Shown: positions 1-64,000, counted from the first letter of the stretch. The stretch is DNA of 64,000 nucleotides from Halobellus rarus (GCF_024494595.1 NZ_JANHDI010000002.1:186001-250000), one strand, 5' to 3'. The notes: generated from the letters alone by a model not told the origin. Made by a program: numbers and translations.

Positions 1-82
1 TGTCGCCGTTCGCGCTTCTCGCGACATCGAGACAGAAGCCGCCGTAGCTCGGGGAGGGGCGGGCCACGGCGTAGTGGAGGAC

Positions 83-349
83 TTACGCCTCCGCGGGCTC
101 GTAGCCGTGACCGACGACGAACGCGAGCGCGTTGGCGGCGACGAGCGCGGCGAAGAGGAGGGGTTCTCCGCCGGTCAGGCCGCCGGTCAACAGCGGCAGG
201 TAGGTGAACGGGAGGACGATCGCGGCCCAGAAGCTCGCGGCCCGCAGGTTGTGAAGGGCCGAGCGGGCCGCGGCGCTTGCGACGCCGAGTCCGCGACGGA
301 GGGAGTCGCGTTCGAGAGGGAGATCGGGGGTGTGGGGGACACTTGACAT
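83..349 (-). CDS. Small two-helix membrane protein, unknown function
   Basis: This predicted protein of 88 aa starts MSSVPHTPDLPLERD and has two hydrophobic segments (about residues 37-55 and 62-78) separated by a short Gly-rich turn, so it is probably a two-pass membrane protein. A start 13 codons further upstream is open, but a TATA-like TTATAT on the minus strand near 387-393 would place transcription close to 362, which favours the inner start. I do not recognise a named family. It is divergent from purM. Bases 1-82 hold no gene I can support. Confidence 0.6.
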   Translation of the reverse strand: MSSVPHTPDLPLERDSLRRGLGVASAAARSALHNLRAASFWAAIVLPFTYLPLLTGGLTGGEPLLFAALVAANALAFVVGHGYEPAEA

Positions 350-416
350 CTGTTTCGCCTCACACGTTCGTAGGGGGTCCACCCCCATATAACGCGACGA
401 GCGTTCAGTCGTTTCG

Positions 417-464
417 CGACGCTTTACGGATCACGCGGACGTTTCATCGACGTTTTACGGATCG
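417..464. repeat. Pair of 16-bp direct repeats between divergent genes
   Basis: The 16-mer CGACGCTTTACGGATC (417-432) recurs with one mismatch at 449-464, period 32 bp, with some similarity in the bases between. It lies upstream of purM on one side and the small membrane protein on the other. It could be a tandem duplication or a pair of operator sites. Confidence 0.5.
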
Positions 465-601
465 TTTAGAAGCCCGTAGAAAGTTCAAAAAAGATTTTGA
501 GGACATTTCGTGAATAAGCGGAGAATATCTCTGGTTCGGTAGGTCCGATGGGCCAGCCGGAGACCGGACGTATTTTCTCCCCCCGAAACGGGCATTCGCG
601 T

Positions 602-1621
602 ATGACTGACGACGCGGGCGCAGACGGGGAACCGAACGCGGAGGGGGAAGCCGACGAGTCGGCCGACGAACTGACGTACGCCGAGGCAGGCGTCGACATC
701 GGCGCGAGCGAGGCCGCGACCGCCGCGCTGATCGGCGCGGTCGGCGAGAGCGAGGGCGACTACGCGGGACTGCTCGACATCGGCGATCGCTACCTCGCGC
801 TGGCGACGGACGGCGTCGGGACGAAACTCCTCGTCGCGGAGGCGCTCTCGGACTACTCGACGGTCGGCATCGACTGCATCGCGATGAACGCGAACGACCT
901 CGTCGCCGCCGGCGTCCGCCCGGTCGCGTTCGTCGACTACCTCGCGGTCGAGGAACCGGACGAGACGTTCGCCGAGCAGGTCGGCGAGGGGCTCAGCGCG
1001 GGAGCCGAGGAGGCGGATCTGGAACTGGTCGGCGGCGAGACGGCGGTGATGCCCGAGGTGATCCGCGGGCTCGACCTCGCGGGCACCTGCGCCGGACTCG
1101 CCGCCAAGGACGCCATCTTCCCCGGGGAGGCGGAACCCGGCGACGCTCTGGTCGGCTTCCCGTCGTCGGGTATCCACTCGAACGGGCTGACGCTCGCCCG
1201 GACCGCGGTCACGCGCGAACGCGAGTACACCGATCCCTGCCCGTTCGGCGACTACGAGACCCTCGGCGACGCCCTCCTCGAACCGACGCGTCTCTACACG
1301 CACCTGCTCGATCCGATGCGCGAGCACGGCGTCCGGGCGGCGGCCCACGTCACGGGCGGGGGCTGGACGAACCTCGAACGGCTCGGAGACCACCGCTACG
1401 TCGTCGAGAACGCGTTCGAGCCCCAACCCGTCTTCGAGTTCGTCCAGGCGGCGGGGAACGTCGCAGACGAGGAGATGCACCGGACGTTCAATATGGGGAC
1501 GGGATTCGTCTGCGCGCTCGCGCCCGAGGACGCCGAGGCGCTCGCGGACGCGACCGACGGGCGCGTGATCGGCCGCGTCGAGCCGGGCGAAGGCGTCGCT
1601 ATCAGGGGCCTGGAACTCTGA
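602..1621 (+). CDS. purM: Phosphoribosylformylglycinamidine cyclo-ligase (AIR synthetase)
   Basis: PurM closes the imidazole ring of FGAM with ATP to give AIR, the fifth step of purine synthesis in the cytoplasm. The 339-aa protein has the usual N-terminal YAEAGVDI motif, the DGVGTKLL nucleotide-binding stretch, the metal/substrate region VGGETAVMPEV, the FPSSGIHSNG loop and the C-terminal FNMGTGF motif, all in family order. I chose the ATG at 602; an upstream in-frame ATG at 548 would add a non-conserved tail. About 25 N-terminal residues before the conserved core are acidic, as often seen in haloarchaea. The P450 gene follows after only 11 bp, so the two are probably cotranscribed. Confidence 0.95.
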   Translation: MTDDAGADGEPNAEGEADESADELTYAEAGVDIGASEAATAALIGAVGESEGDYAGLLDIGDRYLALATDGVGTKLLVAEALSDYSTVGIDCIAMNANDLVAAGVRPVAFVDYLAVEEPDETFAEQVGEGLSAGAEEADLELVGGETAVMPEVIRGLDLAGTCAGLAAKDAIFPGEAEPGDALVGFPSSGIHSNGLTLARTAVTREREYTDPCPFGDYETLGDALLEPTRLYTHLLDPMREHGVRAAAHVTGGGWTNLERLGDHRYVVENAFEPQPVFEFVQAAGNVADEEMHRTFNMGTGFVCALAPEDAEALADATDGRVIGRVEPGEGVAIRGLEL

Positions 1622-1632
1622 GGAGTCGACGG

Positions 1633-2967
1633 ATGGCAGACGCACACCCGCCGGCGCCCGACGGACTTCCCCTGCTCGGAAACGCGATCGGCTTCGGTCG
1701 CGACCCACTGACGTTCACCACCGACGCCGTCGACGGCGTCGGCGACGTGTTCCGGATCGATCTCCCCGTCGGCGACCGGTACGTCGTCGCCCACCCGGAG
1801 TACGCCGAGCGCGTTCTCGTCTCCGAGCGCGACGCCTTCGTGAAGACCGACGACTTCGCGCTCGCGTTCGGCAACAGCGTCGTCGCCGTCGACGGCGATG
1901 ACTGGCGCGAACAGCGGGAGTTCCTCGACCCGTTCTTTTTCGCCTCGCGGATCCGGTCGTTCCTCCCGGCGATGCGCGAGCAGGTCGTCGACCGAGCCGA
2001 GTCCTGGGAAGACGGCGAGTCCATCGCGACGGTTCCGGAGATGAAGGCGCTGACGTTCGACGTCCTCGCCGCGACGCTTCTCGGGCTCGACCCCGACTCG
2101 AACCGCGCGGACCTCAGACGCGCGGCCGACGACTTGAACGGCTATTTCGACCCTGTCACGTGGGCGCTTCCGGACTGGATCCCCACCCCGAGCGGCCGTC
2201 GGTTCGACGCTGCGAAAGCGACGCTCCGGACGGAGCTCCGAACCCACCTCCAGGACGCCAGCAACACCGACGACGAAAGTCTGGTCGCGTCGCTCGCGGC
2301 GGCTACTGGTAGTGCGGGCGGTCTCGACGCCGCCGACGAACCCCGTGATGGGGACTATCCCCGCGATACGGACGCCGCGGTCGATCAGTTGATCGGCCTG
2401 GTCTTCGCCGGCCACGAGACGACCGCGCTCGCGCTGACGTACACGCTCTACTGTCTCGCAGAGCACCCCGAGACGTACGAGCGGGTGGAGGCCGAAGTCG
2501 ATGACGCGCTCGGCGAGGAACCGGTCCGGTGGGAGCACCTCGACGATCTGCCGGCGCTCGAACGCGCCGTCGACGAGAGTCTTCGGCTGTATCCGCCGGT
2601 ACACGCGCTACCGCGGGAGGCGACGCGGGCCGTGGAGTTCGGCGGCAGCGAGATTCCGGCGGGCGCGGAACTCCTCGTTTCGGTCTTCGCGATGCACCGC
2701 GACGAGCGGTTCTGGGACGACCCCGAGACGTTCGATCCGACGCGGTGGAAAGAGCGGGACCGCTCGGCCGGCGCGTACCTCCCGTTCGGCGCGGGACCGC
2801 GGCGGTGTATCGGCGCGGCGTTCGCGAGCGTGGAGGCGCGCGTCGTGCTGGCGGAACTCCTCCGCCGGTATCGCTTCGAGTACGCCGACGACGGCGATCT
2901 GTCGCTCTCGCCGGAGATGACGAACCAGCCCGAGGGCGACGTCCCGATGACGGTCCGTCGGCGGTAG
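1633..2967 (+). CDS. Cytochrome P450
   Basis: This is a 444-aa soluble P450 with no membrane anchor. It shows the I-helix oxygen-activation motif FAGHETTAL, the K-helix ExxR motif in DESLRLYPP, the PERF-like region FDPTRW, and the heme-binding loop FGAGPRRCIG with proximal Cys at about residue 392. P450s use heme and reducing equivalents to oxygenate organic substrates; the substrate cannot be read from the sequence. The gene begins 11 bp after purM, an unusual partner. The J-domain/ferredoxin fusion at 39995 is one possible electron donor, but that is speculation. Confidence 0.93.
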   Translation: MADAHPPAPDGLPLLGNAIGFGRDPLTFTTDAVDGVGDVFRIDLPVGDRYVVAHPEYAERVLVSERDAFVKTDDFALAFGNSVVAVDGDDWREQREFLDPFFFASRIRSFLPAMREQVVDRAESWEDGESIATVPEMKALTFDVLAATLLGLDPDSNRADLRRAADDLNGYFDPVTWALPDWIPTPSGRRFDAAKATLRTELRTHLQDASNTDDESLVASLAAATGSAGGLDAADEPRDGDYPRDTDAAVDQLIGLVFAGHETTALALTYTLYCLAEHPETYERVEAEVDDALGEEPVRWEHLDDLPALERAVDESLRLYPPVHALPREATRAVEFGGSEIPAGAELLVSVFAMHRDERFWDDPETFDPTRWKERDRSAGAYLPFGAGPRRCIGAAFASVEARVVLAELLRRYRFEYADDGDLSLSPEMTNQPEGDVPMTVRRR

Positions 2968-2987
2968 CCGAGCGGCCTTCGTCCCGG

Positions 2988-3530
2988 TTACAGGTGCGCC
3001 GCGACGTCGGCCTCGGTCACGATGCCGGTCGTCTCGCCGCCCTCGACGACGAGCACGGCCGAGTGGTGGTCGAGCGCGGCGTCTATCTCTTCGAGCGTCG
3101 CCGACGGTTCCACCGTCGTGACGGACTCGCGCATCACGTCGGCGACGGGGAGCGTGCCGACGTCGTCTTCCTCCTGAGCGTGTCGGATATCGCTGTTGGA
3201 GATGATTCCGACCGGACGGCCGTCCCGGATCACGGGCAGTTGCGAGAACCCCTCGTCGAGCATCACGTCGCGGGCGAATCTGACGGAGTCGTCGGGAGCG
3301 ACGCTCACGACGTTCTCGTTCATCAGATCGGCGGCGCGCACGACGCTGCCCTCGGCCTCTTCGAGCGCGTTGACGATGCGCCGGAGCGTCGACAGCCGGG
3401 GGTCGACGTCGCCGCCCTCGATCCGAGCGATGAGCGGCTGGGAGACGCCGGCCATCTCCGCGAGCCGACTCTGGGTGAGATCCAATCCCGTGCGGCGCTG
3501 TCGCAGATCCTGCGGTGTCGGGAGTTCCAT
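2988..3530 (-). CDS. XRE-type HTH regulator with paired CBS domains
   Basis: The 180-aa protein begins with a Cro/C1-type helix-turn-helix (residues about 8-55, with LTQSRLAEMAGVSQPLIARIE as the HTH core, here split as LTQSRLAEMAGVS and QPLIARIE) followed by two CBS domains (about 62-120 and 125-180). CBS pairs bind adenine nucleotides, so this is likely a transcription regulator that senses energy or nucleotide state. The domain order and length fit a widespread archaeal family. It is convergent with the P450 gene and its target is not visible here. Confidence 0.88.
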   Translation of the reverse strand: MELPTPQDLRQRRTGLDLTQSRLAEMAGVSQPLIARIEGGDVDPRLSTLRRIVNALEEAEGSVVRAADLMNENVVSVAPDDSVRFARDVMLDEGFSQLPVIRDGRPVGIISNSDIRHAQEEDDVGTLPVADVMRESVTTVEPSATLEEIDAALDHHSAVLVVEGGETTGIVTEADVAAHL

Positions 3531-3592
3531 GTCCCTAATTACCCGAAGTTATACGAAAGTGTTTCGGGGTGGTCCCGGAGACGTCCCGCCCG

Positions 3593-3961
3593 CTACTCGT
3601 CGCGTTCGTGCGCGTCCTCTTCGGTCTCCACGATTTCGATCACGGACAGTGGCACGTCGCGAAGCGCGCCGCCGACCTCGCTCTTTGCGATCCGGGAGGC
3701 GTGCTCCTCGCTGTCGGCGTTGAAGACGTCGATCTCCAGCAGGAGTCCGACGAGCGCGGTGTTGGCGGCGATGAACGCGGAGTCGAACGGCTCCCCGCAG
3801 GCCGGACACGGCGTCGCGCCCACTTCGACCTCGACGTACTCCTTGTCCTGGTCGTTGAGTCGCTTGCCGGCCTCGCTGACGGCGACGCCGATCGCGTCGT
3901 CGATGTCGTCGACGTCGCGGACCAGCCACGCGGCCTCCATCGCGACGAGATAGTTGCTCAT
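3593..3961 (-). CDS. DUF555 / UPF0212 family protein
   Basis: This 122-aa protein begins MSNYLVAMEAAWLVRDV and contains one CPACGEPF motif; it matches the conserved archaeal DUF555 (UPF0212) family in length and sequence. No function is established for the family. I chose the ATG at 3961; a longer open frame to 4081 has no conserved features. The 295 bp between this gene and the next one (3962-4256) contain a TATA box for the following gene and nothing else I can identify. Confidence 0.85.
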   Translation of the reverse strand: MSNYLVAMEAAWLVRDVDDIDDAIGVAVSEAGKRLNDQDKEYVEVEVGATPCPACGEPFDSAFIAANTALVGLLLEIDVFNADSEEHASRIAKSEVGGALRDVPLSVIEIVETEEDAHERDE

Positions 3962-4220
3962 ACACCGAAGACGTTCTGTGGGGTTTCGTGTCTTGTGGTT
4001 CGCCCGTGCTGGTGTGAACCCTTGGCAGAGTGGACGTAGCGGGGTGGAACCGACCGCGTACGCGACGCCAATACTGCCCATAACTTATGCCGACGAACGG
4101 GACTGATGACGAGGTTCGTACGGGGTGATCGCGACGATTGACAAGTGGGATTGGATACAGTACAAACCGTCTTGAACCGGCAGACAGCGTCGACATCCAC
4201 CGCACGACCGACAGAGAAAG

Positions 4221-4228
4221 TTTATATA
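4221..4228 (+). promoter_or_regulatory. TATA box of the 61-aa membrane protein gene
   Basis: TTTATATA lies 28 nt before the ATG at 4257, the spacing expected for a leaderless haloarchaeal transcript. Confidence 0.7.
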
Positions 4229-4256
4229 CTACCGTCGCCCCGGGTCGGTCAAGGCG

Positions 4257-4442
4257 ATGATGACAGACCTGCACCGGAGCGCGGCATTCCTACTGTACCA
4301 GACGACGCTGCTCTTCGGGATCCTGGCGATGCCGATCGCGCTGTTCGCGCGGCGACTGGGGCTGACGCTCCCGGTCCGATCGCTGATCGAATCCGCGGAA
4401 CGGACCTACGAACGAGCGGACGGCCACCGCGGGCACCGCTAG
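4257..4442 (+). CDS. Small membrane protein, unknown function
   Basis: This 61-aa protein has one long hydrophobic stretch (about residues 9-31, FLLYQTTLLFGILAMPIALF) followed by a basic/polar tail containing FARRLGLTLPV, and probably sits in the membrane with the tail in the cytoplasm. Two adjacent ATG codons (4257 and 4260) are possible starts. A strong TATA box at 4221 supports the gene being real despite its size. No named family is recognised with certainty. Confidence 0.7.
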   Translation: MMTDLHRSAAFLLYQTTLLFGILAMPIALFARRLGLTLPVRSLIESAERTYERADGHRGHR

Positions 4443-4562
4443 GGACGGACGCGATTTCTCGGAGGCGCTCACAGGACACACTCGGGAGTCCCGACCTCGG
4501 AGCGCGCACGTTATCGAACGGGCGAAGCCCGTCGGTACGGGCAACAGCGGTGGGAAGGGTGG

Positions 4563-4570
4563 CATTTATC
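4563..4570 (+). promoter_or_regulatory. TATA-like box of the proteasome beta gene
   Basis: CATTTATC lies 24 nt before the ATG at 4595. The spacing argues for a short or absent leader and supports that start over the longer open frame to 4145. Confidence 0.55.
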
Positions 4571-4594
4571 AGCGACGGGCGACAACGCCAGGTA

Positions 4595-5326
4595 ATGCGT
4601 ACTCCCACGAGCGATGACGCCTCGGGGCGTCTCGACCCACTGAACGGCGAGCACTCGGGCGTCTTCTCGCCTGAACTCGGCGAATTCTCGAACGCGGAAC
4701 AGCGCGCCGAACAGATGGGCGACAAAGAGACCAAGACCGGAACGACGACCGTCGGCCTGAAAACGAGCGAGGGAGTCGTCCTCGCGACGGACATGCGGGC
4801 CAGTCTCGGCCGGATGGTCTCCTCGAAGAACGTCCAGAAGGTCGAGGAGATCCACCCGACCGGAGCGCTGACGATCGCCGGGTCCGTCTCGGCCGCGCAG
4901 TCGCTCATCAGTTCGATCCGCGCGGAGGTCCGCCTCTACGAGGCGCGACGCGGCGAGGATATGAGTATGCAGGCGCTCTCGACGCTCCTCGGCAACTTCC
5001 TGCGCTCGGGCGCGTTCTTCATCGTCCAGCCCATCCTCGGCGGCGTCGACGAGGAGGGGCCCCACATCTACAGCATCGACCCCGCGGGATCGATCCTCGA
5101 AGAGGAGTACACCGTCACCGGCTCCGGCAGCCAGTACGCCCTCGGTGTCCTCGAACAGGAGTACGACGACGAACTGTCGATCGAGGAGGCGAAAACGGTC
5201 GCCGCGCGCGCGATCGAGAGCGCCGTCGAGCGCGACCTCGCTTCCGGTAACGGCATCAACGTCTGTGTCGTCACCGAAGAGGGCGTCGAGATCACCCAGC
5301 ACAAGGACTTCGCCGAGGTCCTGTAA
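4595..5326 (+). CDS. psmB: Proteasome subunit beta
   Basis: This is the catalytic beta subunit of the archaeal 20S proteasome. The 243-aa precursor has a 49-aa propeptide that should be removed by autocatalytic cleavage before the Thr run (KTG-TTTVGLK), exposing the nucleophilic Thr at about residue 50. The conserved VVLATDMRASLG segment follows, with the catalytic Asp and downstream Lys region, and GSGSQYALG later. It would pair with an alpha subunit, not present here, and with Cdc48 or PAN ATPases; a cdc48 gene is at 33057. An open frame extends upstream to 4145 but the propeptide length and TATA spacing favour 4595. Confidence 0.95.
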   Translation: MRTPTSDDASGRLDPLNGEHSGVFSPELGEFSNAEQRAEQMGDKETKTGTTTVGLKTSEGVVLATDMRASLGRMVSSKNVQKVEEIHPTGALTIAGSVSAAQSLISSIRAEVRLYEARRGEDMSMQALSTLLGNFLRSGAFFIVQPILGGVDEEGPHIYSIDPAGSILEEEYTVTGSGSQYALGVLEQEYDDELSIEEAKTVAARAIESAVERDLASGNGINVCVVTEEGVEITQHKDFAEVL

Positions 5327-5402
5327 GTCGGCCCACGAGTAAGTCGAGACTCACTCGGCGCCCGTTGCGTCTTCTCCTGTACTCGAATCGACGGACGGAC
5401 CG

Positions 5403-6935
5403 CTACAGCCAGTCCGCGAACGACCCGTCCAGCAGCGTCTCTCGTTGCTTCCGCACGTAATCGCGCTGCATCTCCATCACGGCGTCCGCGAAGTCGTCGC
5501 CGTCGGCGAGATACTCCCGCGTGCGGTCGACCTTCCAGGAGGCGGGCGTCGTTCCGTGTTCGACGCGGGCACGGAGCGGCCGGACGTACTTTTCCGCCTC
5601 GTCGTCCGAACACCCCGCGGCAGTGAGCCCGTCGACCGCGTGTGCGAAGATGTCGTCGTAGACGGTCTCGGTGTCGATGGTCTCCGCGCCGTCGTTACAG
5701 ATCCAGCGCTGACCGCTGTCGAGTCCCTCGCGCATCGCGGCGTAGAAGTTCTCCCGAGCAGTCGACCACTGCTGATCGGTCGCCGGGTGTTGTCGGCGCG
5801 GGAGGCTCTCCATCAGGCCCGCGAACGTCGCCTGGAAGGCGACCGAGTCCCGGACGGTCGGCTGGGCCGCGATCGGCCGGAACTCGATCCGGGCGTTCGC
5901 CGAGGAGCGCGAGGCCCCGTCGAACACCGGACGGACCCATCGCCAGTAGGTGCCGTGCTTCCGTCGAAGCGTGGCGAACTCGTCGTCGAAGCGGTTCCCC
6001 TCTGGAACGGGCATCGGGACCATCGTCGCGTCGTTAGCGACGCGGTCGACCGCCTGCTCGATGTCGTCGAGGTCTCTGGGGAACCTGACTTTCTCCGTCT
6101 CCCCGGAGTTGAGAACCGACTCGAAGACGCCGATCCGGTGTTCGGCGTAGCCCTCTTCCAGAATTTTCGCCGCGCCGACGTCGTCGTACAGATCCGGCGG
6201 AAAGAACGGCGAGTTGACGCCGAGGGCGAGAAGCGGCCCGGCGATCCGGAGGGCGTAGTTGAAACGCGTCGGGAGGTCGGCGGCGTGAGCGACCTGGTAG
6301 TGCGGCTGGATCGAGGTGATGAGTGACTCGGGCATCACCGTATCCGCCGAGAGGCTGATGTTCGGCGCGTCGACGGTCATCTCCTCGGGCGCGGTCGGTC
6401 CGTTCGCCATCGCGTGGTAGCGTTCGGACCCGCTCATGTTCGTCGCGATCCGGATTCCGTCGGCCTCGACGCTGTCACTGAGGTACTCCCGAGCCGTCTC
6501 GCCGGCCGGCGGTATCGTCCACATCCCGTCGCTCACGAGGCGGATCCCCTCGGCACCGGTGCAGTCGAGGGCCGCGCCAAGGCGCGCGCGAACCTCGGAC
6601 TCCTGCGCCCGCAGGCCGTCGGGGTTCAGCGGCTGCGGGCTGGTCGTCATCTCCGCGTTGTGGAGACCGAGTTCCTTCTCGAAGCCGATGAGTTCGAGGA
6701 GGCGGCGCGGGACGCGCATCAGCGCGTAGACGTCGGCGTCGTCGGAGGCGGCCCACCGCCCGTCGGCGACGGCGTAGAACTCGTACTCGAGGCCGACGAT
6801 GGACTGGTGGTTGTCGAACGTCCCTTCCCGGAGTTCGGACTTCACCACCTCAGCGTCCGTCCGCGCCTGTGCCTCGAACTCCTCGACGTCGACGGCCAGC
6901 GCGTCCCGAACCGACGCCGCCAGATCCTCAGTCAT
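5403..6935 (-). CDS. Glutamate-cysteine ligase-like (GCS2 family) protein
   Basis: The 510-aa protein shows features of the carboxylate-amine / glutamate-cysteine ligase fold: an N-terminal VGLEYEFYAV (metal-binding Glu), LHNAEMTTSPQPL, RFNYALRIAGPLLALGVNSP and ARIEFRPIAAQPTVRD. Haloarchaea use gamma-glutamylcysteine as their main thiol, made by such a ligase, so a role in that step is plausible; related paralogues of unknown substrate also exist. The start at 6935 (MTEDLAASVRDA) drops ten non-conserved residues from the open frame. It is divergent from the DNA ligase gene. Confidence 0.75.
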   Translation of the reverse strand: MTEDLAASVRDALAVDVEEFEAQARTDAEVVKSELREGTFDNHQSIVGLEYEFYAVADGRWAASDDADVYALMRVPRRLLELIGFEKELGLHNAEMTTSPQPLNPDGLRAQESEVRARLGAALDCTGAEGIRLVSDGMWTIPPAGETAREYLSDSVEADGIRIATNMSGSERYHAMANGPTAPEEMTVDAPNISLSADTVMPESLITSIQPHYQVAHAADLPTRFNYALRIAGPLLALGVNSPFFPPDLYDDVGAAKILEEGYAEHRIGVFESVLNSGETEKVRFPRDLDDIEQAVDRVANDATMVPMPVPEGNRFDDEFATLRRKHGTYWRWVRPVFDGASRSSANARIEFRPIAAQPTVRDSVAFQATFAGLMESLPRRQHPATDQQWSTARENFYAAMREGLDSGQRWICNDGAETIDTETVYDDIFAHAVDGLTAAGCSDDEAEKYVRPLRARVEHGTTPASWKVDRTREYLADGDDFADAVMEMQRDYVRKQRETLLDGSFADWL

Positions 6936-7215
6936 AGCCGTCTTTGAGACATCGGGCGGCTTCAATCCCGTGATTCGATCGATGCGGGGACGATCGACCG
7001 CCGAGCGTTTATCTGCGATCGGGCGGCCAGCGGGCGTATGCGCTGAGCAGCGCCCCGCGCCGCTCCGCGGTTGTTCGGCACCCCGGTGCGGGGAAAGCGA
7101 GGGGACGGCGGTCCCCTCCGTCGAACGAGTGCCGACTGTACGCCCAGATCGGAACGCGTCGAGCTCCGATCGAGAGTCGGCGGACTCTTATCGAACCGAC
7201 CGGTACTCCCGGCAA

Positions 7216-9234
7216 ATGGAGTTCGCCGAGTTCGCTGCGCGCGCCGAGGAGATGGCCGGGGAGTCCGGCGATCTGGCGACGACCGACCACGTCTGTGACC
7301 TGCTCCGCGACGCGTCGGAGGACCTCTCGGTCGTCGTCCGGTTCCTCCAGGGTCGCGTGTATCCGGCGTGGGACGCGACGACGCTCGATATCGGTCCCGC
7401 GCTCCTCCACGAGGCGATCGCCCGCGCCGCGGGCCCGAACGTCGACAGCGACGACGTCGAGTCGAAACTGGCCGACGTCGGCGAGATCGGTGCCGTCGCG
7501 GCGACCTACGAGTTCGGCGGTCAGCGCGGACTCGGCGCGTTCGGCGGCGGAGCGGCTGACACATCCGGCGAGGACGGCAACGGTCTCACCGTGGCGGCGG
7601 TCGACGACCGACTTCGCGAGATCGCGACGATGACGGGCGAGGGAAGCGAGGGTCGCCGGCTCGACACCCTCTTCGGGCTGTTCAACCGGGCTTCCCCCCC
7701 GGAAGCGAAGTTTCTCGCGCGACTCGTCCTCGGCGAGATGCGGATCGGCGTCGGCGAGGGGACCGTCAGGGACGCGATCGCGGCGGCGTTTCTCGACGAG
7801 GGCGTCGCGAGCGGGGATCTCGAAGCGTCGCCCGATGGGTGCGAGGATCCCAAATCGACGGACGGCACAGGCGAAGCCGACCGAGCGTCGAACGGCGACG
7901 AGGTCGACGACGAGGAGGTCGACGACATCGAGGACGAGGAGGTCGACGACATCGAGGACGAGGAGGTCGACGACATCGAGGACGAGGAGGTCGACGACAT
8001 CGAGGACGAGGAGGTCGACGACATCGAGGACGAGGAAGTCGACGACATCGAGGACGAGGACGCCGTCGACTCCCCGAACACCGACGCGATCGACGCCGTC
8101 GAGCGCGCGCTTCAGGTCTCGAACGACTACGGAATGGTGGCGCGCGTCGCCCGGGACGAGGGACGTGAGGGACTCGACAGGGTCGGTCTGGAAGTCGGCA
8201 GACCCGTCCAGGCGATGCTCGCACAGGCCGGCAGCGCCACCGAAGCAGTCGAGGAGTGGGGCGAGGCGGTCGTCGAGACGAAGTTCGACGGCGCGCGCGT
8301 GCAGGTCCACTTCGACGGCGAGGAGACCGCGCTGTTCTCGCGGAACATGGACGACGTCACCGACCCGCTCCCCGAGGTGGTCGAGTTCGTCGAGCGGGCG
8401 GTCGACGCGCCGGTCGTCCTAGATGGTGAGGTCGTGGCCGTCGACGACGACGGTTCGCCGCTGCCGTTTCAGGAGGTTCTCAGGCGGTTCCGCCGGAAGT
8501 ACGACGTCGAGCAGGTGCGCGAGGAAGTCCGCGTCGAACTCCGCGCCTTCGACTGTCTCCACGTCGACGGCGAAGATCTGCTCGACGCCCCACTGACCGA
8601 GCGTCACGAACGGCTTCGAGACCTGCTCGGCGATACCGACGCGGTGTCGGCTTCCGTCGTCTCCGACGATCCCGACGAGATCGCCGCGATCGAAGAGGAG
8701 GCGCTCGACGCCGGCCACGAGGGGATTATGCTGAAAGACCCCGCGTCGACGTACGCGCCCGGCAAGCGCGGCCGTAACTGGCTGAAGCGAAAGCCGGACG
8801 TCGAGACGCTGGATCTCGTCGTCACCGGTGCGGAGTGGGGCGAGGGGCGACGCGCGAACCTCCTCGGGACGTTCCTCCTCTCGGCGCGCGTCGACGAGGC
8901 GAACGCCGGCCGCGACGCGTCCTCCGTCGACGGCGCGGCCGCAGACAGCGACGCCCACGCTACCATCGGCAAGGTCGCCACCGGGATCACCGACGAGGAG
9001 CTCGAAGCGCTGACAGAGCGGCTCGAACCGCACGTCGAACACCAGGAGGGCCAGACCGTCTCGCTCGCTCCGAAGGTCGTCTTCGAGGTCGGCTACGAGG
9101 AGATCCAGGCGTCGCCGACGTACGAATCGGGGTACGCGCTTCGGTTCCCCAGATACGTCACCGTCCGCGAGGACAAGTCGCCGTCCGACGCCGACAGCCT
9201 CGCGAGGATCGAGCGGCTGGTCGACGAGCGGTGA
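7216..9234 (+). CDS. lig: ATP-dependent DNA ligase with an acidic octapeptide-repeat insert
   Basis: This 672-aa protein is the archaeal replicative/repair DNA ligase type. The N-terminal DNA-binding domain (about 1-215) is followed by the adenylation domain with motif I ETKFDGARV (nucleophilic Lys about 356), motif EGIMLKDP and a C-terminal KRGRNWLKRKPD, then the OB-fold ending in TYESGYALRFPR. Residues about 233-280 are six tandem EEVDDIED units, an acidic linker between DNA-binding and catalytic domains where other archaeal ligases have a short linker. The start at 7216 follows a TATA-like CTCTTATCG by about 20 nt; the longer open frame is a shadow. Confidence 0.93.
   Translation: MEFAEFAARAEEMAGESGDLATTDHVCDLLRDASEDLSVVVRFLQGRVYPAWDATTLDIGPALLHEAIARAAGPNVDSDDVESKLADVGEIGAVAATYEFGGQRGLGAFGGGAADTSGEDGNGLTVAAVDDRLREIATMTGEGSEGRRLDTLFGLFNRASPPEAKFLARLVLGEMRIGVGEGTVRDAIAAAFLDEGVASGDLEASPDGCEDPKSTDGTGEADRASNGDEVDDEEVDDIEDEEVDDIEDEEVDDIEDEEVDDIEDEEVDDIEDEEVDDIEDEDAVDSPNTDAIDAVERALQVSNDYGMVARVARDEGREGLDRVGLEVGRPVQAMLAQAGSATEAVEEWGEAVVETKFDGARVQVHFDGEETALFSRNMDDVTDPLPEVVEFVERAVDAPVVLDGEVVAVDDDGSPLPFQEVLRRFRRKYDVEQVREEVRVELRAFDCLHVDGEDLLDAPLTERHERLRDLLGDTDAVSASVVSDDPDEIAAIEEEALDAGHEGIMLKDPASTYAPGKRGRNWLKRKPDVETLDLVVTGAEWGEGRRANLLGTFLLSARVDEANAGRDASSVDGAAADSDAHATIGKVATGITDEELEALTERLEPHVEHQEGQTVSLAPKVVFEVGYEEIQASPTYESGYALRFPRYVTVREDKSPSDADSLARIERLVDER
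7912..8055 (+). repeat. Six tandem 24-bp repeats inside the DNA ligase gene
   Basis: A 24-bp unit beginning GAGGAGGTCGACGACATCGA is repeated six times without gaps; only the sixth copy has a difference (GAGGAAGTC). The near identity at DNA level, including third positions, indicates recent expansion. All units stay in frame and encode EEVDDIED. Confidence 0.97.
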
Positions 9235-9288
9235 GACGGTTGCGAGTGGTGACGAGGTCCCGCGGATAGCCGGTCGCGACGAATCGCG

Positions 9289-10383
9289 CTACAGCACGCC
9301 CATCGTCGAGAGCCGGTCGGGCAGGTACGTCTCGGTGACGAAGTCCAGCCCGCGAGCGGCCAGCGCCTGCTGTTCGGCCTTCTTTTCGAGGTCGAGCTGG
9401 AGTTCGATCTGTTCGGTCCAGTAGTCGGTCTCGAAGCGGGGGTCCTCCAGTTCCGACTCCAGGGCGTTGATGTCGGAGTCAGCGAGCGGGTCGGTCGGGA
9501 GGTCGTACTCGACGATGTCTTCGGGCTGAATGCCGACGAAACGCGCCTCCGGCGTCGCGAGGTACTCTGAGAGGTGCGCGGACTTGATGGATCCGTAGGC
9601 GACCGAGCCGTAGATCCGGTAGGACCACGGGTCGCCGTCAGTGAACACCACGACCGGCAGGTCGAGTTCGTCGTGGAGGCGTTTCGTGATCCGACGCGTC
9701 GCCCGCGCGGGCTGGCCCTTCAGGTGGACGACCAGGCAGTTGTAGTCGGTATCGAAGCCGTTTTCGACCAGGCGGTCGCGCATCCCGCCGGTCTCGACGC
9801 AGAGCACGAAGTCGATGTCGTGATCCAGAAAGTCGATCGTGTCGGGGTTGTTCGGGATCTGGTAGCCGCCCTCGCCGACGTCCTTCTGACAGTGGATCTC
9901 CCGCTCGCCGCGGCGGGTCTGCTCGCGGAGTTCCAGCGGTCCCATCAGCGTCGCCCCCGACTCCTCGGGCCGCATGTGGAAGTCTTCACGGGTGACCTTC
10001 GAGACGATCTCGAGATCCTCGATGAGTTGATTCGACTCGTCCTGGCTGTTGAACTGCGCCTCCTCGTTGTCCCACGACTCCGAGAGGTAGTACAGTTCAC
10101 GCAGCGTCGAGGAGCGGTCCTCCTCCAGTTGATTCACGAGGAACTCGATGGCGTAAGAGGCCTTCAGCAGTTTCCGCGCGCCGCGGACGCTGTTGGCCGA
10201 CCGCGTCGAGGTCCGGTCGCCGTACACCCACACCTTCGAGTCCTCGTCGAAGACGATGTTCGACTTCGTCCGCGTGGGGATGTTCATCCGCGGCACCTCG
10301 CCCGCCGCGAACTGGTCGTAGAACTCCACGGCGAGATCGACGAGGCGCTCCTTCGCGAGTTCGTCGTCCTGTTTCGTGCTCAT
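9289..10383 (-). CDS. top6A: DNA topoisomerase VI subunit A
   Basis: Top6A is the DNA-cleaving subunit of the type IIB topoisomerase VI and is homologous to Spo11. The 364-aa protein contains the winged-helix/5Y-CAP region with the catalytic Tyr in [10 protein letters not shown], and a Toprim domain with the acidic residues in [12 protein letters not shown] and [16 protein letters not shown]. It forms an A2B2 enzyme with Top6B. Its start lies 4 bp after the stop of top6B, so the two are one operon transcribed B then A. Confidence 0.96.
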
Positions 10384-10387
10384 TGTG

Positions 10388-12799
10388 TTAGTCTGCGTCG
10401 ATGGTCAGCTTCTCGGCTTCGACGCCGTCGACGTCGACGTCGAAGGTGGCGTCGTCCGCGATCGTGTAGGTCAGTTCGGCCGACTCGCCCGCCGGCACCG
10501 ACGGTTCCCAGGAGATGAACCACTCGCCGTCGAGGTCGACGACGCTCGCGTCCTCCGGCAGATCCGAGGGTTCCGACGAGACGATGTCCGTGATTTCGGG
10601 GTTCTCGCTCCGGTCGGAGTGGTTCTCGACGGTCAGGGTGACGGTGTCGCCGTCGACCTCGCGCTCGACGCTCACGTTGTTCATAATGCGGGCGAGCGCG
10701 CCGTCGATGTTGGGTCGGGGACGCCCGGTCACTTCCGAGAGCTTGTCGGCCATCTCCGGGAGGATCCGTCCGAGGACGTCCTGTTTCTTCCGGCGCTTCT
10801 GCATGGAGCGCCGCTTGTTCAGATACGATTTGAGCTCGCGGGCGGCCTCGCGGATCGCCAGTTCGATCTCGTCTTCGATCTCGGGGATGTTCGCGAGTGC
10901 GTCCTTCGACTCGCTCGTGAACGGCACGTTCGTCGAGGCGACGTGGATCATAATCACCGCCGGGCCGTTGGGCATCCCGGAACCGCCGGGCTGGTCGAGG
11001 CCGTAGTTCCGCCAACCGATGCTCTTGACGACGTCCGTCGTCGCACACGCCCCACGCTGGTAGACGAGCGGAACGCGGTTCGCGAACCGGAGGAGGTCGA
11101 CGGTGCCGTCCTGGAGTTCGCCCCCGTAGGCGATGCCGGCCTCGACGATGAACGGATCGCCGCCGTGGACCTCCGCATCGCGTGTCGCCGCCGCGTAGAA
11201 GTCGGCGTCGAACTCCTTTCGTAATCCGGCCTCCACGAGTTCGGCCGTGATCGGCGAGAGACAGTTCGTCGGGGGCGCGAGGATGTCGGTCTCTCGCATC
11301 GCCTCCAGCAGTTCGGAGGCGACGTCGCGGTCCCCGGCGATTTCCTTGACTTTCGGGACGTCGTCGGGAACGGTCCGCATCGTCTCCCAGAGCGCGTCGG
11401 CGACGTTCTCGCGAGCGGTGTCGCCGAAGGAGACGTCCTCGGAGACGAGCCGATCCGCCGAGCGGTCGACGTACCCGCGCAGTTCCGCACGGGTCACGCG
11501 GTTCAGGACGTCGCCCTCGTCGAACTTATCCGCCAGCCGGTCCGCCAGCCCCGAAACGGTCGCGTCGTCCTTTCGAGTGCTCGTCGCGTCGTCGACGAGC
11601 GAGTACAGGTCCGTCGCACGGTCGCTCGTCAGGACCGTCCAGGCCGCTTCGACGGCGTTCTCCCGAACGGTGTCGCCGAAGTTCGCCTCGAACTCCTCTT
11701 CGACGTCGTCGGCGACGGTGTCGACGATGTCCCGTAACTCCGAGTGCGTGGTCCGCTCCCGCGAGGAGAGCGTGTTCGAGACCCGTCCGGCGAACGCTTC
11801 GGTCGCGTCCGCGCCTTTGTTGACCACGGCGTTTTCGACGGCTGTGCCGAGCGGCGTCTCTGTGTTCTGTGGAACCGCCCAGCCCATCTCGCGGCCGAAG
11901 TGCCGATCCCGGAAACTGTCCAGTACCTTCTTGCTCGTCTTCGCGCCGACGCGGGTGAATTCCTCCTGGAGGAAGCCCGAAACCGAGTAGGACTCCGTCG
12001 CAGCGAGCATCTTGATGAGCGTCCCGAGTTCGACGCCGTGGGGGTGCGGGCGGATCTCCTCGGTCTCGGCCGGCAGGCCCGCGCCCTCGACGCGTTCGTA
12101 GTGGCGGGGTTCGTCGAGTCCGGGCTCCGAGAGCACCAGGCGCGCGTGGGGGTTGACGACCGCGGTGTGCTTGACGTAGTCGTGGAGCTGCTGGCGCGCC
12201 CGCATATTCGCCTCCATCTCCATCTCGATCCGGGTCCCGTGGGTCGGCGAGAGGTCCGATTCCCCCGGGGCGCGCTCCTCTTCGACCTGGATCTCCGGCT
12301 CGTTCGTGTCGGTGTCGATGATGAGCTCGAAGTACTGGGCGCGCTCGGAACGCTGGGTCCGCGACGTGATCTTGGCGGGTTTCCCGGAGGTGAGCTGTGA
12401 GTAGAGGACGGCCGCTGAGATCCCGATTCCTTGTTGCCCTCTACTCTGCTCTCTGGCGTGAAACCGCGAGCCGTAGAGCAGCTTCCCGAAGACCTTCGGG
12501 ATCTGCTCGCGAGTGATGCCCGGCCCGTTGTCCTCGACGATCAGCGTGTAGTAGTCCCCGGACTCCCTGATCTCGATCGAGATGTCGGGTTTGATCCCGG
12601 CCTCCTCGGTGGCGTCGAGGGCGTTGTCGACCGCCTCCTTGACGGCGGTGACGAGCCCCCGGGCCCCGGAGTCGAAGCCGAGCATGTGCTTGTTCTTCTC
12701 GAAGAACTCGGCGATGGAGATCGCGCGCTGGCCCTCCGCCAGCTCCTCGGCGATCCCCCCTCCCTCTTCCTCGCCGAGCGTCGACTGAATCGAGGTCAT
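10388..12799 (-). CDS. top6B: DNA topoisomerase VI subunit B
   Basis: Top6B is the ATPase subunit that opens and closes the topoisomerase VI gate. The 803-aa protein has the GHKL ATP-binding fold: Asn in [22 protein letters not shown], and the [10 protein letters not shown] lid motif, then the transducer with the ATP-contacting Lys region, and a C-terminal Ig-like domain (final 100 residues). The stretch at about residues 310-530 is an extended helical insert with repeated DTVREN/DTAREN motifs common in haloarchaeal subunits. gyrB and gyrA, which I recall as neighbours in some haloarchaea, are not next to it here. Confidence 0.96.
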
Positions 12800-12925
12800 T
12801 CTGTGCGCGCTCCTACCCGACGAACGGTTAAGAAGGGTTCGGGAGTGGGGTGAAAGTGAAACCGAGAGCGACGCCCTGGCCGTGGTCGGTTCAGAGCGCG
12901 GACGGGCCGGAAGAGAAATCGGCGG

Positions 12926-13468
12926 CTACTCGGCGTCGACGTCGATCGATTCGATCTCGATGTCGTTCAGGGGTTTGTCGTCGCTGTCGGTCGGCACGTC
13001 GCCGATCTTTTCGACGACGTCCATCCCGTCGACGACGTGACCGAAGACCGCGTGGCGGCCGTCGAGGTGGGGCTGCGCGCCGAGCGTGATGAAGAACTGC
13101 GAGCCGTTCGTGTTGGGGCCGCGGTTGGCCATCGAGAGGACGCCCGCGCCGTCGTGGTTCAGGTCCTCGTGGAACTCGTCGTCGAAGGTGTAGCCGGGAC
13201 CGCCGCGGCCGGTCCCCTCGGGGTCGCCGCCCTGGATCATGAAGTCGTCGATGATCCGGTGGAAGACCGTGCCCTCATAGAGGGAGTCCGTCCGGGTCTC
13301 GCCCGTCTCGGGATCGCTCCACTCCTTCTCGCCGGTCGCGAGGCCGAGGAAGTTCTCGACCGTGCGCGGGGCGCGCTGCTCGAACAGTTCGAGCGTGATG
13401 TCGCCTTCGGTGGTCTGCAGCGTCACGACGGGGTTCTCGGGGTTCTCGAGTTCGGAGTCGTCGACCAT
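12926..13468 (-). CDS. Cyclophilin-type peptidyl-prolyl cis-trans isomerase
   Basis: The 180-aa protein is a single-domain cyclophilin. It keeps the catalytic Arg in [16 protein letters not shown], the [11 protein letters not shown]-like active-site segment (here [10 protein letters not shown]) and the [14 protein letters not shown] strand. It has no signal peptide, so it should assist folding of prolyl bonds in the cytoplasm. The acidic insert [16 protein letters not shown] after residue 48 is typical of haloarchaeal versions. It sits upstream of top6B on the same strand with a 126-bp gap. Confidence 0.94.
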
Positions 13469-13531
13469 AGGTGGAGGAGGGCGGTCAGATACAAAACGGT
13501 GTCCACTCGTGTGCCGCGGCGGCCTGAGCGC

Positions 13532-13945
13532 TCACTCCGGCACCGCGCTGACGTGCATTCCGACGAAGAGCCACTCCGCGCTCGTGTCGCTTTCCTCGCC
13601 CTCGCGTCGTTCGAGCGTCCCGCTCCACCGACTGTCGAACGCGCGCCCGCGGTCCTCGTCGATGTCGTGCCACTCCATTCGTACGTCGTCGGAGAACCAC
13701 GCGTGGTCGCCGCGCTCGACGACCCGGAGGTCGCGGCTGTCGACCGTCCAGTCCTCGGTCGTCGCCGTCTGCTCGCGAAGCCCGGTCTCGATCTCCTCGT
13801 AGCCCGTCAGTTTCTCCGTGATGCCGAACTTCACGACCGTTTGATCCTCGGCGAAGAACGGGTACAGCGGCTCCTCGTCTCGGAGCGTCTCGTAGTACTC
13901 GCGGATGCGGCCCTCGGCAGTCGATGTGGCGGAGGCGTCGGTCAT
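13532..13945 (-). CDS. NTF2/SnoaL-like protein (DUF4440/SnoaL_3 type)
   Basis: This 137-aa protein has the alpha+beta cone fold signature of the NTF2-like superfamily: an N-terminal helix REYYETLRDEEPLYPFFAE, a KLTGYEEIETGLREQ helix and a C-terminal beta-sheet ending EWLFVGMHVSAVPE. Members bind small molecules or act as enzymes; the substrate is unknown. I chose MTDASATS at 13945, three codons inside the open frame. It is in the same direction as the cyclophilin. Confidence 0.7.
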   Translation of the reverse strand: MTDASATSTAEGRIREYYETLRDEEPLYPFFAEDQTVVKFGITEKLTGYEEIETGLREQTATTEDWTVDSRDLRVVERGDHAWFSDDVRMEWHDIDEDRGRAFDSRWSGTLERREGEESDTSAEWLFVGMHVSAVPE

Positions 13946-13989
13946 ATATCCCACAGCGGCCGCGAGGAGGAAACGCCTGTCGGCGACGC

Positions 13990-14072
13990 CCCCGATCGGC
14001 CGGGGTTCGTATGCCAGCCGATCAGAGCGCGCCCCGATCGGCCGGTGTCGCGTTCCCGCCGATCAGAACGCG
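13990..14072. repeat. Two-copy tandem duplication spanning the trpD-like stop codon
   Basis: A unit beginning CCCCGATCGGCCGG is present at 13990-14031 and again at 14032-14072. The gene-proximal copy contains the last codons and the stop (TCA on the plus strand) of the trpD-like gene. The distal copy keeps the same stop triplet but lies outside the gene. Confidence 0.8.
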
Positions 14073-15136
14073 CGCAGGTCGTCGAGCACGGCCGCTGCCG
14101 CACCCGAATCGATGCTCTCGCGAGCCATCTCCAGCCCCTCGTCGAGGGATCCGGCGTCCTCGCGGGCGTAGATCCGGAAGGCGGCGTTGAGCGCGACCGC
14201 ATCGGTAAAGTGATCGTCGCGGTCGCCGGCGACGACCTCCTCGGTCAGTCGGGCGGAGTCGCCCGCGACGTCGTCGGGGTCGACCTCCAGGTCCTCGTAC
14301 TCGAAGTCCATCCCGTACTCGGGGGTCTCGATCTCGTAATCGTCGAACTCGCCGTCGGTCCACTCGCCGACCTTCGTGTAGCCCGGGCGGATGTCGTCGT
14401 ACCCCTCCATTCCCTGGAACATCACGACGCGGTGGGGGCTCTGGCTCTCCATCTGCTCGAACGTGTCGGTGATCTTCTTCGCGAACGCGAGGTGGTAGAA
14501 GGAGCCGAGGTGGACGTCGGCCTTCGCGGGGTTGGCGATCGTCTCGACGGTGTTGACGAACGTGCGGACGCCCATCCGGTCGCGGCGGTCCCACAGCGCG
14601 TGGACCCTCGGGGCGAACTCGGGCTGGTAGTAGAAGCCGAACCCGGTCTCGTCGACCATGTCCGCGCTTTCGGTGGGCACGAGTTCCGTTCGGACCCCGA
14701 GTTCGTCGAGGACGTGCTTGTAGGCGTCCTGTTTCTGCGTCGGCACGCGGTCGCCCGAGTGGACGACGACGGGCGTGCCCGCGCCGGCGGCGACGATGCC
14801 CGCCGCGGCCCCCAGAATGGCCGTGTCGCCCTTGCCGTCGTAGTTCGCGCCGCAGTCGACGGGATCGGCGTCGGGTTCGGCGTAGACGACGTCCTCGGCG
14901 ATGACGTCGGCGTAGGCGGCGAGTTCCTCGGCGACGTTGTGTTTCCAGCGGTTCGCCAGCCAGAACGCCCCGAGCGTCGTGTGATCGGGCTCGCCGGCGA
15001 GGATCCGCTCCATCGCCTCTGTCGCCTGTTCGCGCGTCATATCCTCGGCGGACTTGACGCCCGTTCCGACGACTTCGGTCATCAGTCGTTTCAACGGCCA
15101 CTCCCCGAATTCGGCGGTCTCCGGCGCTTGCGCCAT
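14063..15136 (-). CDS. TrpD-like phosphoribosyltransferase paralogue
   Basis: The 357-aa protein has the nucleoside phosphorylase/TrpD fold: an N-terminal helical domain (WPLKRLMTEVVGTG, LGAFWLANRWKHN) and a glycine-rich core. A true TrpD, encoded at 41237, has the PRPP motif CGTGGDDYNT; here the matching position reads CGANYDGKGD and downstream residues diverge. It may therefore belong to the TrpD2/YbiB-type branch rather than catalyse anthranilate phosphoribosyl transfer. The start MAQAPETAEF at 15136 was chosen over one 17 codons upstream. It is divergent from the siroheme decarboxylase gene. Confidence 0.75.
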   Translation of the reverse strand: MAQAPETAEFGEWPLKRLMTEVVGTGVKSAEDMTREQATEAMERILAGEPDHTTLGAFWLANRWKHNVAEELAAYADVIAEDVVYAEPDADPVDCGANYDGKGDTAILGAAAGIVAAGAGTPVVVHSGDRVPTQKQDAYKHVLDELGVRTELVPTESADMVDETGFGFYYQPEFAPRVHALWDRRDRMGVRTFVNTVETIANPAKADVHLGSFYHLAFAKKITDTFEQMESQSPHRVVMFQGMEGYDDIRPGYTKVGEWTDGEFDDYEIETPEYGMDFEYEDLEVDPDDVAGDSARLTEEVVAGDRDDHFTDAVALNAAFRIYAREDAGSLDEGLEMARESIDSGAAAAVLDDLRAF

Positions 15137-15179
15137 ATAGACCGGAGTTGGTGTCCGACGGTCAAAAGTGATCGGTTCG

Positions 15180-15263
15180 ATTCTCACGGCGTCGGAGCGG
15201 CGATCCGGTTCTCACGGCGTCGAAGCGGCGGTCCGATTCTCCACAGTCGAAGCGACGGCCCGG
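15180..15263. repeat. Three 28-bp tandem repeats upstream of ahbAB
   Basis: Three adjacent 28-bp units (15180-15207, 15208-15235, 15236-15263) begin ATTCTCACGGCGTCG with modest divergence, the third most. They lie in the 196-bp gap between the divergent trpD-like and ahbAB genes. Confidence 0.8.
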
Positions 15264-15332
15264 AGTGGCACGGAACGACCGGTGCGGACCGCGGCCGAAA
15301 TAGGTACGTTCGTCCGGTCCAAGTGGGGAGTA

Positions 15333-16394
15333 ATGAGTGCACTGGAGGACGACTGGCGCGCCGACCTCGACGACGTCGACGCCGCGCTCGTCGACGAGTA
15401 CCAGAGCGGCTTTCCCGTCGTCGAGCGGCCGTTTCGCGTCGTCGGCGACGACCTCGGAATCGGGGAGGACGAGGCCCTCGACCGCGTGCGTCGGCTGCGC
15501 GAGCGGGGGATCTTCCGCCGGTTCGGTGCCGTCCTGAACCCCCCCGTCATCGGCAGTTCGACGCTGGCGGCCGTCTCGGCCCCCGAAGAGCGATTCGACG
15601 AGATCGCGACGGTGATCAACGGCTACCGGCAGGTGAACCACAACTACCGCCGCGACCACGAGTGGAACATGTGGTTCGTCGTCACCGCGGCCTCCCGGGA
15701 GAAGCGCGACGCGATCCTCGACGAGATAGAGGAGCGAACGGGGTGTGCGGTGCTGAACCTCCCGATGCTCACGGACTACTACATCGATCTGGAGTTTCCG
15801 GTCGTCAACGACGACTCCTTCGCCCGCGAGAGCCTCTCCTCGACGGACGCGTCGGCGACGCGGATCTCCGAGGAGGCCGCCGGGGACCTGACCGAACTGG
15901 AGGCCGACCTCCTCGTCGAGATCCAGGACGGATTCCCCCTGTCGGCGACACCGTATCGGGACGTCGCCGCGGCGCTCGACGCCGGCGGTCTCGACGCCGA
16001 CGTCGACGACGTGATCGGCGCCGTCGATCGACTGCTCGAAAACGGGTGCATCAAACGGATCGGCTGTATCGTCAACCACGTCGTCACCGGCTTCGACGCG
16101 AACTGTATGGTCGTCTGGGACGTGCCCGACGACGAACTCGACGCTCGCGGGGAGGCGGTCGGCGAACTGCCGTACGTCACGCTCTGTTATCACCGACCCC
16201 GCCGGCCCGACCAGGAGTGGCCTTACAACCTCTTCACGATGATCCACGGCCGCGAGGGCGACGCCGTCGACGAGAAGATCGACGAACTCGCGGCGGAGTA
16301 TCTCCCGGTCGACCACGAGCGGCTCTACTCGACGGAGACGCTGAAGCAGACCGGCGCGCGGTACGACGAACTGGTGAGCGCCGAGGGCGAGTGA
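15333..16394 (+). CDS. ahbAB: Siroheme decarboxylase, fused AhbA-AhbB (Lrp/AsnC-like)
   Basis: The 353-aa protein is two tandem Lrp/AsnC-like modules (about 1-165 and 180-345). Each has a winged-helix part (GIFRRFGAVLNP; GCIKRIGCIVNH) followed by a RAM-like part (NHNYRRDHEWNMWFVV; TLCYHRPRRPDQEWPYNLFTM split by context). This matches the siroheme decarboxylases AhbA/AhbB (NirDL type), which remove two acetate carboxyls from siroheme on the archaeal heme route; a transcription-regulator annotation is the common misnomer. The ATG at 15333 fits the family start. A 31-bp tandem duplication covers its stop codon. Confidence 0.85.
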   Translation: MSALEDDWRADLDDVDAALVDEYQSGFPVVERPFRVVGDDLGIGEDEALDRVRRLRERGIFRRFGAVLNPPVIGSSTLAAVSAPEERFDEIATVINGYRQVNHNYRRDHEWNMWFVVTAASREKRDAILDEIEERTGCAVLNLPMLTDYYIDLEFPVVNDDSFARESLSSTDASATRISEEAAGDLTELEADLLVEIQDGFPLSATPYRDVAAALDAGGLDADVDDVIGAVDRLLENGCIKRIGCIVNHVVTGFDANCMVVWDVPDDELDARGEAVGELPYVTLCYHRPRRPDQEWPYNLFTMIHGREGDAVDEKIDELAAEYLPVDHERLYSTETLKQTGARYDELVSAEGE

Positions 16395-16454
16395 GTCGCG
16401 GTCCTGGCGGGACGGAGGTGAATGAGTCGCGGTCCTGGCGGGGACGAAGGCGAG
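16383..16454. repeat. Tandem duplication spanning the ahbAB stop codon
   Basis: The 20-mer TGAGTCGCGGTCCTGGCGGG, starting with the TGA stop of ahbAB, is at 16392-16411 and again at 16423-16442 (period 31). Flanking GAGGGCGAG/GGAGGTGAA/GAAGGCGAG show about 2.4 units in all. Confidence 0.9.
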
Positions 16455-16497
16455 CGATCTACGACACCGTCGGGACGAATCCCGCCGCGGCGGCAGA

Positions 16498-16848
16498 TCA
16501 CGCCACGGCGCTGTCGTCGCCGAACCGATAGCCCGAATATTTGAGCAGTTCCGCGGCGCGGTCGGATTTCGCCAACAGCACGTCGCGCTCTGCGGGGAGA
16601 TCGCCGCCGGTGACCGACTCGGGAACGACGAGCGTTCCGGAGGGAACGTCGTCGTCGCCGAGCACCGGAATGTGGCCGCTGTCGAGTTTCATCACCAGCG
16701 GCGCGTCGGTGCGGAAGAGCCCCTCGTCGCCGTAGAGGTGCTCGTTCACCCGTTCGTGATCCGCCCGCTGGATCGCGGGGACGTCCCGGTCGGCCGGTTC
16801 GACGTACAGCCGTCCCAGGTAGTAGCCGGTGGAGAACGTTTCGAACAT
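16498..16848 (-). CDS. Haloarchaeal protein resembling DUF5802
   Basis: This 116-aa soluble acidic protein starts MFETFSTGYYLGRLYVEP and has a central segment VMKLDSGHIPVLGDDDVPSG and a C-terminal LLKYSGYRFGD. I recall this as a conserved haloarchaeal family (DUF5802) with no assigned function; that name is from memory. There is no membrane segment or metal motif. It is convergent with ahbAB. Confidence 0.65.
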   Translation of the reverse strand: MFETFSTGYYLGRLYVEPADRDVPAIQRADHERVNEHLYGDEGLFRTDAPLVMKLDSGHIPVLGDDDVPSGTLVVPESVTGGDLPAERDVLLAKSDRAAELLKYSGYRFGDDSAVA

Positions 16849-16962
16849 CTGTGCGAGAGGTTGTCACACATACACGATAATAAGTCTTTCCGGCAAACTA
16901 CAAGTCGAAGCGCAATCAGCGGGGTCGACCCAGGGGGACTTACTCGACCACGACGACCCACG

Positions 16963-17262
16963 TCACTCGTCGTTCGTCGCCGCCGTCATCGCCCAGACGG
17001 CGGTGAGACCGAGGGCCGCGGCGGGAAGCAGCGGGAGAACGAGCAAGGAGGCGATGTAGGGGATTCCGATCGCCGAGAGGATCCCGGGTCGGACGTAGAT
17101 GATCCCCGGGACGATCAACAGACAGACGACGAGGACGGCGACGAGAACCCAGCCGCGCCCGCCGAAGCCGTCGGTGTCCGCCTCCGATTCCGATTCCCGG
17201 GCCCCGGCGGCCGTCTCGGTCTCACCCGGCCGATGGACGTATCCCCCGTCGTCAGAGTTCAC
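16963..17262 (-). CDS. Two-helix membrane protein, unknown function
   Basis: The 99-aa protein has an acidic, disordered N-terminus (about 1-35) and two transmembrane helices (about 37-60 and 66-90), ending in a short acidic tail. Its first codons overlap the end of the upstream oxidoreductase gene by 11 bp, so it is probably translated from the same mRNA by coupling. No family is recognised. Confidence 0.65.
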   Translation of the reverse strand: MNSDDGGYVHRPGETETAAGARESESEADTDGFGGRGWVLVAVLVVCLLIVPGIIYVRPGILSAIGIPYIASLLVLPLLPAAALGLTAVWAMTAATNDE

Positions 17263-18316
17263 TGTCTGGGATTACGACTACCTTGCCAAAGCCCTCCCGG
17301 TTCTCGATCAGCTCGTGGGCGCGGGCGGTCTCGCTCATCGGTAGCGTCTCTCGGATCCGCGGCTCGAGGACGCCGTCCCAGACGAGTTCGAGGACTTCTT
17401 CGGCCTGCTCTGGCGTCGCCATCGTCGAGCCGATGATCTCCAGTTGATTGAAGAAGATGCGGTTCAGCGCGGCGTCGGGGTTCGGCCCCGTGGTCGCCCC
17501 GCAGGTGACGAACCGGCCGCCCTTCCGGAGGCTCTTCAGCGAATCCTCGTAGGTGGCTTCGCCGACGTGGTCGACGACGACGTCGACGCCGCGCCCGTCG
17601 GTCAGGTCGTAGATCTCCCCGGCGAAGTCCACCGCCTCGTAGTCGATGCCGTGGTCCGCGCCGCAGTCGGCCGCGTGTTCGAGTTTCTCGGCCGACGAGG
17701 CGGTCGCGTACACCTCACAGCCGGCGTGGTCGGCGATCTGCACCGCCGCGTGGCCGACGCCGCCGGACGCGCCGTGCACCAGAACGCGTTCGCCGGCCTG
17801 CACGTCCGCGCGGTGGATCAGCATCCGCCAGGCGGTCTGGAAGACGAGCGGTGCCGCCGCGGCGACTTCCCACGCGACGTGCTCGGGGACGGGAACGAGG
17901 TTCTCGGCGGGGACGGCGGCGTATTCCGAGTGGACGCCGCGGGCGTGCTCGCCGATGATGTGGAAGTCGGGCGAGAGCGTCGGGTCGTCCCGCCGCCGGG
18001 ACGCGGTCCCCCCGCCCGCTTCGACGTCTCGGCCGTCGCCGCGGACACCGGCGAGGAGTGCGACTCGATCGCCGGGGGCCACGCGCGACACGTCTTCGCC
18101 GACTTCCGTGACGACCCCGGCCATGTCGCTGCCGGGGATATGGGGTAACGACAGGTCGAGCCCCGGAAGCCCGCGTCGGGTCCAGACGTCGAGGTGGTTC
18201 AGCGCGCCGGCCTTCACGTCGACGAGGGCCTCGTCGCGACCGATTTCGGGGCCGGGAAACTCGCCGTACTCGATGACGTCGCGGTCGCCGTGCTCCGAGA
18301 ACTGGACGGCTTTCAT
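17252..18316 (-). CDS. Zinc-type alcohol dehydrogenase-like (MDR) oxidoreductase without structural zinc lobe
   Basis: This 354-aa medium-chain reductase has the N-terminal GroES-like domain (VKAGALNHLDVWTRRG, PGSDMAGVVTEVGEDV), a Rossmann domain with HGASGGVGHAAVQIA binding NADPH, and a C-terminal FGKVVVIP. The four-Cys structural zinc lobe of classical alcohol dehydrogenases is replaced by an acidic/Arg-rich linker (about residues 93-112) without cysteines, and the active-site zinc Cys is also absent, which points to the quinone-oxidoreductase branch. Substrate unknown. It is divergent from dnaJ and overlaps the next membrane protein gene. Confidence 0.85.
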   Translation of the reverse strand: MKAVQFSEHGDRDVIEYGEFPGPEIGRDEALVDVKAGALNHLDVWTRRGLPGLDLSLPHIPGSDMAGVVTEVGEDVSRVAPGDRVALLAGVRGDGRDVEAGGGTASRRRDDPTLSPDFHIIGEHARGVHSEYAAVPAENLVPVPEHVAWEVAAAAPLVFQTAWRMLIHRADVQAGERVLVHGASGGVGHAAVQIADHAGCEVYATASSAEKLEHAADCGADHGIDYEAVDFAGEIYDLTDGRGVDVVVDHVGEATYEDSLKSLRKGGRFVTCGATTGPNPDAALNRIFFNQLEIIGSTMATPEQAEEVLELVWDGVLEPRIRETLPMSETARAHELIENREGFGKVVVIPDSEL

Positions 18317-18354
18317 ACCGGCTTCTCTTCCGGCGAGTACAAAAGCCCGGGGGC

Positions 18355-18413
18355 GGACGTCGCGACAGGTGCGAGGGAGGACGTCGCGACAGGTGCGTGG
18401 GAGGACGTCGCGG
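18355..18413. repeat. 24-bp tandem repeats between divergent genes
   Basis: GGACGTCGCGACAGGTGCGA and four more bases form a 24-bp unit at 18355-18378, repeated with one change at 18379-18402 and partly at 18403-18413. It lies in the 171-bp gap between the MDR gene and dnaJ. Confidence 0.85.
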
Positions 18414-18487
18414 TTGTGGATCCGGTTCCCCGTCGTCTCCGACCCGTTCAGTTGAAGTAGCTCAATCGTTTACGACTCTCACAACGA

Positions 18488-19660
18488 ATGAGCGAGGACT
18501 TCTACGACGTTCTCGGTGTCTCCCGAGACGCCACCGAGGACGAGATCAAGCAGGCCTACCGGAAGAAGGCCGCGGAGTATCACCCCGACGTCTCCGAGGA
18601 GGCCGACGCCGAGGAGAAGTTCAAGAAGGTCAAGAAGGCCAAAGAGGTCCTCACCGACGACGAGAAGCGCCAGATGTACGATCAACTGGGCCACGAGCGC
18701 TTCGAACAGGCCGAAAAGCGCGGCGGCGTCGGCGGCGGTGCCGGCGGCGGCCGCGGCCAGGGCAACCCCTTCGGCGGGATGGGCGGCGGTGGCGGCCAGG
18801 GAAGTCCCTTCGAGGACATTTTCAACCAGTTCTTCGGCGGCGGTCGCGGCGGGGGCGGCGGCAGGGGGCGCAACCGCCCGCGACAGGGGCAGGATCTGCG
18901 CACTCAGGTCACCCTCGACCTCGAAGAGGTCTACGAGGGCGTCGAAAAGCAGTTCACGATCACCCGCCCGGAGGAGTGTTCGGAGTGTGGCGGCCGCGGC
19001 CACCCCGCTGACGCCGACGTCAACACCTGTCCGGAGTGTAACGGGCAGGGACAGACCACGACCGTCCGGGACACGCCGCTCGGGCGCGTGCAACAGACCC
19101 AGACGTGCCGTCGTTGCGAAGGTACCGGCGAGACCTACAGCGAGACGTGTTCGATCTGCGGCGGCGACGGCGTCACCCGCGAGGAGGCGACACTCTCGGT
19201 CGACATCCCCGCCGGGATCCGCGACGGCCAGACGCTCCGGATGGAACGGGAGGGCGCGCCCGGCGAGAACGGCGGTCCGAAGGGCGACCTCCTCATCGAC
19301 GTCTCCGTGCGCGACCACGACGACTTCGAGCGCGACGGCGACGACCTCTATCACCGCCACCCGATCTCGTTCCCGAAGGCGGTCTTCGGCGCGACGATCG
19401 AAGTCCCGACGGTCGACGGGACGACGGCACTGGAAATCCCGGCGGGCACCCAGAGCGGCGAGGAGTTCCGGATCCGTGACGAGGGGATGCCGCACCTCCG
19501 CGGGCGCGGCCACGGCGACCTCTACGTCCATGTGCAGGTGGTGACCCCCGACAACCTCAACACGGAGCAGAAGGAGGCCTTGGAGGCCTTCGCCGAGGCC
19601 GGAGGCGAGGACGTCGACGTCAACGAGGGCTTCTTCGAGAAGATCAAGAATTCCTTCTAA
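18488..19660 (+). CDS. dnaJ: Chaperone protein DnaJ
   Basis: This is a type I Hsp40 of 390 aa. The J-domain (1-70) has the HPD motif in AAEYHPDVSEE. A Gly/Phe-rich linker follows (about 78-135), then the zinc-binding region with four CxxCxGxG repeats (CSECGGRG, CPECNGQG, CRRCEGTG, CSICGGDG) and the C-terminal substrate-binding domain. It stimulates the Hsp70 DnaK in the cytoplasm. dnaK and grpE, commonly nearby, are not within the 170 bp upstream, which is occupied by a divergent gene and tandem repeats. Confidence 0.97.
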   Translation: MSEDFYDVLGVSRDATEDEIKQAYRKKAAEYHPDVSEEADAEEKFKKVKKAKEVLTDDEKRQMYDQLGHERFEQAEKRGGVGGGAGGGRGQGNPFGGMGGGGGQGSPFEDIFNQFFGGGRGGGGGRGRNRPRQGQDLRTQVTLDLEEVYEGVEKQFTITRPEECSECGGRGHPADADVNTCPECNGQGQTTTVRDTPLGRVQQTQTCRRCEGTGETYSETCSICGGDGVTREEATLSVDIPAGIRDGQTLRMEREGAPGENGGPKGDLLIDVSVRDHDDFERDGDDLYHRHPISFPKAVFGATIEVPTVDGTTALEIPAGTQSGEEFRIRDEGMPHLRGRGHGDLYVHVQVVTPDNLNTEQKEALEAFAEAGGEDVDVNEGFFEKIKNSF

Positions 19661-19734
19661 CTCTACCTTTTTGTGCGGTGGGTTTCCTCGCTCACTGCGT
19701 TCGCTGCGGGAACCCACCGTGCAAAAACCTAGAG
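19661..19734. repeat. Large imperfect inverted repeat just after dnaJ
   Basis: Arms of about 27 nt (19661-19687 and 19708-19734) match at roughly 23 positions when one is reverse-complemented, enclosing a short loop rich in TCGCT/GCG steps. The left arm starts one base after the dnaJ stop and contains CCTTTTTG, so it may act as a terminator for dnaJ as well as being a haloarchaeal palindromic repeat. Confidence 0.7.
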
Positions 19735-19987
19735 GGAAAAAGACCGCCGACGTCACGGCCTTCGGCCGCTCGTCGGCGGGGAGAATAGTCGCTCCCCCGC
19801 CACCGCACCGCGCTGGCTTTCAGCGAGGCCAGCAGTCTCGCCCGGCTCGCGGATGCTCAATGAAAGTCAACCATTGAGCGAATCGAGAGATCAGAATCCG
19901 GCGACCCGGTGGGCTCTTCGAGTTCCCGGTAGCCGGCTCACTCGCCGAAGACGAGGTCAAGAGCCGACCAGCGGGAGGCTCGCAGTT

Positions 19988-20048
19988 CTTTTGGTCCAGT
20001 TTTTGCTGCGGGCGGCTAAGCTGCCCGCAGCAAAAGGTGAGCGTGCAG
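19988..20048. repeat. Palindromic repeat element, copy A
   Basis: The element begins CTTTTGGTCCAG and ends GCAAAAGGTGAGCGTGCAG. It forms a perfect 13-bp stem (TTTTGCTGCGGGC, 20001-20013, with GCCCGCAGCAAAA, 20023-20035) around a 9-nt loop. The same ends occur in copy B at 31526-31649 with a different interior. The rest of 19735-20121 holds no gene I can support. Confidence 0.8.
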
Positions 20049-20121
20049 CGCAAACAGAGAGCGCGAGAAAGCCACGTGCACATCGAAATTTAATGTCCTC
20101 CCCTCAGAACCGTGCGGTGAC

Positions 20122-21102
20122 ATGGCACAAGGCGGAATCGTCGTTCAATTCGCGATCATCGTCGGGGCCGTCTTCGGGTTGTGGATCGGCGCTCGGGCAC
20201 TCGTAGACGCGGTCGTCAAGCTGGCTCAACGACTCGGCGTTTCTGAGACGACCATCGCACTAACAATCGTTGCGATCGGGACTTCGATGCCGGAAATCGT
20301 CGTGACAAGCGACGCTGCTCTCTCCGGATTCGGGGACATCGCTGTCGGCAACGTTGTCGGGTCGAACATCTACAACCTCGCATTCATTCTCGGCGTCGTG
20401 TCGCTCCTCCGGGTCATTCCGGTCGAGCGGTCACTCCTCCATCGGGACGGGATCGCACTGATTCTTGCGACCTTGGCCGGCTTCGCAGTTCTGTTCGATC
20501 AGACCGTGACCGGTGCTGAGGGGCTTGTACTCGTCGGACTGTTTGTTGTCTACACGGTCTATATGATCCGAGACGAGCGAACAACGCCTGCTCTCGACAC
20601 CGAGTATCCGGAGTCACGCGTATCTGAAGCGGTCGTGAAGGCAGTGTCATTCCGGGGACGGGAGGCCCTCGTACTTGGTGGGGGGTTAGCCATCGTGTTG
20701 ATTAGCGGGCACTATATGGTCGAAGCCGCGTCGGTGATCGCCCGCAGTGCGGGAATCTCGGATTGGGTCATCGGTGGGACAATCGTTTCGGCGGGAACGT
20801 CGACGCCGGAGTTCGCGGTGTCGCTCGTTGCACTCCGGCGAGGGCACATCGGGATGTCTGTCGGGAACGTCGTCGGCAGCAATATTTTCAACACGCTCGG
20901 AATCCTCGGATTCGCGGCAGTCCTCCGTCGGCTCTCTGTCGGCGGCGCGGCCATAGAGAGCCTCCTCTGGCTGACGGTGGTCACGGTCGTTATGGTCGCC
21001 GCTCTGTGGTCTGGACGAAAGCTCTCACGCCTCGAAGGCGGGGTCTTCGCCCTCTCCGAGGTCGTCCGCTGGGCGTTGGGACTGCTCCGAATTTTCGGCT
21101 GA
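20122..21102 (+). CDS. Na+/Ca2+ exchanger family (CaCA) membrane antiporter
   Basis: The 326-aa protein is about ten transmembrane helices in two inverted halves. Each half carries the alpha-repeat of the calcium/cation antiporter family: IVAIGTSMPEIVVTSDAA with GNVVGSNIYNLAF, and VSAGTSTPEFAVSLVAL with GNVVGSNIFNTLG. It should exchange Ca2+ (or another cation) for Na+ across the plasma membrane. Codon use is less GC-rich than in neighbouring housekeeping genes, and it follows a palindromic repeat, so it may be part of a mobile or accessory segment. Confidence 0.93.
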   Translation: MAQGGIVVQFAIIVGAVFGLWIGARALVDAVVKLAQRLGVSETTIALTIVAIGTSMPEIVVTSDAALSGFGDIAVGNVVGSNIYNLAFILGVVSLLRVIPVERSLLHRDGIALILATLAGFAVLFDQTVTGAEGLVLVGLFVVYTVYMIRDERTTPALDTEYPESRVSEAVVKAVSFRGREALVLGGGLAIVLISGHYMVEAASVIARSAGISDWVIGGTIVSAGTSTPEFAVSLVALRRGHIGMSVGNVVGSNIFNTLGILGFAAVLRRLSVGGAAIESLLWLTVVTVVMVAALWSGRKLSRLEGGVFALSEVVRWALGLLRIFG

Positions 21103-21307
21103 GATGCTCGTCACTCTCCGTGGCTCACTGAACGACAGGCGGCAGACGATGTGACCGTCGCCGGATCGTTCGTAACTCAACTACCGGACACGAGACACGG
21201 ACCATCGTAAGGACCTTTTGCCCACGGCCAAGCGCCCGGATCCGTTCTCGGGTGAGTACGACCGTAGGAGTGTTTATCCGCTCTACGCCTGTACGTGTTG
21301 ATTGGAG

Positions 21308-21733
21308 ATGACTTCGAACGAACACGTCTTACCAGCCGGACTCCGTACGGTCTTCAGACTCCATGCGCTCGTCGTGGCCGGAGCGACGCTTCCGCTCATC
21401 TTCATCCCGGTCGTGTGGGCAGAACTGGTCGGCTGGGCGGCGGTCGACGTAACGCTCGCTCGGCTCCTCGGTGGTGCCCTCCTCGCGACTACCGTCGGCT
21501 CGCTCCTCGCAAGTCGCGTTCGGACGTACGCAGAGGTCCGCACGTATCTCCTCTTCGAGCAGACCGTTGGAACGCTTATTTTCCTCGTCGCTGCGTACGA
21601 GGTCCTCTTCGGAGGGGCGCCACCGTTCACGTGGGCCTTCGTCGCGGTCCCTGGCGTGTTCAGCCTCGCACGGATGTACTACCTTCTGTATGACGAGGAA
21701 CTCCGAGCGGACGTCCCGCGCCCGGCGTCCTAA
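21308..21733 (+). CDS. Four-helix membrane protein, unknown function
   Basis: The 141-aa protein has four predicted transmembrane helices (about residues 14-36, 43-62, 70-93, 100-122) and a short cytoplasmic C-terminus. ATG at 21308 was chosen; a TTG two codons earlier is less likely. I do not recognise a named family. It follows the cation exchanger by about 200 bp in the same direction but has its own upstream region. Confidence 0.65.
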   Translation: MTSNEHVLPAGLRTVFRLHALVVAGATLPLIFIPVVWAELVGWAAVDVTLARLLGGALLATTVGSLLASRVRTYAEVRTYLLFEQTVGTLIFLVAAYEVLFGGAPPFTWAFVAVPGVFSLARMYYLLYDEELRADVPRPAS

Positions 21734-21835
21734 CCGCCTCAAGGACGAGGGAAGACCCGCTCTACCCGACGCTCAGTCAAACGCTGTGCCGTGCTAAGTG
21801 GTATTTATGCTGTCAGGAGTCGAATATCTACTGTT

Positions 21836-23449
21836 ATGCCTTCGTTCGCATCGTCCCAACCGAACCCGGACAGCTCCACGCAGCGTTTACCGTGGACCAC
21901 ACGGGTTCGACCGGAGACGCTCTCCCGACTTGAGACGCTCATCACGCTCGCCGACGAAACCGACCGCGAGCGTCTCCCGGTCGTCGCGCCGTTCACCGGC
22001 GAGGAGTTGGCGACCGTTCCGGCTGGAACCGCCGCCGACGTCGAAGCCGCCGTTGACCGGGCACGGACGGCCCAGTCCGCGTGGGCCGAGCAGAGCATCC
22101 GCGACCGGGCGGCCGTCCTTCGGCGGTTCCGCGAACTCGTTCTTGACCGTGAGGCGTTCCTCTGTGACCTCATCGGACTTGAGGGCGGTAAACCCCGATA
22201 TCACTGCTTCTCTGAGATATACGTCCTCGCCGAGATAGCGCGATACTACGCTCGACACGGCGAAGACGTCCTCGGGGAAGTCCGTCGCGCCGGGCCGATT
22301 CCCGGAGTGACCGCCGTCCGGGTCCGACACCGCCCGGTCGGCGTCGTCGGGATCATCGGTCCGTGGAACGTCCCGTTCGACCTGACCGTCGGTGATGCGC
22401 TTCCGGCTCTCCTCGCGGGCAATGCGGTCGTCGTCAAACCGGCCGAGCAGACGCCGTTCAGTGCCCTTGCCGGGGCGGAACTACTCTACGAGGCGGGACT
22501 TCCGCGGGACGCCTTCCACGTCGTGACCGGAACGGGCGAGGAGGCTGGCGCTGCAATCGTCGATACCGTCGACTTCGTCTCGTTCACAGGGAGCACGGGG
22601 ACGGCGCGACAGATCGGCGAACGGGCCAGTCGACGGGGTATCGGCTACTCGCTCGAACTCGGCGGCAAGAACCCGATGGTCGTCCTCGCTGACGTTGACC
22701 TCGACGCGACGCTCGAACGGATGGTTCAGGGGTGTTTCGGGAACTCCGGGCAGGTCTGTATGGCCCCAGAACGGATCTACATCGAAGCCGCCATCTACGA
22801 CGAGTTCCTCGCACGATTCACGGAACGGATCGAACGGCTCACCCTCGGCGCGTCGTTCGACTACGACGTGGAGGTCGGGTCGCTCATCTCCGAGGCTCAC
22901 CTCGCGAAGGTGGCGGCGCACGTCGATGACGCCGTGGCAAAGGGAGCGACAGCCCTGACGGGCGGCCAGGCCCGGCCCGACGTCGGTCCGATGGTATACG
23001 AACCGACAGTCCTCGTGGACGTCACAGAGGATATGACGCTGTACACCGAGGAGACGTTCGGCCCCGTCGTCGCCGTTTACCGGGCCGAAAATGCCGAGGA
23101 GGCGATCGAACGGGCGAACGAGACGCCATACGGACTGAATGCGAGCGTCTGGACGAGCGACCGACGACGGGGCGCATCGGTCGCGCGCCGACTCGATGCT
23201 GGTATGGTCGCCATCAACGACGCTTACGCGGTCGGGTATGCCGCGCCCGCGGCACCGATGGGCGGAACGAAAGGATCTGGAACCGGACGCCGACACGGGC
23301 CTGAGGGGCTCCTGAAGTACACGGTTCCCCAGACGATCGCACGGAACCGGGGAATGACGTTCGTCCCCTCCGGAGAGGACGCGGAGGCTTCTGCCCGTCG
23401 ACTCCTCCGACTCCTCCGCTTCTTCGGGCGCGTTCCCGGCCTACGCTGA
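21836..23449 (+). CDS. Aldehyde dehydrogenase family protein
   Basis: The 537-aa protein is an NAD(P)-dependent aldehyde dehydrogenase. It has the cofactor-binding VGIIGPWNVPFDL and FTGSTGTARQIGERA motifs, the catalytic Glu in LELGGKNP (about 274) and the nucleophilic Cys in GNSGQVCMAPE (about 308), plus the ETFGPVVAV segment. The closest look is to succinate-semialdehyde or betaine aldehyde type enzymes but the substrate is not determinable. A C-terminal extension of about 35 residues rich in Arg/Leu follows the usual end. The start at 21836 is favoured by a TATA-like GTATTTATG about 30 nt upstream. Confidence 0.92.
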   Translation: MPSFASSQPNPDSSTQRLPWTTRVRPETLSRLETLITLADETDRERLPVVAPFTGEELATVPAGTAADVEAAVDRARTAQSAWAEQSIRDRAAVLRRFRELVLDREAFLCDLIGLEGGKPRYHCFSEIYVLAEIARYYARHGEDVLGEVRRAGPIPGVTAVRVRHRPVGVVGIIGPWNVPFDLTVGDALPALLAGNAVVVKPAEQTPFSALAGAELLYEAGLPRDAFHVVTGTGEEAGAAIVDTVDFVSFTGSTGTARQIGERASRRGIGYSLELGGKNPMVVLADVDLDATLERMVQGCFGNSGQVCMAPERIYIEAAIYDEFLARFTERIERLTLGASFDYDVEVGSLISEAHLAKVAAHVDDAVAKGATALTGGQARPDVGPMVYEPTVLVDVTEDMTLYTEETFGPVVAVYRAENAEEAIERANETPYGLNASVWTSDRRRGASVARRLDAGMVAINDAYAVGYAAPAAPMGGTKGSGTGRRHGPEGLLKYTVPQTIARNRGMTFVPSGEDAEASARRLLRLLRFFGRVPGLR

Positions 23450-23646
23450 AGTTCCTCTGATAGGCGTTTGCTCGTGACGCCCTCCCCGAGTGGACCAGAC
23501 CGCTACCAACTCTGGCAGAAACGTGGGCTGATTCCGGAGGATATACTCAGTGCGTCGAAGATGAGCGGTCACAGGTCGGATCGGGCTTCGTCGGTACGGA
23601 GAACGGGTAGCGACTCTCACGAGGGACTACCGAACTCGGAGTCGCG

Positions 23647-23940
23647 TTATGCCTCGATGGGAAGTTCAACTCCGATCTGTCCCAGAAGCGTCGCCATTCC
23701 TGCAACGGAGGCCGTCTCCACGATTTCACCGTCCCGAACTCGGCGCATATGGACCCCCGGAACTGCAATCTCGTTGCCTGTCGGTTCGATGCCACGGAAC
23801 GGTCCCTCGTGCGTGCCACGCATCGTTATGTACTGCATCACTGTGTCTCCCTCCACTACTCCGTGTTCGACTTCCACGCGCAGATCGGGGAAGGCGGTTT
23901 TCCACTCTCCGTAGAGCGCTTTGATGTCGTCTCGACTCAC
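23647..23940 (-). pseudogene. Remnant of a SnoaL-like ester cyclase gene (C-terminal part)
   Basis: The reading frame encodes about 95 residues, VVSRDDIKALYGEWKTAFPD onwards to GVELPIEA, which resemble the C-terminal two thirds of SnoaL-like polyketide/ester cyclases (for example RGTHEGPFRGIEPTG and a ...IVET... strand). The N-terminal helix pair that such proteins need is missing. Upstream in this frame the sequence is low-similarity open frame running antisense through other features. Its start coincides with the end of a truncated cupin frame, so it looks like the product of a deletion joining two genes. Confidence 0.55.
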
Positions 23941-24101
23941 CACTGGCTGGCCGTCACCTCGCCCGGTTCGACGAGGACCTGATTCACCCTGAGTTCGCTC
24001 GCTTCGAGCCGCTCGGTCAGTTTTCGGACCGACGTCTCGCAGGTATTGAACTGTTCTTTCGGTACGGTCTCCGGGTGGACGACGTTGAACCCCTCCGTCA
24101 T
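23937..24101 (-). pseudogene. Remnant of a cupin gene (N-terminal part)
   Basis: From ATG at 24101 the frame reads MTEGFNVVHPETVPKEQFNT and later ELRVNQVLVEPGEVTASQW, then stops. This matches the first 50-odd residues of haloarchaeal cupin proteins, which continue with the metal-binding His motifs just after GEVT. Those motifs are absent because the frame ends at the junction with the SnoaL remnant. A complete but different cupin lies 123 bp away on the other strand. Confidence 0.5.
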
Positions 24102-24223
24102 CGGCTGGTCTCGTACGTCGGTTTCGACCGCCGCGGACAAAAAGATACGGCGGGAAGTCGCTCCCCCCCGGAGAACCACCGGGACCCTCACTTTCACGTC
24201 GCTCTCGTCCGAATGGACTGTCG

Positions 24224-24541
24224 ATGTCGTACACGAAAGCGAACCACACCGACGGCGACGAGAAGGCACCCGGAATGTACTTCCTCCGCGAGGAGCTCGA
24301 CTGCGAGAACCTCGGACTCACCGTCATCGAGGCCGAGGCCGGGTGGACCGGAATGGAACACGACCACGGTGACGACGGTCAGGAGGAGGTGTACTATCTG
24401 GTCGAGGGCGCGGCGACGATGGACGTCGACGGCGACGAGGTGACGATGAGCGCCGGCGACGCTCTCCGCGTGGCGGGCGACGCGAGTCGACAACTGACCG
24501 CCGACGAGGCGAGCACGTTGGTGGTCGCGGGGGCTCCCTGA
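24224..24541 (+). CDS. Cupin domain protein
   Basis: This 105-aa protein is a single cupin barrel. It has the first metal-binding motif in GWTGMEHDHGDDGQEEVYYLVEG (seen as MEHDH...EEVYYLVEG) and the second around DVDGDEVTMSAGDALRVAGD. Cupins bind a metal or small ligand; many single-domain haloarchaeal ones have no known substrate. It stands alone between gene remnants and an AMP-binding-like gene. Confidence 0.85.
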   Translation: MSYTKANHTDGDEKAPGMYFLREELDCENLGLTVIEAEAGWTGMEHDHGDDGQEEVYYLVEGAATMDVDGDEVTMSAGDALRVAGDASRQLTADEASTLVVAGAP

Positions 24542-24713
24542 CCGACAGTGGGCGAGACGTCGGGATCGCCGGCGATGGAACGTGGCACACAGAGACCCGC
24601 AGCGGCGAGATACACCACGTAGGAGTGGACGTTCACCCGTTCACGAGGGGTGACCTTCACAGGTCGTCGTGCTCGGCCGACGCCGTTTTGCCCCCCGCCG
24701 GCCGAGTGCCGGT

Positions 24714-25439
24714 ATGAATCCCGATCCAGATCCGGAGGGATCGTCTGACCTCGGATCCACCGGAGAGTCCAACGCCGGTGAGGAGTACCCGCCGCCCCTC
24801 TCGGATCCCGAGACGGTCGGTGAGCTCGTCGCTCGCGATCGACGAACCTCGGGGGTCGCACTCCGCGCGGAGAACGTCGACCGGACGTACAGCTACCACA
24901 ACTTCGTCACGACGACGTACAAGATCGGCAACGTCCTTCGGCACCTCGGCGTCCGTCGCGGAACGGAGGTCCTCGTGGTTCCGGACCCGCTTCCCGAACC
25001 GGTTCTCACCTTCTACGGTGCGGCCCAACTCGGTGCGGTCACGCGCTTTTCGGACACCCTCGCGTCGACCGACCCCCGGGTCGTGGTCGCGCCCGCGGAC
25101 CGCGAAGCGGCCGTTGATCTGCCCCCCGGACACCACCTCGTCGTCTACGGCGACCCGCCGACGGCGGCGACGACGACCCACTGGGAGACGGAGGTCTGGA
25201 GCGAGAACCCGGCCGTCCATCCGACGAGCGTCGGGGGAACCGACCCGCTCTTGGCGGTCGGCGATCGAACCCACTCGCACGTCGACGCGCTCTCGAAGGT
25301 ATCCGGAGGCGAGGCGAGCGAGCGACCGGAAGCGGGCGAGCGAGTCGCCGTCCAGGGCTCGTTCGAGGACCCCGACGTGGTCATCGACGGCCTCGTCGAG
25401 CCGATCGCGGCGGGCGCGACGATCACGCTCACCGAGTGA
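24714..25439 (+). CDS. Half-length AMP-binding (acyl-CoA synthetase)-like protein
   Basis: The 241-aa protein resembles only the N-terminal part of ANL-superfamily adenylating enzymes: a YPPPLSDPETVGELVARD start, VALRAENVDRTYSYHNF, NVLRHLGVRRGTEVLVVPD and VLTFYGAAQLGAVTRF. The P-loop and the A8/A10 catalytic motifs of full enzymes (about 500 aa) are absent. A second set of degenerate motifs follows. I recall similar short proteins in other haloarchaea, so it is probably a conserved, non-catalytic or repurposed family rather than a fresh truncation. The start at 24714 was preferred over one 15 codons earlier. Confidence 0.6.
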   Translation: MNPDPDPEGSSDLGSTGESNAGEEYPPPLSDPETVGELVARDRRTSGVALRAENVDRTYSYHNFVTTTYKIGNVLRHLGVRRGTEVLVVPDPLPEPVLTFYGAAQLGAVTRFSDTLASTDPRVVVAPADREAAVDLPPGHHLVVYGDPPTAATTTHWETEVWSENPAVHPTSVGGTDPLLAVGDRTHSHVDALSKVSGGEASERPEAGERVAVQGSFEDPDVVIDGLVEPIAAGATITLTE

Positions 25440-25532
25440 CCGCCCGGTTCTGTCCGGACGTGACGCGCTCGACGTTCCCACGGGTCGAAAACCGGACGAG
25501 GATCTATCACCTATAGCGGACAATATGTAGAT

Positions 25533-25742
25533 ATGGTACTCAGAGCCATCGCCCTCGTCCTCGGCATCGTCGAACTGATCGCTCCGCGTCGACTCGTCGA
25601 CTTCTGGATGGGGCTGGCGACGACGGACGACGCGGAACTCCGTCCGTGGGTCTACACCGCCGCCCGCGTCGAGGGGGTATTCCTCGTCCTGTGGGCGCTC
25701 AAGGGCGGGTGCTCCGGAGGCGACGACGACGCGTCGTCCTGA
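25533..25742 (+). CDS. Small membrane protein, unknown function
   Basis: The 69-aa protein has two short hydrophobic segments (about 3-18 and 45-58) with a polar middle LATTDDAELRPWVYTAARVEG and a Gly/Asp/Ser tail. A CTATAG box lies about 20 nt upstream of the ATG. It is followed by degenerate 18-20 bp tandem repeats (25744-25799). No family is recognised. Confidence 0.6.
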   Translation: MVLRAIALVLGIVELIAPRRLVDFWMGLATTDDAELRPWVYTAARVEGVFLVLWALKGGCSGGDDDASS

Positions 25743-25743
25743 A

Positions 25744-25799
25744 CGGATCCGCCGCTGAAATCGGAATCCGCCGCTCGAGACCGGATCCGCTCCTCCCGG
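25744..25799. repeat. Degenerate 18-20 bp tandem repeats after the 69-aa gene
   Basis: Three units begin CGGATCCGCCGCTG, CGGAATCCGCCGCTC and CGGATCCGCTCC (25744, 25762, 25782). They start just downstream of the stop codon at 25742. Confidence 0.65.
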
Positions 25800-25872
25800 G
25801 AGTGAACGGAGAACGTCCGCCGGTCGAGCGGAAACCGAGGGGTCCTTGGGGGTCGACGCTCGCCTACTGGGT

Positions 25873-26325
25873 ATGAGCCTCGAAGTCGCCGTCGCCGTCC
25901 CGTTCAAACAGCAGGGGACGACGCGACTGGGCGAGGGGGAGTTCGTCGTCGCGCTCTCGCTGGATCGGAGCTGGTTCTCGCCGGATCAGGCGAAGCGGCT
26001 CATCGATATCGCGGCCGGTCGCGGACTGCTCGCCCGCGAGGACGGCGACGTCGTCGCGCAGTTCGACCCGCCCGCGGTCGACGTGCCCGAGGAGTACGAA
26101 CCCGACGAATCCATCCTCCGCGAGCAGTCGGCGTTCGAGCGGATTCTCGACGCGCTCGTCGCGGCCGGTCACGACAAACAGGACGCGGTCGCGGCCGTGA
26201 ACGAGCGCCAGCGACGGCTCGGTGTTTCCGTCGAAGCGGCCGCGGCGCTGTACGCCCGCCAGCAGGGCGTCGACGTCGGCGACGCGGCACGGAGTGCGAA
26301 GTCCGATCTCGAGAACGGGGACTGA
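25873..26325 (+). CDS. DUF2240 family protein
   Basis: This 150-aa protein starts MSLEVAVAVPFKQQGT, has a winged-helix-like N-terminus (SWFSPDQAKRLIDIAAGRGLL) and a helical C-terminus with LVAAGHDKQDAVAAVNERQ. It fits the euryarchaeal DUF2240 family, whose function is unknown. The ATG at 25873 was chosen over one nine codons earlier because the family start matches. It is followed closely by another conserved haloarchaeal gene in the same direction. Confidence 0.75.
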   Translation: MSLEVAVAVPFKQQGTTRLGEGEFVVALSLDRSWFSPDQAKRLIDIAAGRGLLAREDGDVVAQFDPPAVDVPEEYEPDESILREQSAFERILDALVAAGHDKQDAVAAVNERQRRLGVSVEAAAALYARQQGVDVGDAARSAKSDLENGD

Positions 26326-26370
26326 TCCGCGAACGGAGCGCTCTTCTCTCCCCGCGGAGAAGCAGCCGGT

Positions 26371-26751
26371 ATGGTCGAGGAGCGACTCACGAGCGGGCGT
26401 CGGATCGCGCAGTTTCTCGCGAGCGAGGTCACGGGCCACGGCGACGACCTCGACGCGCTGACGGTGACCGACGCCGACCCGGACGTCGAACCGACGCCGG
26501 ACGGGGCGTTCGCGTATTCGATCGACCGCGACGGCGAGCGCGTCGCGAGCGTGTTCGTCCAGCCCGAGCGGGTCCGCGTCGAGTTCCAGGCCGCCGCGGA
26601 CGCCGTCGCGGAGGTCGCCAGCGCGGAAGGGCTCCGCGTCCGGCCGAAGGCGGTGGAGCCGCCGCGGGCGCTCGTGTTCGTCGAGGACGGCGCGCAGGTG
26701 AAGTGGCTGCTCCCGGCGCTCCGGGCGGTCGCGGCGGGTCCCGACGACTGA
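26371..26751 (+). CDS. Conserved small acidic protein, unknown function
   Basis: The 126-aa protein has an N-terminal helix (RLTSGRRIAQFLASEV), a beta-rich middle (YSIDRDGERVASVFVQPERVRVEF) and a C-terminal VKWLLPALRAVAAG. There is no membrane segment or metal motif. It lies 45 bp after the DUF2240 gene and may be cotranscribed. Its stop codon lies inside a 38-bp tandem duplication (26718-26793). I do not recognise a family. Confidence 0.6.
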   Translation: MVEERLTSGRRIAQFLASEVTGHGDDLDALTVTDADPDVEPTPDGAFAYSIDRDGERVASVFVQPERVRVEFQAAADAVAEVASAEGLRVRPKAVEPPRALVFVEDGAQVKWLLPALRAVAAGPDD

Positions 26752-26793
26752 GACGGCTCCGGGCAGTCGCGGTGAAACACGGGGGCCGAGCCG
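26718..26793. repeat. 38-bp tandem duplication spanning a stop codon
   Basis: GCTCCGGGCGGTCGCGG starts at 26718 and recurs with one change at 26756. The first copy contains the TGA stop (26749-26751) of the 126-aa protein; later bases of the unit have diverged to about half identity. Confidence 0.6.
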
Positions 26794-26794
26794 T

Positions 26795-27454
26795 TCAGAA
26801 CGCTTCGAGCAGTCGGGGGAGCCGATCGATCAGGCGCTCTCGCGGAACGTGTTCCGCGGCGCGCGGCGACGGCTCCGGACCGCCCTCGTAGAGCACCTGT
26901 ATCGGGACGAGGCCGGCGGCGTCGGCGCCCGCGATGTCGGCGTCGACGTCGTCGCCGACGTAGGCCGTCTCCTCGGCGTCGCTTCCGAGCGCGTCGAGCA
27001 GCGCGGCGAAGGCGGCGGAATCGGGCTTACCGGCTTCGAGGTCGCCGGTCACGAGCGCGGAATCGAAGGCGTCCGTCCAGCCGAGCGTCGCCAGTTTGTC
27101 GCGCTGGGCCACCCGCGGCCCGTTGGTGAGGAGGCCGACTCGGTACTTCGCTCGCAGGCGCTCGAGAAACGCCTCTGCACCCGGGATCGGAGCGATCGCG
27201 TTCGAGATCTCTCGCCGATAGGCGTTCGCGAGCGATTCCGGATCGGCGTCGGTATCGTGCTCCGAGAGCAGATCGGCGAAGATCGGCGTTCGACTGTCGC
27301 TCGTGAGGTGTCGGCCGTGGACGTCGAGGTACGCCTCACGCGTCAGCGACGGGGCGTCTGCGCGCTCCGTGGCGTCGGACAGGATCGCCGCTCGGTCCCT
27401 GGTCGGAACGGCGAGCGTCTCGTCGAGGTCGAACCCCACCGCGGTTATCGTCAC
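26795..27454 (-). CDS. HAD-superfamily hydrolase
   Basis: This 219-aa protein is a HAD phosphatase. It has motif I GFDLDETLAVP, motif II VGLLTNGP, the Lys motif GKPDSAAF and motif IV YVGDDVDADIAGADAAG. Cap-1-type helices lie between motifs I and II. The substrate is unknown; similar haloarchaeal proteins are annotated as phosphoglycolate-phosphatase-like. A GTG at 27454 (reading MTITAVGF) is the most likely start; the open frame to 27520 would overlap nurA. Confidence 0.85.
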   Translation of the reverse strand: MTITAVGFDLDETLAVPTRDRAAILSDATERADAPSLTREAYLDVHGRHLTSDSRTPIFADLLSEHDTDADPESLANAYRREISNAIAPIPGAEAFLERLRAKYRVGLLTNGPRVAQRDKLATLGWTDAFDSALVTGDLEAGKPDSAAFAALLDALGSDAEETAYVGDDVDADIAGADAAGLVPIQVLYEGGPEPSPRAAEHVPRERLIDRLPRLLEAF

Positions 27455-27513
27455 GTCCGGAGGCAGGAGCCCAGGACGTATGACTTTTCTCGTCTCATCG
27501 TGAGGTGGGAGAC

Positions 27514-28806
27514 GTGACACTGGATCCCGTCCACGTCGACAGCATCGCGGACCTCGCGGCGTACCTCGCGAGCCGCGTGGACGACACCGACCACGTCGAC
27601 GTCGCCTCGCGGATCTGGGAAAACTTCCTCGACCCGCTGTACGGTCCCGACGGACGGGCCGTCCTCGAACCGATCGGCGAGCAGCGGTTGCGCGCGGTCG
27701 ACACCGAGGACGTCGCGCTGGCGTCGCCGCCGTTCGAGACGGTCCACGGCCTCGACTCGGGGACGATCAACCCCACGACGTTCAAGAACGGGCTGGTCCT
27801 CGACCTCGCGCAGGCCGCGATGGCGGCCGTGCCCTCCGACCTCGACCTCCACCGGCACCGGAGCATCGTCGCCGCGACGCACGTCACCGACGAGACGGCG
27901 GCGATCGACGAGCCCTGGCGGAAGGTCGACGAGGGATACTGCCGGTGGCGCGTGCTGCAGGTGCCGCGGGTGAACCGCTACGCGGAGGGAATCGTCCACG
28001 CGCTCGCGCTCTACCTCGCCGAGAGTTCCCACGCGCTCGAACACGCCGACGAGGTCGCCGACCTGCTCGTGCTCGACGGGCCGCTGTACCCCGTCGAACT
28101 GCTCAACTGGCGCGAGCGCGACGCGGAACTCAGAGCGCTCACAGAGGAGCTGAAACCCCGCTCGATCGTCGAGAACTACATCCGACTCGTCGAGTCGTTC
28201 GTCGAGCGCGAGGTCCCCCTCTGCGGGTTCGTCAAGAACCCCGCCTCGAAGCGGATCGTCGGCACGCTCCGCGAGGGCGACGCCGAGTTCGACGTCCCCT
28301 GGACCGACGACGCGGCCTTCTTCACCCGACTGCTCGAACGGCGAGAGTCGGACGGTAGTTCCGGATCACACGGGGAATCCACGCGCGGCGTCGAGGGCCG
28401 ACGGACCGACGAACTGACGTTCACGAACTGGTTCGTCTCCCGCGGCGGCGTCGACGCCACCGTCGCGGCCGACGGCGACGCCTACGGCATCGAGCGGGAG
28501 TTGGACCCGAAGCTGTACGAGAAGTGCTTCTTCGCGGTATACGAACCGCGGACGGACGTCTGCTACCGCGTGGAGACGCCCTACGCCTTCGCCCGGGACG
28601 CGGAGATCAGGGAAGCCATCACGCGACAGATCCTCGGCGACGTCGCGGCCAACCGCGGCCCGCCCGAGGCCGTCGCGAAGGCCGACGAACTGGCGAAGAT
28701 CAGCGCCCGCGAGAAGTCCTCGCTACGACAGAAGTTCGCGGAGACCCTCGACACCGACGAGGTCAAGCGGTACGACGACGTGCGATGGGGCGACGTCGAT
28801 CAATGA
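27514..28806 (+). CDS. nurA: NurA-domain 5'-to-3' nuclease
   Basis: NurA forms a ring with the HerA motor to resect DNA ends in recombination repair. The 430-aa protein has the NurA RNase H-like fold with DSGTINPT (first acidic site), VLDGPLYPVELLNW (second) and PLCGFVKNPASKRI, and a C-terminal IREAITRQILGDVAANRG. I chose GTG at 27514 (MTLDPVHVDS); GTG at 27505 is also open. herA is 560 bp downstream on the same strand, separated by one gene on the opposite strand. Confidence 0.9.
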   Translation: MTLDPVHVDSIADLAAYLASRVDDTDHVDVASRIWENFLDPLYGPDGRAVLEPIGEQRLRAVDTEDVALASPPFETVHGLDSGTINPTTFKNGLVLDLAQAAMAAVPSDLDLHRHRSIVAATHVTDETAAIDEPWRKVDEGYCRWRVLQVPRVNRYAEGIVHALALYLAESSHALEHADEVADLLVLDGPLYPVELLNWRERDAELRALTEELKPRSIVENYIRLVESFVEREVPLCGFVKNPASKRIVGTLREGDAEFDVPWTDDAAFFTRLLERRESDGSSGSHGESTRGVEGRRTDELTFTNWFVSRGGVDATVAADGDAYGIERELDPKLYEKCFFAVYEPRTDVCYRVETPYAFARDAEIREAITRQILGDVAANRGPPEAVAKADELAKISAREKSSLRQKFAETLDTDEVKRYDDVRWGDVDQ

Positions 28807-28866
28807 GGGGGTGCAGTGGAGAGGCGTCGATCAACAAGAGGGCGCAGTGGAGAGGCGTCGAGCAGT
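28790..28866. repeat. 31-bp tandem repeats spanning the nurA stop codon
   Basis: GCAGTGGAGAGGCGTCGA occurs at 28813-28830 and 28844-28861 (period 31). A more diverged third unit ends in the last codons of nurA, with GTCGATCAATGAG including the stop at 28804-28806. Confidence 0.85.
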
Positions 28867-28901
28867 AGAGGAGCATTCGGTCGAGTGGCCGCCCTCCGCG
28901 A

Positions 28902-29249
28902 TCAGGAGTGTTCCGCTCCCGGCTCTTCCTTTATCACCTCGATCCGCACCTCCGACTCGGGGACGCCGACGCGGGCGAACTGCGTGCGGACGTGTTCTTT
29001 GGCGGCCTCGATCGCCCGTTCGCGCGTCTCGAAGCCGCGGGGCATCGGCGACTCGAAGGCGACGTTGACCGTCTCGCCGTCGATCGTCGTCTCCGAGCCG
29101 CCGCTCTCGACCTCGTAGAACTCGTCGCAGACCCAGACGTACGGGGCGTCCTCGTCGGGTGCGCCCTTGTAGGAGGGCGCACGCTCTCCCCGCTCGAAGA
29201 CCGTTCCCGTGAGCGTGGTCCCTCCGGCGTGACCGCGTATTAAAAGCAT
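28902..29249 (-). CDS. Conserved small protein between nurA and herA, unknown function
   Basis: This 115-aa acidic protein begins MLLIRGHAGGTTLTGTVFER and has a central YVWVCDEFYEVESGG and a C-terminal EAAKEHVRTQFARVGVPE. No motif identifies a function. Its ATG is followed at once by CTTTTAATACG, a TATA-like string, but no other in-frame start exists downstream, so the ATG is kept. It is antisense in orientation between two repair genes. Confidence 0.6.
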   Translation of the reverse strand: MLLIRGHAGGTTLTGTVFERGERAPSYKGAPDEDAPYVWVCDEFYEVESGGSETTIDGETVNVAFESPMPRGFETRERAIEAAKEHVRTQFARVGVPESEVRIEVIKEEPGAEHS

Positions 29250-29367
29250 ACCCGGACTTGGATCCCGGCGGGGAAAAGCGGCGCGGCAGACGAACGGCTG
29301 ACGCGGATCTGCGGGTGGGGCGCCGGGCGAGGCGTTTTAGTCGCTCCCGACGCTGTACCGAGACGAG

Positions 29368-31350
29368 ATGGATCTCGGTGACTTCGAGCCCGGCGGCGAC
29401 GACCGTTCTTCGGGGCAAAGCGGCGGGGGAGGATCGGCCGTCGGCGACGCCGCGTCCGGGGCAGACGACGCGAGCCGCGGGAGCGACGAGCGCGACGGCG
29501 GCGGGAACGTCGACGGAGCCGACGGTGACCGGGCTTCCGACGGCGATGGCGTCGCCGAGCCCGGCCCGAGCGACGACGCGTTCGAGAGCTACGACGTCTC
29601 TCCGGCCGGGGAGGACCGCGGGCTCGGCGCGATCGCGGTCTCACAGGGGCTCCGGGTCGCGGAGGACGGCGACGAGACGACGCTGCGGGCGTACGTCACC
29701 ACCGACAACCGCGACAGCGTCCGCCTGGGGAAGTACCTGCTCGTCCCCTATCCGGACGGCGAACTGCTGTTCTCGCGGATCACCGCCCTGGAGTACGCCC
29801 AGGAGTTCCAGACCGACGACGCCACCGAGATCCACGCCCGGCGGGCGATGCGCCGCGACGGGTTCGAAGAGCGCGATTACAAGTTCGTCGCGTCGCTCGC
29901 GCCGCTGGCGGTGCTGTTCGAGGACGAGAGCGAAGCCGGCGGCACCGAGATCGGGAGCGACACCGACGGCGACGAACCCGGCAGCGATTCCGCCGTCGAG
30001 GCGCTGAAGCGCCGGATGGTCGATCGGGTCCCCAAGCCCGGCGCGGTCGTCGCCGAGGCGACCGACCCCGCGCAGATCAAGACGGGGCTCGCGATCCCCT
30101 CCGACGGAGTCTTCCTCGGTCACCTCTCGGTCGGCGGGGAAAAAGTCCGAACCGCGGCACAGCCGCCCACGATCGACTACCGGCTCAGGGACGACTACGC
30201 CGACGGCGACCCGCTGGTGTTCCGGCACACGCTCGTCGCCGGCGGGACCGGTTCGGGCAAGACGCACGCGACGAAGAACGTCCTGCGGCAACTGCTGGCC
30301 GAGGATCGGACCTACGAGATGGACGACGGCCGGTCGGCGCGGCTGGCGGTCGTCCAGTTCGACCCGCAGGACGAGTACGCCCAGATGCACGACGACAACC
30401 CCTCGATGGACGAGTCGACCGCGCGGCGCTACGAGCGCGAGGGCATCGTCCACGGCGGCCACGACGACACGCTGGCGCTGGTGCCGAAGGAGGACGGCGT
30501 CCCGTACGGCGGCGACAACCACCGCGCCGAGCAGTTGGAGTTCACCGTCCCCTTCTCGATGGCCCGGGACCGCCCGTGGCTCGTCGCGGGGAGCAGCCTC
30601 AACGAGAACCAGTACCCCGCTCTGATGCAACTGCTGAACCGGTTCTTCCGCGAGTACGGGAACGGCGGCACCTACGACGAGTTTCTGACGTTCCTCGACG
30701 ACCCCGCGCTGAGAGAGGAACTCGACGAATCGGGTCGGGTCCACGAGGCGACGTTCGACGCGGTCAAGCGTCGGGTTCACGGCGTTCCCGACGGGGTCTT
30801 CGACCAGTCGGCGCGACCGATCACGGAACTCGATCACGAACTCGTCCGCCCCGGCGGGCTGACGGTGATCCCGACGTATCACCTCTCGACCAGCCGCGCG
30901 AAGGAGCTGTTCGTCCTCGCCGTGTCGAGTATGCTGATCGACGACAAACTCTCGAACGCCCCCGACTCCGAGCGGATCAAGGAGACGCCGCTCCTCCTAG
31001 GGATGGACGAGGCGCACAACTTCCTCGCGGACGCCGACAACGTGCAGGCGCGGAAGGTCATCTCGAAGTTCACCGAGGCGGCCAAGCAGGGGCGCAAGGA
31101 GCGGCTGGGGCTCTTTCTGGTCACGCAGGACCCCCAGGACGTCGCCGAGTCGGTGTTCAAACAGATCAACACCCGGCTGGTGCTCAACCTCGGCGACGAG
31201 GACGCGATCAAGAGCGTGAACATCCCGCCGGCGCTGGAGGACAAGGTCCCGTATATGGAGAAGGGCCAACTCGTCGTCTACTCCCCGGACAACTCCGAAC
31301 CGGTCGAGCTCGTCGGCCTCCCGGTCTGTCTCACCCGTCACGGCGAGTGA
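29368..31350 (+). CDS. herA: DNA double-strand-break repair helicase/translocase HerA
   Basis: HerA is a hexameric FtsK-like ATPase that drives NurA along DNA. The 660-aa protein has an acidic disordered N-terminus (about 1-75), a HAS-barrel (about 80-190), Walker A GGTGSGKT (292-299), Walker B LLLGMDEAHNF (about 542-552), then the VTQDPQDVAESVF sensor and the arginine-finger region NTRLVLNLGDE. It is longer than many archaeal HerAs because of the acidic N-terminal tail and a Ser/Asp-rich insert near 195-215. GTTTTAG about 30 nt before the ATG is a likely TATA box. Confidence 0.92.
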   Translation: MDLGDFEPGGDDRSSGQSGGGGSAVGDAASGADDASRGSDERDGGGNVDGADGDRASDGDGVAEPGPSDDAFESYDVSPAGEDRGLGAIAVSQGLRVAEDGDETTLRAYVTTDNRDSVRLGKYLLVPYPDGELLFSRITALEYAQEFQTDDATEIHARRAMRRDGFEERDYKFVASLAPLAVLFEDESEAGGTEIGSDTDGDEPGSDSAVEALKRRMVDRVPKPGAVVAEATDPAQIKTGLAIPSDGVFLGHLSVGGEKVRTAAQPPTIDYRLRDDYADGDPLVFRHTLVAGGTGSGKTHATKNVLRQLLAEDRTYEMDDGRSARLAVVQFDPQDEYAQMHDDNPSMDESTARRYEREGIVHGGHDDTLALVPKEDGVPYGGDNHRAEQLEFTVPFSMARDRPWLVAGSSLNENQYPALMQLLNRFFREYGNGGTYDEFLTFLDDPALREELDESGRVHEATFDAVKRRVHGVPDGVFDQSARPITELDHELVRPGGLTVIPTYHLSTSRAKELFVLAVSSMLIDDKLSNAPDSERIKETPLLLGMDEAHNFLADADNVQARKVISKFTEAAKQGRKERLGLFLVTQDPQDVAESVFKQINTRLVLNLGDEDAIKSVNIPPALEDKVPYMEKGQLVVYSPDNSEPVELVGLPVCLTRHGE

Positions 31351-31525
31351 AGCGGGCGTCTCGGTAAGGGGTTGGCCGAGGCCGAGAGAGTCATAGAAGA
31401 GTTACCACATTTACACGGGAATCGCTCAGTACAGGGGACCTACGTACCGCGAGCGAACGAAGTGAGCGAGCGGGCCAAGGAACCCTCGAAGCGCGGCAAC
31501 GCCGCGCTGAGGGGGTGACGCAGTG

Positions 31526-31649
31526 CTTTTGGTCCAGCTTTTGCCAGCGCGAGACGGCAAAGCCGTCTCGCTGGCCGTACGGCGCGCTTGGGCGCGCCGT
31601 AGACGAGGGCTGCCGTAGGCAGCCCACAGCGCAAAAGGTGGGTGTGCAG
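31526..31649. repeat. Palindromic repeat element, copy B
   Basis: It starts CTTTTGGTCCAG and ends GCAAAAGGTGGGTGTGCAG like copy A (19988-20048) but its interior is three hairpins in a row: CCAGCG..GACGGC (31544-31558 with 31562-31574), TACGGCGCGC (31578-31587 with 31592-31601) and GGGCTGCC (31607-31614 with 31618-31625). The rest of 31351-31798 contains no gene I can support, apart from a palindromic stretch at about 31450-31480 (CGAGCGAACGAAGTGAGCGAGCG). Confidence 0.8.
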
Positions 31650-31798
31650 GCAGGTTCTCACAACAGATTCGGCTGTGAGATCGTGGAATAAACACCGTAA
31701 CAACTCATCTATAACACCCTTCGAGGCCGCCAGCGTCTGGGAGACCAGAAGCCATCCTCGGGGCCCGTTTTTTGTACCCCGCCGCTGTATCCGGACTT

Positions 31799-32221
31799 AT
31801 GCCGAAACACGTGCTCGTCCCGGTCGACGGCTCGCCGCAGTCGCTGCACGCGGTCGGGTTCGTCTCCACCGAGTGGGACGACGTGGCCGTGACGCTCCTG
31901 CACGTCATCAACCCGGTTCAGGCGGGATACCGCGCCGGCGTCCTTCCGAGCGGCTCCGAGGAGTGGTACCAGGAGGCGAAGGCCGAGTCCGAGGAGATAC
32001 TCGAGGAAGCCCGGGCCCGGTTGGAGACCGACGGCGACGTCGAGACGGCGATAGAGGTCGGCCGGCCCGCGGCCACCATCGTCGAGGCGGCGCGCGAACG
32101 CGACGTCGACCACGTCGTCGTCGGGAGTCACGGCCGCCGCGGTGTCTCGCGATTAGTGCTCGGGAGCGTCGCCGAACACGTCGCCCGGCGGTCGCCGGTG
32201 CCGGTGACGATCGTCAGGTGA
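31799..32221 (+). CDS. Universal stress protein (UspA family)
   Basis: The 140-aa protein is a single Usp domain: MPKHVLVPVDGSPQS at the start, LLHVINPV, and the ATP-binding C-terminal signature VVGSHGRRGVSRLVLGSVAEHV (split here as VVGSHGRRGVS and RLVLGSVAEHV) followed by PVPVTIV. Such proteins bind ATP and are induced by stress; the exact role is unknown. The ATG at 31799 is preferred to one nine codons upstream. Confidence 0.93.
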   Translation: MPKHVLVPVDGSPQSLHAVGFVSTEWDDVAVTLLHVINPVQAGYRAGVLPSGSEEWYQEAKAESEEILEEARARLETDGDVETAIEVGRPAATIVEAARERDVDHVVVGSHGRRGVSRLVLGSVAEHVARRSPVPVTIVR

Positions 32222-32248
32222 AGCGCCGGCGGCAGACGGCAGCGTCGT

Positions 32249-32905
32249 TCAGTAACCCAACTGCTCGCGGACGAGCACGACCGTCGTGCGGCCCTCTTCG
32301 ACTTCCTGGCGGAAGATGAGTTGCTTCGCGATGGCGGACTCGACGCCGTAGGCCTCCTGGGCCCGCTCGTTCTCCAGCGGGTAGGCGACGGATTCGAGTC
32401 GGTCGAGCGCGTCCTCCAGCGTCGGCACGATCTTGTTCGCACCAGTGACGATGAGGACGTTGCCCGCGGCGAAGGGGTACGCGCCGATCCGGCTGCCCGA
32501 GAGGTCCGCGGCGACGAGTTCGCCGGTCTGGGAGACGGCGTTGATGCCGCCGAGGAAGTAGTCGGCCGTCTGGGAGTCGCGACGGGCGGCCTGGCGCTCC
32601 TCGTCGTCGTCGATGCTCCAGATCTGATCCGGGAGGCTCTCCCACTCGTGGTCGCCCTCCGAGAGGTAGTCGTCGAACCCGATCTCTTCGAGCGTCGTCG
32701 AGTGACCGTTCATCACGGACGCGCCCGCGGGAATCTGTGATTGGATCGTTTCGAGGGCATCGTCGGCGGAGTCGACGACGATGACCTCGAATCCGTTTTC
32801 TTCGAGGTTCGCTACGGCCTCCTCGATGGTTTCGTCGTCGGCGAGTCCGTCGAGCGTTTCGTCGATTTCGGTGTCGTCTACGTAGTCGGATTTTTGCTGG
32901 GACAT
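32249..32905 (-). CDS. LUD-domain (LutC-like) protein
   Basis: This 218-aa protein has the LUD fold: VIVVDSADDALETIQSQIP, PAGASVMNGHSTTLEE, QTGELVAADLSGSRIGAYPF and VTGANKIVPTLEDALDRL. LUD proteins such as LutC/LutB take part in lactate oxidation, but stand-alone ones also occur. The usual lutA and lutB genes are absent from the window. An acidic N-terminal extension of about 20 residues is present. Confidence 0.85.
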   Translation of the reverse strand: MSQQKSDYVDDTEIDETLDGLADDETIEEAVANLEENGFEVIVVDSADDALETIQSQIPAGASVMNGHSTTLEEIGFDDYLSEGDHEWESLPDQIWSIDDDEERQAARRDSQTADYFLGGINAVSQTGELVAADLSGSRIGAYPFAAGNVLIVTGANKIVPTLEDALDRLESVAYPLENERAQEAYGVESAIAKQLIFRQEVEEGRTTVVLVREQLGY

Positions 32906-33056
32906 TTGTTGTGGCGTGTCGGTTTCGACACCCGACGAGAGGATCGTGAGCCACTTAACCTCTCGCGGACACCGGCATCAGGTGGTTACGCCGGCGTTAT
33001 CGTCTTGTCTAGTGTCCGACACCGACCCGGGCGGAATCTGAGAAAAGTCCGAGGTC

Positions 33057-35282
33057 CTACTGGAACCCGATCCGGCCGTCGCGACGCCCGCCGAACTCCT
33101 CGCGGGTGCCGCCCTTAAACTGGTCCTGCATCTGTTCGTAGTACTCCAGCAGGTCGTCGGTGATTGTCGGCCGGACGGTCTCCATCGCCTGTCGGAAGTG
33201 CCGCATCTCGATCTCCTCGGCGTCGTCGTCCTCGCGAAGCGCCTCGATGGCCGCCTCGCGGGCGATGGTCTGGAGGTCCGAGCCGACGTAGCCGTCGGTG
33301 ATCTCGGCGATCTCGCGCAGGCTCACGTCGGGCGCGAGCGGCGAGTCGCGGGTGTGGATCTTGAGGATCTGCTCGCGGCCCTCCTCCTCGGGCTGGCCGA
33401 TGAGCACCAACCGATCGAACCGGCCCGAGCGGATTAAGGCGGGGTCGATCATGTCCGGCCGGTTGGTCGCGGCGATCACCATCACGTCGCCGTTCTCCTC
33501 TAACCCGTCCAGTTCGGTGAGCAGTTGGTTGACCACCCGCTCGGAGACGTTGTTGCCGGTCTCGCCCCCGCGGCTGGGCGCGAGACTGTCCAGTTCGTCG
33601 AAGAAGATGATCGTCGGGCTCACCTGTCGGGCCTTCCGGAACGTCTGCCGGATCGCCTTCTCGGACTCGCCGACCCACTTCGAGAGCAGCTGCGGCCCTC
33701 GAACCGAGATGAAGTTCGCGTTCGTCTCGTTGGCGACGGCCTTCGCGATGAGGGTCTTCCCGGTGCCGGGCGGGCCGTAGAGGAGCACGCCCTTCGGCGG
33801 GTCGATGCCCATCCGCTCGAACCGGTCCTGGGAGGTCAGCGGCCACTCGACGCTCTCCTTGACCGTCTGTTTCGGATCTTCGAGTCCCCCGACGTCGTCC
33901 CAGGACACCTTCGGGAGTTCGACGAGCACCTCCCGCATCGCGGAGGGTTCGACGTCCGCGAGCGCGCCCTGGAAGTCCTGGCGCTTGACGATCATCCGGT
34001 CGATGAGGCTCGGCGGGATGTCCTCCTCGTCGAGGTCGATCTCCGGGAGATATCTTCTGAGGGCCTTCATCGCCGCCTCCTTCGTCAGCGACTCGATGTC
34101 GGCGCCGACGAAGCCGTGCGTCTCGTCGGCGAGGTGATCGAGCGAGACGTCGTCCGACAGCGGCATCCCGCGGGTGTGGATCTGGAGGATCTCCTTTCGC
34201 CCCGTCTCGTCGGGGACGCCGATCTCGATCTCGCGGTCGAACCGGCCGGGTCGGCGGAGCGCCGGGTCGACGCTGTCGACGCGGTTCGTCGCCGCGATGA
34301 CGATGACCTCCCCGCGGGTCTCTAAGCCGTCCATCATCGTCAGCAACTGGGCGACGACGCGGCGCTCGACCTCGCCGGTCACGTCGTCGCGCTTCGGCGC
34401 GATCGAGTCGAGTTCGTCGATGAAGATGATCGACGGCGACTCCTCGGTGGCGTCCTCGAAGATCTCGCGCAACTGCTGTTCGGACTCGCCGTAGTACTTC
34501 GAGATGATCTCCGGGCCCGCGATGGAGAAGAAACTCGCGGAGGTCTCGTTGGCGACGGCCTTCGCCAGGAGCGTCTTCCCGGTTCCCGGCGGTCCGTGGA
34601 GCAGCACGCCCTGGGGCGGTTCGATCCCGAGTTTCTTGAAGATCTGCGGGTGCTTCATCGGGAGTTCGACCATCTCCCGCACGCGCTGGATCTCGCTCTG
34701 GAGGCCGCCGATGTCCTCGTAGGTGATCCCGCCGCCCGTCTTCTCGAAGCCCGAGATGGGCTCCTCGCGGAGTTCGACCTCGGTGTCCTCGGTGACGAGG
34801 CAGACGCCGTCGGGTTCGGTCTCGACCGCGATGAGCGGGATCGCCTGGCCGGGCGATCGCATGAAGGGGTGGTTCGTCGACGACATCACCGGGACGATGT
34901 CGCGCTCGACGACCGGCCGCTTGAGGATCTGCCGTTTGACCATCCCGGCGGCGTCGGAGCCGAACTGCACGCTCGCCTCCTCCGGCGGCGCGAGCACGAG
35001 CTTCTCGGCCTTCGTCTCCTCGGCCTTTCGGATCGTCACGCGCTCGCCGATGCTGACGTCGGCGTTCTGTCGCGTGAAGCCGTCGATACGGACCGTGTCG
35101 GTGTTCCAGTCCTGTCGGTCCGCGCGCCACACCTTCGCCGCGGTGGTCTCGGCGCCCTCGATTTCGATGATGTCGCCCGGAGAGAGCTTCAGGTGGAGCA
35201 ACGTGTCCGGGTCGAGACGGGCGATGCCGCGGCCCGAGTCGTTCGGGTACGCCTTCGCCACTTCGAGTTGAACTTCGTTCAT
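33057..35282 (-). CDS. cdc48: AAA+ ATPase Cdc48 (VCP/p97 type)
   Basis: Cdc48 is a hexameric double-ring unfoldase that remodels proteins and can feed the proteasome. The 741-aa protein has an N-terminal double-psi barrel plus second N subdomain (about 1-185) and two AAA+ modules, each with Walker A GPPGTGKT (about 230-237 and 505), Walker [12 protein letters not shown] and [11 protein letters not shown], and SRH arginine fingers. The C-terminal tail is GRRDGRIGF. No intein is present. It is divergent from larC. Confidence 0.96.
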
Positions 35283-35472
35283 GATTGGGTCGCGGGGATA
35301 CGTCCCGCCAGTCGGTCACGACCGGGGTTAAGTCCTTTCCTGCGTCGGTTCGGACGCGGAGCCCTCGCCCGGGCGTGACACGCTATGACAATGTTGTCCT
35401 CGGGGATACAAATCCTTACCGACAGCGGCATCGATGCGTGGACCTTTGGCTCCCCGGATCGAGTGCTCGCGT

Positions 35473-36942
35473 ATGCGCACACTCGCCTTCGACGGCCGGA
35501 TGGGTGCCAGCGGCGATATGCTGCTCGGCGCGCTTCTGGCGGCCGGCGCGGACCGGGGCGCGCTCTCCACCGTCGAGGACGCACTGGACGTCCGCTACGA
35601 CGTCGAGACCGTCGACAAGAACGGGATCGCGGCCACGAGCGTTCGGGTGCTGATCGACCACGAGAACGACGGACGGCAGCCGGAGACCGACGAACGGGAC
35701 GGCGGAAGCGACGACCGCGGGGCCGAACCAGACGCCGAACCCGGGCACAAATACCACTTCAGCCACGGCCACGAGCACGACCATTCGCACAGCCACACTC
35801 ACGCCGATCACGATCACTCCCCCGCCGATCACGATCACTCCCCCGCCGATCACGATCACTCCCCCGCCGATCACGACCACTCCCATACCCACAGCGACAG
35901 CCACGCACACGGTCACGACGGCTCGGACGCGACCCCCGCGGAGGGTCACGGCCCGCACCGCACGTACGCCGAGGTCGTCGAGATCGTCGAGTCGATGGAA
36001 CTTCCCGAGGCGGTCGAATCCGACGCGAAGGCCATATTCCGTCGTCTCGGCGAGGCCGAATCGACGGTCCACGATACCGACCTCGACGCGACGCACTTCC
36101 ACGAGGTCGGCGCGGACGACGCCATCGCGGACGTCGTCGGCGTCGTGCTTCTCCTCGATGACCTCGACGTCGAGCGGGTCGTGACGACGCCGCTCGCGAC
36201 GGGCGGCGACACGCAGTCGATGGCCCACGGCGAGTATCCGGTCCCGGCCCCGGCCGTCGTCGAGATCGCGACCGAGGCGGACTGGTCGCTGAAGGGCGGT
36301 CCGGTCGACGCCGAGCTGCTCACGCCCACCGCCGCGGCGATCCTCGCGCACGTCGCCGAGGGCGTCGAAACGCTCCCCACGCTGAACGTCGACGCCGCGG
36401 GCTACGGCGCGGGCGGCTACGACTTCCCGGACCGGCCGAACGTACTGCGCGCGCTGGTCGGCGACGGCGGAAACCGCCTGGACCGCGAGGAGATCACCGT
36501 CCTGGAGACGAACCTCGACGACGCCACTCCCGAGATTCTCGGGAGCCTCCAGTCGACCCTCCGGGAGGCCGGCGCGCGCGACGTGAGCGTCCTGCCGGCG
36601 ACGATGAAGAAGTCTCGGCCGGGCCACCTCGTGAAGGTCGTCGTCAAGCCCGAGGACGCCGAGCGCGTCGCCCATCGGCTCGCCGTCGAGACGGGGACGC
36701 TGGGAGTCCGCGAGCACGGCGCGGGGCACCGCTGGGTGGCCGCCCGCGGGTTCCAGACGGCCGAACTCGACATCGACGGCGAGCGCTACGAAATCGCGGT
36801 GAAGGTCGCAACCGACGCCGACGGGGAAGTCTACGACCACAGCGCCGAGTACGACGACGCCGTCGCTGTCGCCGAGGCGACCGACCTGCCCGTCCGAGAG
36901 GTCGTCCGCCGCGCCGAGGAGGCCGTTCGAGACGCCGAGTGA
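35473..36942 (+). CDS. larC: Nickel-pincer cofactor nickel insertion protein LarC with His-rich repeat
   Basis: LarC inserts nickel into the pincer nucleotide cofactor of lactate racemase and related enzymes. The 489-aa protein starts MRTLAFDGRMGASGDML, has the family segments HFHEVGADDAIADVVG, HGEYPVPAPA, GYDFPDRPNV and the C-terminal metal domain LETNLDDATPE. Between residues about 85 and 150 is a long His/Asp-rich loop that includes four ADHDHSP-type units (DNA repeats at 35803-35885) and a HTHSDSHAHGHDG run, plausibly a nickel store or delivery loop. larA, larB and larE are not in the window. Confidence 0.92.
   Translation: MRTLAFDGRMGASGDMLLGALLAAGADRGALSTVEDALDVRYDVETVDKNGIAATSVRVLIDHENDGRQPETDERDGGSDDRGAEPDAEPGHKYHFSHGHEHDHSHSHTHADHDHSPADHDHSPADHDHSPADHDHSHTHSDSHAHGHDGSDATPAEGHGPHRTYAEVVEIVESMELPEAVESDAKAIFRRLGEAESTVHDTDLDATHFHEVGADDAIADVVGVVLLLDDLDVERVVTTPLATGGDTQSMAHGEYPVPAPAVVEIATEADWSLKGGPVDAELLTPTAAAILAHVAEGVETLPTLNVDAAGYGAGGYDFPDRPNVLRALVGDGGNRLDREEITVLETNLDDATPEILGSLQSTLREAGARDVSVLPATMKKSRPGHLVKVVVKPEDAERVAHRLAVETGTLGVREHGAGHRWVAARGFQTAELDIDGERYEIAVKVATDADGEVYDHSAEYDDAVAVAEATDLPVREVVRRAEEAVRDAE
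35803..35885 (+). repeat. 21-bp repeats encoding His-rich heptapeptides in larC
   Basis: GCCGATCACGATCACTCCCCC is present three times exactly (35803, 35824, 35845) and a fourth time with changes (35866). It encodes ADHDHSP in frame. Confidence 0.97.
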
Positions 36943-36948
36943 GGCCGC

Positions 36949-37021
36949 CTTCCGGCGGTACGGGCCGTTTCGTCGTGACTGGTCGTTCCGGCGGTACGGG
37001 CCGTTTCGTCGCTACCGGTCC
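36949..37021. repeat. 36-bp tandem duplication spanning the RuvC-like gene stop
   Basis: A 26-mer starting TTCCGGCGGTACGGGCCGTT is at 36950-36975 and 36986-37011; with flanks the 36-bp units agree at about 32 positions. On the minus strand the first unit contains the last codons and stop of the 37012 gene (GACCGGTAG), the second reads GACCAGTCA. The duplication fills the whole gap to the convergent larC gene. Confidence 0.9.
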
Positions 37022-37827
37022 CTCGATTCCTCCGGTCCCCCGTCGCCGCGCTCGCGGTGGGTCGTCAGCGCCTCCTCGACGGTGAGTTCGCCGGCGGCGA
37101 CCCGGCGGGCGAGTCCCTCGTCGATCGTGCGACCGTCGCTGGAGGCCTCGCGCGAGCGGTCCTTGATGCGCTGGAGCTCTCCCGGGGTCGGATCGATCTC
37201 CCGCGAGCTCGTCGTCTCCCCGGAGAGTCGCGCGATGTTGACCGCCGCGAGCACGTCGCCCATCCCGCGCGCGCCGGTTCCGAGATACGGCGTCGTCCCC
37301 GTCTCGTCGACGAGTTCGACCGTGACGTCGTCGAGGTCGTTGACCAACTGCGAGCCCTGCAGCCGCGCCCCGTCGCCGACCCGGACCAGCGGGTCAGGGG
37401 CGTCCGCGACCTCCCCGCGGATCGTCTCGACGGCGTCCGCGAGCGGGACCTGGAACGCGGCGACGACCGTCTCGCCGGTCAGGACAGCGATCCCCGGACG
37501 CGTGCCGGGGTCGACACCGACGACCGTCCGACCGCCGCCGCCCCGGAGGATCGAGACCGCCTCCTCGACCGCCCGGCGGGCTTCCTCGGCCGTCGCGACG
37601 ACCGTGTCGACGCTCTTCGCACCCGGCGGATCGCCGTCGCCGGAGTCAGTGACGGGGGGACCATCGCTCTCGGCGACCGCTCCGTCCTCGGGCGAACGGA
37701 TCACCACCCGCGTTCGCTCGGGTAGCTCCGCGCCCGGTTCCCGGGTGGTGAACGCCACCCCGCGCTCTCTCAGTTCGTCGACGACGTCGTGGTACAGCTC
37801 GAAGTCGTCTGTCGCGACGACGATCAC
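37012..37827 (-). CDS. RuvC/YqgF-like (RNase H fold) putative nuclease next to radB
   Basis: The 271-aa protein has an N-terminal Rossmann-like part (VIVVATDDFELYHDVVDEL, about 1-55), a linker and an RNase H-like core. The core has VVGVDPGTRPGIAVL (first catalytic Asp), VELVDE (Glu) and GMGDVLAAVNIAR, which aligns with the C-terminal Asp motif of RuvC/YqgF resolvases. A C-terminal helical tail TVEEALTTHRERG follows. GTG at 37827 was chosen because TATAAAAG (minus strand TTTTATA) at 37851-37858 is placed for a leaderless start there. It is divergent from radB. The nuclease role is inference. Confidence 0.7.
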   Translation of the reverse strand: MIVVATDDFELYHDVVDELRERGVAFTTREPGAELPERTRVVIRSPEDGAVAESDGPPVTDSGDGDPPGAKSVDTVVATAEEARRAVEEAVSILRGGGGRTVVGVDPGTRPGIAVLTGETVVAAFQVPLADAVETIRGEVADAPDPLVRVGDGARLQGSQLVNDLDDVTVELVDETGTTPYLGTGARGMGDVLAAVNIARLSGETTSSREIDPTPGELQRIKDRSREASSDGRTIDEGLARRVAAGELTVEEALTTHRERGDGGPEESRDR

Positions 37828-37850
37828 GCACCCATCTTGCGCCGTCTCGG

Positions 37851-37858
37851 TATAAAAG
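37851..37858 (-). promoter_or_regulatory. TATA box of the RuvC-like gene
   Basis: On the minus strand CTTTTATA lies 24 nt before the GTG at 37827. It decides the start against the longer open frame to 38049, which would also run into radB. Confidence 0.7.
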
Positions 37859-37972
37859 ATGTCGCGGACGGCCGGAACGAGAGGCTCGGCGAGCCGGTTC
37901 GACCGCGGTGGGCCATCGTCGCCGAGTCGCCGGACCGGGGGGTTTTTCGCCGAAGCCGACCGAGACTCCCGC

Positions 37973-38668
37973 GTGTCCGACGCACTCACCACGGGGTGTC
38001 GAGCGCTCGACGACCTGCTGGGCGGCGGCTTCGAGCGCGGCACCGTCACGCAGCTCTACGGCCCGCCGGCGGCCGGCAAGACGAACGTCGCGCTCTCGGC
38101 GGCCGTGCAGGTCGCCGCCGACGGAGGAACGGCCGTCTACATCGACACCGAGGGGCTCTCGATCGACCGGTTCCGTCAGCTGGCCGAGGGCGCGACCGAC
38201 GACGAGCAGTCCGTCGAGGACGTCACCTCGCGGCTCGTCGTCTCGGAGGCGCACGACTTCGAAGAGCAGGAGGAGGCCGTCCGCGACGCCGCGGAGTTCG
38301 CCGAGCGCGCGGAGCTGGTCGTCCTCGACAGCGCGACGGGCTTCTACCGGCTCGAACGCACCGGCGACACTGACGCCGGCGACTCGCTCCGCCGCGTCGC
38401 CAGTCAGGTGACGCACCTGCTCTCCCTGGCGCGGAAGCACGACCTCGCGGTAGTGATCACGAACCAGGTGTTCACCGATCCCGACAGCGACCGCTCGCGC
38501 GCGCTCGGTGGTCACACGCTCGAACACTGGACGGGCGCGGTGCTCAGACTCGATCGGTTCCGCGGCGGCAACCGCCGCGCGACGCTGGAGAAACATCGGG
38601 CGAAGCCCGCCGGCGAGTCGGCGGCGTTCGAGATCACGGGCGAGGGGCTGTCCGGCGTCGATCTCTAA
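37973..38668 (+). CDS. radB: DNA repair and recombination protein RadB
   Basis: RadB is an archaeal RecA/Rad51 paralogue that assists RadA in recombination. The 231-aa protein lacks the N-terminal HhH domain of RadA and starts directly with SDALTTGCRALDDLLGGGF. It has Walker A GPPAAGKT (30-37), Walker B LVVLDSATGFYRLE and the QVFTDPD region. GTG at 37973 gives the family-length protein; the open frame to 37859 overlaps the divergent gene's promoter. Its stop codon sits in a 39-bp tandem duplication. Confidence 0.93.
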   Translation: MSDALTTGCRALDDLLGGGFERGTVTQLYGPPAAGKTNVALSAAVQVAADGGTAVYIDTEGLSIDRFRQLAEGATDDEQSVEDVTSRLVVSEAHDFEEQEEAVRDAAEFAERAELVVLDSATGFYRLERTGDTDAGDSLRRVASQVTHLLSLARKHDLAVVITNQVFTDPDSDRSRALGGHTLEHWTGAVLRLDRFRGGNRRATLEKHRAKPAGESAAFEITGEGLSGVDL

Positions 38669-38710
38669 GGGTCGGGGGGCGCGAGGCTGTCCGGCGGTGA
38701 TCTCCGAGCG
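38642..38710. repeat. 39-bp tandem duplication spanning the radB stop codon
   Basis: GGCTGTCCGGCG followed by GATCTC occurs at 38646 and 38685, about 20 of 24 positions identical. The first copy includes the TAA stop at 38666-38668; the second has CGA there. Confidence 0.75.
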
Positions 38711-38733
38711 AAAAAACGAACCGGGCGTCCGAT

Positions 38734-39879
38734 CTAGAGCTCGCCGAGCTTTCGGATGAGCTGTCCGCGGTACTTCTCGTCGGCGTTGACGCCCTTCAGT
38801 TCGAGGACGTTGCGTTCGAGCTTGTCGAGCGCGACGTGGAAAGCGTGTTCAGCGCCGTAGCCCTCGCCGCTGCCGGCGATCTGGCCGTGGCTGGTCCGCA
38901 GCCGAATCTGACTCTGGATGAGCGGCGTGCCGCGGAGCTTCTCCTTGTGCTGGTGGAAGCGGACGTGCGCGTGGAGCACCTGCATCTCCTGGTACTTGTC
39001 CACGACCGAGGTGATCGACTCGACGACCTCCTCCCGGGAGAGCGTCTCCAGCAGCCTGACGTTGGTGATCTGAACGTCCATACTCTCCTCTTCGGTGAAC
39101 GTGAGCGCGCGGAGGACGTCCGTCTTCGTCACGATTCCCTGAACCAGGTCGTCGCTCTCGTCGGGGGTCACGACGAGCCCCGAGATGTCGTTGTCGAACA
39201 TCCGCTCGACGGCGGCCTCGACGGTCTCCGACGGCGTCGCGGTGACCACCGGGGAAGACATCAGATCGTAGACGGGAAGATCCAACATGCGGTCGAGGTC
39301 GCCGCGCCGGTCGCCGCGGCCCTGTCGGCTGTCGTCGCGGACGACGAACTCGACGAGGTCGTGGGTGGTGACGATCCCGGTGAGCTTGCCGCTGTCCTCG
39401 TCGACCACCGGAAGCCGGGAGATTCCGTGCTCGCGGAGCTTGTTGATCGCTCCACCGACGTGGGACTTCTCGCCGACGCTGACGACGTCCTCGGTCAGGA
39501 TGTCCTCGACGGAGATAGCGTCGAGGCTGTCGAGGACGGCCTCGAGGATCGCGTCGCTGGCGATGACGCCGTACAGCTTCTCGCCTTCGAACACCGGGGC
39601 GACCTGTACGTCGCCCTCGACGAGCATCCGGGCGGTCTCGCGGACGTCCTCGTGGCGGTCGATCCCCGGCGCGGACTTCATCACGACGGAGGCCTTCGTG
39701 TCGTCCTCCATTCGGGATCGGACGAGCTGCTTTTCGCCGATGACGCCGGCGTACTCGCCCTCTTGCGTGACGACGATTCCCCGGGGGTTCTCGCGCTCGA
39801 AGATGGCGCGAATCTTCCCAAGGCGCTTGTCGACGTCGACTTCGACGAAATCAGGAGTGGCAATATCAGTAATATCCAT
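38734..39879 (-). CDS. Four-CBS-domain protein with a C-terminal HPF/RaiA-like domain
   Basis: The 381-aa protein has four CBS domains in two pairs (about 1-60, 65-120, 125-180, 205-265), each with a ...VV...G.V... strand-helix pattern. The last 110 residues (MDVQITNVRLLETLS onward) look like the ribosome-hibernation factor fold: a strand, helix EEVVESITSVVDKYQEM, strand VLHAHVRFHQHKEK, strand IQSQIRLRTSHGQIAGSGEGY and helix AEHAFHVALDKLERNVLEL (segments quoted separately). CBS pairs sense AMP/ATP, so it may link energy state to ribosome dormancy. The RaiA-like assignment is by pattern and not tested. Confidence 0.75.
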   Translation of the reverse strand: MDITDIATPDFVEVDVDKRLGKIRAIFERENPRGIVVTQEGEYAGVIGEKQLVRSRMEDDTKASVVMKSAPGIDRHEDVRETARMLVEGDVQVAPVFEGEKLYGVIASDAILEAVLDSLDAISVEDILTEDVVSVGEKSHVGGAINKLREHGISRLPVVDEDSGKLTGIVTTHDLVEFVVRDDSRQGRGDRRGDLDRMLDLPVYDLMSSPVVTATPSETVEAAVERMFDNDISGLVVTPDESDDLVQGIVTKTDVLRALTFTEEESMDVQITNVRLLETLSREEVVESITSVVDKYQEMQVLHAHVRFHQHKEKLRGTPLIQSQIRLRTSHGQIAGSGEGYGAEHAFHVALDKLERNVLELKGVNADEKYRGQLIRKLGEL

Positions 39880-39994
39880 AGTCGGAGTAGCCTCCGTCCG
39901 GGTGTACGCCGGCTGCTGTCTTGAAACTTCGTCCCGTTCTCAGGACGCTGGCGACGGCGACAGGATTCCGGCTCGATCGAGGACCGGTTCCCGA

Positions 39995-40762
39995 TCAATC
40001 GTCCGCTCGCGCGCTCTCGAACTGCTCGGCCGGGAGCCGGAGCTCAGCCAGTCCGGGCAGCCGCTCGATGTTGAACACGACCTTCAGACTGTCCGTGACC
40101 GGCTGGCCGATACAGGAGAGTCGGATCCCCTGTTCTTTCATCTCGTCGGTCAGGACGGTGCTCACCGGCATCTCGACGTCGCCCTCGACGACCGCGACCG
40201 CGCAGTTCGCACACGCGCCGCCCCGGCACGCGTAGGGCCACGAGAAGCCGTATCTCTCGGCCGCTTCCAGCAGCGTCTCTCGGTCCTCGACGACGAGGAG
40301 CCCGTGGCGGTCGACGTCGAGGTCCGCGGCCTCCGCCTTCTCGAAGAGGTCGTCGTCGGTGAGCTCCCAGCCGTTGGCTTCGAGCACCTCGTAGTCCAGG
40401 TACTCGACGGTCGGACCGAGCGTCCGCTCGTCGGTGTCGTCGCCGGCGGAGTCGTCCGCGTTCTCTCCGTCCGGCTTCGAGCGTCCCGAACCACGTCGGA
40501 CGTCATCGCCGCCCCGGGGACCGGAACTGCCGTCGTTCGGTGGTCCGTTCCCATCGCGACGTCTATCCCCGACGTTGGCCTCGAACGCCGACGGATCACG
40601 GCCGTTTGTGATATGTTCGTACGCGCGCCGGACGCGCTCGAACTCCGCGAGTGACCCGCCGTGGTCCGGGTGGGCGTCCTTCACACGTCTGCGATACGCC
40701 CGGACGACCGCGTCTTCGTCAGCGTCGGCATCGATCCCGAGTACGTCGTACGGCGACTCCAC
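39995..40762 (-). CDS. J-domain / 2Fe-2S ferredoxin fusion protein
   Basis: The 255-aa protein begins with a J-domain (1-60) that keeps the HPD motif in KDAHPDHGGSLAEF, followed by a disordered acidic linker (about 62-110) and a plant-type ferredoxin (about 120-250) with the cluster ligands in CRGGACANC and a later Cys in LSCIGQPVT. It likely carries electrons while its J-domain could recruit Hsp70 for cluster assembly or folding. The arrangement of a J-domain fused to a ferredoxin is known in some haloarchaea. It is followed by tRNA-Val upstream. Confidence 0.88.
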   Translation of the reverse strand: MESPYDVLGIDADADEDAVVRAYRRRVKDAHPDHGGSLAEFERVRRAYEHITNGRDPSAFEANVGDRRRDGNGPPNDGSSGPRGGDDVRRGSGRSKPDGENADDSAGDDTDERTLGPTVEYLDYEVLEANGWELTDDDLFEKAEAADLDVDRHGLLVVEDRETLLEAAERYGFSWPYACRGGACANCAVAVVEGDVEMPVSTVLTDEMKEQGIRLSCIGQPVTDSLKVVFNIERLPGLAELRLPAEQFESARADD

Positions 40763-40885
40763 GCGGGCGTCTTAGGAGATGAGAGGGTTAAGTCCTCTCC
40801 TCGTTCTCGGAACCGTGAAAACATCGACCGCGACGCTACTTGCCCTGCGAAGTGGCTCCGTGCGTCGATCCCGTTTAGAAGGAAG

Positions 40886-40960
40886 TGGGTTGGGGCGAAT
40901 TTGAATCGCCGGCCTCCTCCATGTCAAGGAGGTGTCATAACCAGACTAGACCACCAACCC
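40886..40960 (-). tRNA. trnV: tRNA-Val (anticodon GAC)
   Basis: The minus strand folds as a 75-nt cloverleaf: acceptor GGGTTGG paired with CCAACCC, discriminator A, D-arm with GTC/GAC stem, anticodon stem CCTCC/GGAGG around loop TTGACAT (anticodon GAC), and T-arm GGCGA/TCGCC around TTCAAAT. No CCA is encoded and no intron is present. Confidence 0.95.
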
Positions 40961-41203
40961 GCCTGGCTGCGCATTCTGCCTGCGCCCGTCTGAGCGCATT
41001 ACCACGTTTCCCGGGGACGTAATTGAAGGTTTCGTTTCGGGGACAGGGTGCCGTCGTTCGATTTTCGCTCGTGTGACGTATCCGAGACTGCGCATCGGTC
41101 TCCGAGAGATTCGCCGGCCGCCTGGATTCCGACTCCACCGGCCAGCCCCGCCACCCGCTCGTCGAGTGCTCCGACAGCCTTATGATGATGAACGGATTTG
41201 TTC

Positions 41204-41211
41204 ACTATAAC
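41204..41211 (+). promoter_or_regulatory. TATA box of the trpDFEG operon
   Basis: ACTATAAC ends 25 nt before the trpD ATG at 41237, so the operon mRNA is probably leaderless. No attenuator-like Trp-rich leader is visible. Bases 40961-41203 hold the tRNA promoter on the other strand and nothing else recognised. Confidence 0.65.
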
Positions 41212-41236
41212 CCGAACACGTACATCGGTGACCACG

Positions 41237-42259
41237 ATGACGCTCCAAGAATACATCCAACGCACGACCGGCGGCGAGGACCTGACGCAGGAGGAATCAC
41301 GCGAGGCGGCCAGTCTCGTCTTCGAGGAGGCGACGGAGGCCCAGATCGGCGCGTTGCTGGCGGCGCTCAGGGCGAAAGGCGAGACCGAGACCGAGATCGC
41401 GGGATTCGCGCAGGGGATGAGGGACGCGGCCCGGACGATCCAACCGGATCGCGAGCCGCTCGTCGACACCTGCGGCACCGGCGGCGACGACTACAACACG
41501 ATCAACGTCTCGACGACCAGCGCCATCGTGGCCGCGGGGGCTGGCGCGGCGGTGGCGAAGCACGGCAACTACTCCGTCTCCTCTTCCTCCGGGAGCGCGG
41601 ACGTCCTGGAGGTCGCCGGCGCGGACGTCGAGGCCGAACCCCCGGCCGTCGAGGAGGCTATCGAGCGCGACGGGATCGGCTTCATGCTCGCCCCGGTCTT
41701 CCACCCGGCGATGAAAGCGGTCATCGGCCCGCGGAAAGAGCTGGGAATGCGGACGATTTTCAACGTCCTCGGCCCGCTGACGAACCCCGCGGGCGCGGAC
41801 GCCCAGGTCGTCGGCGTCTACGACGAGGACCTCGTCCCCGTCCTCGCCCGTGCCCTCTCGCACATGTCCGTCGAGCGCGCGCTCGTCGTCCACGGCACCG
41901 GAATGGACGAGATCGCCCTGCACGACGAGACCGCCGTCGCGGAAGTCGACGGGGACAGCATCGAGGAGTACACGCTCACGCCGGCGGAGATCGGTCTGGA
42001 CGCCGCGCCGATCGACGCCGTCGCCGGCGGGTCGCCGGAGGAGAACGCGGCGGACCTCCGCGGCATCGTGACCGGCGACGTGACGGGTCCCAAACGGGAC
42101 ATCATCCTCGCGAACGCCGGCGCGGCGATCTACGTCGCGGGTATCGCAGACAGCATCGAGGACGGCGTCGAGGTCGCCGCGAACGCGATCGACGAGGGCG
42201 GCGCCGCGTCGACGTTCGAGGCGCTCTGTGAGCCGATCGACGCCCCGGTGGAGCGCTGA
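41237..42259 (+). CDS. trpD: Anthranilate phosphoribosyltransferase
   Basis: TrpD transfers phosphoribose from PRPP to anthranilate in tryptophan synthesis. The 340-aa protein has TLQEYIQRTTGGEDLT, the PRPP-binding VDTCGTGGDDYNTINVST (CGTGGDDYNT core), KHGNYSVSSSSGS and FNVLGPLTNPA. It is the first gene of trpDFEG; trpF follows after 4 bp. A divergent paralogue lacking the PRPP motif is at 14063. Confidence 0.95.
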   Translation: MTLQEYIQRTTGGEDLTQEESREAASLVFEEATEAQIGALLAALRAKGETETEIAGFAQGMRDAARTIQPDREPLVDTCGTGGDDYNTINVSTTSAIVAAGAGAAVAKHGNYSVSSSSGSADVLEVAGADVEAEPPAVEEAIERDGIGFMLAPVFHPAMKAVIGPRKELGMRTIFNVLGPLTNPAGADAQVVGVYDEDLVPVLARALSHMSVERALVVHGTGMDEIALHDETAVAEVDGDSIEEYTLTPAEIGLDAAPIDAVAGGSPEENAADLRGIVTGDVTGPKRDIILANAGAAIYVAGIADSIEDGVEVAANAIDEGGAASTFEALCEPIDAPVER

Positions 42260-42263
42260 GCCG

Positions 42264-42956
42264 ATGGTCCGGACCAAGATCTGCGGCCTGACGAACGAGT
42301 CGGACCTACGGACCGTCGAAGCGGCCGGCGCGGACGCTGTGGGCGTCATCGCGGACGTTCCGGTCGACACCCCGCGGGAGGTGTCTCTCGACCGAGCGCG
42401 CGAACTACTCGACGCCGCATCGCCGTTTCTCACGACGACGCTCGTGACGATGCCCGAGACGGCCGGGGAAGCGATCGAGGCCGCAGAGCGTGTCGAGCCC
42501 GACGTCCTGCAGCTCCACGGCGACTTCGCTCCCGAGGCGCTACGGGGGATCCGGGCGGATATCTCCGGGAACCTCGTCGCCGTCGTCGACGCCGCCGAAC
42601 CCGAACGCGCCCGGGCCGTCGCGCCGGCGGTGGACGCCGTTCTCGTCGACTCCGTCGACGAGTCGGGCGCGGGCGGGACCGGCGAGACCCACGACTGGGC
42701 GGCGACCGCCGAGGTGGCGGCGACGCTCGACGCACCGGTGATCCTCGCGGGCGGACTGACGCCCGATAACGTCGCGGAGGCCGTCGAAATCGTTCGACCG
42801 TACGCCGTCGACGTCGCCAGCGGCGTCGAACGGAGGGGCGGACAGAAAGACCACGACGCCGTCCGCACGTTCGTCGCGAACGCCCGGCGGAGGGGGACTG
42901 ACGGCGAGGACGGCCGAACGGACGACGGGCCCGGAATCGAGGGGGTCTCCTCGTGA
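42264..42956 (+). CDS. trpF: Phosphoribosylanthranilate isomerase
   Basis: TrpF performs the Amadori rearrangement of phosphoribosylanthranilate. The 230-aa TIM-barrel protein has the N-terminal KICGLTNESDL, LQLHGDFAPE, VILAGGLTPDNV and VDVASGVERRGGQKD motifs. The catalytic Cys is in KICGL. A C-terminal acidic tail of about 25 residues is beyond the usual end. It overlaps the start of trpE. Confidence 0.95.
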   Translation: MVRTKICGLTNESDLRTVEAAGADAVGVIADVPVDTPREVSLDRARELLDAASPFLTTTLVTMPETAGEAIEAAERVEPDVLQLHGDFAPEALRGIRADISGNLVAVVDAAEPERARAVAPAVDAVLVDSVDESGAGGTGETHDWAATAEVAATLDAPVILAGGLTPDNVAEAVEIVRPYAVDVASGVERRGGQKDHDAVRTFVANARRRGTDGEDGRTDDGPGIEGVSS

Positions 42957-44755
42957 CCGACGCCGCCGATGTGAATTCCGATGCGGCGAGTGGACCGAAA
43001 CTCTCCAGATCCCGCGAGTCGTTCGCCGCGGACGTCGCGGCCGCCACGGCGGCGGCCGACGGCCCGGTCGTCGCGCACGTGACCGCGGAACTCCCGAACG
43101 TCACGCCGCTGACCGCGTACGCCGCTCTCGCGGACCGGAGCGACTACGGGTTCCTCTTAGAGAGCGCGGAGAAGACGCCCTCGAGCGACCCGGCCGGCGC
43201 GTTCGCACCGGAACACGCGACGACCGACCGACACGCCCGGTTCTCGTTCGTCGGCTACGATCCCGAGGCCGTCGTCACCGTCGGCCCGGACGGCGTCGAC
43301 GTCGAGCGTCTGGGCGGACGGGCGGCGGAGTACGTCGCGGCCGCGGATCTCGGCGGCATTGACGAGGAGGGCGGCTCGAACGACGTCGACGACGCCGGCT
43401 CGGACGACGGCGACACCCCCGACGTCCTCGACCGCCTTCGAGCCGCGTTTCCGACGCTGCCGCAAGTCGGCTTTCCGGAGGGCGACCGCCAGCAACTCCG
43501 CGGCGGACTCGTGGGGTTCCTGGCCTACGAGGCCGTCTACGACCTCTGGCTCTCGGAGGTCGGCGTCGAGCGCCCCGAGACGGACACGCCGGACGCGCAG
43601 TTCGTGCTCACGACCAAGACGCTCTCGTTCGACCACGCCGAAGATTCGGTCTCGCTCGTTCTCACACCCGTTATCGGTCCCGACGACGATCCGAGCGAGA
43701 TCTACGACGACCTCCGCGCGGAGGCCGCGGACGTCGTCTCGACGCTCGAAGACGCGACGCCGCCGGAGACCGGCGGATTCGTCCGGAGCGGCGAGTCCGC
43801 CGGCCCGCAGGCGGAGTACGAGGCCGCAGTGCGAAAGACGAAAGAGCACGTCCTCGACGGCGATATCTACCAGGGCGTCATCTCTCGTGTCCGCGAACTT
43901 CGGGGAGAGATCGACCCGCTCGGGCTCTACGAGGCGCTGCGGGAGGTCAACCCCTCGCCGTACATGTACGTGCTCCGCCACGACGACCGACACATCGTCG
44001 GCGCGAGTCCCGAGACGCTCGTCTCGGTTCGCGGGGACCGCGTCGTGTCGAACCCGATCGCGGGCACGTGCCCGCGCGGAACGAGCCCAGTCGAGGATCG
44101 TCGGCTCGCCGGCGAGATGCTCGCCGACGGGAAGGAGCGCGCCGAGCACACGATGCTCGTCGACCTCGCGCGCAACGACGTGCGACGGGTCTCCGAACCG
44201 GGGAGCGTCCGGGTCGAGGAGTTCATGAACGTCCTGAAGTACAGCCACGTCCAGCACATCGAGTCGACCGTGACCGGAACGCTGGCCGGGAGCAGCGACG
44301 GCGACGACGAGGGCGCGGACGCCGGAGCTGCGACCGACGCGGAGCACGCCGACGCGTTCGATGCGACCCGCGCGACCTTTCCCGCCGGCACACTGACCGG
44401 CGCGCCGAAGGTCCGCGCGATGGAGATCGTCGACGACCTCGAACGGGTTCCGAGAGGCGTCTACGGCGGCGGCGTCGGCTACTACTCGTGGTCCGGCGAC
44501 GCCGACTTCGCGATCGTCATCCGGACGGCGACGATCGACCGCCGCGGCGCGGAGGACCTCATATCTGTCCGCGCCGGTGCTGGAATCGTCGCCGACAGCG
44601 ACCCGACCGCGGAGTACGAGGAGACCGAACAGAAGATGGACGGCGTCCTCGCGGCGGTCGAGCGCATCGAAGAACAGCCCGAGACCGGGGGTTCGGACGA
44701 CCGTACCGACACGACGCCGGGGGACCAGGCGGTCTCCGGGGAGGTCGGCCGATGA
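42953..44755 (+). CDS. trpE: Anthranilate synthase component I
   Basis: TrpE converts chorismate to anthranilate using ammonia supplied by TrpG. The 600-aa protein keeps LLES (the Trp feedback-binding motif) near residue 66, the chorismate-binding IAGTCPRGT, LVDLARNDVRRV, HVQHIESTV, TFPAGTLTGAPK and RAGAGIVADSDP. Two acidic inserts (about 140-155 and 450-475) are haloarchaeal additions. GTG at 42953 overlaps the trpF stop by 4 bp, a sign of coupled translation. Confidence 0.95.
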   Translation: MTDAADVNSDAASGPKLSRSRESFAADVAAATAAADGPVVAHVTAELPNVTPLTAYAALADRSDYGFLLESAEKTPSSDPAGAFAPEHATTDRHARFSFVGYDPEAVVTVGPDGVDVERLGGRAAEYVAAADLGGIDEEGGSNDVDDAGSDDGDTPDVLDRLRAAFPTLPQVGFPEGDRQQLRGGLVGFLAYEAVYDLWLSEVGVERPETDTPDAQFVLTTKTLSFDHAEDSVSLVLTPVIGPDDDPSEIYDDLRAEAADVVSTLEDATPPETGGFVRSGESAGPQAEYEAAVRKTKEHVLDGDIYQGVISRVRELRGEIDPLGLYEALREVNPSPYMYVLRHDDRHIVGASPETLVSVRGDRVVSNPIAGTCPRGTSPVEDRRLAGEMLADGKERAEHTMLVDLARNDVRRVSEPGSVRVEEFMNVLKYSHVQHIESTVTGTLAGSSDGDDEGADAGAATDAEHADAFDATRATFPAGTLTGAPKVRAMEIVDDLERVPRGVYGGGVGYYSWSGDADFAIVIRTATIDRRGAEDLISVRAGAGIVADSDPTAEYEETEQKMDGVLAAVERIEEQPETGGSDDRTDTTPGDQAVSGEVGR

Positions 44756-45453
44756 CGGTCCGACTGCTGGTCGTCGACAACTTCGACTCGTTCACGTACA
44801 ACCTCGTGGAGTACTTCTCCGAGCAGCGGATCGACGGCGAGCGCGTCGAGGTACTGGTCCGCAAGAACACCGCCGGCCTCGACGAACTCCGCGGACTCGA
44901 CCCGGACGCCATCGTCATCAGCCCCGGCCCGGGCCACCCGAAGAACGAGCGCGACGTCGGCGTCACCGTCGACGTCCTCACGACGCTCTCTGAGACGATC
45001 CCCACGCTCGGCGTCTGTCTCGGCCTCGAGGCTGCCGTCTACGCCTACGGCGGTGAGATCGGCCACGCCCCCGAACCGATCCACGGGAAGGCCTACCCCG
45101 TCGACCACGACGGCCGCGGCGTCTTTTCGGGCCTCGATCAGGGGTTTCAGGCCGGGCGCTATCACTCGCTCGTCGCGACGAGCGTCCCCGACTGCTTCGA
45201 GGTGACGGCGACGACGACGCACGCGGTATCGGGCGGCGAACGAACGGACACTGACGAGGTGGCAAACGAGAAGGAGATGGACGCCGAGCGGTCGACGGAC
45301 CTCGTGATGGGCGTTCGTCACCGGGAGTTTCCGATCGAGGCGGTTCAGTTCCACCCCGAATCGGTGCTCACCGGCGTCGGGCACGACGTCGTCCGAAATT
45401 TCCTCGAAGCGTACGTCGCGCCCCCCGAGACTGAGGAAGCCGCGAAGGTCTGA
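44752..45453 (+). CDS. trpG: Anthranilate synthase component II (glutamine amidotransferase)
   Basis: TrpG supplies ammonia from glutamine to TrpE. The 233-aa class I amidotransferase has VVDNFDSFTYNLVEYF, VISPGPGHP, the nucleophile Cys in GVCLGLEAAVYAYGG and the His-Glu pair in VQFHPESVLT. The His-Gln normally after GVCLG is Leu-Glu here, as in some archaeal versions. A 25-residue insert (HAVSGGERTDTDEVANEKEM, about 160-185) lies before the His-Glu motif. Its ATG overlaps the trpE stop (ATGA). Confidence 0.95.
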   Translation: MTVRLLVVDNFDSFTYNLVEYFSEQRIDGERVEVLVRKNTAGLDELRGLDPDAIVISPGPGHPKNERDVGVTVDVLTTLSETIPTLGVCLGLEAAVYAYGGEIGHAPEPIHGKAYPVDHDGRGVFSGLDQGFQAGRYHSLVATSVPDCFEVTATTTHAVSGGERTDTDEVANEKEMDAERSTDLVMGVRHREFPIEAVQFHPESVLTGVGHDVVRNFLEAYVAPPETEEAAKV

Positions 45454-45490
45454 CGCTCGCGCTCCCCTCCGAAGCGCCGACGCCGACCGT

Positions 45491-45712
45491 CTACAGGACG
45501 CTGATCCCGAAGAACGAGAGCAGCAGCAGTGCCCCGACGACGACGGCGGCGATCGTGACCAGTCGCCACGCGATCTTGAGCACGATCCGGCCGACGACGA
45601 CGATGACCGCGATCGCGACGATCACGGCGAGCGCCTGTCCGAGCGGTTCCGAGAGGAGTCCGCCGAGTTGTAGAGGGACGAGCGCCGCGGCCGAGACGAG
45701 TTGAGACGACAT
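45491..45712 (-). CDS. Small membrane protein, unknown function
   Basis: This 73-aa protein starts MSSQLVSAAALVPLQ and has two hydrophobic helices (about 25-46 and 51-71). It is convergent with trpG with a 37-bp gap. There is no family I recognise. ATG at 45712 was chosen because upstream codons are not hydrophobic or conserved. Confidence 0.6.
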   Translation of the reverse strand: MSSQLVSAAALVPLQLGGLLSEPLGQALAVIVAIAVIVVVGRIVLKIAWRLVTIAAVVVGALLLLSFFGISVL

Positions 45713-46150
45713 ACGCGACGATATCACCGGACGGACGAATAAGTCTGTGGGGTACTGGCGGATCGATTCTAGGAGAAAATCGACGGACGGGGTCGGGTGG
45801 AAACGAACGTATACGAAAAATGGCTATTCCGTCTGTTCGTCCGGACGCGTACCTGGGACGCGCGTGTGGTACGGCGGTCCGGCGGTCGGCGATGCCCCGA
45901 CGGTTGCGATATCGACTCCCCCTTCGGTTCTGCTGGATAATCAACGGACGGAGTCGATATGAACCGATTCAGATTTCACTTTCGCTCCGGTCTAGGAACC
46001 TTCATATTCCTCCTGTACCTACTCGGCTACGCCACGTCGAGTGTGGGGGAACCACGGTTGTGGATGGGTACTGATTATGATACTTAATGGGAGACTGCCC
46101 GGATACCGAAGCCTTAACCGACCCGCCACACTCACAAGACATCGTTACAA
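45713..46150. other. Intergenic region upstream of nrdJ leader
   Basis: About 440 bp of lower GC with several short open frames but no codon bias or family match. TATA-like strings TACTTAAT (46081) and CCTTAACC (46112) near its end are candidates for the nrdJ promoter; no riboswitch fold was recognised by eye. Confidence 0.5.
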
Positions 46151-46222
46151 ATGACCGCAATTCAGTCACTCACTCGATCCGAGAACGTCCCGTGTGTCCA
46201 CACAGGACGGGAGGAACAGTAG
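46151..46222 (+). CDS. 23-codon upstream ORF abutting nrdJ
   Basis: ATG at 46151 opens a frame encoding MTAIQSLTRSENVPCVHTGR followed by three residues and TAG at 46220-46222, directly before the nrdJ ATG at 46223. The last codons contain a Shine-Dalgarno string GGGAGG (46209-46214) 8 nt before nrdJ and a small hairpin (CGTCC..GTG with CAC..GGACG). The layout suggests translational coupling. A TATA-like CCTTAACC lies 32 nt before the small ORF. Too short to be sure it is a gene. Confidence 0.5.
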   Translation: MTAIQSLTRSENVPCVHTGREEQ

Positions 46223-49200
46223 ATGAGCGAGAAGAACGTGAGAGCCGGCGAACTCGAACTGCCCGTCAAGCGGACCGACGGCGACACCCTCGAAGAGCGC
46301 CTCACCGCGAACGCGTACCACAACATCCTGCCCGCGCGATATCTCCGAAAGGACGCCAACGGCGACCCCAAGGAGTCCCAAGAGGAACTCTTCCCGCGCG
46401 TCGCGAAGAACGTCGCGCTCGCGGAGGCGGTCTTCGAGGCCGAGAAGCGCGACGCCGACATCACCGTCACACCCGAGCAGTTGAAGCCCGACCACCCGCG
46501 GCGCGACGAACTCGCAGCGGACGTGTTCGGCAAGGGTGCCACCGCAGACTCGGAGATGGAGACGTCGCTGTCGGTGTACAACGTCAACAAGTTCGCCTAC
46601 GACACGGTCGTCCCCGAACTCCCCGACGAGATCCGTTCCGAGGTCGAGGCCAAACGCGAGGAGTTCGAGACGCTGATGGAGGACCTCTCCTTCATGCCGA
46701 ACTCGCCGACGCTGATGAACGCCGGCGACGAACTCCAGCAGCTCTCGGCGTGTTTCGTCGACTCACCGGAGGACGACATCGACGACATCCACCAGACCGC
46801 AAAGGAGGCCGCACAGGTCTTCCAGAGCGGCGGCGGGATGGGCTACGCCTTCTGGCGGCTCCGTCCCTACGGCGACGCGGTCGGCTCGACCGGCGGCATC
46901 GCCTCGGGACCGATCACGTTCATGCGGACGTACGACCAGCTCTGTGAGACGATCGCACAGGGCGGCGCGCGCCGCGGTGCACAGATGGGCGTGATGCGGG
47001 TCAGCCACCCGGACGTCATCCAGTTCCTCCACGCGAAGAACAAGGACGTCTCCCTGGCGCACACGCTGCGGCTCAACGACCCCGACGACTTCACGCACAA
47101 CTCCTTCGCGGACGCCCTCGAGGAGGCGCGCGAACTCATCGACGACGAGGGGCGCGTCCCCAAGCACCTCCGAAACGCCGTCGAGGGCCACCTCTCGAAC
47201 TTCAACATCTCCGTCGGGATCACCGACGAGTTCATGGAGGCGCTGTTCGAGGGCGAGGAGTTCACGTTCACCAACCCGCGCACGGAGGAGCCCCACGTCG
47301 CCACGCCCGAGACGAAGGAACTGTACGACATGTTCGGCCTCGGCGAGCACGTCGAGGTCGGCGAGGTGCTCTCGGTCCCCGCCCAGAAGCTGTGGGACCA
47401 GATCGTCGACGGCGCGCACGAGAACGGCGAACCCGGCGTCATCTACCTCGAGCGCGTCAACAAGCAGCACTCCTTCGACGTCGAGGAGCACCCCGACCAC
47501 CGGATCCTCGCGACGAACCCCTGCGGCGAGCAGCCGCTCGAGGAGTACGAGGCCTGCAACCTCGGCCACATCAACCTCTCGACGCTCGTGGACCTCGACG
47601 CGCCTGACTGGCGCGTCTGGTACGACGCCCACGGCGACGAGTACGACGCGTTCGAAGACGCCGTCGACGCGTTCCTCGATGAGGCCGTCGACTGGGAGGA
47701 GTTCGACTACCGCATCGACAGGGGAACGCACTTCCTCGAGAACGTCGTCACGATGTCGGACTTCCCCGTGCCGGAGATCGAACAGAAGGTCCGCGACATG
47801 CGGAAGATCGGGCTCGGCGTGATGGGGCTGGCGCAGCTGTACATCCAGCTCGGCATCCAGTACGGCACCGAGGCGGGCAACGAGGTCGCCCGCCAGCTGA
47901 TGACTCACATCAACCACACCTCGAAGTGGACCAGCCACGAACTCGCCGAGGACCGCGGCGCGTTCAACGACTGGGACGACTCGAAGTACGCCGACCCGAC
48001 CGAGTATCGAGAGTGGTTCGAGCACCACACGGGGCTCGACGCCGACGAGTGGGCCGAGGGGTTCCCGATTCGGAACCACAACACGACCACCGTCGCGCCG
48101 ACGGGCACCACGTCGATGGTCGGCAACACGACCGGCGGGATCGAGCCGATCTACAACGTCGCCTACTACAAGAACGTCTCCGACGACGTCCAGGGCGACG
48201 AGATGCTCGTCGAGTTCGACGACTACTTCCTCCGAGTCCTGGAGGCCAACGACATCGACGTCGACGCCGTAAAGAAGGAGGCCCAAGAGCAGATGGCCGC
48301 AAACGAGTTCGACGGCGTCTCGTCGCTGTCGACGGTTCCCGACGCCATCTCGGAGCTGTTCGTCGTCACCGGCGACCTCTCGGGCAAGCAGCACGCGGCG
48401 GTCCAGTGTGCCACCCAGGAGGGCGTCGACTCCGCCATCTCGAAGACCTGTAACTTCCCGAACACGGCGTCGAAGGAGGACATGGACGAGGTGTACCGCT
48501 ACATCTACCGCAACGGCGGCAAGGGCGTGACCGTCTACCGCGACGGCACGCGCTCGAAGCAGGTCCTCACGACGCGCGCGAAGAACGCCGACTTCGCCGA
48601 CGAGGGCGAGGCCGCCGAGACGCTCGTCGAGCAGATCGAGGAGGTCTTCGGCGGCGTCGAGGGCTTCCTCGAGAACGAGAACGTGCAGGCCGCGCTCGAC
48701 GAGGAGGTCGACCGGCTCCTCTCGGCCGCCGACGGCGAGACCGACCTCGGCAAGAAGCGGCCGCGGCCGGACGTGCTCCACGGCGTGACCCAGCGCATCG
48801 ACACCGGCTACGGGAAGCTGTACGTCAACATCAACGAGGACGAGCGCGGGCGGCCGTTCGAGCTCTTCGCGAACATCGGTAACTCCGGCGGGTTCACCGC
48901 CTCCTTCACCGAGGCGCTCGCGAAGACCATCTCGACGGCCCTGCGCTCGGGCGTCGACCCGAGCGAGATCGCCAGCGAACTGCAGGGCATCCGCAGCCCG
49001 AAGGTCGCCTGGGACAAGGGCGAGCAGATCAACTCCATCCCGGACGCCATCGGGACGGCGATGCGGCGCTACCTCGACGGCGAGATCGAGAAGGGCTACC
49101 CGCAGCAGCAGAACCTCACCGAACTCTCCGAGGAGTCGTCGGCCGACCCGGCCGACGCCCCGACGGGGCGCGAAACCGACGGCGGCGCGGCCGTCGACGT

Positions 49201-49375
49201 CGACGACGTCGACGTCGGCCCCGACGCGGAACAGCCGAGTGGACCCAGCGACGACGCGACCGACGACCTGCTCGCGGCCGGTGAGAGCCCCGAGTGCCCC
49301 GAGTGTGGCAGTATGTCGCTGTACTACTCCGAGGGCTGCAAGACCTGCGAGTCCTGCGGCTGGTCGGAGTGCTGA
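46223..49375 (+). CDS. nrdJ: Adenosylcobalamin-dependent ribonucleoside-diphosphate reductase (class II)
   Basis: NrdJ makes all four deoxyribonucleotides using coenzyme B12 and needs no oxygen. The 1050-aa protein has an N-terminal cone-like region, MPNSPTLMNAGDELQQLSA, the active-site NPCGEQPLEEYEACNLGHIN, TGTTSMVGNTTGGIEP and a C-terminal module with GYGKLYVNINED, plus an end-of-chain zinc ribbon CPECG...CKTCESCGW. The gene is not interrupted by an intein, unlike some haloarchaeal nrdJ genes. It is preceded by an abutting 23-codon ORF with a Shine-Dalgarno site. Confidence 0.95.
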   Translation: MSEKNVRAGELELPVKRTDGDTLEERLTANAYHNILPARYLRKDANGDPKESQEELFPRVAKNVALAEAVFEAEKRDADITVTPEQLKPDHPRRDELAADVFGKGATADSEMETSLSVYNVNKFAYDTVVPELPDEIRSEVEAKREEFETLMEDLSFMPNSPTLMNAGDELQQLSACFVDSPEDDIDDIHQTAKEAAQVFQSGGGMGYAFWRLRPYGDAVGSTGGIASGPITFMRTYDQLCETIAQGGARRGAQMGVMRVSHPDVIQFLHAKNKDVSLAHTLRLNDPDDFTHNSFADALEEARELIDDEGRVPKHLRNAVEGHLSNFNISVGITDEFMEALFEGEEFTFTNPRTEEPHVATPETKELYDMFGLGEHVEVGEVLSVPAQKLWDQIVDGAHENGEPGVIYLERVNKQHSFDVEEHPDHRILATNPCGEQPLEEYEACNLGHINLSTLVDLDAPDWRVWYDAHGDEYDAFEDAVDAFLDEAVDWEEFDYRIDRGTHFLENVVTMSDFPVPEIEQKVRDMRKIGLGVMGLAQLYIQLGIQYGTEAGNEVARQLMTHINHTSKWTSHELAEDRGAFNDWDDSKYADPTEYREWFEHHTGLDADEWAEGFPIRNHNTTTVAPTGTTSMVGNTTGGIEPIYNVAYYKNVSDDVQGDEMLVEFDDYFLRVLEANDIDVDAVKKEAQEQMAANEFDGVSSLSTVPDAISELFVVTGDLSGKQHAAVQCATQEGVDSAISKTCNFPNTASKEDMDEVYRYIYRNGGKGVTVYRDGTRSKQVLTTRAKNADFADEGEAAETLVEQIEEVFGGVEGFLENENVQAALDEEVDRLLSAADGETDLGKKRPRPDVLHGVTQRIDTGYGKLYVNINEDERGRPFELFANIGNSGGFTASFTEALAKTISTALRSGVDPSEIASELQGIRSPKVAWDKGEQINSIPDAIGTAMRRYLDGEIEKGYPQQQNLTELSEESSADPADAPTGRETDGGAAVDVDDVDVGPDAEQPSGPSDDATDDLLAAGESPECPECGSMSLYYSEGCKTCESCGWSEC

Positions 49376-49523
49376 TACCGCGGGACGGACGTCCGGCAGT
49401 GTGAAACGCCCGACGTAATCGAACCGACGGTTTCGGGACTGTCCCGTTCCGGATACCGGACGCGACGTCGTCCCCGCCTCGCGAAACGCGAACCTTCTTA
49501 TCGACTGCGATCCCCCATCGGAC

Positions 49524-49688
49524 GTGAGCGACGCGAACGAGGTGGACCCGTCGGACGATTCCGACGGCGTCGAGACGCCGCCGGGACGCCCGTGCCCGAT
49601 CTGTGAGCGGACGATGCACCGCCGTCACTGCAAGTACGTCTGTCCGGAACACGGCGTGGTCTACGACTGCAGCGATACGTTCTGGTGA
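49524..49688 (+). CDS. 54-aa zinc-binding (CPxC-type) small protein
   Basis: GTG at 49524 opens a 54-aa frame with a 23-residue acidic start (SDANEVDPSDDSDGVETPPG) then RPCPICERTMHRRHCKYVCP and EHGVVYDCSDTFW. The CPIC...C...CPEHG...C pattern reads as one or two zinc-binding knuckles. CTTCTTATCG lies 22-31 nt upstream as a TATA-like box. Third positions are strongly GC-biased. The function is unknown; proteins of this type are widespread and small in haloarchaea and easily missed. Confidence 0.8.
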   Translation: MSDANEVDPSDDSDGVETPPGRPCPICERTMHRRHCKYVCPEHGVVYDCSDTFW

Positions 49689-49787
49689 TCTGATACGCTT
49701 TGCGAGCGATCGGGGGAAAACCGGTATATGACTCTACTGGCCGTTTCGTCAGCACTGGTCCGATTCGGTGTCAAATCGGCACGAAGC

Positions 49788-49795
49788 GTTATATG
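49788..49795 (+). promoter_or_regulatory. TATA box upstream of crtB
   Basis: GTTATATG lies about 23 nt before an in-frame ATG at 49815 and 80 nt before the chosen start at 49875. If 49875 is right, crtB mRNA has a leader of roughly 60 nt. Confidence 0.6.
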
Positions 49796-49874
49796 AGTCC
49801 GGTCCGTCCATTAGATGACAGATGTGTGGTTCGACGGCACCGCGACGAGACGCCCTGAAACGCAACACGTAACG

Positions 49875-50909
49875 ATGGTTCAACAGGAACAGATCCGACA
49901 GAGCAAGGCGATCCAGCGGCAGACGGGCAAGACCTTCCACCTCGCCACGCGCGTGCTCCCGGAACGCGTTCGACACCCGACGTACGTGCTGTACGCGTTC
50001 TTCCGCGTCGCCGACGAGGTAGTCGATGCCGCGGAGACGGCCCCGCCCGAGGAACAGCGCCGGCGACTCGAGGAGTTACGCCGACAGGCGCTCGGTCGCG
50101 AGGAGACCGACGATCCCGTGCTCGACGCCTTCGCCGAGTTACGAGACCGGTACGACATCACCGACGCGGACGTCGAGGTGTTCATCGACGCGATGCTCTC
50201 GGACATCGAAACGGATCGCTACGAGACGTACGCCGATCTAGAGGCGTATATGGACGGGTCGGCGGCGGCGGTCGGCCGAATGATGACCGAGATTATGGAG
50301 ACACCGCAGGCCGAGGAAGCCCTCCCGCACGCGACCGCGCTCGGCGAGGCGTTCCAGCTTTCGAACTTCCTCCGCGACGTGCGCGAGGACGTCGTCGAGC
50401 GCGACCGGATCTACCTCCCCAGGGAGACCCTCCGAAAACACGGCGTCACCGAGGAGCAGATCCTCGACTTCGAGTACGACGCGAACTTCCGCGCGGCGAT
50501 GCACGAGGAGCTGGAGCGCGCGGAATCGCTCTATCGGGAGGGCGTCGAGGGGATCCGGTACCTCCCCGAGGACTGCCAGTTCGCCGTCCTGCTGGCGGCG
50601 GTCCTGTATGCGGACCACCACCGCGAGATCCGTCGACGCGACTGCGACGTCCTCTCGGCGACGCCGTCGCTGTCGACGTCGCGGAAGCTGTTCCTACTCG
50701 CGAAGACCCGACTTTACTGGGCGTTCGATCGGGATCCTGTGGCCGTGTTCCGTCGGGTCAGCGTCGTGCCGTACCCCGACGAGAGCGACGCCGCCCGCGA
50801 GGCGGGTCGATCCGGCCGGGCGTCGGGAAAGACGTGGTTGCCCTGGCCCTCCGGAGGGCTCGGCCGACGCGTCTCGGGGTGGCTGCGGAGTTTCACGCGG
50901 AGCGAGTAG
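49875..50909 (+). CDS. crtB: Phytoene synthase
   Basis: CrtB joins two geranylgeranyl diphosphates to phytoene, the first step of carotenoid synthesis. The 344-aa protein has YVLYAFFRVADEVVDAAE with the first Asp-rich motif and QLSNFLRDVREDVVERDRIYLP with the second, and all-helical spacing. An upstream ATG (49815) fits the TATA spacing, but the extra 20 codons are poor in GC third positions (about 60 percent, unlike the gene), so 49875 was chosen. It is convergent with cruF. Confidence 0.92.
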   Translation: MVQQEQIRQSKAIQRQTGKTFHLATRVLPERVRHPTYVLYAFFRVADEVVDAAETAPPEEQRRRLEELRRQALGREETDDPVLDAFAELRDRYDITDADVEVFIDAMLSDIETDRYETYADLEAYMDGSAAAVGRMMTEIMETPQAEEALPHATALGEAFQLSNFLRDVREDVVERDRIYLPRETLRKHGVTEEQILDFEYDANFRAAMHEELERAESLYREGVEGIRYLPEDCQFAVLLAAVLYADHHREIRRRDCDVLSATPSLSTSRKLFLLAKTRLYWAFDRDPVAVFRRVSVVPYPDESDAAREAGRSGRASGKTWLPWPSGGLGRRVSGWLRSFTRSE

Positions 50910-50914
50910 GTGAG

Positions 50915-51829
50915 TCAGCGTTTCGAGGTCGCGTCTCGGCCGCCGAACAGCGGGATACCCGACAGCGGCGCGTCGAACCGGTCGGTCCGCAGGAGTCCGA
51001 CGCCGAACAGCGCCGCGAACGCGACGGGGATCCAGTTGCCGAACCACGCGTTGATGCCGCCCCAGAGGATGACGAAGGAGACGAGGTCGTCGAGCAGGAA
51101 CTCGCAGTCGTCGAGTCGCGCGAGGAGCGCGCGGCGGTCGTAGCCCCAGTCGAGCGCGAGAACGGCGACCGTCGCCGAGAGGATCCAGCCGGCGTAATTC
51201 GAGAGCGGAACGCCGTAGAACGCGCCGCCGCCGGGGTACACCCAGAAGCCGAGCGCGACGGCCCCGGGGTCGAGGACGACGTCCATCGTCAGAACCGTCG
51301 CGATCACGGCGAGGAGGCGGACGGCGGTCCGGGCGGCGCGTTCGCCCAGGAGGAGCAGACAGAGGAGATAGGAGTTCATCACCAGCGGGATGAAGAAGAC
51401 GGGAAGACCGAGCGGGACCCCGGCGACGACCGGCCCGAGGTCGACGCCGTAGAGGAACTCGCCGTAGGGGACGCCGGTGTGGACGCCGACGAACTCGATC
51501 CCGTAGGCGTACAGGGTCAGTGCTCCGACCCCGGCCGCCGCGCGCCGGTCGGTGATCGGGAGGACGCCGACGGCGAGCGGCGAGCGCATCACGAGCGTGC
51601 CGAGGAGGATCAACAGCCCGTTGAACGCCAGCGGCGCGGGGAGGACGCCCTCGGCGCTGGCGAGGAGCAGGACGATGCCGTTCAGCGGGAAGAACACCGA
51701 GATGGTGAAGCGGTTCTCGCGCACGAGCCGTTCCAGTCGTCGCTCCAACTCCGCGCGCGTTTTCGGGAGTCGATCAGCGAGGAACCCGGACCCGGCCGTG
51801 TTGGCGTCGGCGTCGCCGGCGTCACGCAT
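50915..51829 (-). CDS. cruF: Bisanhydrobacterioruberin hydratase
   Basis: CruF hydrates the ends of bisanhydrobacterioruberin to give bacterioruberin, the red C50 pigment of haloarchaea. The 304-aa protein has about eight membrane helices and the family segments YAYGIEFVGVHTGVPYGEF, TMDVVLDPGAVALGFWVYPG and GVPLSNYAGW. It is the last gene of the crtD-lyeJ-cruF operon; its start overlaps the lyeJ stop by 8 bp. Confidence 0.9.
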   Translation of the reverse strand: MRDAGDADANTAGSGFLADRLPKTRAELERRLERLVRENRFTISVFFPLNGIVLLLASAEGVLPAPLAFNGLLILLGTLVMRSPLAVGVLPITDRRAAAGVGALTLYAYGIEFVGVHTGVPYGEFLYGVDLGPVVAGVPLGLPVFFIPLVMNSYLLCLLLLGERAARTAVRLLAVIATVLTMDVVLDPGAVALGFWVYPGGGAFYGVPLSNYAGWILSATVAVLALDWGYDRRALLARLDDCEFLLDDLVSFVILWGGINAWFGNWIPVAFAALFGVGLLRTDRFDAPLSGIPLFGGRDATSKR

Positions 51830-52688
51830 AGAGGATCCTCCAGAGCGCCCCGAGGGTCAGGAGCGTCCCGACGGCGGTGTTGAGGATCGGGTACCACCAG
51901 TAGGCGCGCTCGACGTCGACGTCCGAGCGGTAGATTCCGAAGACGAGGGCGGGATAGGCCACGAGCAGGAGGCCGATACGGATATCGACGAGCGCGAAGA
52001 CGACCGCGGCGGCGAGCCAGCAGGCGAGACAGTACAGAAACGTCCGCCGTTCGCCGAGGAACGTCGCCGTCGTGCGGATGCCGGCCGCCCTGTCGGGTTC
52101 GATGTCGGGGATCGCAGAGAACGTGTGCATCCCCATCGTCCAGAGCCACGCGCCCGCGAGCGCCGCGAGAGGGGGATGCGCCCCCGCGACGGCGGCGTAG
52201 CCGACGGCCCCGGGAAGGATGTACAGGCCGTTGGAGATCGAGTCGAGTAGCGGAGTGGTCTTGAACCGCAGCGGCGGGGCCGAGTACTGGAATCCGAGGG
52301 CGAAGAACGCGGCGAGGTACGGCCACGCCACGAGTGGCGTGAACGCGAACGTCGCCACCCCGAGGACGGTCGCGGCCGCGATTACCACGGCGACGGCCGA
52401 ATCACCCTGCCAGCGCGCCTCTCGGTCGTCCTTCTTCGGGTTCGCCGCGTCGACGTCGGCGTCGAAGACGTCGTTGACGCCGTAGAGGAAGACGTTCGCC
52501 GGGAGCAGGAAGTACGCGAAGAGGACGAGTGTCACCGGCGTGAACAGCTCCCCCGTCGTCTCCGCGGCGAACGTCACGCCGACGGCGACGGGGCCGGCCA
52601 GATAGAGCCAGAATCGCGGTCGCGACAGCGTCAGCAGGTATCGAACCCGCCCCACTGCCTCGCCCGTTCGCTCGGATCGGTGCGCCAT
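51822..52688 (-). CDS. lyeJ: Lycopene elongase / UbiA-family prenyltransferase
   Basis: LyeJ adds C5 units to lycopene on the way to bacterioruberin. The 288-aa protein has eight or nine membrane helices and the two UbiA Asp motifs, NDVFDADVDAANPKKDD and DIEPDRAAGIRTTA. It starts MAHRSERTGEAVG at 52688, five bp after the crtD stop; a much longer open frame in the same phase is antisense to crtD and a shadow. It lies between crtD and cruF in one operon. Confidence 0.93.
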   Translation of the reverse strand: MAHRSERTGEAVGRVRYLLTLSRPRFWLYLAGPVAVGVTFAAETTGELFTPVTLVLFAYFLLPANVFLYGVNDVFDADVDAANPKKDDREARWQGDSAVAVVIAAATVLGVATFAFTPLVAWPYLAAFFALGFQYSAPPLRFKTTPLLDSISNGLYILPGAVGYAAVAGAHPPLAALAGAWLWTMGMHTFSAIPDIEPDRAAGIRTTATFLGERRTFLYCLACWLAAAVVFALVDIRIGLLLVAYPALVFGIYRSDVDVERAYWWYPILNTAVGTLLTLGALWRILYA

Positions 52689-52693
52689 TCTCG

Positions 52694-54196
52694 TCACGCC
52701 GTCCGTTCGGCCATCGCCTCGGCCGTGAGCTGGCCGCTGATGAGACACATCGGGACGCCGATCCCCGGCGTCGTGAACGATCCGGTGAAGTACAGCCCCT
52801 CGACCGCCTCCGACCGATGGGGCGGCCGGAACAACGCGGTCTGTCTGAGCGTGTGTGCGAGGCCGAGCGCGGTGCCGTTCGTGCTGTTGTACCGCTCTGC
52901 GAAGTCGTTCACGCAGAAAGACTCCTCGACGACGATCCGATCCCGGAGGTCGACGCCGGTGTTCTCCTCGATGTCGTCGAGGACGAGATCGCGGAACTCC
53001 GCGCGCAGTTCGGGGGTGTCCTCCAGTCCGGCCGCGATCGGCACGAGCGCGAAGAGGTTCGAGTGGCCGTCTGGGGCGACGTCGTCGTCGGTCTCGGAGG
53101 GCACGCAGAGGTAGTACGCCGGGTCTTCCGGCCACGCCGGCTCGTCGAAGATCCGCTCGAAGTGCTCGTCCCAGTCCGTCGGGAGGACGAGCGAGTGGTG
53201 TTCGAGCGGGTCGACGTCGCCCTCGACGCCGAGATACAGGAGGAACGCCGAGGGGGCGTAGGTTCTGGTCTCCCAGTAGTCGGCGTCGTACTGCCGCTTT
53301 TCCGGAGGCAGTAGTTCCATCTCGGTGTGCCGGTAGTCGGCGTCGCTGACGACGTAGTCCGAGTAGAACTCCCCGGCCCCCTCCGTCCGCGTGACGAACG
53401 CGCCCTCGCGCCCCCTGATCTCCGTGACGGGCGCGTCCGTTCGGAAGTCGACGCCGAGCTCTTCGCCGAGTTCGACGATACCGTCGACGACGCCGCCCAG
53501 GCCGTTCTCTGGGTAGTACACGCCCATATTGAAATCGACGTGGCTCATCAGGTTGTACAGCGCGGGCGTGTTCGTCGGCGCGCCGCCGAGGAACACCAGC
53601 GTGTACTGCATTATCTGCTGGAGCTTCGGGTGGTCGAAGTACTTCTCGACGTGGCGCTGCATCGATCCGACGAGCGAGAGCCCGCGGGCGTTCTTCGCGA
53701 CGTTCCAATCGAGGAAGTCCGAGATCGAGGTCCGGTCCTCGTAGACGAAGTGCTCCATCCCGACCTCGTAGTTCTGTTTGGACTTCTCGAGGTACTCGTC
53801 GAAGCGCTCGCCCGCGCCGGGCTCGTACGACTCGAACACCTCGCGGTTCCGTTCGAGGTCCGGCACCATATCCACCCGGTCGCCGTCTTTGAAGAAGATG
53901 CGGTAGTGCGGGTCCAGTCGCGTGAGGTCGTAGTAATCCGAGGGCTCGTGATCGAAGTGACCGAAGAAGCGCTCGAAGACGTCGGGCATCAGATACCACG
54001 ACGGACCCATATCGAAGCGGAAGCCGTCCACCTCCAGTCTGCTCGCGCGTCCGCCGAGTTGCTCGTTCTTCTCGAGGAGCGTCACGTCCGCACCCGCGTC
54101 GGCCAGATAACAGGCGGTCGAGAGGCCGCCGAACCCGCCACCGACGACGACGACGTCCGCGCCGTCGAGCGAGTCGAAGTCCGAGAGGGAGTTCAT
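52694..54196 (-). CDS. crtD: Carotenoid 3,4-desaturase (CrtI/CrtD family)
   Basis: The 500-aa flavoprotein has the N-terminal FAD motif VVVVGGGFGGLSTACYLAD, LLEKNEQLGGRASRLEVDGF, and the C-terminal GLYFTGSFTTPGIGVPMCLI signature of phytoene desaturases. Its place before lyeJ and cruF matches the crtD gene that makes the extra double bonds of bacterioruberin; a phytoene desaturase role cannot be excluded from sequence alone. A TATA box (TATAAA at 54221 on the plus strand) is 25 nt before the ATG at 54196. Confidence 0.88.
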   Translation of the reverse strand: MNSLSDFDSLDGADVVVVGGGFGGLSTACYLADAGADVTLLEKNEQLGGRASRLEVDGFRFDMGPSWYLMPDVFERFFGHFDHEPSDYYDLTRLDPHYRIFFKDGDRVDMVPDLERNREVFESYEPGAGERFDEYLEKSKQNYEVGMEHFVYEDRTSISDFLDWNVAKNARGLSLVGSMQRHVEKYFDHPKLQQIMQYTLVFLGGAPTNTPALYNLMSHVDFNMGVYYPENGLGGVVDGIVELGEELGVDFRTDAPVTEIRGREGAFVTRTEGAGEFYSDYVVSDADYRHTEMELLPPEKRQYDADYWETRTYAPSAFLLYLGVEGDVDPLEHHSLVLPTDWDEHFERIFDEPAWPEDPAYYLCVPSETDDDVAPDGHSNLFALVPIAAGLEDTPELRAEFRDLVLDDIEENTGVDLRDRIVVEESFCVNDFAERYNSTNGTALGLAHTLRQTALFRPPHRSEAVEGLYFTGSFTTPGIGVPMCLISGQLTAEAMAERTA

Positions 54197-54220
54197 ACGG
54201 GTACAGTGGACCGTGGCGGG

Positions 54221-54226
54221 TATAAA
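54221..54226 (-). promoter_or_regulatory. TATA box of the crtD-lyeJ-cruF operon
   Basis: TTTATA on the minus strand lies 25-30 nt before the crtD ATG, giving a leaderless start for the carotenoid operon. Confidence 0.7.
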
Positions 54227-54387
54227 TCGGCTGGCCGGGGCGGCGTCGGCGGCGCGTGCCTGTCGACGCCGAGCGCCGTCGAAGCGTACCGAGGCGACGT
54301 CGACGGACCGCACTGAGAGGGTCCCGAAGAGAGGTACCCCGCCTCATCGGCGAGTACGTTTACGAGCGATCGGTCCCAACGTGAGAT

Positions 54388-55167
54388 ATGGACCTCACGA
54401 AAGCGACAGTAGTGGTCACGGGAGCTAGTCGCGGGATCGGTCGGGCGCTCCTCGAAGCGTTCGCGGCGGAGGGAGCGGCGGTCGTCGGCTGTGCCCGATC
54501 CGAGGAGACGCTGGCCGACGCCGTCGCGGCCGCTCGCGAATCACACCCAGCCGCCGGTGGGGATGATCCGACAGGGCAGGCCGAAGGCGATACGACGGCC
54601 GAAATCCGGGGTGACGCGCCGGTCGAGGGAATCCGCGCCGACGTTCGAGACGAGTCCGACGTCGAACGCGTCGTCGACGCTGCGGCCGCGGCGGGCGAGG
54701 AGGACGGAATCGACGTCCTCGTCGCCAACGCGGGGGTCAAACACGGGACGTCGGGAGCGATGCCGGTCCACGGGGAATCCTACGACCGATTCGACGACAC
54801 CGTCGAGACGAACCTCCGGGGGGTCTTCGCCGCCGTCAAAGAGACCCTCGGTCGGATGCCCGAGACGGGGCGGGTCCTCGTACCGTCCGGATCGATCGCG
54901 GTCGACGCCAGAGCGGGGATGGGCGCGTACGCCGTCTCGAAGGCGGCGGCCGAGGCGCTGGTCCGTCAACTCGCCGTCGACGCCGAGCAGACCGCAGCGG
55001 TCGTCGATCCGGGGCTCGTGAACACTGATCTGAGCGACGGCGACGGTCGGGACCCGGATGACGTGGCGGAGATGTTCGTCTGGGCGGCCGCGGAGGCGGA
55101 CCCAGACTCGATCGACGGCGAGCGGATCGATCTCCGGACCTGGATGCGGGCGACCCGGTCGCGGTAG
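54388..55167 (+). CDS. Short-chain dehydrogenase/reductase
   Basis: The 259-aa protein is a classical SDR. It has the NAD(P)-binding TGASRGIGRALLEAF, the NAG motif in VLVANAGVKHG, the catalytic Ser in VPSGSIAVDA and YxxxK in GAYAVSKAAAEAL. An acidic insert (about residues 52-76, ending ...DAPVEG) after beta-strand 2 is unusual but common for haloarchaeal SDRs. The substrate is unknown. Confidence 0.9.
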   Translation: MDLTKATVVVTGASRGIGRALLEAFAAEGAAVVGCARSEETLADAVAAARESHPAAGGDDPTGQAEGDTTAEIRGDAPVEGIRADVRDESDVERVVDAAAAAGEEDGIDVLVANAGVKHGTSGAMPVHGESYDRFDDTVETNLRGVFAAVKETLGRMPETGRVLVPSGSIAVDARAGMGAYAVSKAAAEALVRQLAVDAEQTAAVVDPGLVNTDLSDGDGRDPDDVAEMFVWAAAEADPDSIDGERIDLRTWMRATRSR

Positions 55168-55355
55168 GACACGTGTCTGCGAGCCTCGGTCGTCCGTGGA
55201 GCCACAGATGCGGCAAGGCTGCGCACACGCCCTCGTACGTCCCCCCACTCGGTCACACCCGGTGTGAGATCGAGTTCGGACGGGTCCGACAGGCTTATTA
55301 AAATAAAACCTCACGTTATCAACGTGGGATTATTAACCGGAGTCGTGGCGTTCAT

Positions 55356-56189
55356 ATGACTCGTGGCGTCTCCCGGGTCGGCGCGTTCGCGACGCTCGTC
55401 CTCGCGGCGCTGTCGGTGCTCGCGATCGTCAGCGGGACGACCGGGGGCAGCAAGCTCGTCGGGATCTCGTGGGTCGCGTTCTTCGCGATGGCGTTGGCGG
55501 CCCCGCTGGGCGCGCGGACCGGCGACGAGAGCGCCGGGGCGTTGGTGTGGGGCTACGGCCTCGCCGCCGGCGCGATGGTGACGAGCGCTGCTGTCTTCCT
55601 CGTCCCGCAAGCCATCGGCCAGCACCCGCAGTGGGGCGGGTTCGGCGTCGCCTTCGGCCTGCTCTCCGGTTTCGCGTCACACTCGATCGGCCACCGACTC
55701 TCGCATATGGATCTCCCGATCGACCGTACCATCGCCGAGTTGACCGCACACGCCTTCTCCGCGGGTGCGATCATCGGCATCATTTACGGAAATATGCCCG
55801 AACTCGGCCTGCTCTTGGGGCTGTCGATCGTCTCGCACAAGGGCCCCGCCGGCTACGCGGCCGCGCGGCGCCTCGCGAACGCCGGCCGCGATCCCTCGGT
55901 GCTGTTGCTCCCGGCGACCGGCGTCGGGATCGCCGGGATCGCCTCCTCGATGATCGCGCTCCCGGCGACGGGGACGATCCGGGGGCTGGTCTTCGGCTTC
56001 GCGGCCGGCGTCTTCCTCCACGTCGCGATGGACTTCCTCCCCCGCTGTGAGATCGGCAGCGAGATCCACGATCTGCTCTCAGTGTCGGGCGACGCGCACG
56101 CGCTGCTGGACCGACTGCGCCTCCACGCCGTCGCCTCGACGTCGATCGGCGGGCTGGTCGTGCTGCTGGCGTGGCTCGTCGTCGCCTGA
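55356..56189 (+). CDS. ZIP-family-like divalent metal transporter
   Basis: This 277-aa protein has about eight transmembrane helices. Helix 4 carries HAFSAGAIIGI and helix 5 SIVSHKGPAGYA, with a later HVAMDFLPRCE, matching the metal-binding His/Glu pattern of ZIP transporters. The histidine-rich loop typical of many ZIPs is short. It probably imports Zn2+ or a similar ion. A TATA-like GGATTATTAACC lies 18-27 nt before the ATG. Confidence 0.8.
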   Translation: MTRGVSRVGAFATLVLAALSVLAIVSGTTGGSKLVGISWVAFFAMALAAPLGARTGDESAGALVWGYGLAAGAMVTSAAVFLVPQAIGQHPQWGGFGVAFGLLSGFASHSIGHRLSHMDLPIDRTIAELTAHAFSAGAIIGIIYGNMPELGLLLGLSIVSHKGPAGYAAARRLANAGRDPSVLLLPATGVGIAGIASSMIALPATGTIRGLVFGFAAGVFLHVAMDFLPRCEIGSEIHDLLSVSGDAHALLDRLRLHAVASTSIGGLVVLLAWLVVA

Positions 56190-56254
56190 TACGGGCTTCC
56201 AGGACGATCCGCACACGTACGTGCACTTTTGCTCGCCCGCCTCGTACGTTCCGT

Positions 56255-56614
56255 ATGAACAGTCGCGGAATCACCGCCGTCGCGGCGGGAATCGTCGCCG
56301 CGCTCGTGGCTTTCGTCGCCGTTACCGAACTGCTGTCGCCCAGCATCGAGTTCTCGGTGTTCCTCGGCCTCCCCGCCGGATTGGTCGCAGGCGTCGTCGT
56401 CGCCGCGGCAGTCCTCTTCGGTTTCGGGACCGACGACGGATCGCGACCGCTCGCCGCCGCGCTCCTCGCGTTCGCGTTCGTCTTCCTCGTCGCGTTCGGC
56501 GGACTGCTGATCGGCGTCGGCGTGGGAGCCGTCGTCGCGCTCGTTCCGTCGATCGGGATGGCGACGGTCGCCGGACTGGCCGTCTTCCTGTGGCTGCGAG
56601 GCGTCGGGCGGTGA
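56255..56614 (+). CDS. Four-helix membrane protein, unknown function
   Basis: The 119-aa protein is almost wholly hydrophobic, with four transmembrane helices (about 5-26, 35-55, 65-88, 90-112) and no charged loops. ATG at 56255 was chosen over an Arg-rich upstream extension. It follows the ZIP-like gene by 65 bp. No family is recognised. Confidence 0.65.
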   Translation: MNSRGITAVAAGIVAALVAFVAVTELLSPSIEFSVFLGLPAGLVAGVVVAAAVLFGFGTDDGSRPLAAALLAFAFVFLVAFGGLLIGVGVGAVVALVPSIGMATVAGLAVFLWLRGVGR

Positions 56615-56621
56615 AAAATGT

Positions 56622-56661
56622 CAGCAGCGGTCAGCCGAGATGGCAGCAGCGGTCAGCCGAG
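56622..56661. repeat. 22-bp tandem duplication of the displaced doxX end
   Basis: CAGCAGCGGTCAGCCGAG occurs at 56622-56639 and 56644-56661. Both copies contain TCA, the plus-strand form of the TGA stop that once ended doxX, next to the left attachment core. Confidence 0.85.
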
Positions 56662-56671
56662 GATGTAGCGC
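56661..56671. other. Left attachment core (att)
   Basis: GGATGTAGCGC, the doxX-end copy left behind by integration; the matching right copy is at 59503-59513. Confidence 0.85.
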
Positions 56672-56693
56672 TTACACATCCTGATTACATAAG

Positions 56694-56701
56694 ATTTATT
56701 C
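56694..56701 (+). promoter_or_regulatory. TATA box of the element's regulator-integrase operon
   Basis: ATTTATTC ends 23 nt before the GTG at 56725, consistent with a leaderless operon start inside the element. Confidence 0.6.
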
Positions 56702-56724
56702 AACCACACTGTTTCTGTTGATCC

Positions 56725-57222
56725 GTGGCAGAAAGAAAGCGCGTCAATCTCACAGTCTCGCCGGCACAGAAAGAGAAATGGGACGCTGCTGTATCTGATT
56801 CCCCGGAGTATTCCAGTCTCTCCGATCTAATCCGTACCTCCGTCGCACACGAACTTTCAGACAGCAACGGGGGAAGTCCCAAAGAGGTTGGCTCAAGCAA
56901 CGCAGGGGCCAACACAGAGGCATTGGAAGCAATTACAGAAACACTCACCCGTATGGAATCAACCCTCAACAGTTTAGATGCACGTGTGAACTCCCTGGAA
57001 CAGGAGGTAAATGCGTCTGAGAAGACCAACCTCAAAAACGAGATATTCAAAGTACTGCCTCCCTCGGGAGATATCGCTGATACTGAGGTAGCCGAACGGA
57101 TCAACCGAGACGAAAAGGAGGTGAGAAACGCTCTCTCTCGATTAGCTGAACAGACGAGTATGGTCGAGCGGGTTGGGAAGCCGGACGTGGATGGCCCGAC
57201 GTACTACAAGAGGATTGACTGA
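56725..57222 (+). CDS. Element-encoded DNA-binding protein (RHH-like plus winged helix)
   Basis: The 165-aa protein has an N-terminal AERKRVNLTVSPAQKEKW segment with a ribbon-helix-helix-like pattern and SLSDLIRTSVAHEL helix, a central coiled-coil (ITETLTRMESTLNSLDARV, about 70-100) and a C-terminal winged-helix-like region (about 105-165, IADTEVAERINRDEKEVRNA). It probably regulates the element or assists its integrase. GTG at 56725 follows a TATA box. Its stop overlaps the integrase start by one base. Confidence 0.65.
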   Translation: MAERKRVNLTVSPAQKEKWDAAVSDSPEYSSLSDLIRTSVAHELSDSNGGSPKEVGSSNAGANTEALEAITETLTRMESTLNSLDARVNSLEQEVNASEKTNLKNEIFKVLPPSGDIADTEVAERINRDEKEVRNALSRLAEQTSMVERVGKPDVDGPTYYKRID

Positions 57223-58211
57223 TGGATTTCGATACGGTCCTCTCGAAGTTCCGACGACGACGTGGCAGAAACTCCGCTGAATCTACGGTTGATCGGTATG
57301 TCAATCACGTCCGTAATTGGCGTGAGTGGCTTACAGACGCCCGGGGTAAGCAGATTTGGGATGCGGATTCTGTGGATTTACTCGTGTTCATAGAGGAACT
57401 TACAGACGAGGGGATGGCTCCGTCAACTATCAGTCAACGTGTCTCAGCGATCTCGAAGTTCTACCAGGATCTGGCGAAACTGACGGAACGGTACGATATG
57501 CCCGACGTACCAGAGAATCCGTATGATGGTCTTGACGGTGAGGATAAACGGTTGCTCCGAGGTGATACCAAAAAGAAGGCTGGTCTTGAGGATATTACAC
57601 AGGATGAATATCCGTACCTCAACTCCGACGAAGTGTCTGACCTGATCGATAGTGTTCCTTCCCCACGAATCCGGAACGAATTGATTATAAGATTATTATT
57701 TAATTGCGGGTTCAGACGCGGAGAATTGGCTGCTTGTAAGCTGAAACACGTAGATAGAGAGGATAAGTCTATATTTATTCCACCACGAAAATCCGACAAT
57801 AGCCGTATAGTTTCTTATAATGAAGAATATCTTGGATTTCAACTATCACAATGGTTGGATTATGGTGGTCGGGAGAGTATGACCTATGCGGAGGACTCTG
57901 AATACTTGTTTCCCACTAATTACAATCTCCATATTTCTGGCAATTCAATCAATGGAATGATAAAGAAAGCTGCTAAATCTGCAGGACTTCAGGAAACAAT
58001 CAGCGAATATTCGGATGGACGTGAAATTCATAAAGTAACTGCGCACACATTGCGACATTCGTTTGCGATGCAGGCAATTCGATCCGATATTGACGTTCGT
58101 ACGCTCCAATCGCTCTTGGGTCACGACGATCTGGATACAACCCTAATCTACCTTCAACAGTCGAAAGACGAAGCGAAAGAGGAATCACGCCTGTTCAACC
58201 CCGAAGCGTAG
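57222..58211 (+). CDS. Tyrosine integrase (phage/XerC-like)
   Basis: The 329-aa protein has an N-terminal SAM-like core-binding domain (about 1-105) and a C-terminal catalytic domain with Arg in GFRRGEL (165/166), HTLRH (His 275, Arg 278), GH (His 301) and the nucleophile Tyr in LIYLQQ (310). All catalytic positions are intact, so it is likely active. It is translated from the preceding gene's mRNA (TGATG overlap) and is the enzyme expected to use the att cores in doxX. Confidence 0.93.
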   Translation: MDFDTVLSKFRRRRGRNSAESTVDRYVNHVRNWREWLTDARGKQIWDADSVDLLVFIEELTDEGMAPSTISQRVSAISKFYQDLAKLTERYDMPDVPENPYDGLDGEDKRLLRGDTKKKAGLEDITQDEYPYLNSDEVSDLIDSVPSPRIRNELIIRLLFNCGFRRGELAACKLKHVDREDKSIFIPPRKSDNSRIVSYNEEYLGFQLSQWLDYGGRESMTYAEDSEYLFPTNYNLHISGNSINGMIKKAAKSAGLQETISEYSDGREIHKVTAHTLRHSFAMQAIRSDIDVRTLQSLLGHDDLDTTLIYLQQSKDEAKEESRLFNPEA

Positions 58212-58654
58212 GGCCAACCACACTTTGCGTATCGAGATACCACTTTCACGCACTTCCCGTGTGGGCGACATTACGCACCGCAGAGTGTCGCCAATAATCT
58301 ATCCAGTGTCTCAGACTCCACCCATAGTAGCTGACAGACTCTGATTTCGGGACGGAAATCTGGGAAAGAAGGCAAAGGATCGTTATGAATGTGCCAGAAC
58401 CGCTTTCAGAATCCCCCCTTTATGCAAGATTCTGAACGTGTCATAGCAATCCCAAAAACTCGCCGTTTCAGACACTGACATTTTACTTTTCGAGTATGAC
58501 AAGCAGTGGAAATAACGGCTCTCGTTTTTAAATGGGATCTTGCAAAATGGTTTTTCAGAAAATGGCTCAACAAACCATTACAATCCAGATTTCGAGCGAA
58601 TTGCCCTCATTCAGACCTCCCTAAGATTTATATTCTAATGCGCCGACATAGTAG
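58212..58654. other. AT-rich non-coding stretch with hairpins in the element
   Basis: No gene is supported. Two clear hairpins are present: GGCGACA (58264-58270) with TGTCGCC (58286-58292), and TTCAGAATC (58405-58413) with GATTCTGAA (58428-58436). They could be terminators of the integrase operon, operators or a structured RNA. Confidence 0.6.
58626..58633 (+). promoter_or_regulatory. TATA box of the 83-aa membrane protein gene
   Basis: ATTTATAT-type box about 22-29 nt before ATG 58655, giving the small gene its own promoter. Confidence 0.7.
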
Positions 58655-58906
58655 ATGATGGCATCCAGAAATCAAGCCGCCATCAGTTCAGACGAAAAGT
58701 TACTGCTCCTTGTCGTGGGCCTCATCATCGGTTCACTACTGGTCCTCGGCCTCGTGTTCCAAGTCGCCAATGGCGTTGCATCCGGGATCGCCGGGTTCCT
58801 TTACGATATTGGAATACCAAGGGAGATAGCAATGAATACGTACAAGACAGTGAAGTGGGGACTGGTCGGTTTACTACTGATCGCACTTGTCAAAGTGATG
58901 TCTTGA
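58655..58906 (+). CDS. Element-encoded two-helix membrane protein
   Basis: The 83-aa protein has a polar N-terminus and two transmembrane helices (about 15-38 and 65-82) flanking a Gly-rich loop with GIAGFLYDIGIPRE. It has its own TATA box and starts at one of two adjacent ATGs (58655, 58658). Small membrane proteins are common in archaeal viruses and plasmids, but nothing here proves a viral role. No family is recognised. Confidence 0.65.
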   Translation: MMASRNQAAISSDEKLLLLVVGLIIGSLLVLGLVFQVANGVASGIAGFLYDIGIPREIAMNTYKTVKWGLVGLLLIALVKVMS

Positions 58907-59494
58907 TTGAACTGTACTATCACTCCCTATCCTATCCCCTATAGTCCCCTTTCCTTTCCCTCTTGAAGTGTTATCATTACCCGAGGATAACATAGTAGTG
59001 TAACTCGAAGGGTTATCTACAGCACCGAAGGATAACACCGAGTTAAACTTACATCCGGGTTCGGAGAGTTTCGGTGCATCGAGTGGAAGATATTCCTCTC
59101 TCGCTCTATGAGTTTAAACCGCCTTAGAAGAAATTAAAAAGTTTCTAAGGCATTTACATCTATTCATCCACTTCGACTATTCCCCAAACGTCTGAAAACC
59201 GCCGGATTAAGTGACATTTCGGTATGCTCTTAGAACGCCGTGAGTAGGGTTAGAATCGTTTTGAATTTAAAACGTCCCAGGACACATACAAGCCCAAAAA
59301 GACCACCAGGAGGTTTGTGAGATACCTTAAATCACTCAGATTTTAAAGACCAGTGATGTGAGTGAACATTTGGTGAAAACCTGACTCTATTTCACCAATC
59401 TGTGAGAGAAAGCCACCTACTATTTGCGTATGGGAAAAATGTAAAAGTTCCAACCGGCTGCCCGCTTCTACTTTTTACTCAATTCTTACTCAAT
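58907..59494. other. AT-rich non-coding right arm of the element
   Basis: No gene is supported. Besides the iteron cluster it contains GCCTTAGAA (59121-59129) paired with TTCTAAGGC (59143-59151) and a smaller palindrome CGTTTT/AAAACG (59257-59274). Confidence 0.6.
58969..59048. repeat. Iteron-like inverted repeats (GGATAACA/TGTTATC cluster)
   Basis: Four half-sites of one motif lie within 70 bp: TGTTATC (58969), GATAACA (58986), GGTTATC (59011) and GATAACA (59031). The second pair is part of a longer imperfect inverted repeat, arms 58998-59017 and 59031-59048 with AACTCG/CGAGTT. It looks like a binding array for a DNA-binding protein, an origin or an operator. Confidence 0.7.
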
Positions 59495-60049
59495 CTAACC
59501 AAGGATGTAGCGCATCCACGGATACCGCTCGATGAGCGGTTGGCCGCCGACCTCGTACTGCTCGATGTAGGCGTCGAGACCGAGGATCCGTCCGGCCCCG
59601 AACGCGGCGACCGAGAGGAACACGAGCATGTACGCGAAGTCGCCGTTGATGTACCCGTGTGAGATCTCCCAGTTCCCGAGGTAGAACATCAACATCATAA
59701 ACGCCCCCCAGAACGCCGCGAGGCGGGAGAACGCGCCGAACAGGAGACCGAGGCCGATGAGGACCTCTCCCCACGGGACGGCGATGTTGACGAAGTCCAC
59801 GAACCACGGCGTCTCGCCCATCGCGACGAACAGCCCCGCGACGGGACTGCCGTTGGACGGCGGTGCGTTCTGGAGGTAGCCCGCCGCGCTGAAGCTCCCG
59901 GAGAGCACCTTGTCGATGCCGCTCTGGAAGAACGCGATACCCATCATCAGCCTGAGCGCGAGGATGAACCAGACGCTCAGGGTGTGCAATCGTCCGTCTG
60001 CGGTGAATCCGGCGACCGTGCTCCGGAGTCTGACTTCTTGAGAGGACAT
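59495..60049 (-). CDS. DoxX-family membrane protein (integration target)
   Basis: The 184-aa protein has four transmembrane helices with ALRLMMGIAFFQSGIDKVLSG and PWGEVLIGLGLLFGAFSRLAA, as in DoxX/quinol-oxidase-associated proteins. DoxX was first described as part of thiosulfate:quinone oxidoreductase, but most family members have no known role. Its last codons RYILG and stop form the right att copy and are supplied by the integrated element; the original end is 2.8 kb away at 56653-56671. A TTTTAA box lies about 31 nt before the ATG. Confidence 0.85.
   Translation of the reverse strand: MSSQEVRLRSTVAGFTADGRLHTLSVWFILALRLMMGIAFFQSGIDKVLSGSFSAAGYLQNAPPSNGSPVAGLFVAMGETPWFVDFVNIAVPWGEVLIGLGLLFGAFSRLAAFWGAFMMLMFYLGNWEISHGYINGDFAYMLVFLSVAAFGAGRILGLDAYIEQYEVGGQPLIERYPWMRYILG
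59503..59513. other. Right attachment core (att)
   Basis: GGATGTAGCGC inside the last codons of the intact doxX, identical to the left core at 56661. Confidence 0.85.
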
Positions 60050-60308
60050 TGTTCTACAGGTGAGTCTCGACGATCGGTCTTAAAAGTACCCTCGTGCAGT
60101 TATCGGTACGTGAAAACCGTCCGTACACCCTCCCCAGGTCGCTCATAACGGCAATTCGGGTCGCTTCTCGGTGGTGCCACTCGGGCGTTCGAACCCCGAC
60201 AGTCGGGGTGTCCGTATACGATAGTAGCGTTTGCGAGTCGTCGCTCGTACGGTCGCACAAGTGCGTGCGATCGGACGCGAAATCGGTTGCAAAGGCTCCG
60301 ACAACCGG

Positions 60309-61619
60309 TCAGGGCCCGAGATACCCCCACGCCTGCAGGCGGTCCCCGTCGCCGTCGATCCACCGTTCGCCGATGTCGTCTCGGTAGTACATATTCGGCA
60401 TCACGATGTCGTCGATACGCTCGTACGCCCGCTCACGTGCGGCGTGCATCGTGTCGCCTTTGCCAGTCGCGACGAGGGGCATCCCGTTGTCGCCGGCGAC
60501 GCGCCACTGGCCGTCGATCTTCTTCGCGTCTTCGAGGTGAATGCCCTCGCGGCTCTCTGTCTCGAACACGACGGCGGCGTTCCGGGAGTTCTCATCGTAC
60601 GTCTTCTCGTCGTCGAACGGGAACGGTGGGAGAACGATCCGAACGGCGATCTGGTAGCCGTTGTGAACTTCTACCTCGGGGTTGTTGCCGTGTGCGAGGT
60701 CGTAGAAAAACTCGCCAGTGGACGACTCGATTGACTCTTCCTGCAGCGCGATCGTCGGATACCCGAACCGCGGCGTGAACTCCAGCGGGTAGATCCCGTT
60801 CTCGTTCACGATGCAGTTCAGGTCGATACTCCCGACGTAGCCCTCATTGGCGAGCCAGTCTTCGATTTTACCGAGCGTTTCTTCGAACAATTTGTTCTGA
60901 CCCGCCCAGAACATCGAGGTCCCCATCTCGCCGGTCGAGGGGCCGATATTTCCGGGGAAGAGCTTCTTGTGCTCGAAGTTGAAATTGACGTTATCAATGA
61001 ACGCATCCCCGTTGAAGAACCCACAGACTGCCACCTCGACGCCCTCGACCTTCCGCTGCAGTTGGAACCCCTTCATTCGATGGCCCCACGCCTTCTTGTA
61101 GGCTCTCAGGACGTCGACGACGTCGCTGCCGTCGTCTTCGTTGCCGACGTACAGGAGCCGCTTGACGTTCTGTACCTCGCCGAGCGGCTTGATCACGTAC
61201 GGGGCGGGGTTCGCTTGGACGTACTGAACGGCGGCGTCGAAATCGTAGAACACGTGGTGGTCGATGGTGTCGACGCCGTGGTCCTCGAGGACATCCATCG
61301 CGTAGCCCCGGTCCTCCTCCAGTCGATCGGTGTTGGGGGTCCCGCCGACGACGGCCTTCCCCCGCTCCCGGAGTTCCCGCGCGAGCGCGCCGGTGCCGAC
61401 GTCGTCGCCCACCCAGACGTCGTCGAAGACGATCACGTCCGCCCAGTCGACGTCGCCCCGCCAGTCGTCGGTCTTCGGGACGAACCCGTCGCCGATCTCT
61501 CGGTCGCTCTCGGCCTCGATGTAGTACCGCACCTCGTGACCCTCCCGGTGAATCTGCCACGCGAGGTCCGTGATCAACGCGGCGTCGGCGGAGACGAACA
61601 GAAACCGCTTGGCGTCCAT
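60309..61619 (-). CDS. ATP-grasp protein related to phosphoribosylamine-glycine ligase
   Basis: The 436-aa protein has a Rossmann-like N-domain (VIVFDDVWVGDD region), ATP-grasp motifs (YVIKPLGEVQNVKRLLYVG, VEVAVCGFFNG, LEFTPRFGYPT) and a GARS-C-like C-terminal domain. It differs from PurD, whose N-terminus normally reads GGGGREHA; here it begins MDAKRFLFVSADAALITDLA. It may be a PurD paralogue with another substrate. The 259 bp before it (60050-60308) hold the doxX promoter and nothing else I recognise. Confidence 0.75.
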   Translation of the reverse strand: MDAKRFLFVSADAALITDLAWQIHREGHEVRYYIEAESDREIGDGFVPKTDDWRGDVDWADVIVFDDVWVGDDVGTGALARELRERGKAVVGGTPNTDRLEEDRGYAMDVLEDHGVDTIDHHVFYDFDAAVQYVQANPAPYVIKPLGEVQNVKRLLYVGNEDDGSDVVDVLRAYKKAWGHRMKGFQLQRKVEGVEVAVCGFFNGDAFIDNVNFNFEHKKLFPGNIGPSTGEMGTSMFWAGQNKLFEETLGKIEDWLANEGYVGSIDLNCIVNENGIYPLEFTPRFGYPTIALQEESIESSTGEFFYDLAHGNNPEVEVHNGYQIAVRIVLPPFPFDDEKTYDENSRNAAVVFETESREGIHLEDAKKIDGQWRVAGDNGMPLVATGKGDTMHAARERAYERIDDIVMPNMYYRDDIGERWIDGDGDRLQAWGYLGP

Positions 61620-61733
61620 ACCGCTTCGTTCGGTGAGGAGCGACTTGAGTGTGTGACCCGACGTGACGTCGAAATCGACCCGGCACCAAACCGGCCGGCG
61701 GTATTATGAAACCCCACGGCGATAGGGCACGTA

Positions 61734-62024
61734 ATGACAACACTCCGACGCGTGACGCTGGACGTGCTGAAGCCGCACGAGCCGTCGATACTGGCGTTCA
61801 CGGAACGCGTCGCGGAGGTCGAAAGCGTCGACGGCGTCACGGCGTCGCTCATCGAACTCGACCAGGAAGTCCAGAATATCAAGATCACGGTCGAGGGGAC
61901 CGGTCTGGACTACGACGCCATCGAGGCTGCCATCGACAGCCTCGGCGGAACCGTCCACTCGGTCGACCAGGTCGCCTACGGCGAGCACGTCGTCGAGGAG
62001 CGACGAACGACGCAGGACGGGTGA
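61734..62024 (+). CDS. DUF211 family protein
   Basis: The 96-aa protein starts MTTLRRVTLDVLKPHEPSIL and has the ferredoxin-like beta-alpha-beta pattern (VDGVTASLIELDQEVQNIKI, then IEAAIDSLGGTVHSVDQV) of the archaeal DUF211 family, of unknown function. GTATTATG about 26-33 nt upstream is a likely TATA box. It overlaps the next gene by 4 bp and is probably cotranscribed with it. Confidence 0.85.
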   Translation: MTTLRRVTLDVLKPHEPSILAFTERVAEVESVDGVTASLIELDQEVQNIKITVEGTGLDYDAIEAAIDSLGGTVHSVDQVAYGEHVVEERRTTQDG

Positions 62025-62588
62025 TCGCCGTGTCGTCGAGGCTCGCGGTGCTCCGACGCCTCCTCGAACGCGAGGACGTCCGCGCCATCTCCCGGCGATA
62101 CTTCGTCTCGAACGGGTTCGACGGGACGCTGACGAGCATCGGCGTCATCGTCGGCGCGGTGCTGTCGGGGATCCCCGACGGGATGACGGTCGTCAAGATC
62201 GGACTCGGGGCCGCCGTGGGGCTGGGAACTTCGGCCCTCTGGAGCGTCTGGGAGATCGAACGCGCCGAAACGCGGGCGGAGATCCTCCGCATCGAGCGCG
62301 CGATGTTGATCGACCTCGACGACACGCGCGTCCATCGCGAACGGCGAGGCGCGCGGTTCGTCCACGCGGCGGCCAGCGGCCTCGGACCGCTCATCGGCGT
62401 CCTGATCCCGCTCGTCCCGTTCCTGTTCGAGGGAGGGGTGCTGACGATGGCCGAGGCGGGCGTGATCGGCGTCGCCCTCGGTATCGGCGTCCTCGCGGTG
62501 TTCGGCGCGTACATGAGCACCATCGCAGGGCAGCAGTGGTACGTCTCGGCGCTCCGGATGGCGCTCGCGGGGCTCGTCGTCGCCGTGA

Positions 62589-62611
<23 letters not shown>
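62021..62611 (+). CDS. VIT1/CCC1-like metal transporter family protein
   Basis: The 196-aa protein has four or five transmembrane helices and the VIT-type segments YFVSNGFDGTLTSIGVIVGA and a cytoplasmic helical hairpin with ERAETRAEILRIERAML, followed by IPLVPFLF. VIT1/CCC1 proteins move Fe2+ or Mn2+ across membranes. GTG at 62021 overlaps the DUF211 stop (GTGA); GTG at 62030 is an alternative. Its 3' end overlaps the convergent ATPase gene by 23 bp. Confidence 0.8.

Positions 62612-64000
<1,389 letters not shown>

What the first reader, a model, noticed from the sequence alone, without database searches (positions are those of the whole stretch)
56657..59513. Minimal 2.84-kb integrative element that targets the last codons of a doxX gene
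Seen directly: matching 11-bp (15 bp with one mismatch) cores flank an AT-rich block with a complete tyrosine integrase, a DNA-binding protein and a small membrane protein. Both cores encode the RYILG end of doxX and each is followed by a stop (TGA, TAG), so integration rebuilt the target gene. Haloarchaeal integrases usually target tRNA genes, so a protein-coding target and this tiny cargo are unusual. No replication or packaging gene is recognised, which suggests a satellite or a self-limited element.
Basis: partly seen in the sequence, partly recalled or inferred. Interest (0 to 1): 0.78.

Follow-up and report, generated by a model that had tools for sequence, protein, structure and literature searches.

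The report
Mini-element inserting into protein-coding genes
A 2.84-kb mobile DNA element in a salt-loving archaeon has inserted at the last codons of a doxX gene and carries a substitute gene ending, and its relatives insert into several other protein-coding genes, never a tRNA gene in the cases seen, and carry an unexplained repeated hairpin.

Summary
Two copies of AGGATGTAGCGC (CCRAGGATGTAGCGC, 15 bp with one mismatch), 2842 bp apart, bound an AT-rich block with an intact tyrosine integrase, an overlapping upstream RHH/coiled-coil/winged-helix protein and a small membrane ORF. Same-genus genomes show the empty site, doxX running straight into the window's left flank. The element replaced CTC GGC TGA with its own CTT GGT TAG, so DoxX still ends RYILG.
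It is not a doxX-specific element. Relatives of the RHH+int pair (integrase 35-81% identical) sit in other protein-coding genes: the EF-2 3' end (stop TAA replaced by TGA), one spot inside an ABC-2 permease (three hosts; in one the element carries a full-length substitute permease), a GAF/histidine-kinase gene, a redoxin gene and, in this same genome, an alkA-like gene. No tRNA gene lies at any of them. In close relatives the cores fit GGAT-7 bp-ATCC, typical of a tyrosine recombinase, with relaxed choice of site.
An additional feature: 15 same-strand hairpins with variable stems and a conserved loop, nearly confined to these elements. The window element has no rep, capsid or transfer gene. 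Integration is well supported; current mobility, replication and hairpin function are not shown.

The parts
56657..56671 (.). attL core CCGAGGATGTAGCGC (arm GGAT + 7-bp overlap GTAGCGC); outside it lies the ancestral doxX end (..CTC GGC TGA)
56685..56703 (+). conserved left-end motif TTACATAAGATTTATTCAA (TTACACAAGTTTTATTCAA in relatives); likely accessory/arm-type site
   Evidence: aligned left ends of relatives; function inferred
56725..57222 (+). 165-aa RHH / coiled-coil / winged-helix DNA-binding protein, 1-bp overlap with int; likely regulator or recombination helper
   Evidence: ORF; family of 8; AF2 model (pLDDT 73, RHH-like helices, helix 59-110, wHTH 119-163); weak wHTH matches
56887..56913 (+). 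hairpin copy 1 (inside the RHH gene): GTTGGC[TCAAGCAACGCAGGG]GCCAAC
57222..58211 (+). 329-aa tyrosine integrase, catalytic residues R165, K190, H275-x-x-R278, H301, Y310 all conserved
58264..58292 (+). hairpin copy 2 just after int: GGCGACA[TTACGCACCGCAGAG]TGTCGCC
58655..58906 (+). 83-aa small membrane protein, no family; not shared by relatives
58907..59498 (.). AT-rich right-hand part without convincing ORF; holds hairpin copy 3 at 59012-59036 (GTTATC[TACAGCACCGAAG]GATAAC) and two other 9-bp-arm inverted repeats (59121-59151, 59370-59398)
59472..59493 (+). right-end tandem TTTTTACTCAA / TTCTTACTCAA; a similar TTTTACTCAATTCTTATTCA is at the same place in FL176; likely arm-type sites
   Evidence: function inferred
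59499..59513 (.). attR core CCAAGGATGTAGCGC; the element supplies CTT GGT TAG as the new doxX end
59495..60049 (-). doxX (target gene), reading frame preserved to ..RYILG*

Best explanation
A minimal integrative element (2.84 kb) of a haloarchaeal family defined by a two-gene left-end module: an RHH/coiled-coil/winged-helix DNA-binding protein overlapping a tyrosine integrase. Shown: the block is an insertion flanked by a short core duplication at the 3' end of doxX, with the last codons and stop of doxX now supplied by the element; relatives sit in other protein-coding genes with different but similar cores. Inferred: the integrase cuts either side of a 7-bp overlap (GTAGCGC here) between inverted GGAT/ATCC arms of a circular form and a chromosomal site, with relaxed choice of site and homology needed mainly in the overlap; the RHH protein and the TTACTCAA-like end repeats set efficiency or direction; excision would restore the old TGA end. 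In the integrated state it is copied passively with the chromosome; transfer would depend on other agents. Insertions at gene ends are neutral because the att site carries a substitute end; internal insertions cost a gene unless, as in G096, the element carries a substitute gene.
For: Repeats and spacing. Empty doxX site in same-genus genomes, 86% identity across the left flank and 87% in doxX in G004, with the old TGA end. Cores at 561-564 bp before int in four independent elements. Different targets with core repeats: ABC-2 permease, GAF kinase, EF-2, redoxin, alkA. Split permease in FL176 but intact in all five congeners, halves 100% and 98% identical to an intact relative. EF-2 empty sites in congeners with the flank contiguous, and EF-2 stop TAA in attL against TGA in attR. 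Substitute permease in G096, 82% and 54% identical to the host halves. Intact catalytic residues. No tRNA gene at any of the insertion sites checked with ARAGORN; the nearest is about 3 kb from the second element in the same genome.
Against: No circular form, excision or transfer was seen; all is from sequence. Empty sites are from other species, not from the same strain without the element. The 7-bp overlap model fits the ABC-2, kinase and doxX sites well and the EF-2 and redoxin sites less well. The right end of G114 is missing (contig end).
Confidence: 0.88

Rival explanations
1. A decayed remnant of a larger provirus or integrated plasmid (SNJ2- or DUF1424-Rep-type) that lost replication and structural genes and is now stuck.
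For: The more distant relatives G182 and G459 are 5.1-5.2 kb and carry a DUF1424 Rep; the second element in the same genome is about 8.6 kb and carries a large 525-aa putative replication protein.
Against: Integrase and RHH genes are intact, and three independent members in different genera are equally small (2.84, 3.03, 3.31 kb) with complete ends and different targets, which points to a mobile small form rather than one decay event.
Confidence: 0.2
2. A satellite mobilised and replicated in trans by a helper plasmid or virus, with the repeated hairpins as helper recognition, packaging or replication signals. This is compatible with the best explanation and adds a life cycle to it.
For: No own rep, capsid or transfer gene; 15 same-strand hairpins with conserved loop and compensating stems; Rep-bearing relatives exist.
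Against: No helper identified; the hairpins were not seen in the Rep-bearing relatives G182 and G459, nor as clusters in the viral contigs held.
Confidence: 0.25
3. Chance repeat next to a horizontally acquired AT-rich island; the doxX coincidence is accidental.
For: Cores are short (12 bp).
Against: Empty sites, exact core position in independent elements and separate target genes.
Confidence: 0.02

Closest known systems
Thaumarchaeal integrated elements in 3' ends of protein-coding genes (e.g. NitEve-E2; PMC6563490)
   Same: Integration with a 13-bp att in the 3' end of a protein gene; the element brings a new stop codon; elongation factor 2 is also a target there, of casposons.
   Different: Other phylum; the passages read do not describe one integrase family with many protein-gene targets, a substitute full-length gene or the hairpins.
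SNJ2-type integrases of haloarchaeal betapleolipoviruses (Wang et al. 2018, as described in PMC8371274; PMC13107129)
   Same: SAM-like + Phage_integrase architecture; [quoted passage not shown]
   Different: Described as part of a virus with structural and Rep genes; here one RHH/coiled-coil/wHTH helper, no virus genes, protein-gene targets. That SNJ2 itself uses a tRNA gene is from my own knowledge.
Archaeal XerA / XerC-D recombinases
   Same: Best NCBIfam match (XerA_Arch, 147 bits) and closest solved structures (5hxy, 4a8e).
   Different: Below the XerA cut-off of 220 bits; encoded on an element with att sites.
DUF1424-Rep (PF07232) integrated elements of haloarchaea
   Same: G182 and G459 pair the same RHH+int module with such a Rep.
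   Different: The window element and its close relatives have no Rep.

Membership tests
Tyrosine recombinase integrative element | Complete integrase with R-K-H/R-H-Y residues | tested here: met
   PF00589 E 1.6e-29; invariant residues
Tyrosine recombinase integrative element | Direct core repeats at both ends and an empty site elsewhere | tested here: met
Tyrosine recombinase integrative element | Excised circular form | not testable with these tools
   needs PCR or reads
SNJ2-type integrase family | Sequence identity of at least 30% over 60% to the SNJ2-family integrases | not tested
   SNJ2 sequence not at hand; HRPV-10/-12 records show no annotated integrase
SNJ2-type integrase family | Helper genes upstream of int, one with a MarR-like domain | tested here: inconclusive
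   a single RHH/coiled-coil/wHTH protein
Pleolipovirus or other provirus | Structural or Rep genes in the element | tested here: not met
   no close relatives in viral contigs or phage records
SSV-type suicidal integrase | att site inside int, int split on integration | tested here: not met
   int intact, core 562 bp before its start
XerA chromosome dimer resolvase | NCBIfam equivalog cut-off 220 bits | tested here: not met
   147 bits
Casposon | Cas1, PolB, terminal inverted repeats | tested here: not met
   gene content; no inverted repeat pairing the two ends

The most novel reading that the evidence does not exclude
A distinct family of tiny haloarchaeal elements whose relaxed integrase specialises in protein-coding genes, sometimes bringing substitute gene ends or whole substitute genes, and whose dispersed same-strand hairpins (conserved loop, compensating stems) are recognised as single-stranded DNA or RNA, for example as replication, packaging or transfer signals that let a Rep-less element ride on a helper.
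Probability: 0.3. Interest if true: 0.78.

Novelty: new variant of a known kind. Interest (0 to 1): 0.58.

Why it matters
It gives a natural series in which one integrase lineage has moved between similar but distinct sites in protein genes, which makes the question of how tyrosine integrases change target testable with sequence pairs. The G096 case, an element that splits a permease and brings a full-length one in the same operon position, shows how gene-disrupting insertion can be made harmless. The hairpins are a concrete, unexplained signal in Rep-less elements that can be tested in culturable haloarchaea.

Tried and rejected
tRNA or tmRNA target: rejected, none at the sites. Rfam hit in the element: none. 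Relatives in viral contigs, phages and plasmids: none close. Hairpin pattern scans of viral contigs: matches are chance hits, nearly all without a stem; those loci are not relatives. ACGCACCGCA in the own genome: one site in the element, one elsewhere without a stem, so it is not a host repeat. HRPV-10/-12 as integrase references: no annotated integrase. One search failed (wrong frame), repeated. PMC5861418 (SNJ2 integrase paper) is not held. Homologues of the 83-aa membrane protein: only one weak match, E 1e-4.

Full report
Observation. The window holds two copies of CCRAGGATGTAGCGC at 56657-56671 and 59499-59513 (12 bp identical), 2842 bp apart. Allowing two mismatches, the pattern is expected 0.37 times in shuffled windows; the two exact sites are these. 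Between them GC drops to 0.42-0.52. The block encodes a 165-aa protein (56725-57222), a 329-aa integrase (57222-58211) and an 83-aa membrane protein (58655-58906). The integrase matches Phage_integrase (1.6e-29) and the SAM-like N domain and has all catalytic residues.

Empty site. In same-genus genome G004 (L031) doxX ends ..CGCTACTTCCTCGGCTGA and continues directly into sequence 86% identical to the window's left flank; G008 (L030) is similar. So the ancestral doxX ended in CTC GGC TGA, now at the outer side of the left core, and the element supplied CTT GGT TAG. The DoxX protein is unchanged at its end. The genus search with the integrase found no close copy in the other 16 genomes.

Family. 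Searches of 170 family genomes and 392 order genomes (overlapping sets) plus the GTDB contig collection gave few relatives: G096 81%, FL176 (Haloarchaeobius) 77%, Halopenitus persicus 71%, G154 68%, G114 58%, G182 45%, G459 45%. Searching the family of FL176 gave no more. All have the RHH-like gene directly before int. AlphaFold of that protein (pLDDT 73, pTM 0.42) shows two short helices, a long helix 59-110 and a winged-helix end; fold matches are weak winged-helix proteins. The RHH reading of the N-terminus rests on sequence pattern and the two helices, not on a significant family match.

Targets. The left core lies 561-564 bp before int in four independent elements. FL176: core ATGTACTCGTTCC in an ABC-2 permease, split in FL176 and intact in its five congeners. 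G096: the same spot, with a 255-aa intact permease just inside the right end, 82% (N part) and 54% (C part) identical to the host halves, following the N-terminal host fragment in the same direction. G182: the same gene, core GATGTACTCG. H. persicus: GGATCGTCTCGATCCG in a GAF/histidine-kinase gene. G154: AGAAGTAGTCGATC, the end of EF-2; the protein end SIDYF is kept while stop TAA becomes TGA, and congeners have the empty site. G459: AACCAGAGGT inside a redoxin-like gene. G114: left core GGATTGTACGGGTTCC in a multicopper-oxidase-like gene, right end missing. Names of the kinase, redoxin, permease, EF-2, glycosylase and oxidase genes are my reading of the translations. The same genome as the window has a second, about 8.6-kb element with a 35% integrase and its own RHH gene, core ATGAGGTACATC, splitting an alkA-like glycosylase gene. 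No tRNA is at any of these sites.

Core model. Reconstructed attB sites align as GGAT-7 bp-ATCC, with overlaps GTAGCGC, GTACTCG (three times), CGTCTCG, GTAGTCG; the G182 attP is a perfect palindrome GATTGAT-GTACTCG-ATCAATC. This is inference from alignment, consistent with the general mechanism of tyrosine recombinases. The ABC-2 site is the most symmetrical and most often used, so it may be the primary site and the others secondary sites later adopted.

Hairpins. The elements carry hairpins with variable 6-7 bp stems and a conserved loop (ACGCAMCGCA-like). With the loop motif GCA[AC]CG and perfect arms of 6 or more, six elements have 15 on the integrase strand and none on the other; shuffles give 0.08 on average, at most 2 in 300. 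Of 26 motif sites on that strand 15 have a stem, against 6 of 247 in flanks and haloarchaeal background (p about 2e-13) and 25 of 3292 in viral contigs. The motif was chosen after seeing the first hairpins, and some copies are homologous between elements, so the p-value is only indicative. At matching positions the stems change in a compensating way: GGCGACA/TGTCGCC, GGCGGCA/TGCCGCC and GTCGGCA/TGCCGAC after int; GTTGGC/GCCAAC and GTTAGC/GCTAAC inside the RHH gene. Strand bias suggests a single-stranded form, RNA or DNA. They were not seen in the Rep-bearing relatives G182 and G459. My favoured guess for their role is a signal for replication or transfer with help from another element; this is speculation.

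Literature. Archaeal elements in 3' ends of protein genes with stop replacement are described for Thaumarchaeota (PMC6563490); low-specificity recombination and target switching among related archaeal integrases are reviewed in PMC8371274. No paper found in the held library describes this haloarchaeal family, which is not proof of absence.

Verdict. Ordinary in kind (a tyrosine-integrase element), unusual in size, in its consistent protein-gene targets, in the substitute-gene variant and in the hairpins.

Noticed in passing
G000:C2:143671-152293 (L027 from 5672, L251): Second, about 8.6-kb element in the same genome with its own RHH+int module (35% identity), core ATGAGGTACATC, splitting an alkA-like DNA glycosylase gene and carrying a 525-aa putative replication/primase-like protein.
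   Followed up: partly
window 56618-56661: A 22-bp tandem duplication (ATGKCAGCAGCGGTCAGCCGAG twice) directly outside the left core; the empty site in L031 seems to have one copy. Possibly an integration footprint.
   Followed up: partly
L021:3821-4901: Element in G096 carries a full-length ABC-2 permease placed right after the N-terminal fragment of the host permease that it split.
   Followed up: yes
window 58405-58436, 59121-59151, 59370-59398: Three further inverted repeats with 9-bp arms and 11-14 nt loops; not found in the same form in relatives.
   Followed up: no
window 58924-58963; L004 8085-8120 and 8158-8196: Pyrimidine-rich TATCCTATCCCCTRTAGTCCCCTTTCCTTTCCCTCTC shared by the window element and FL176, with a second variant copy in FL176.
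   Followed up: no
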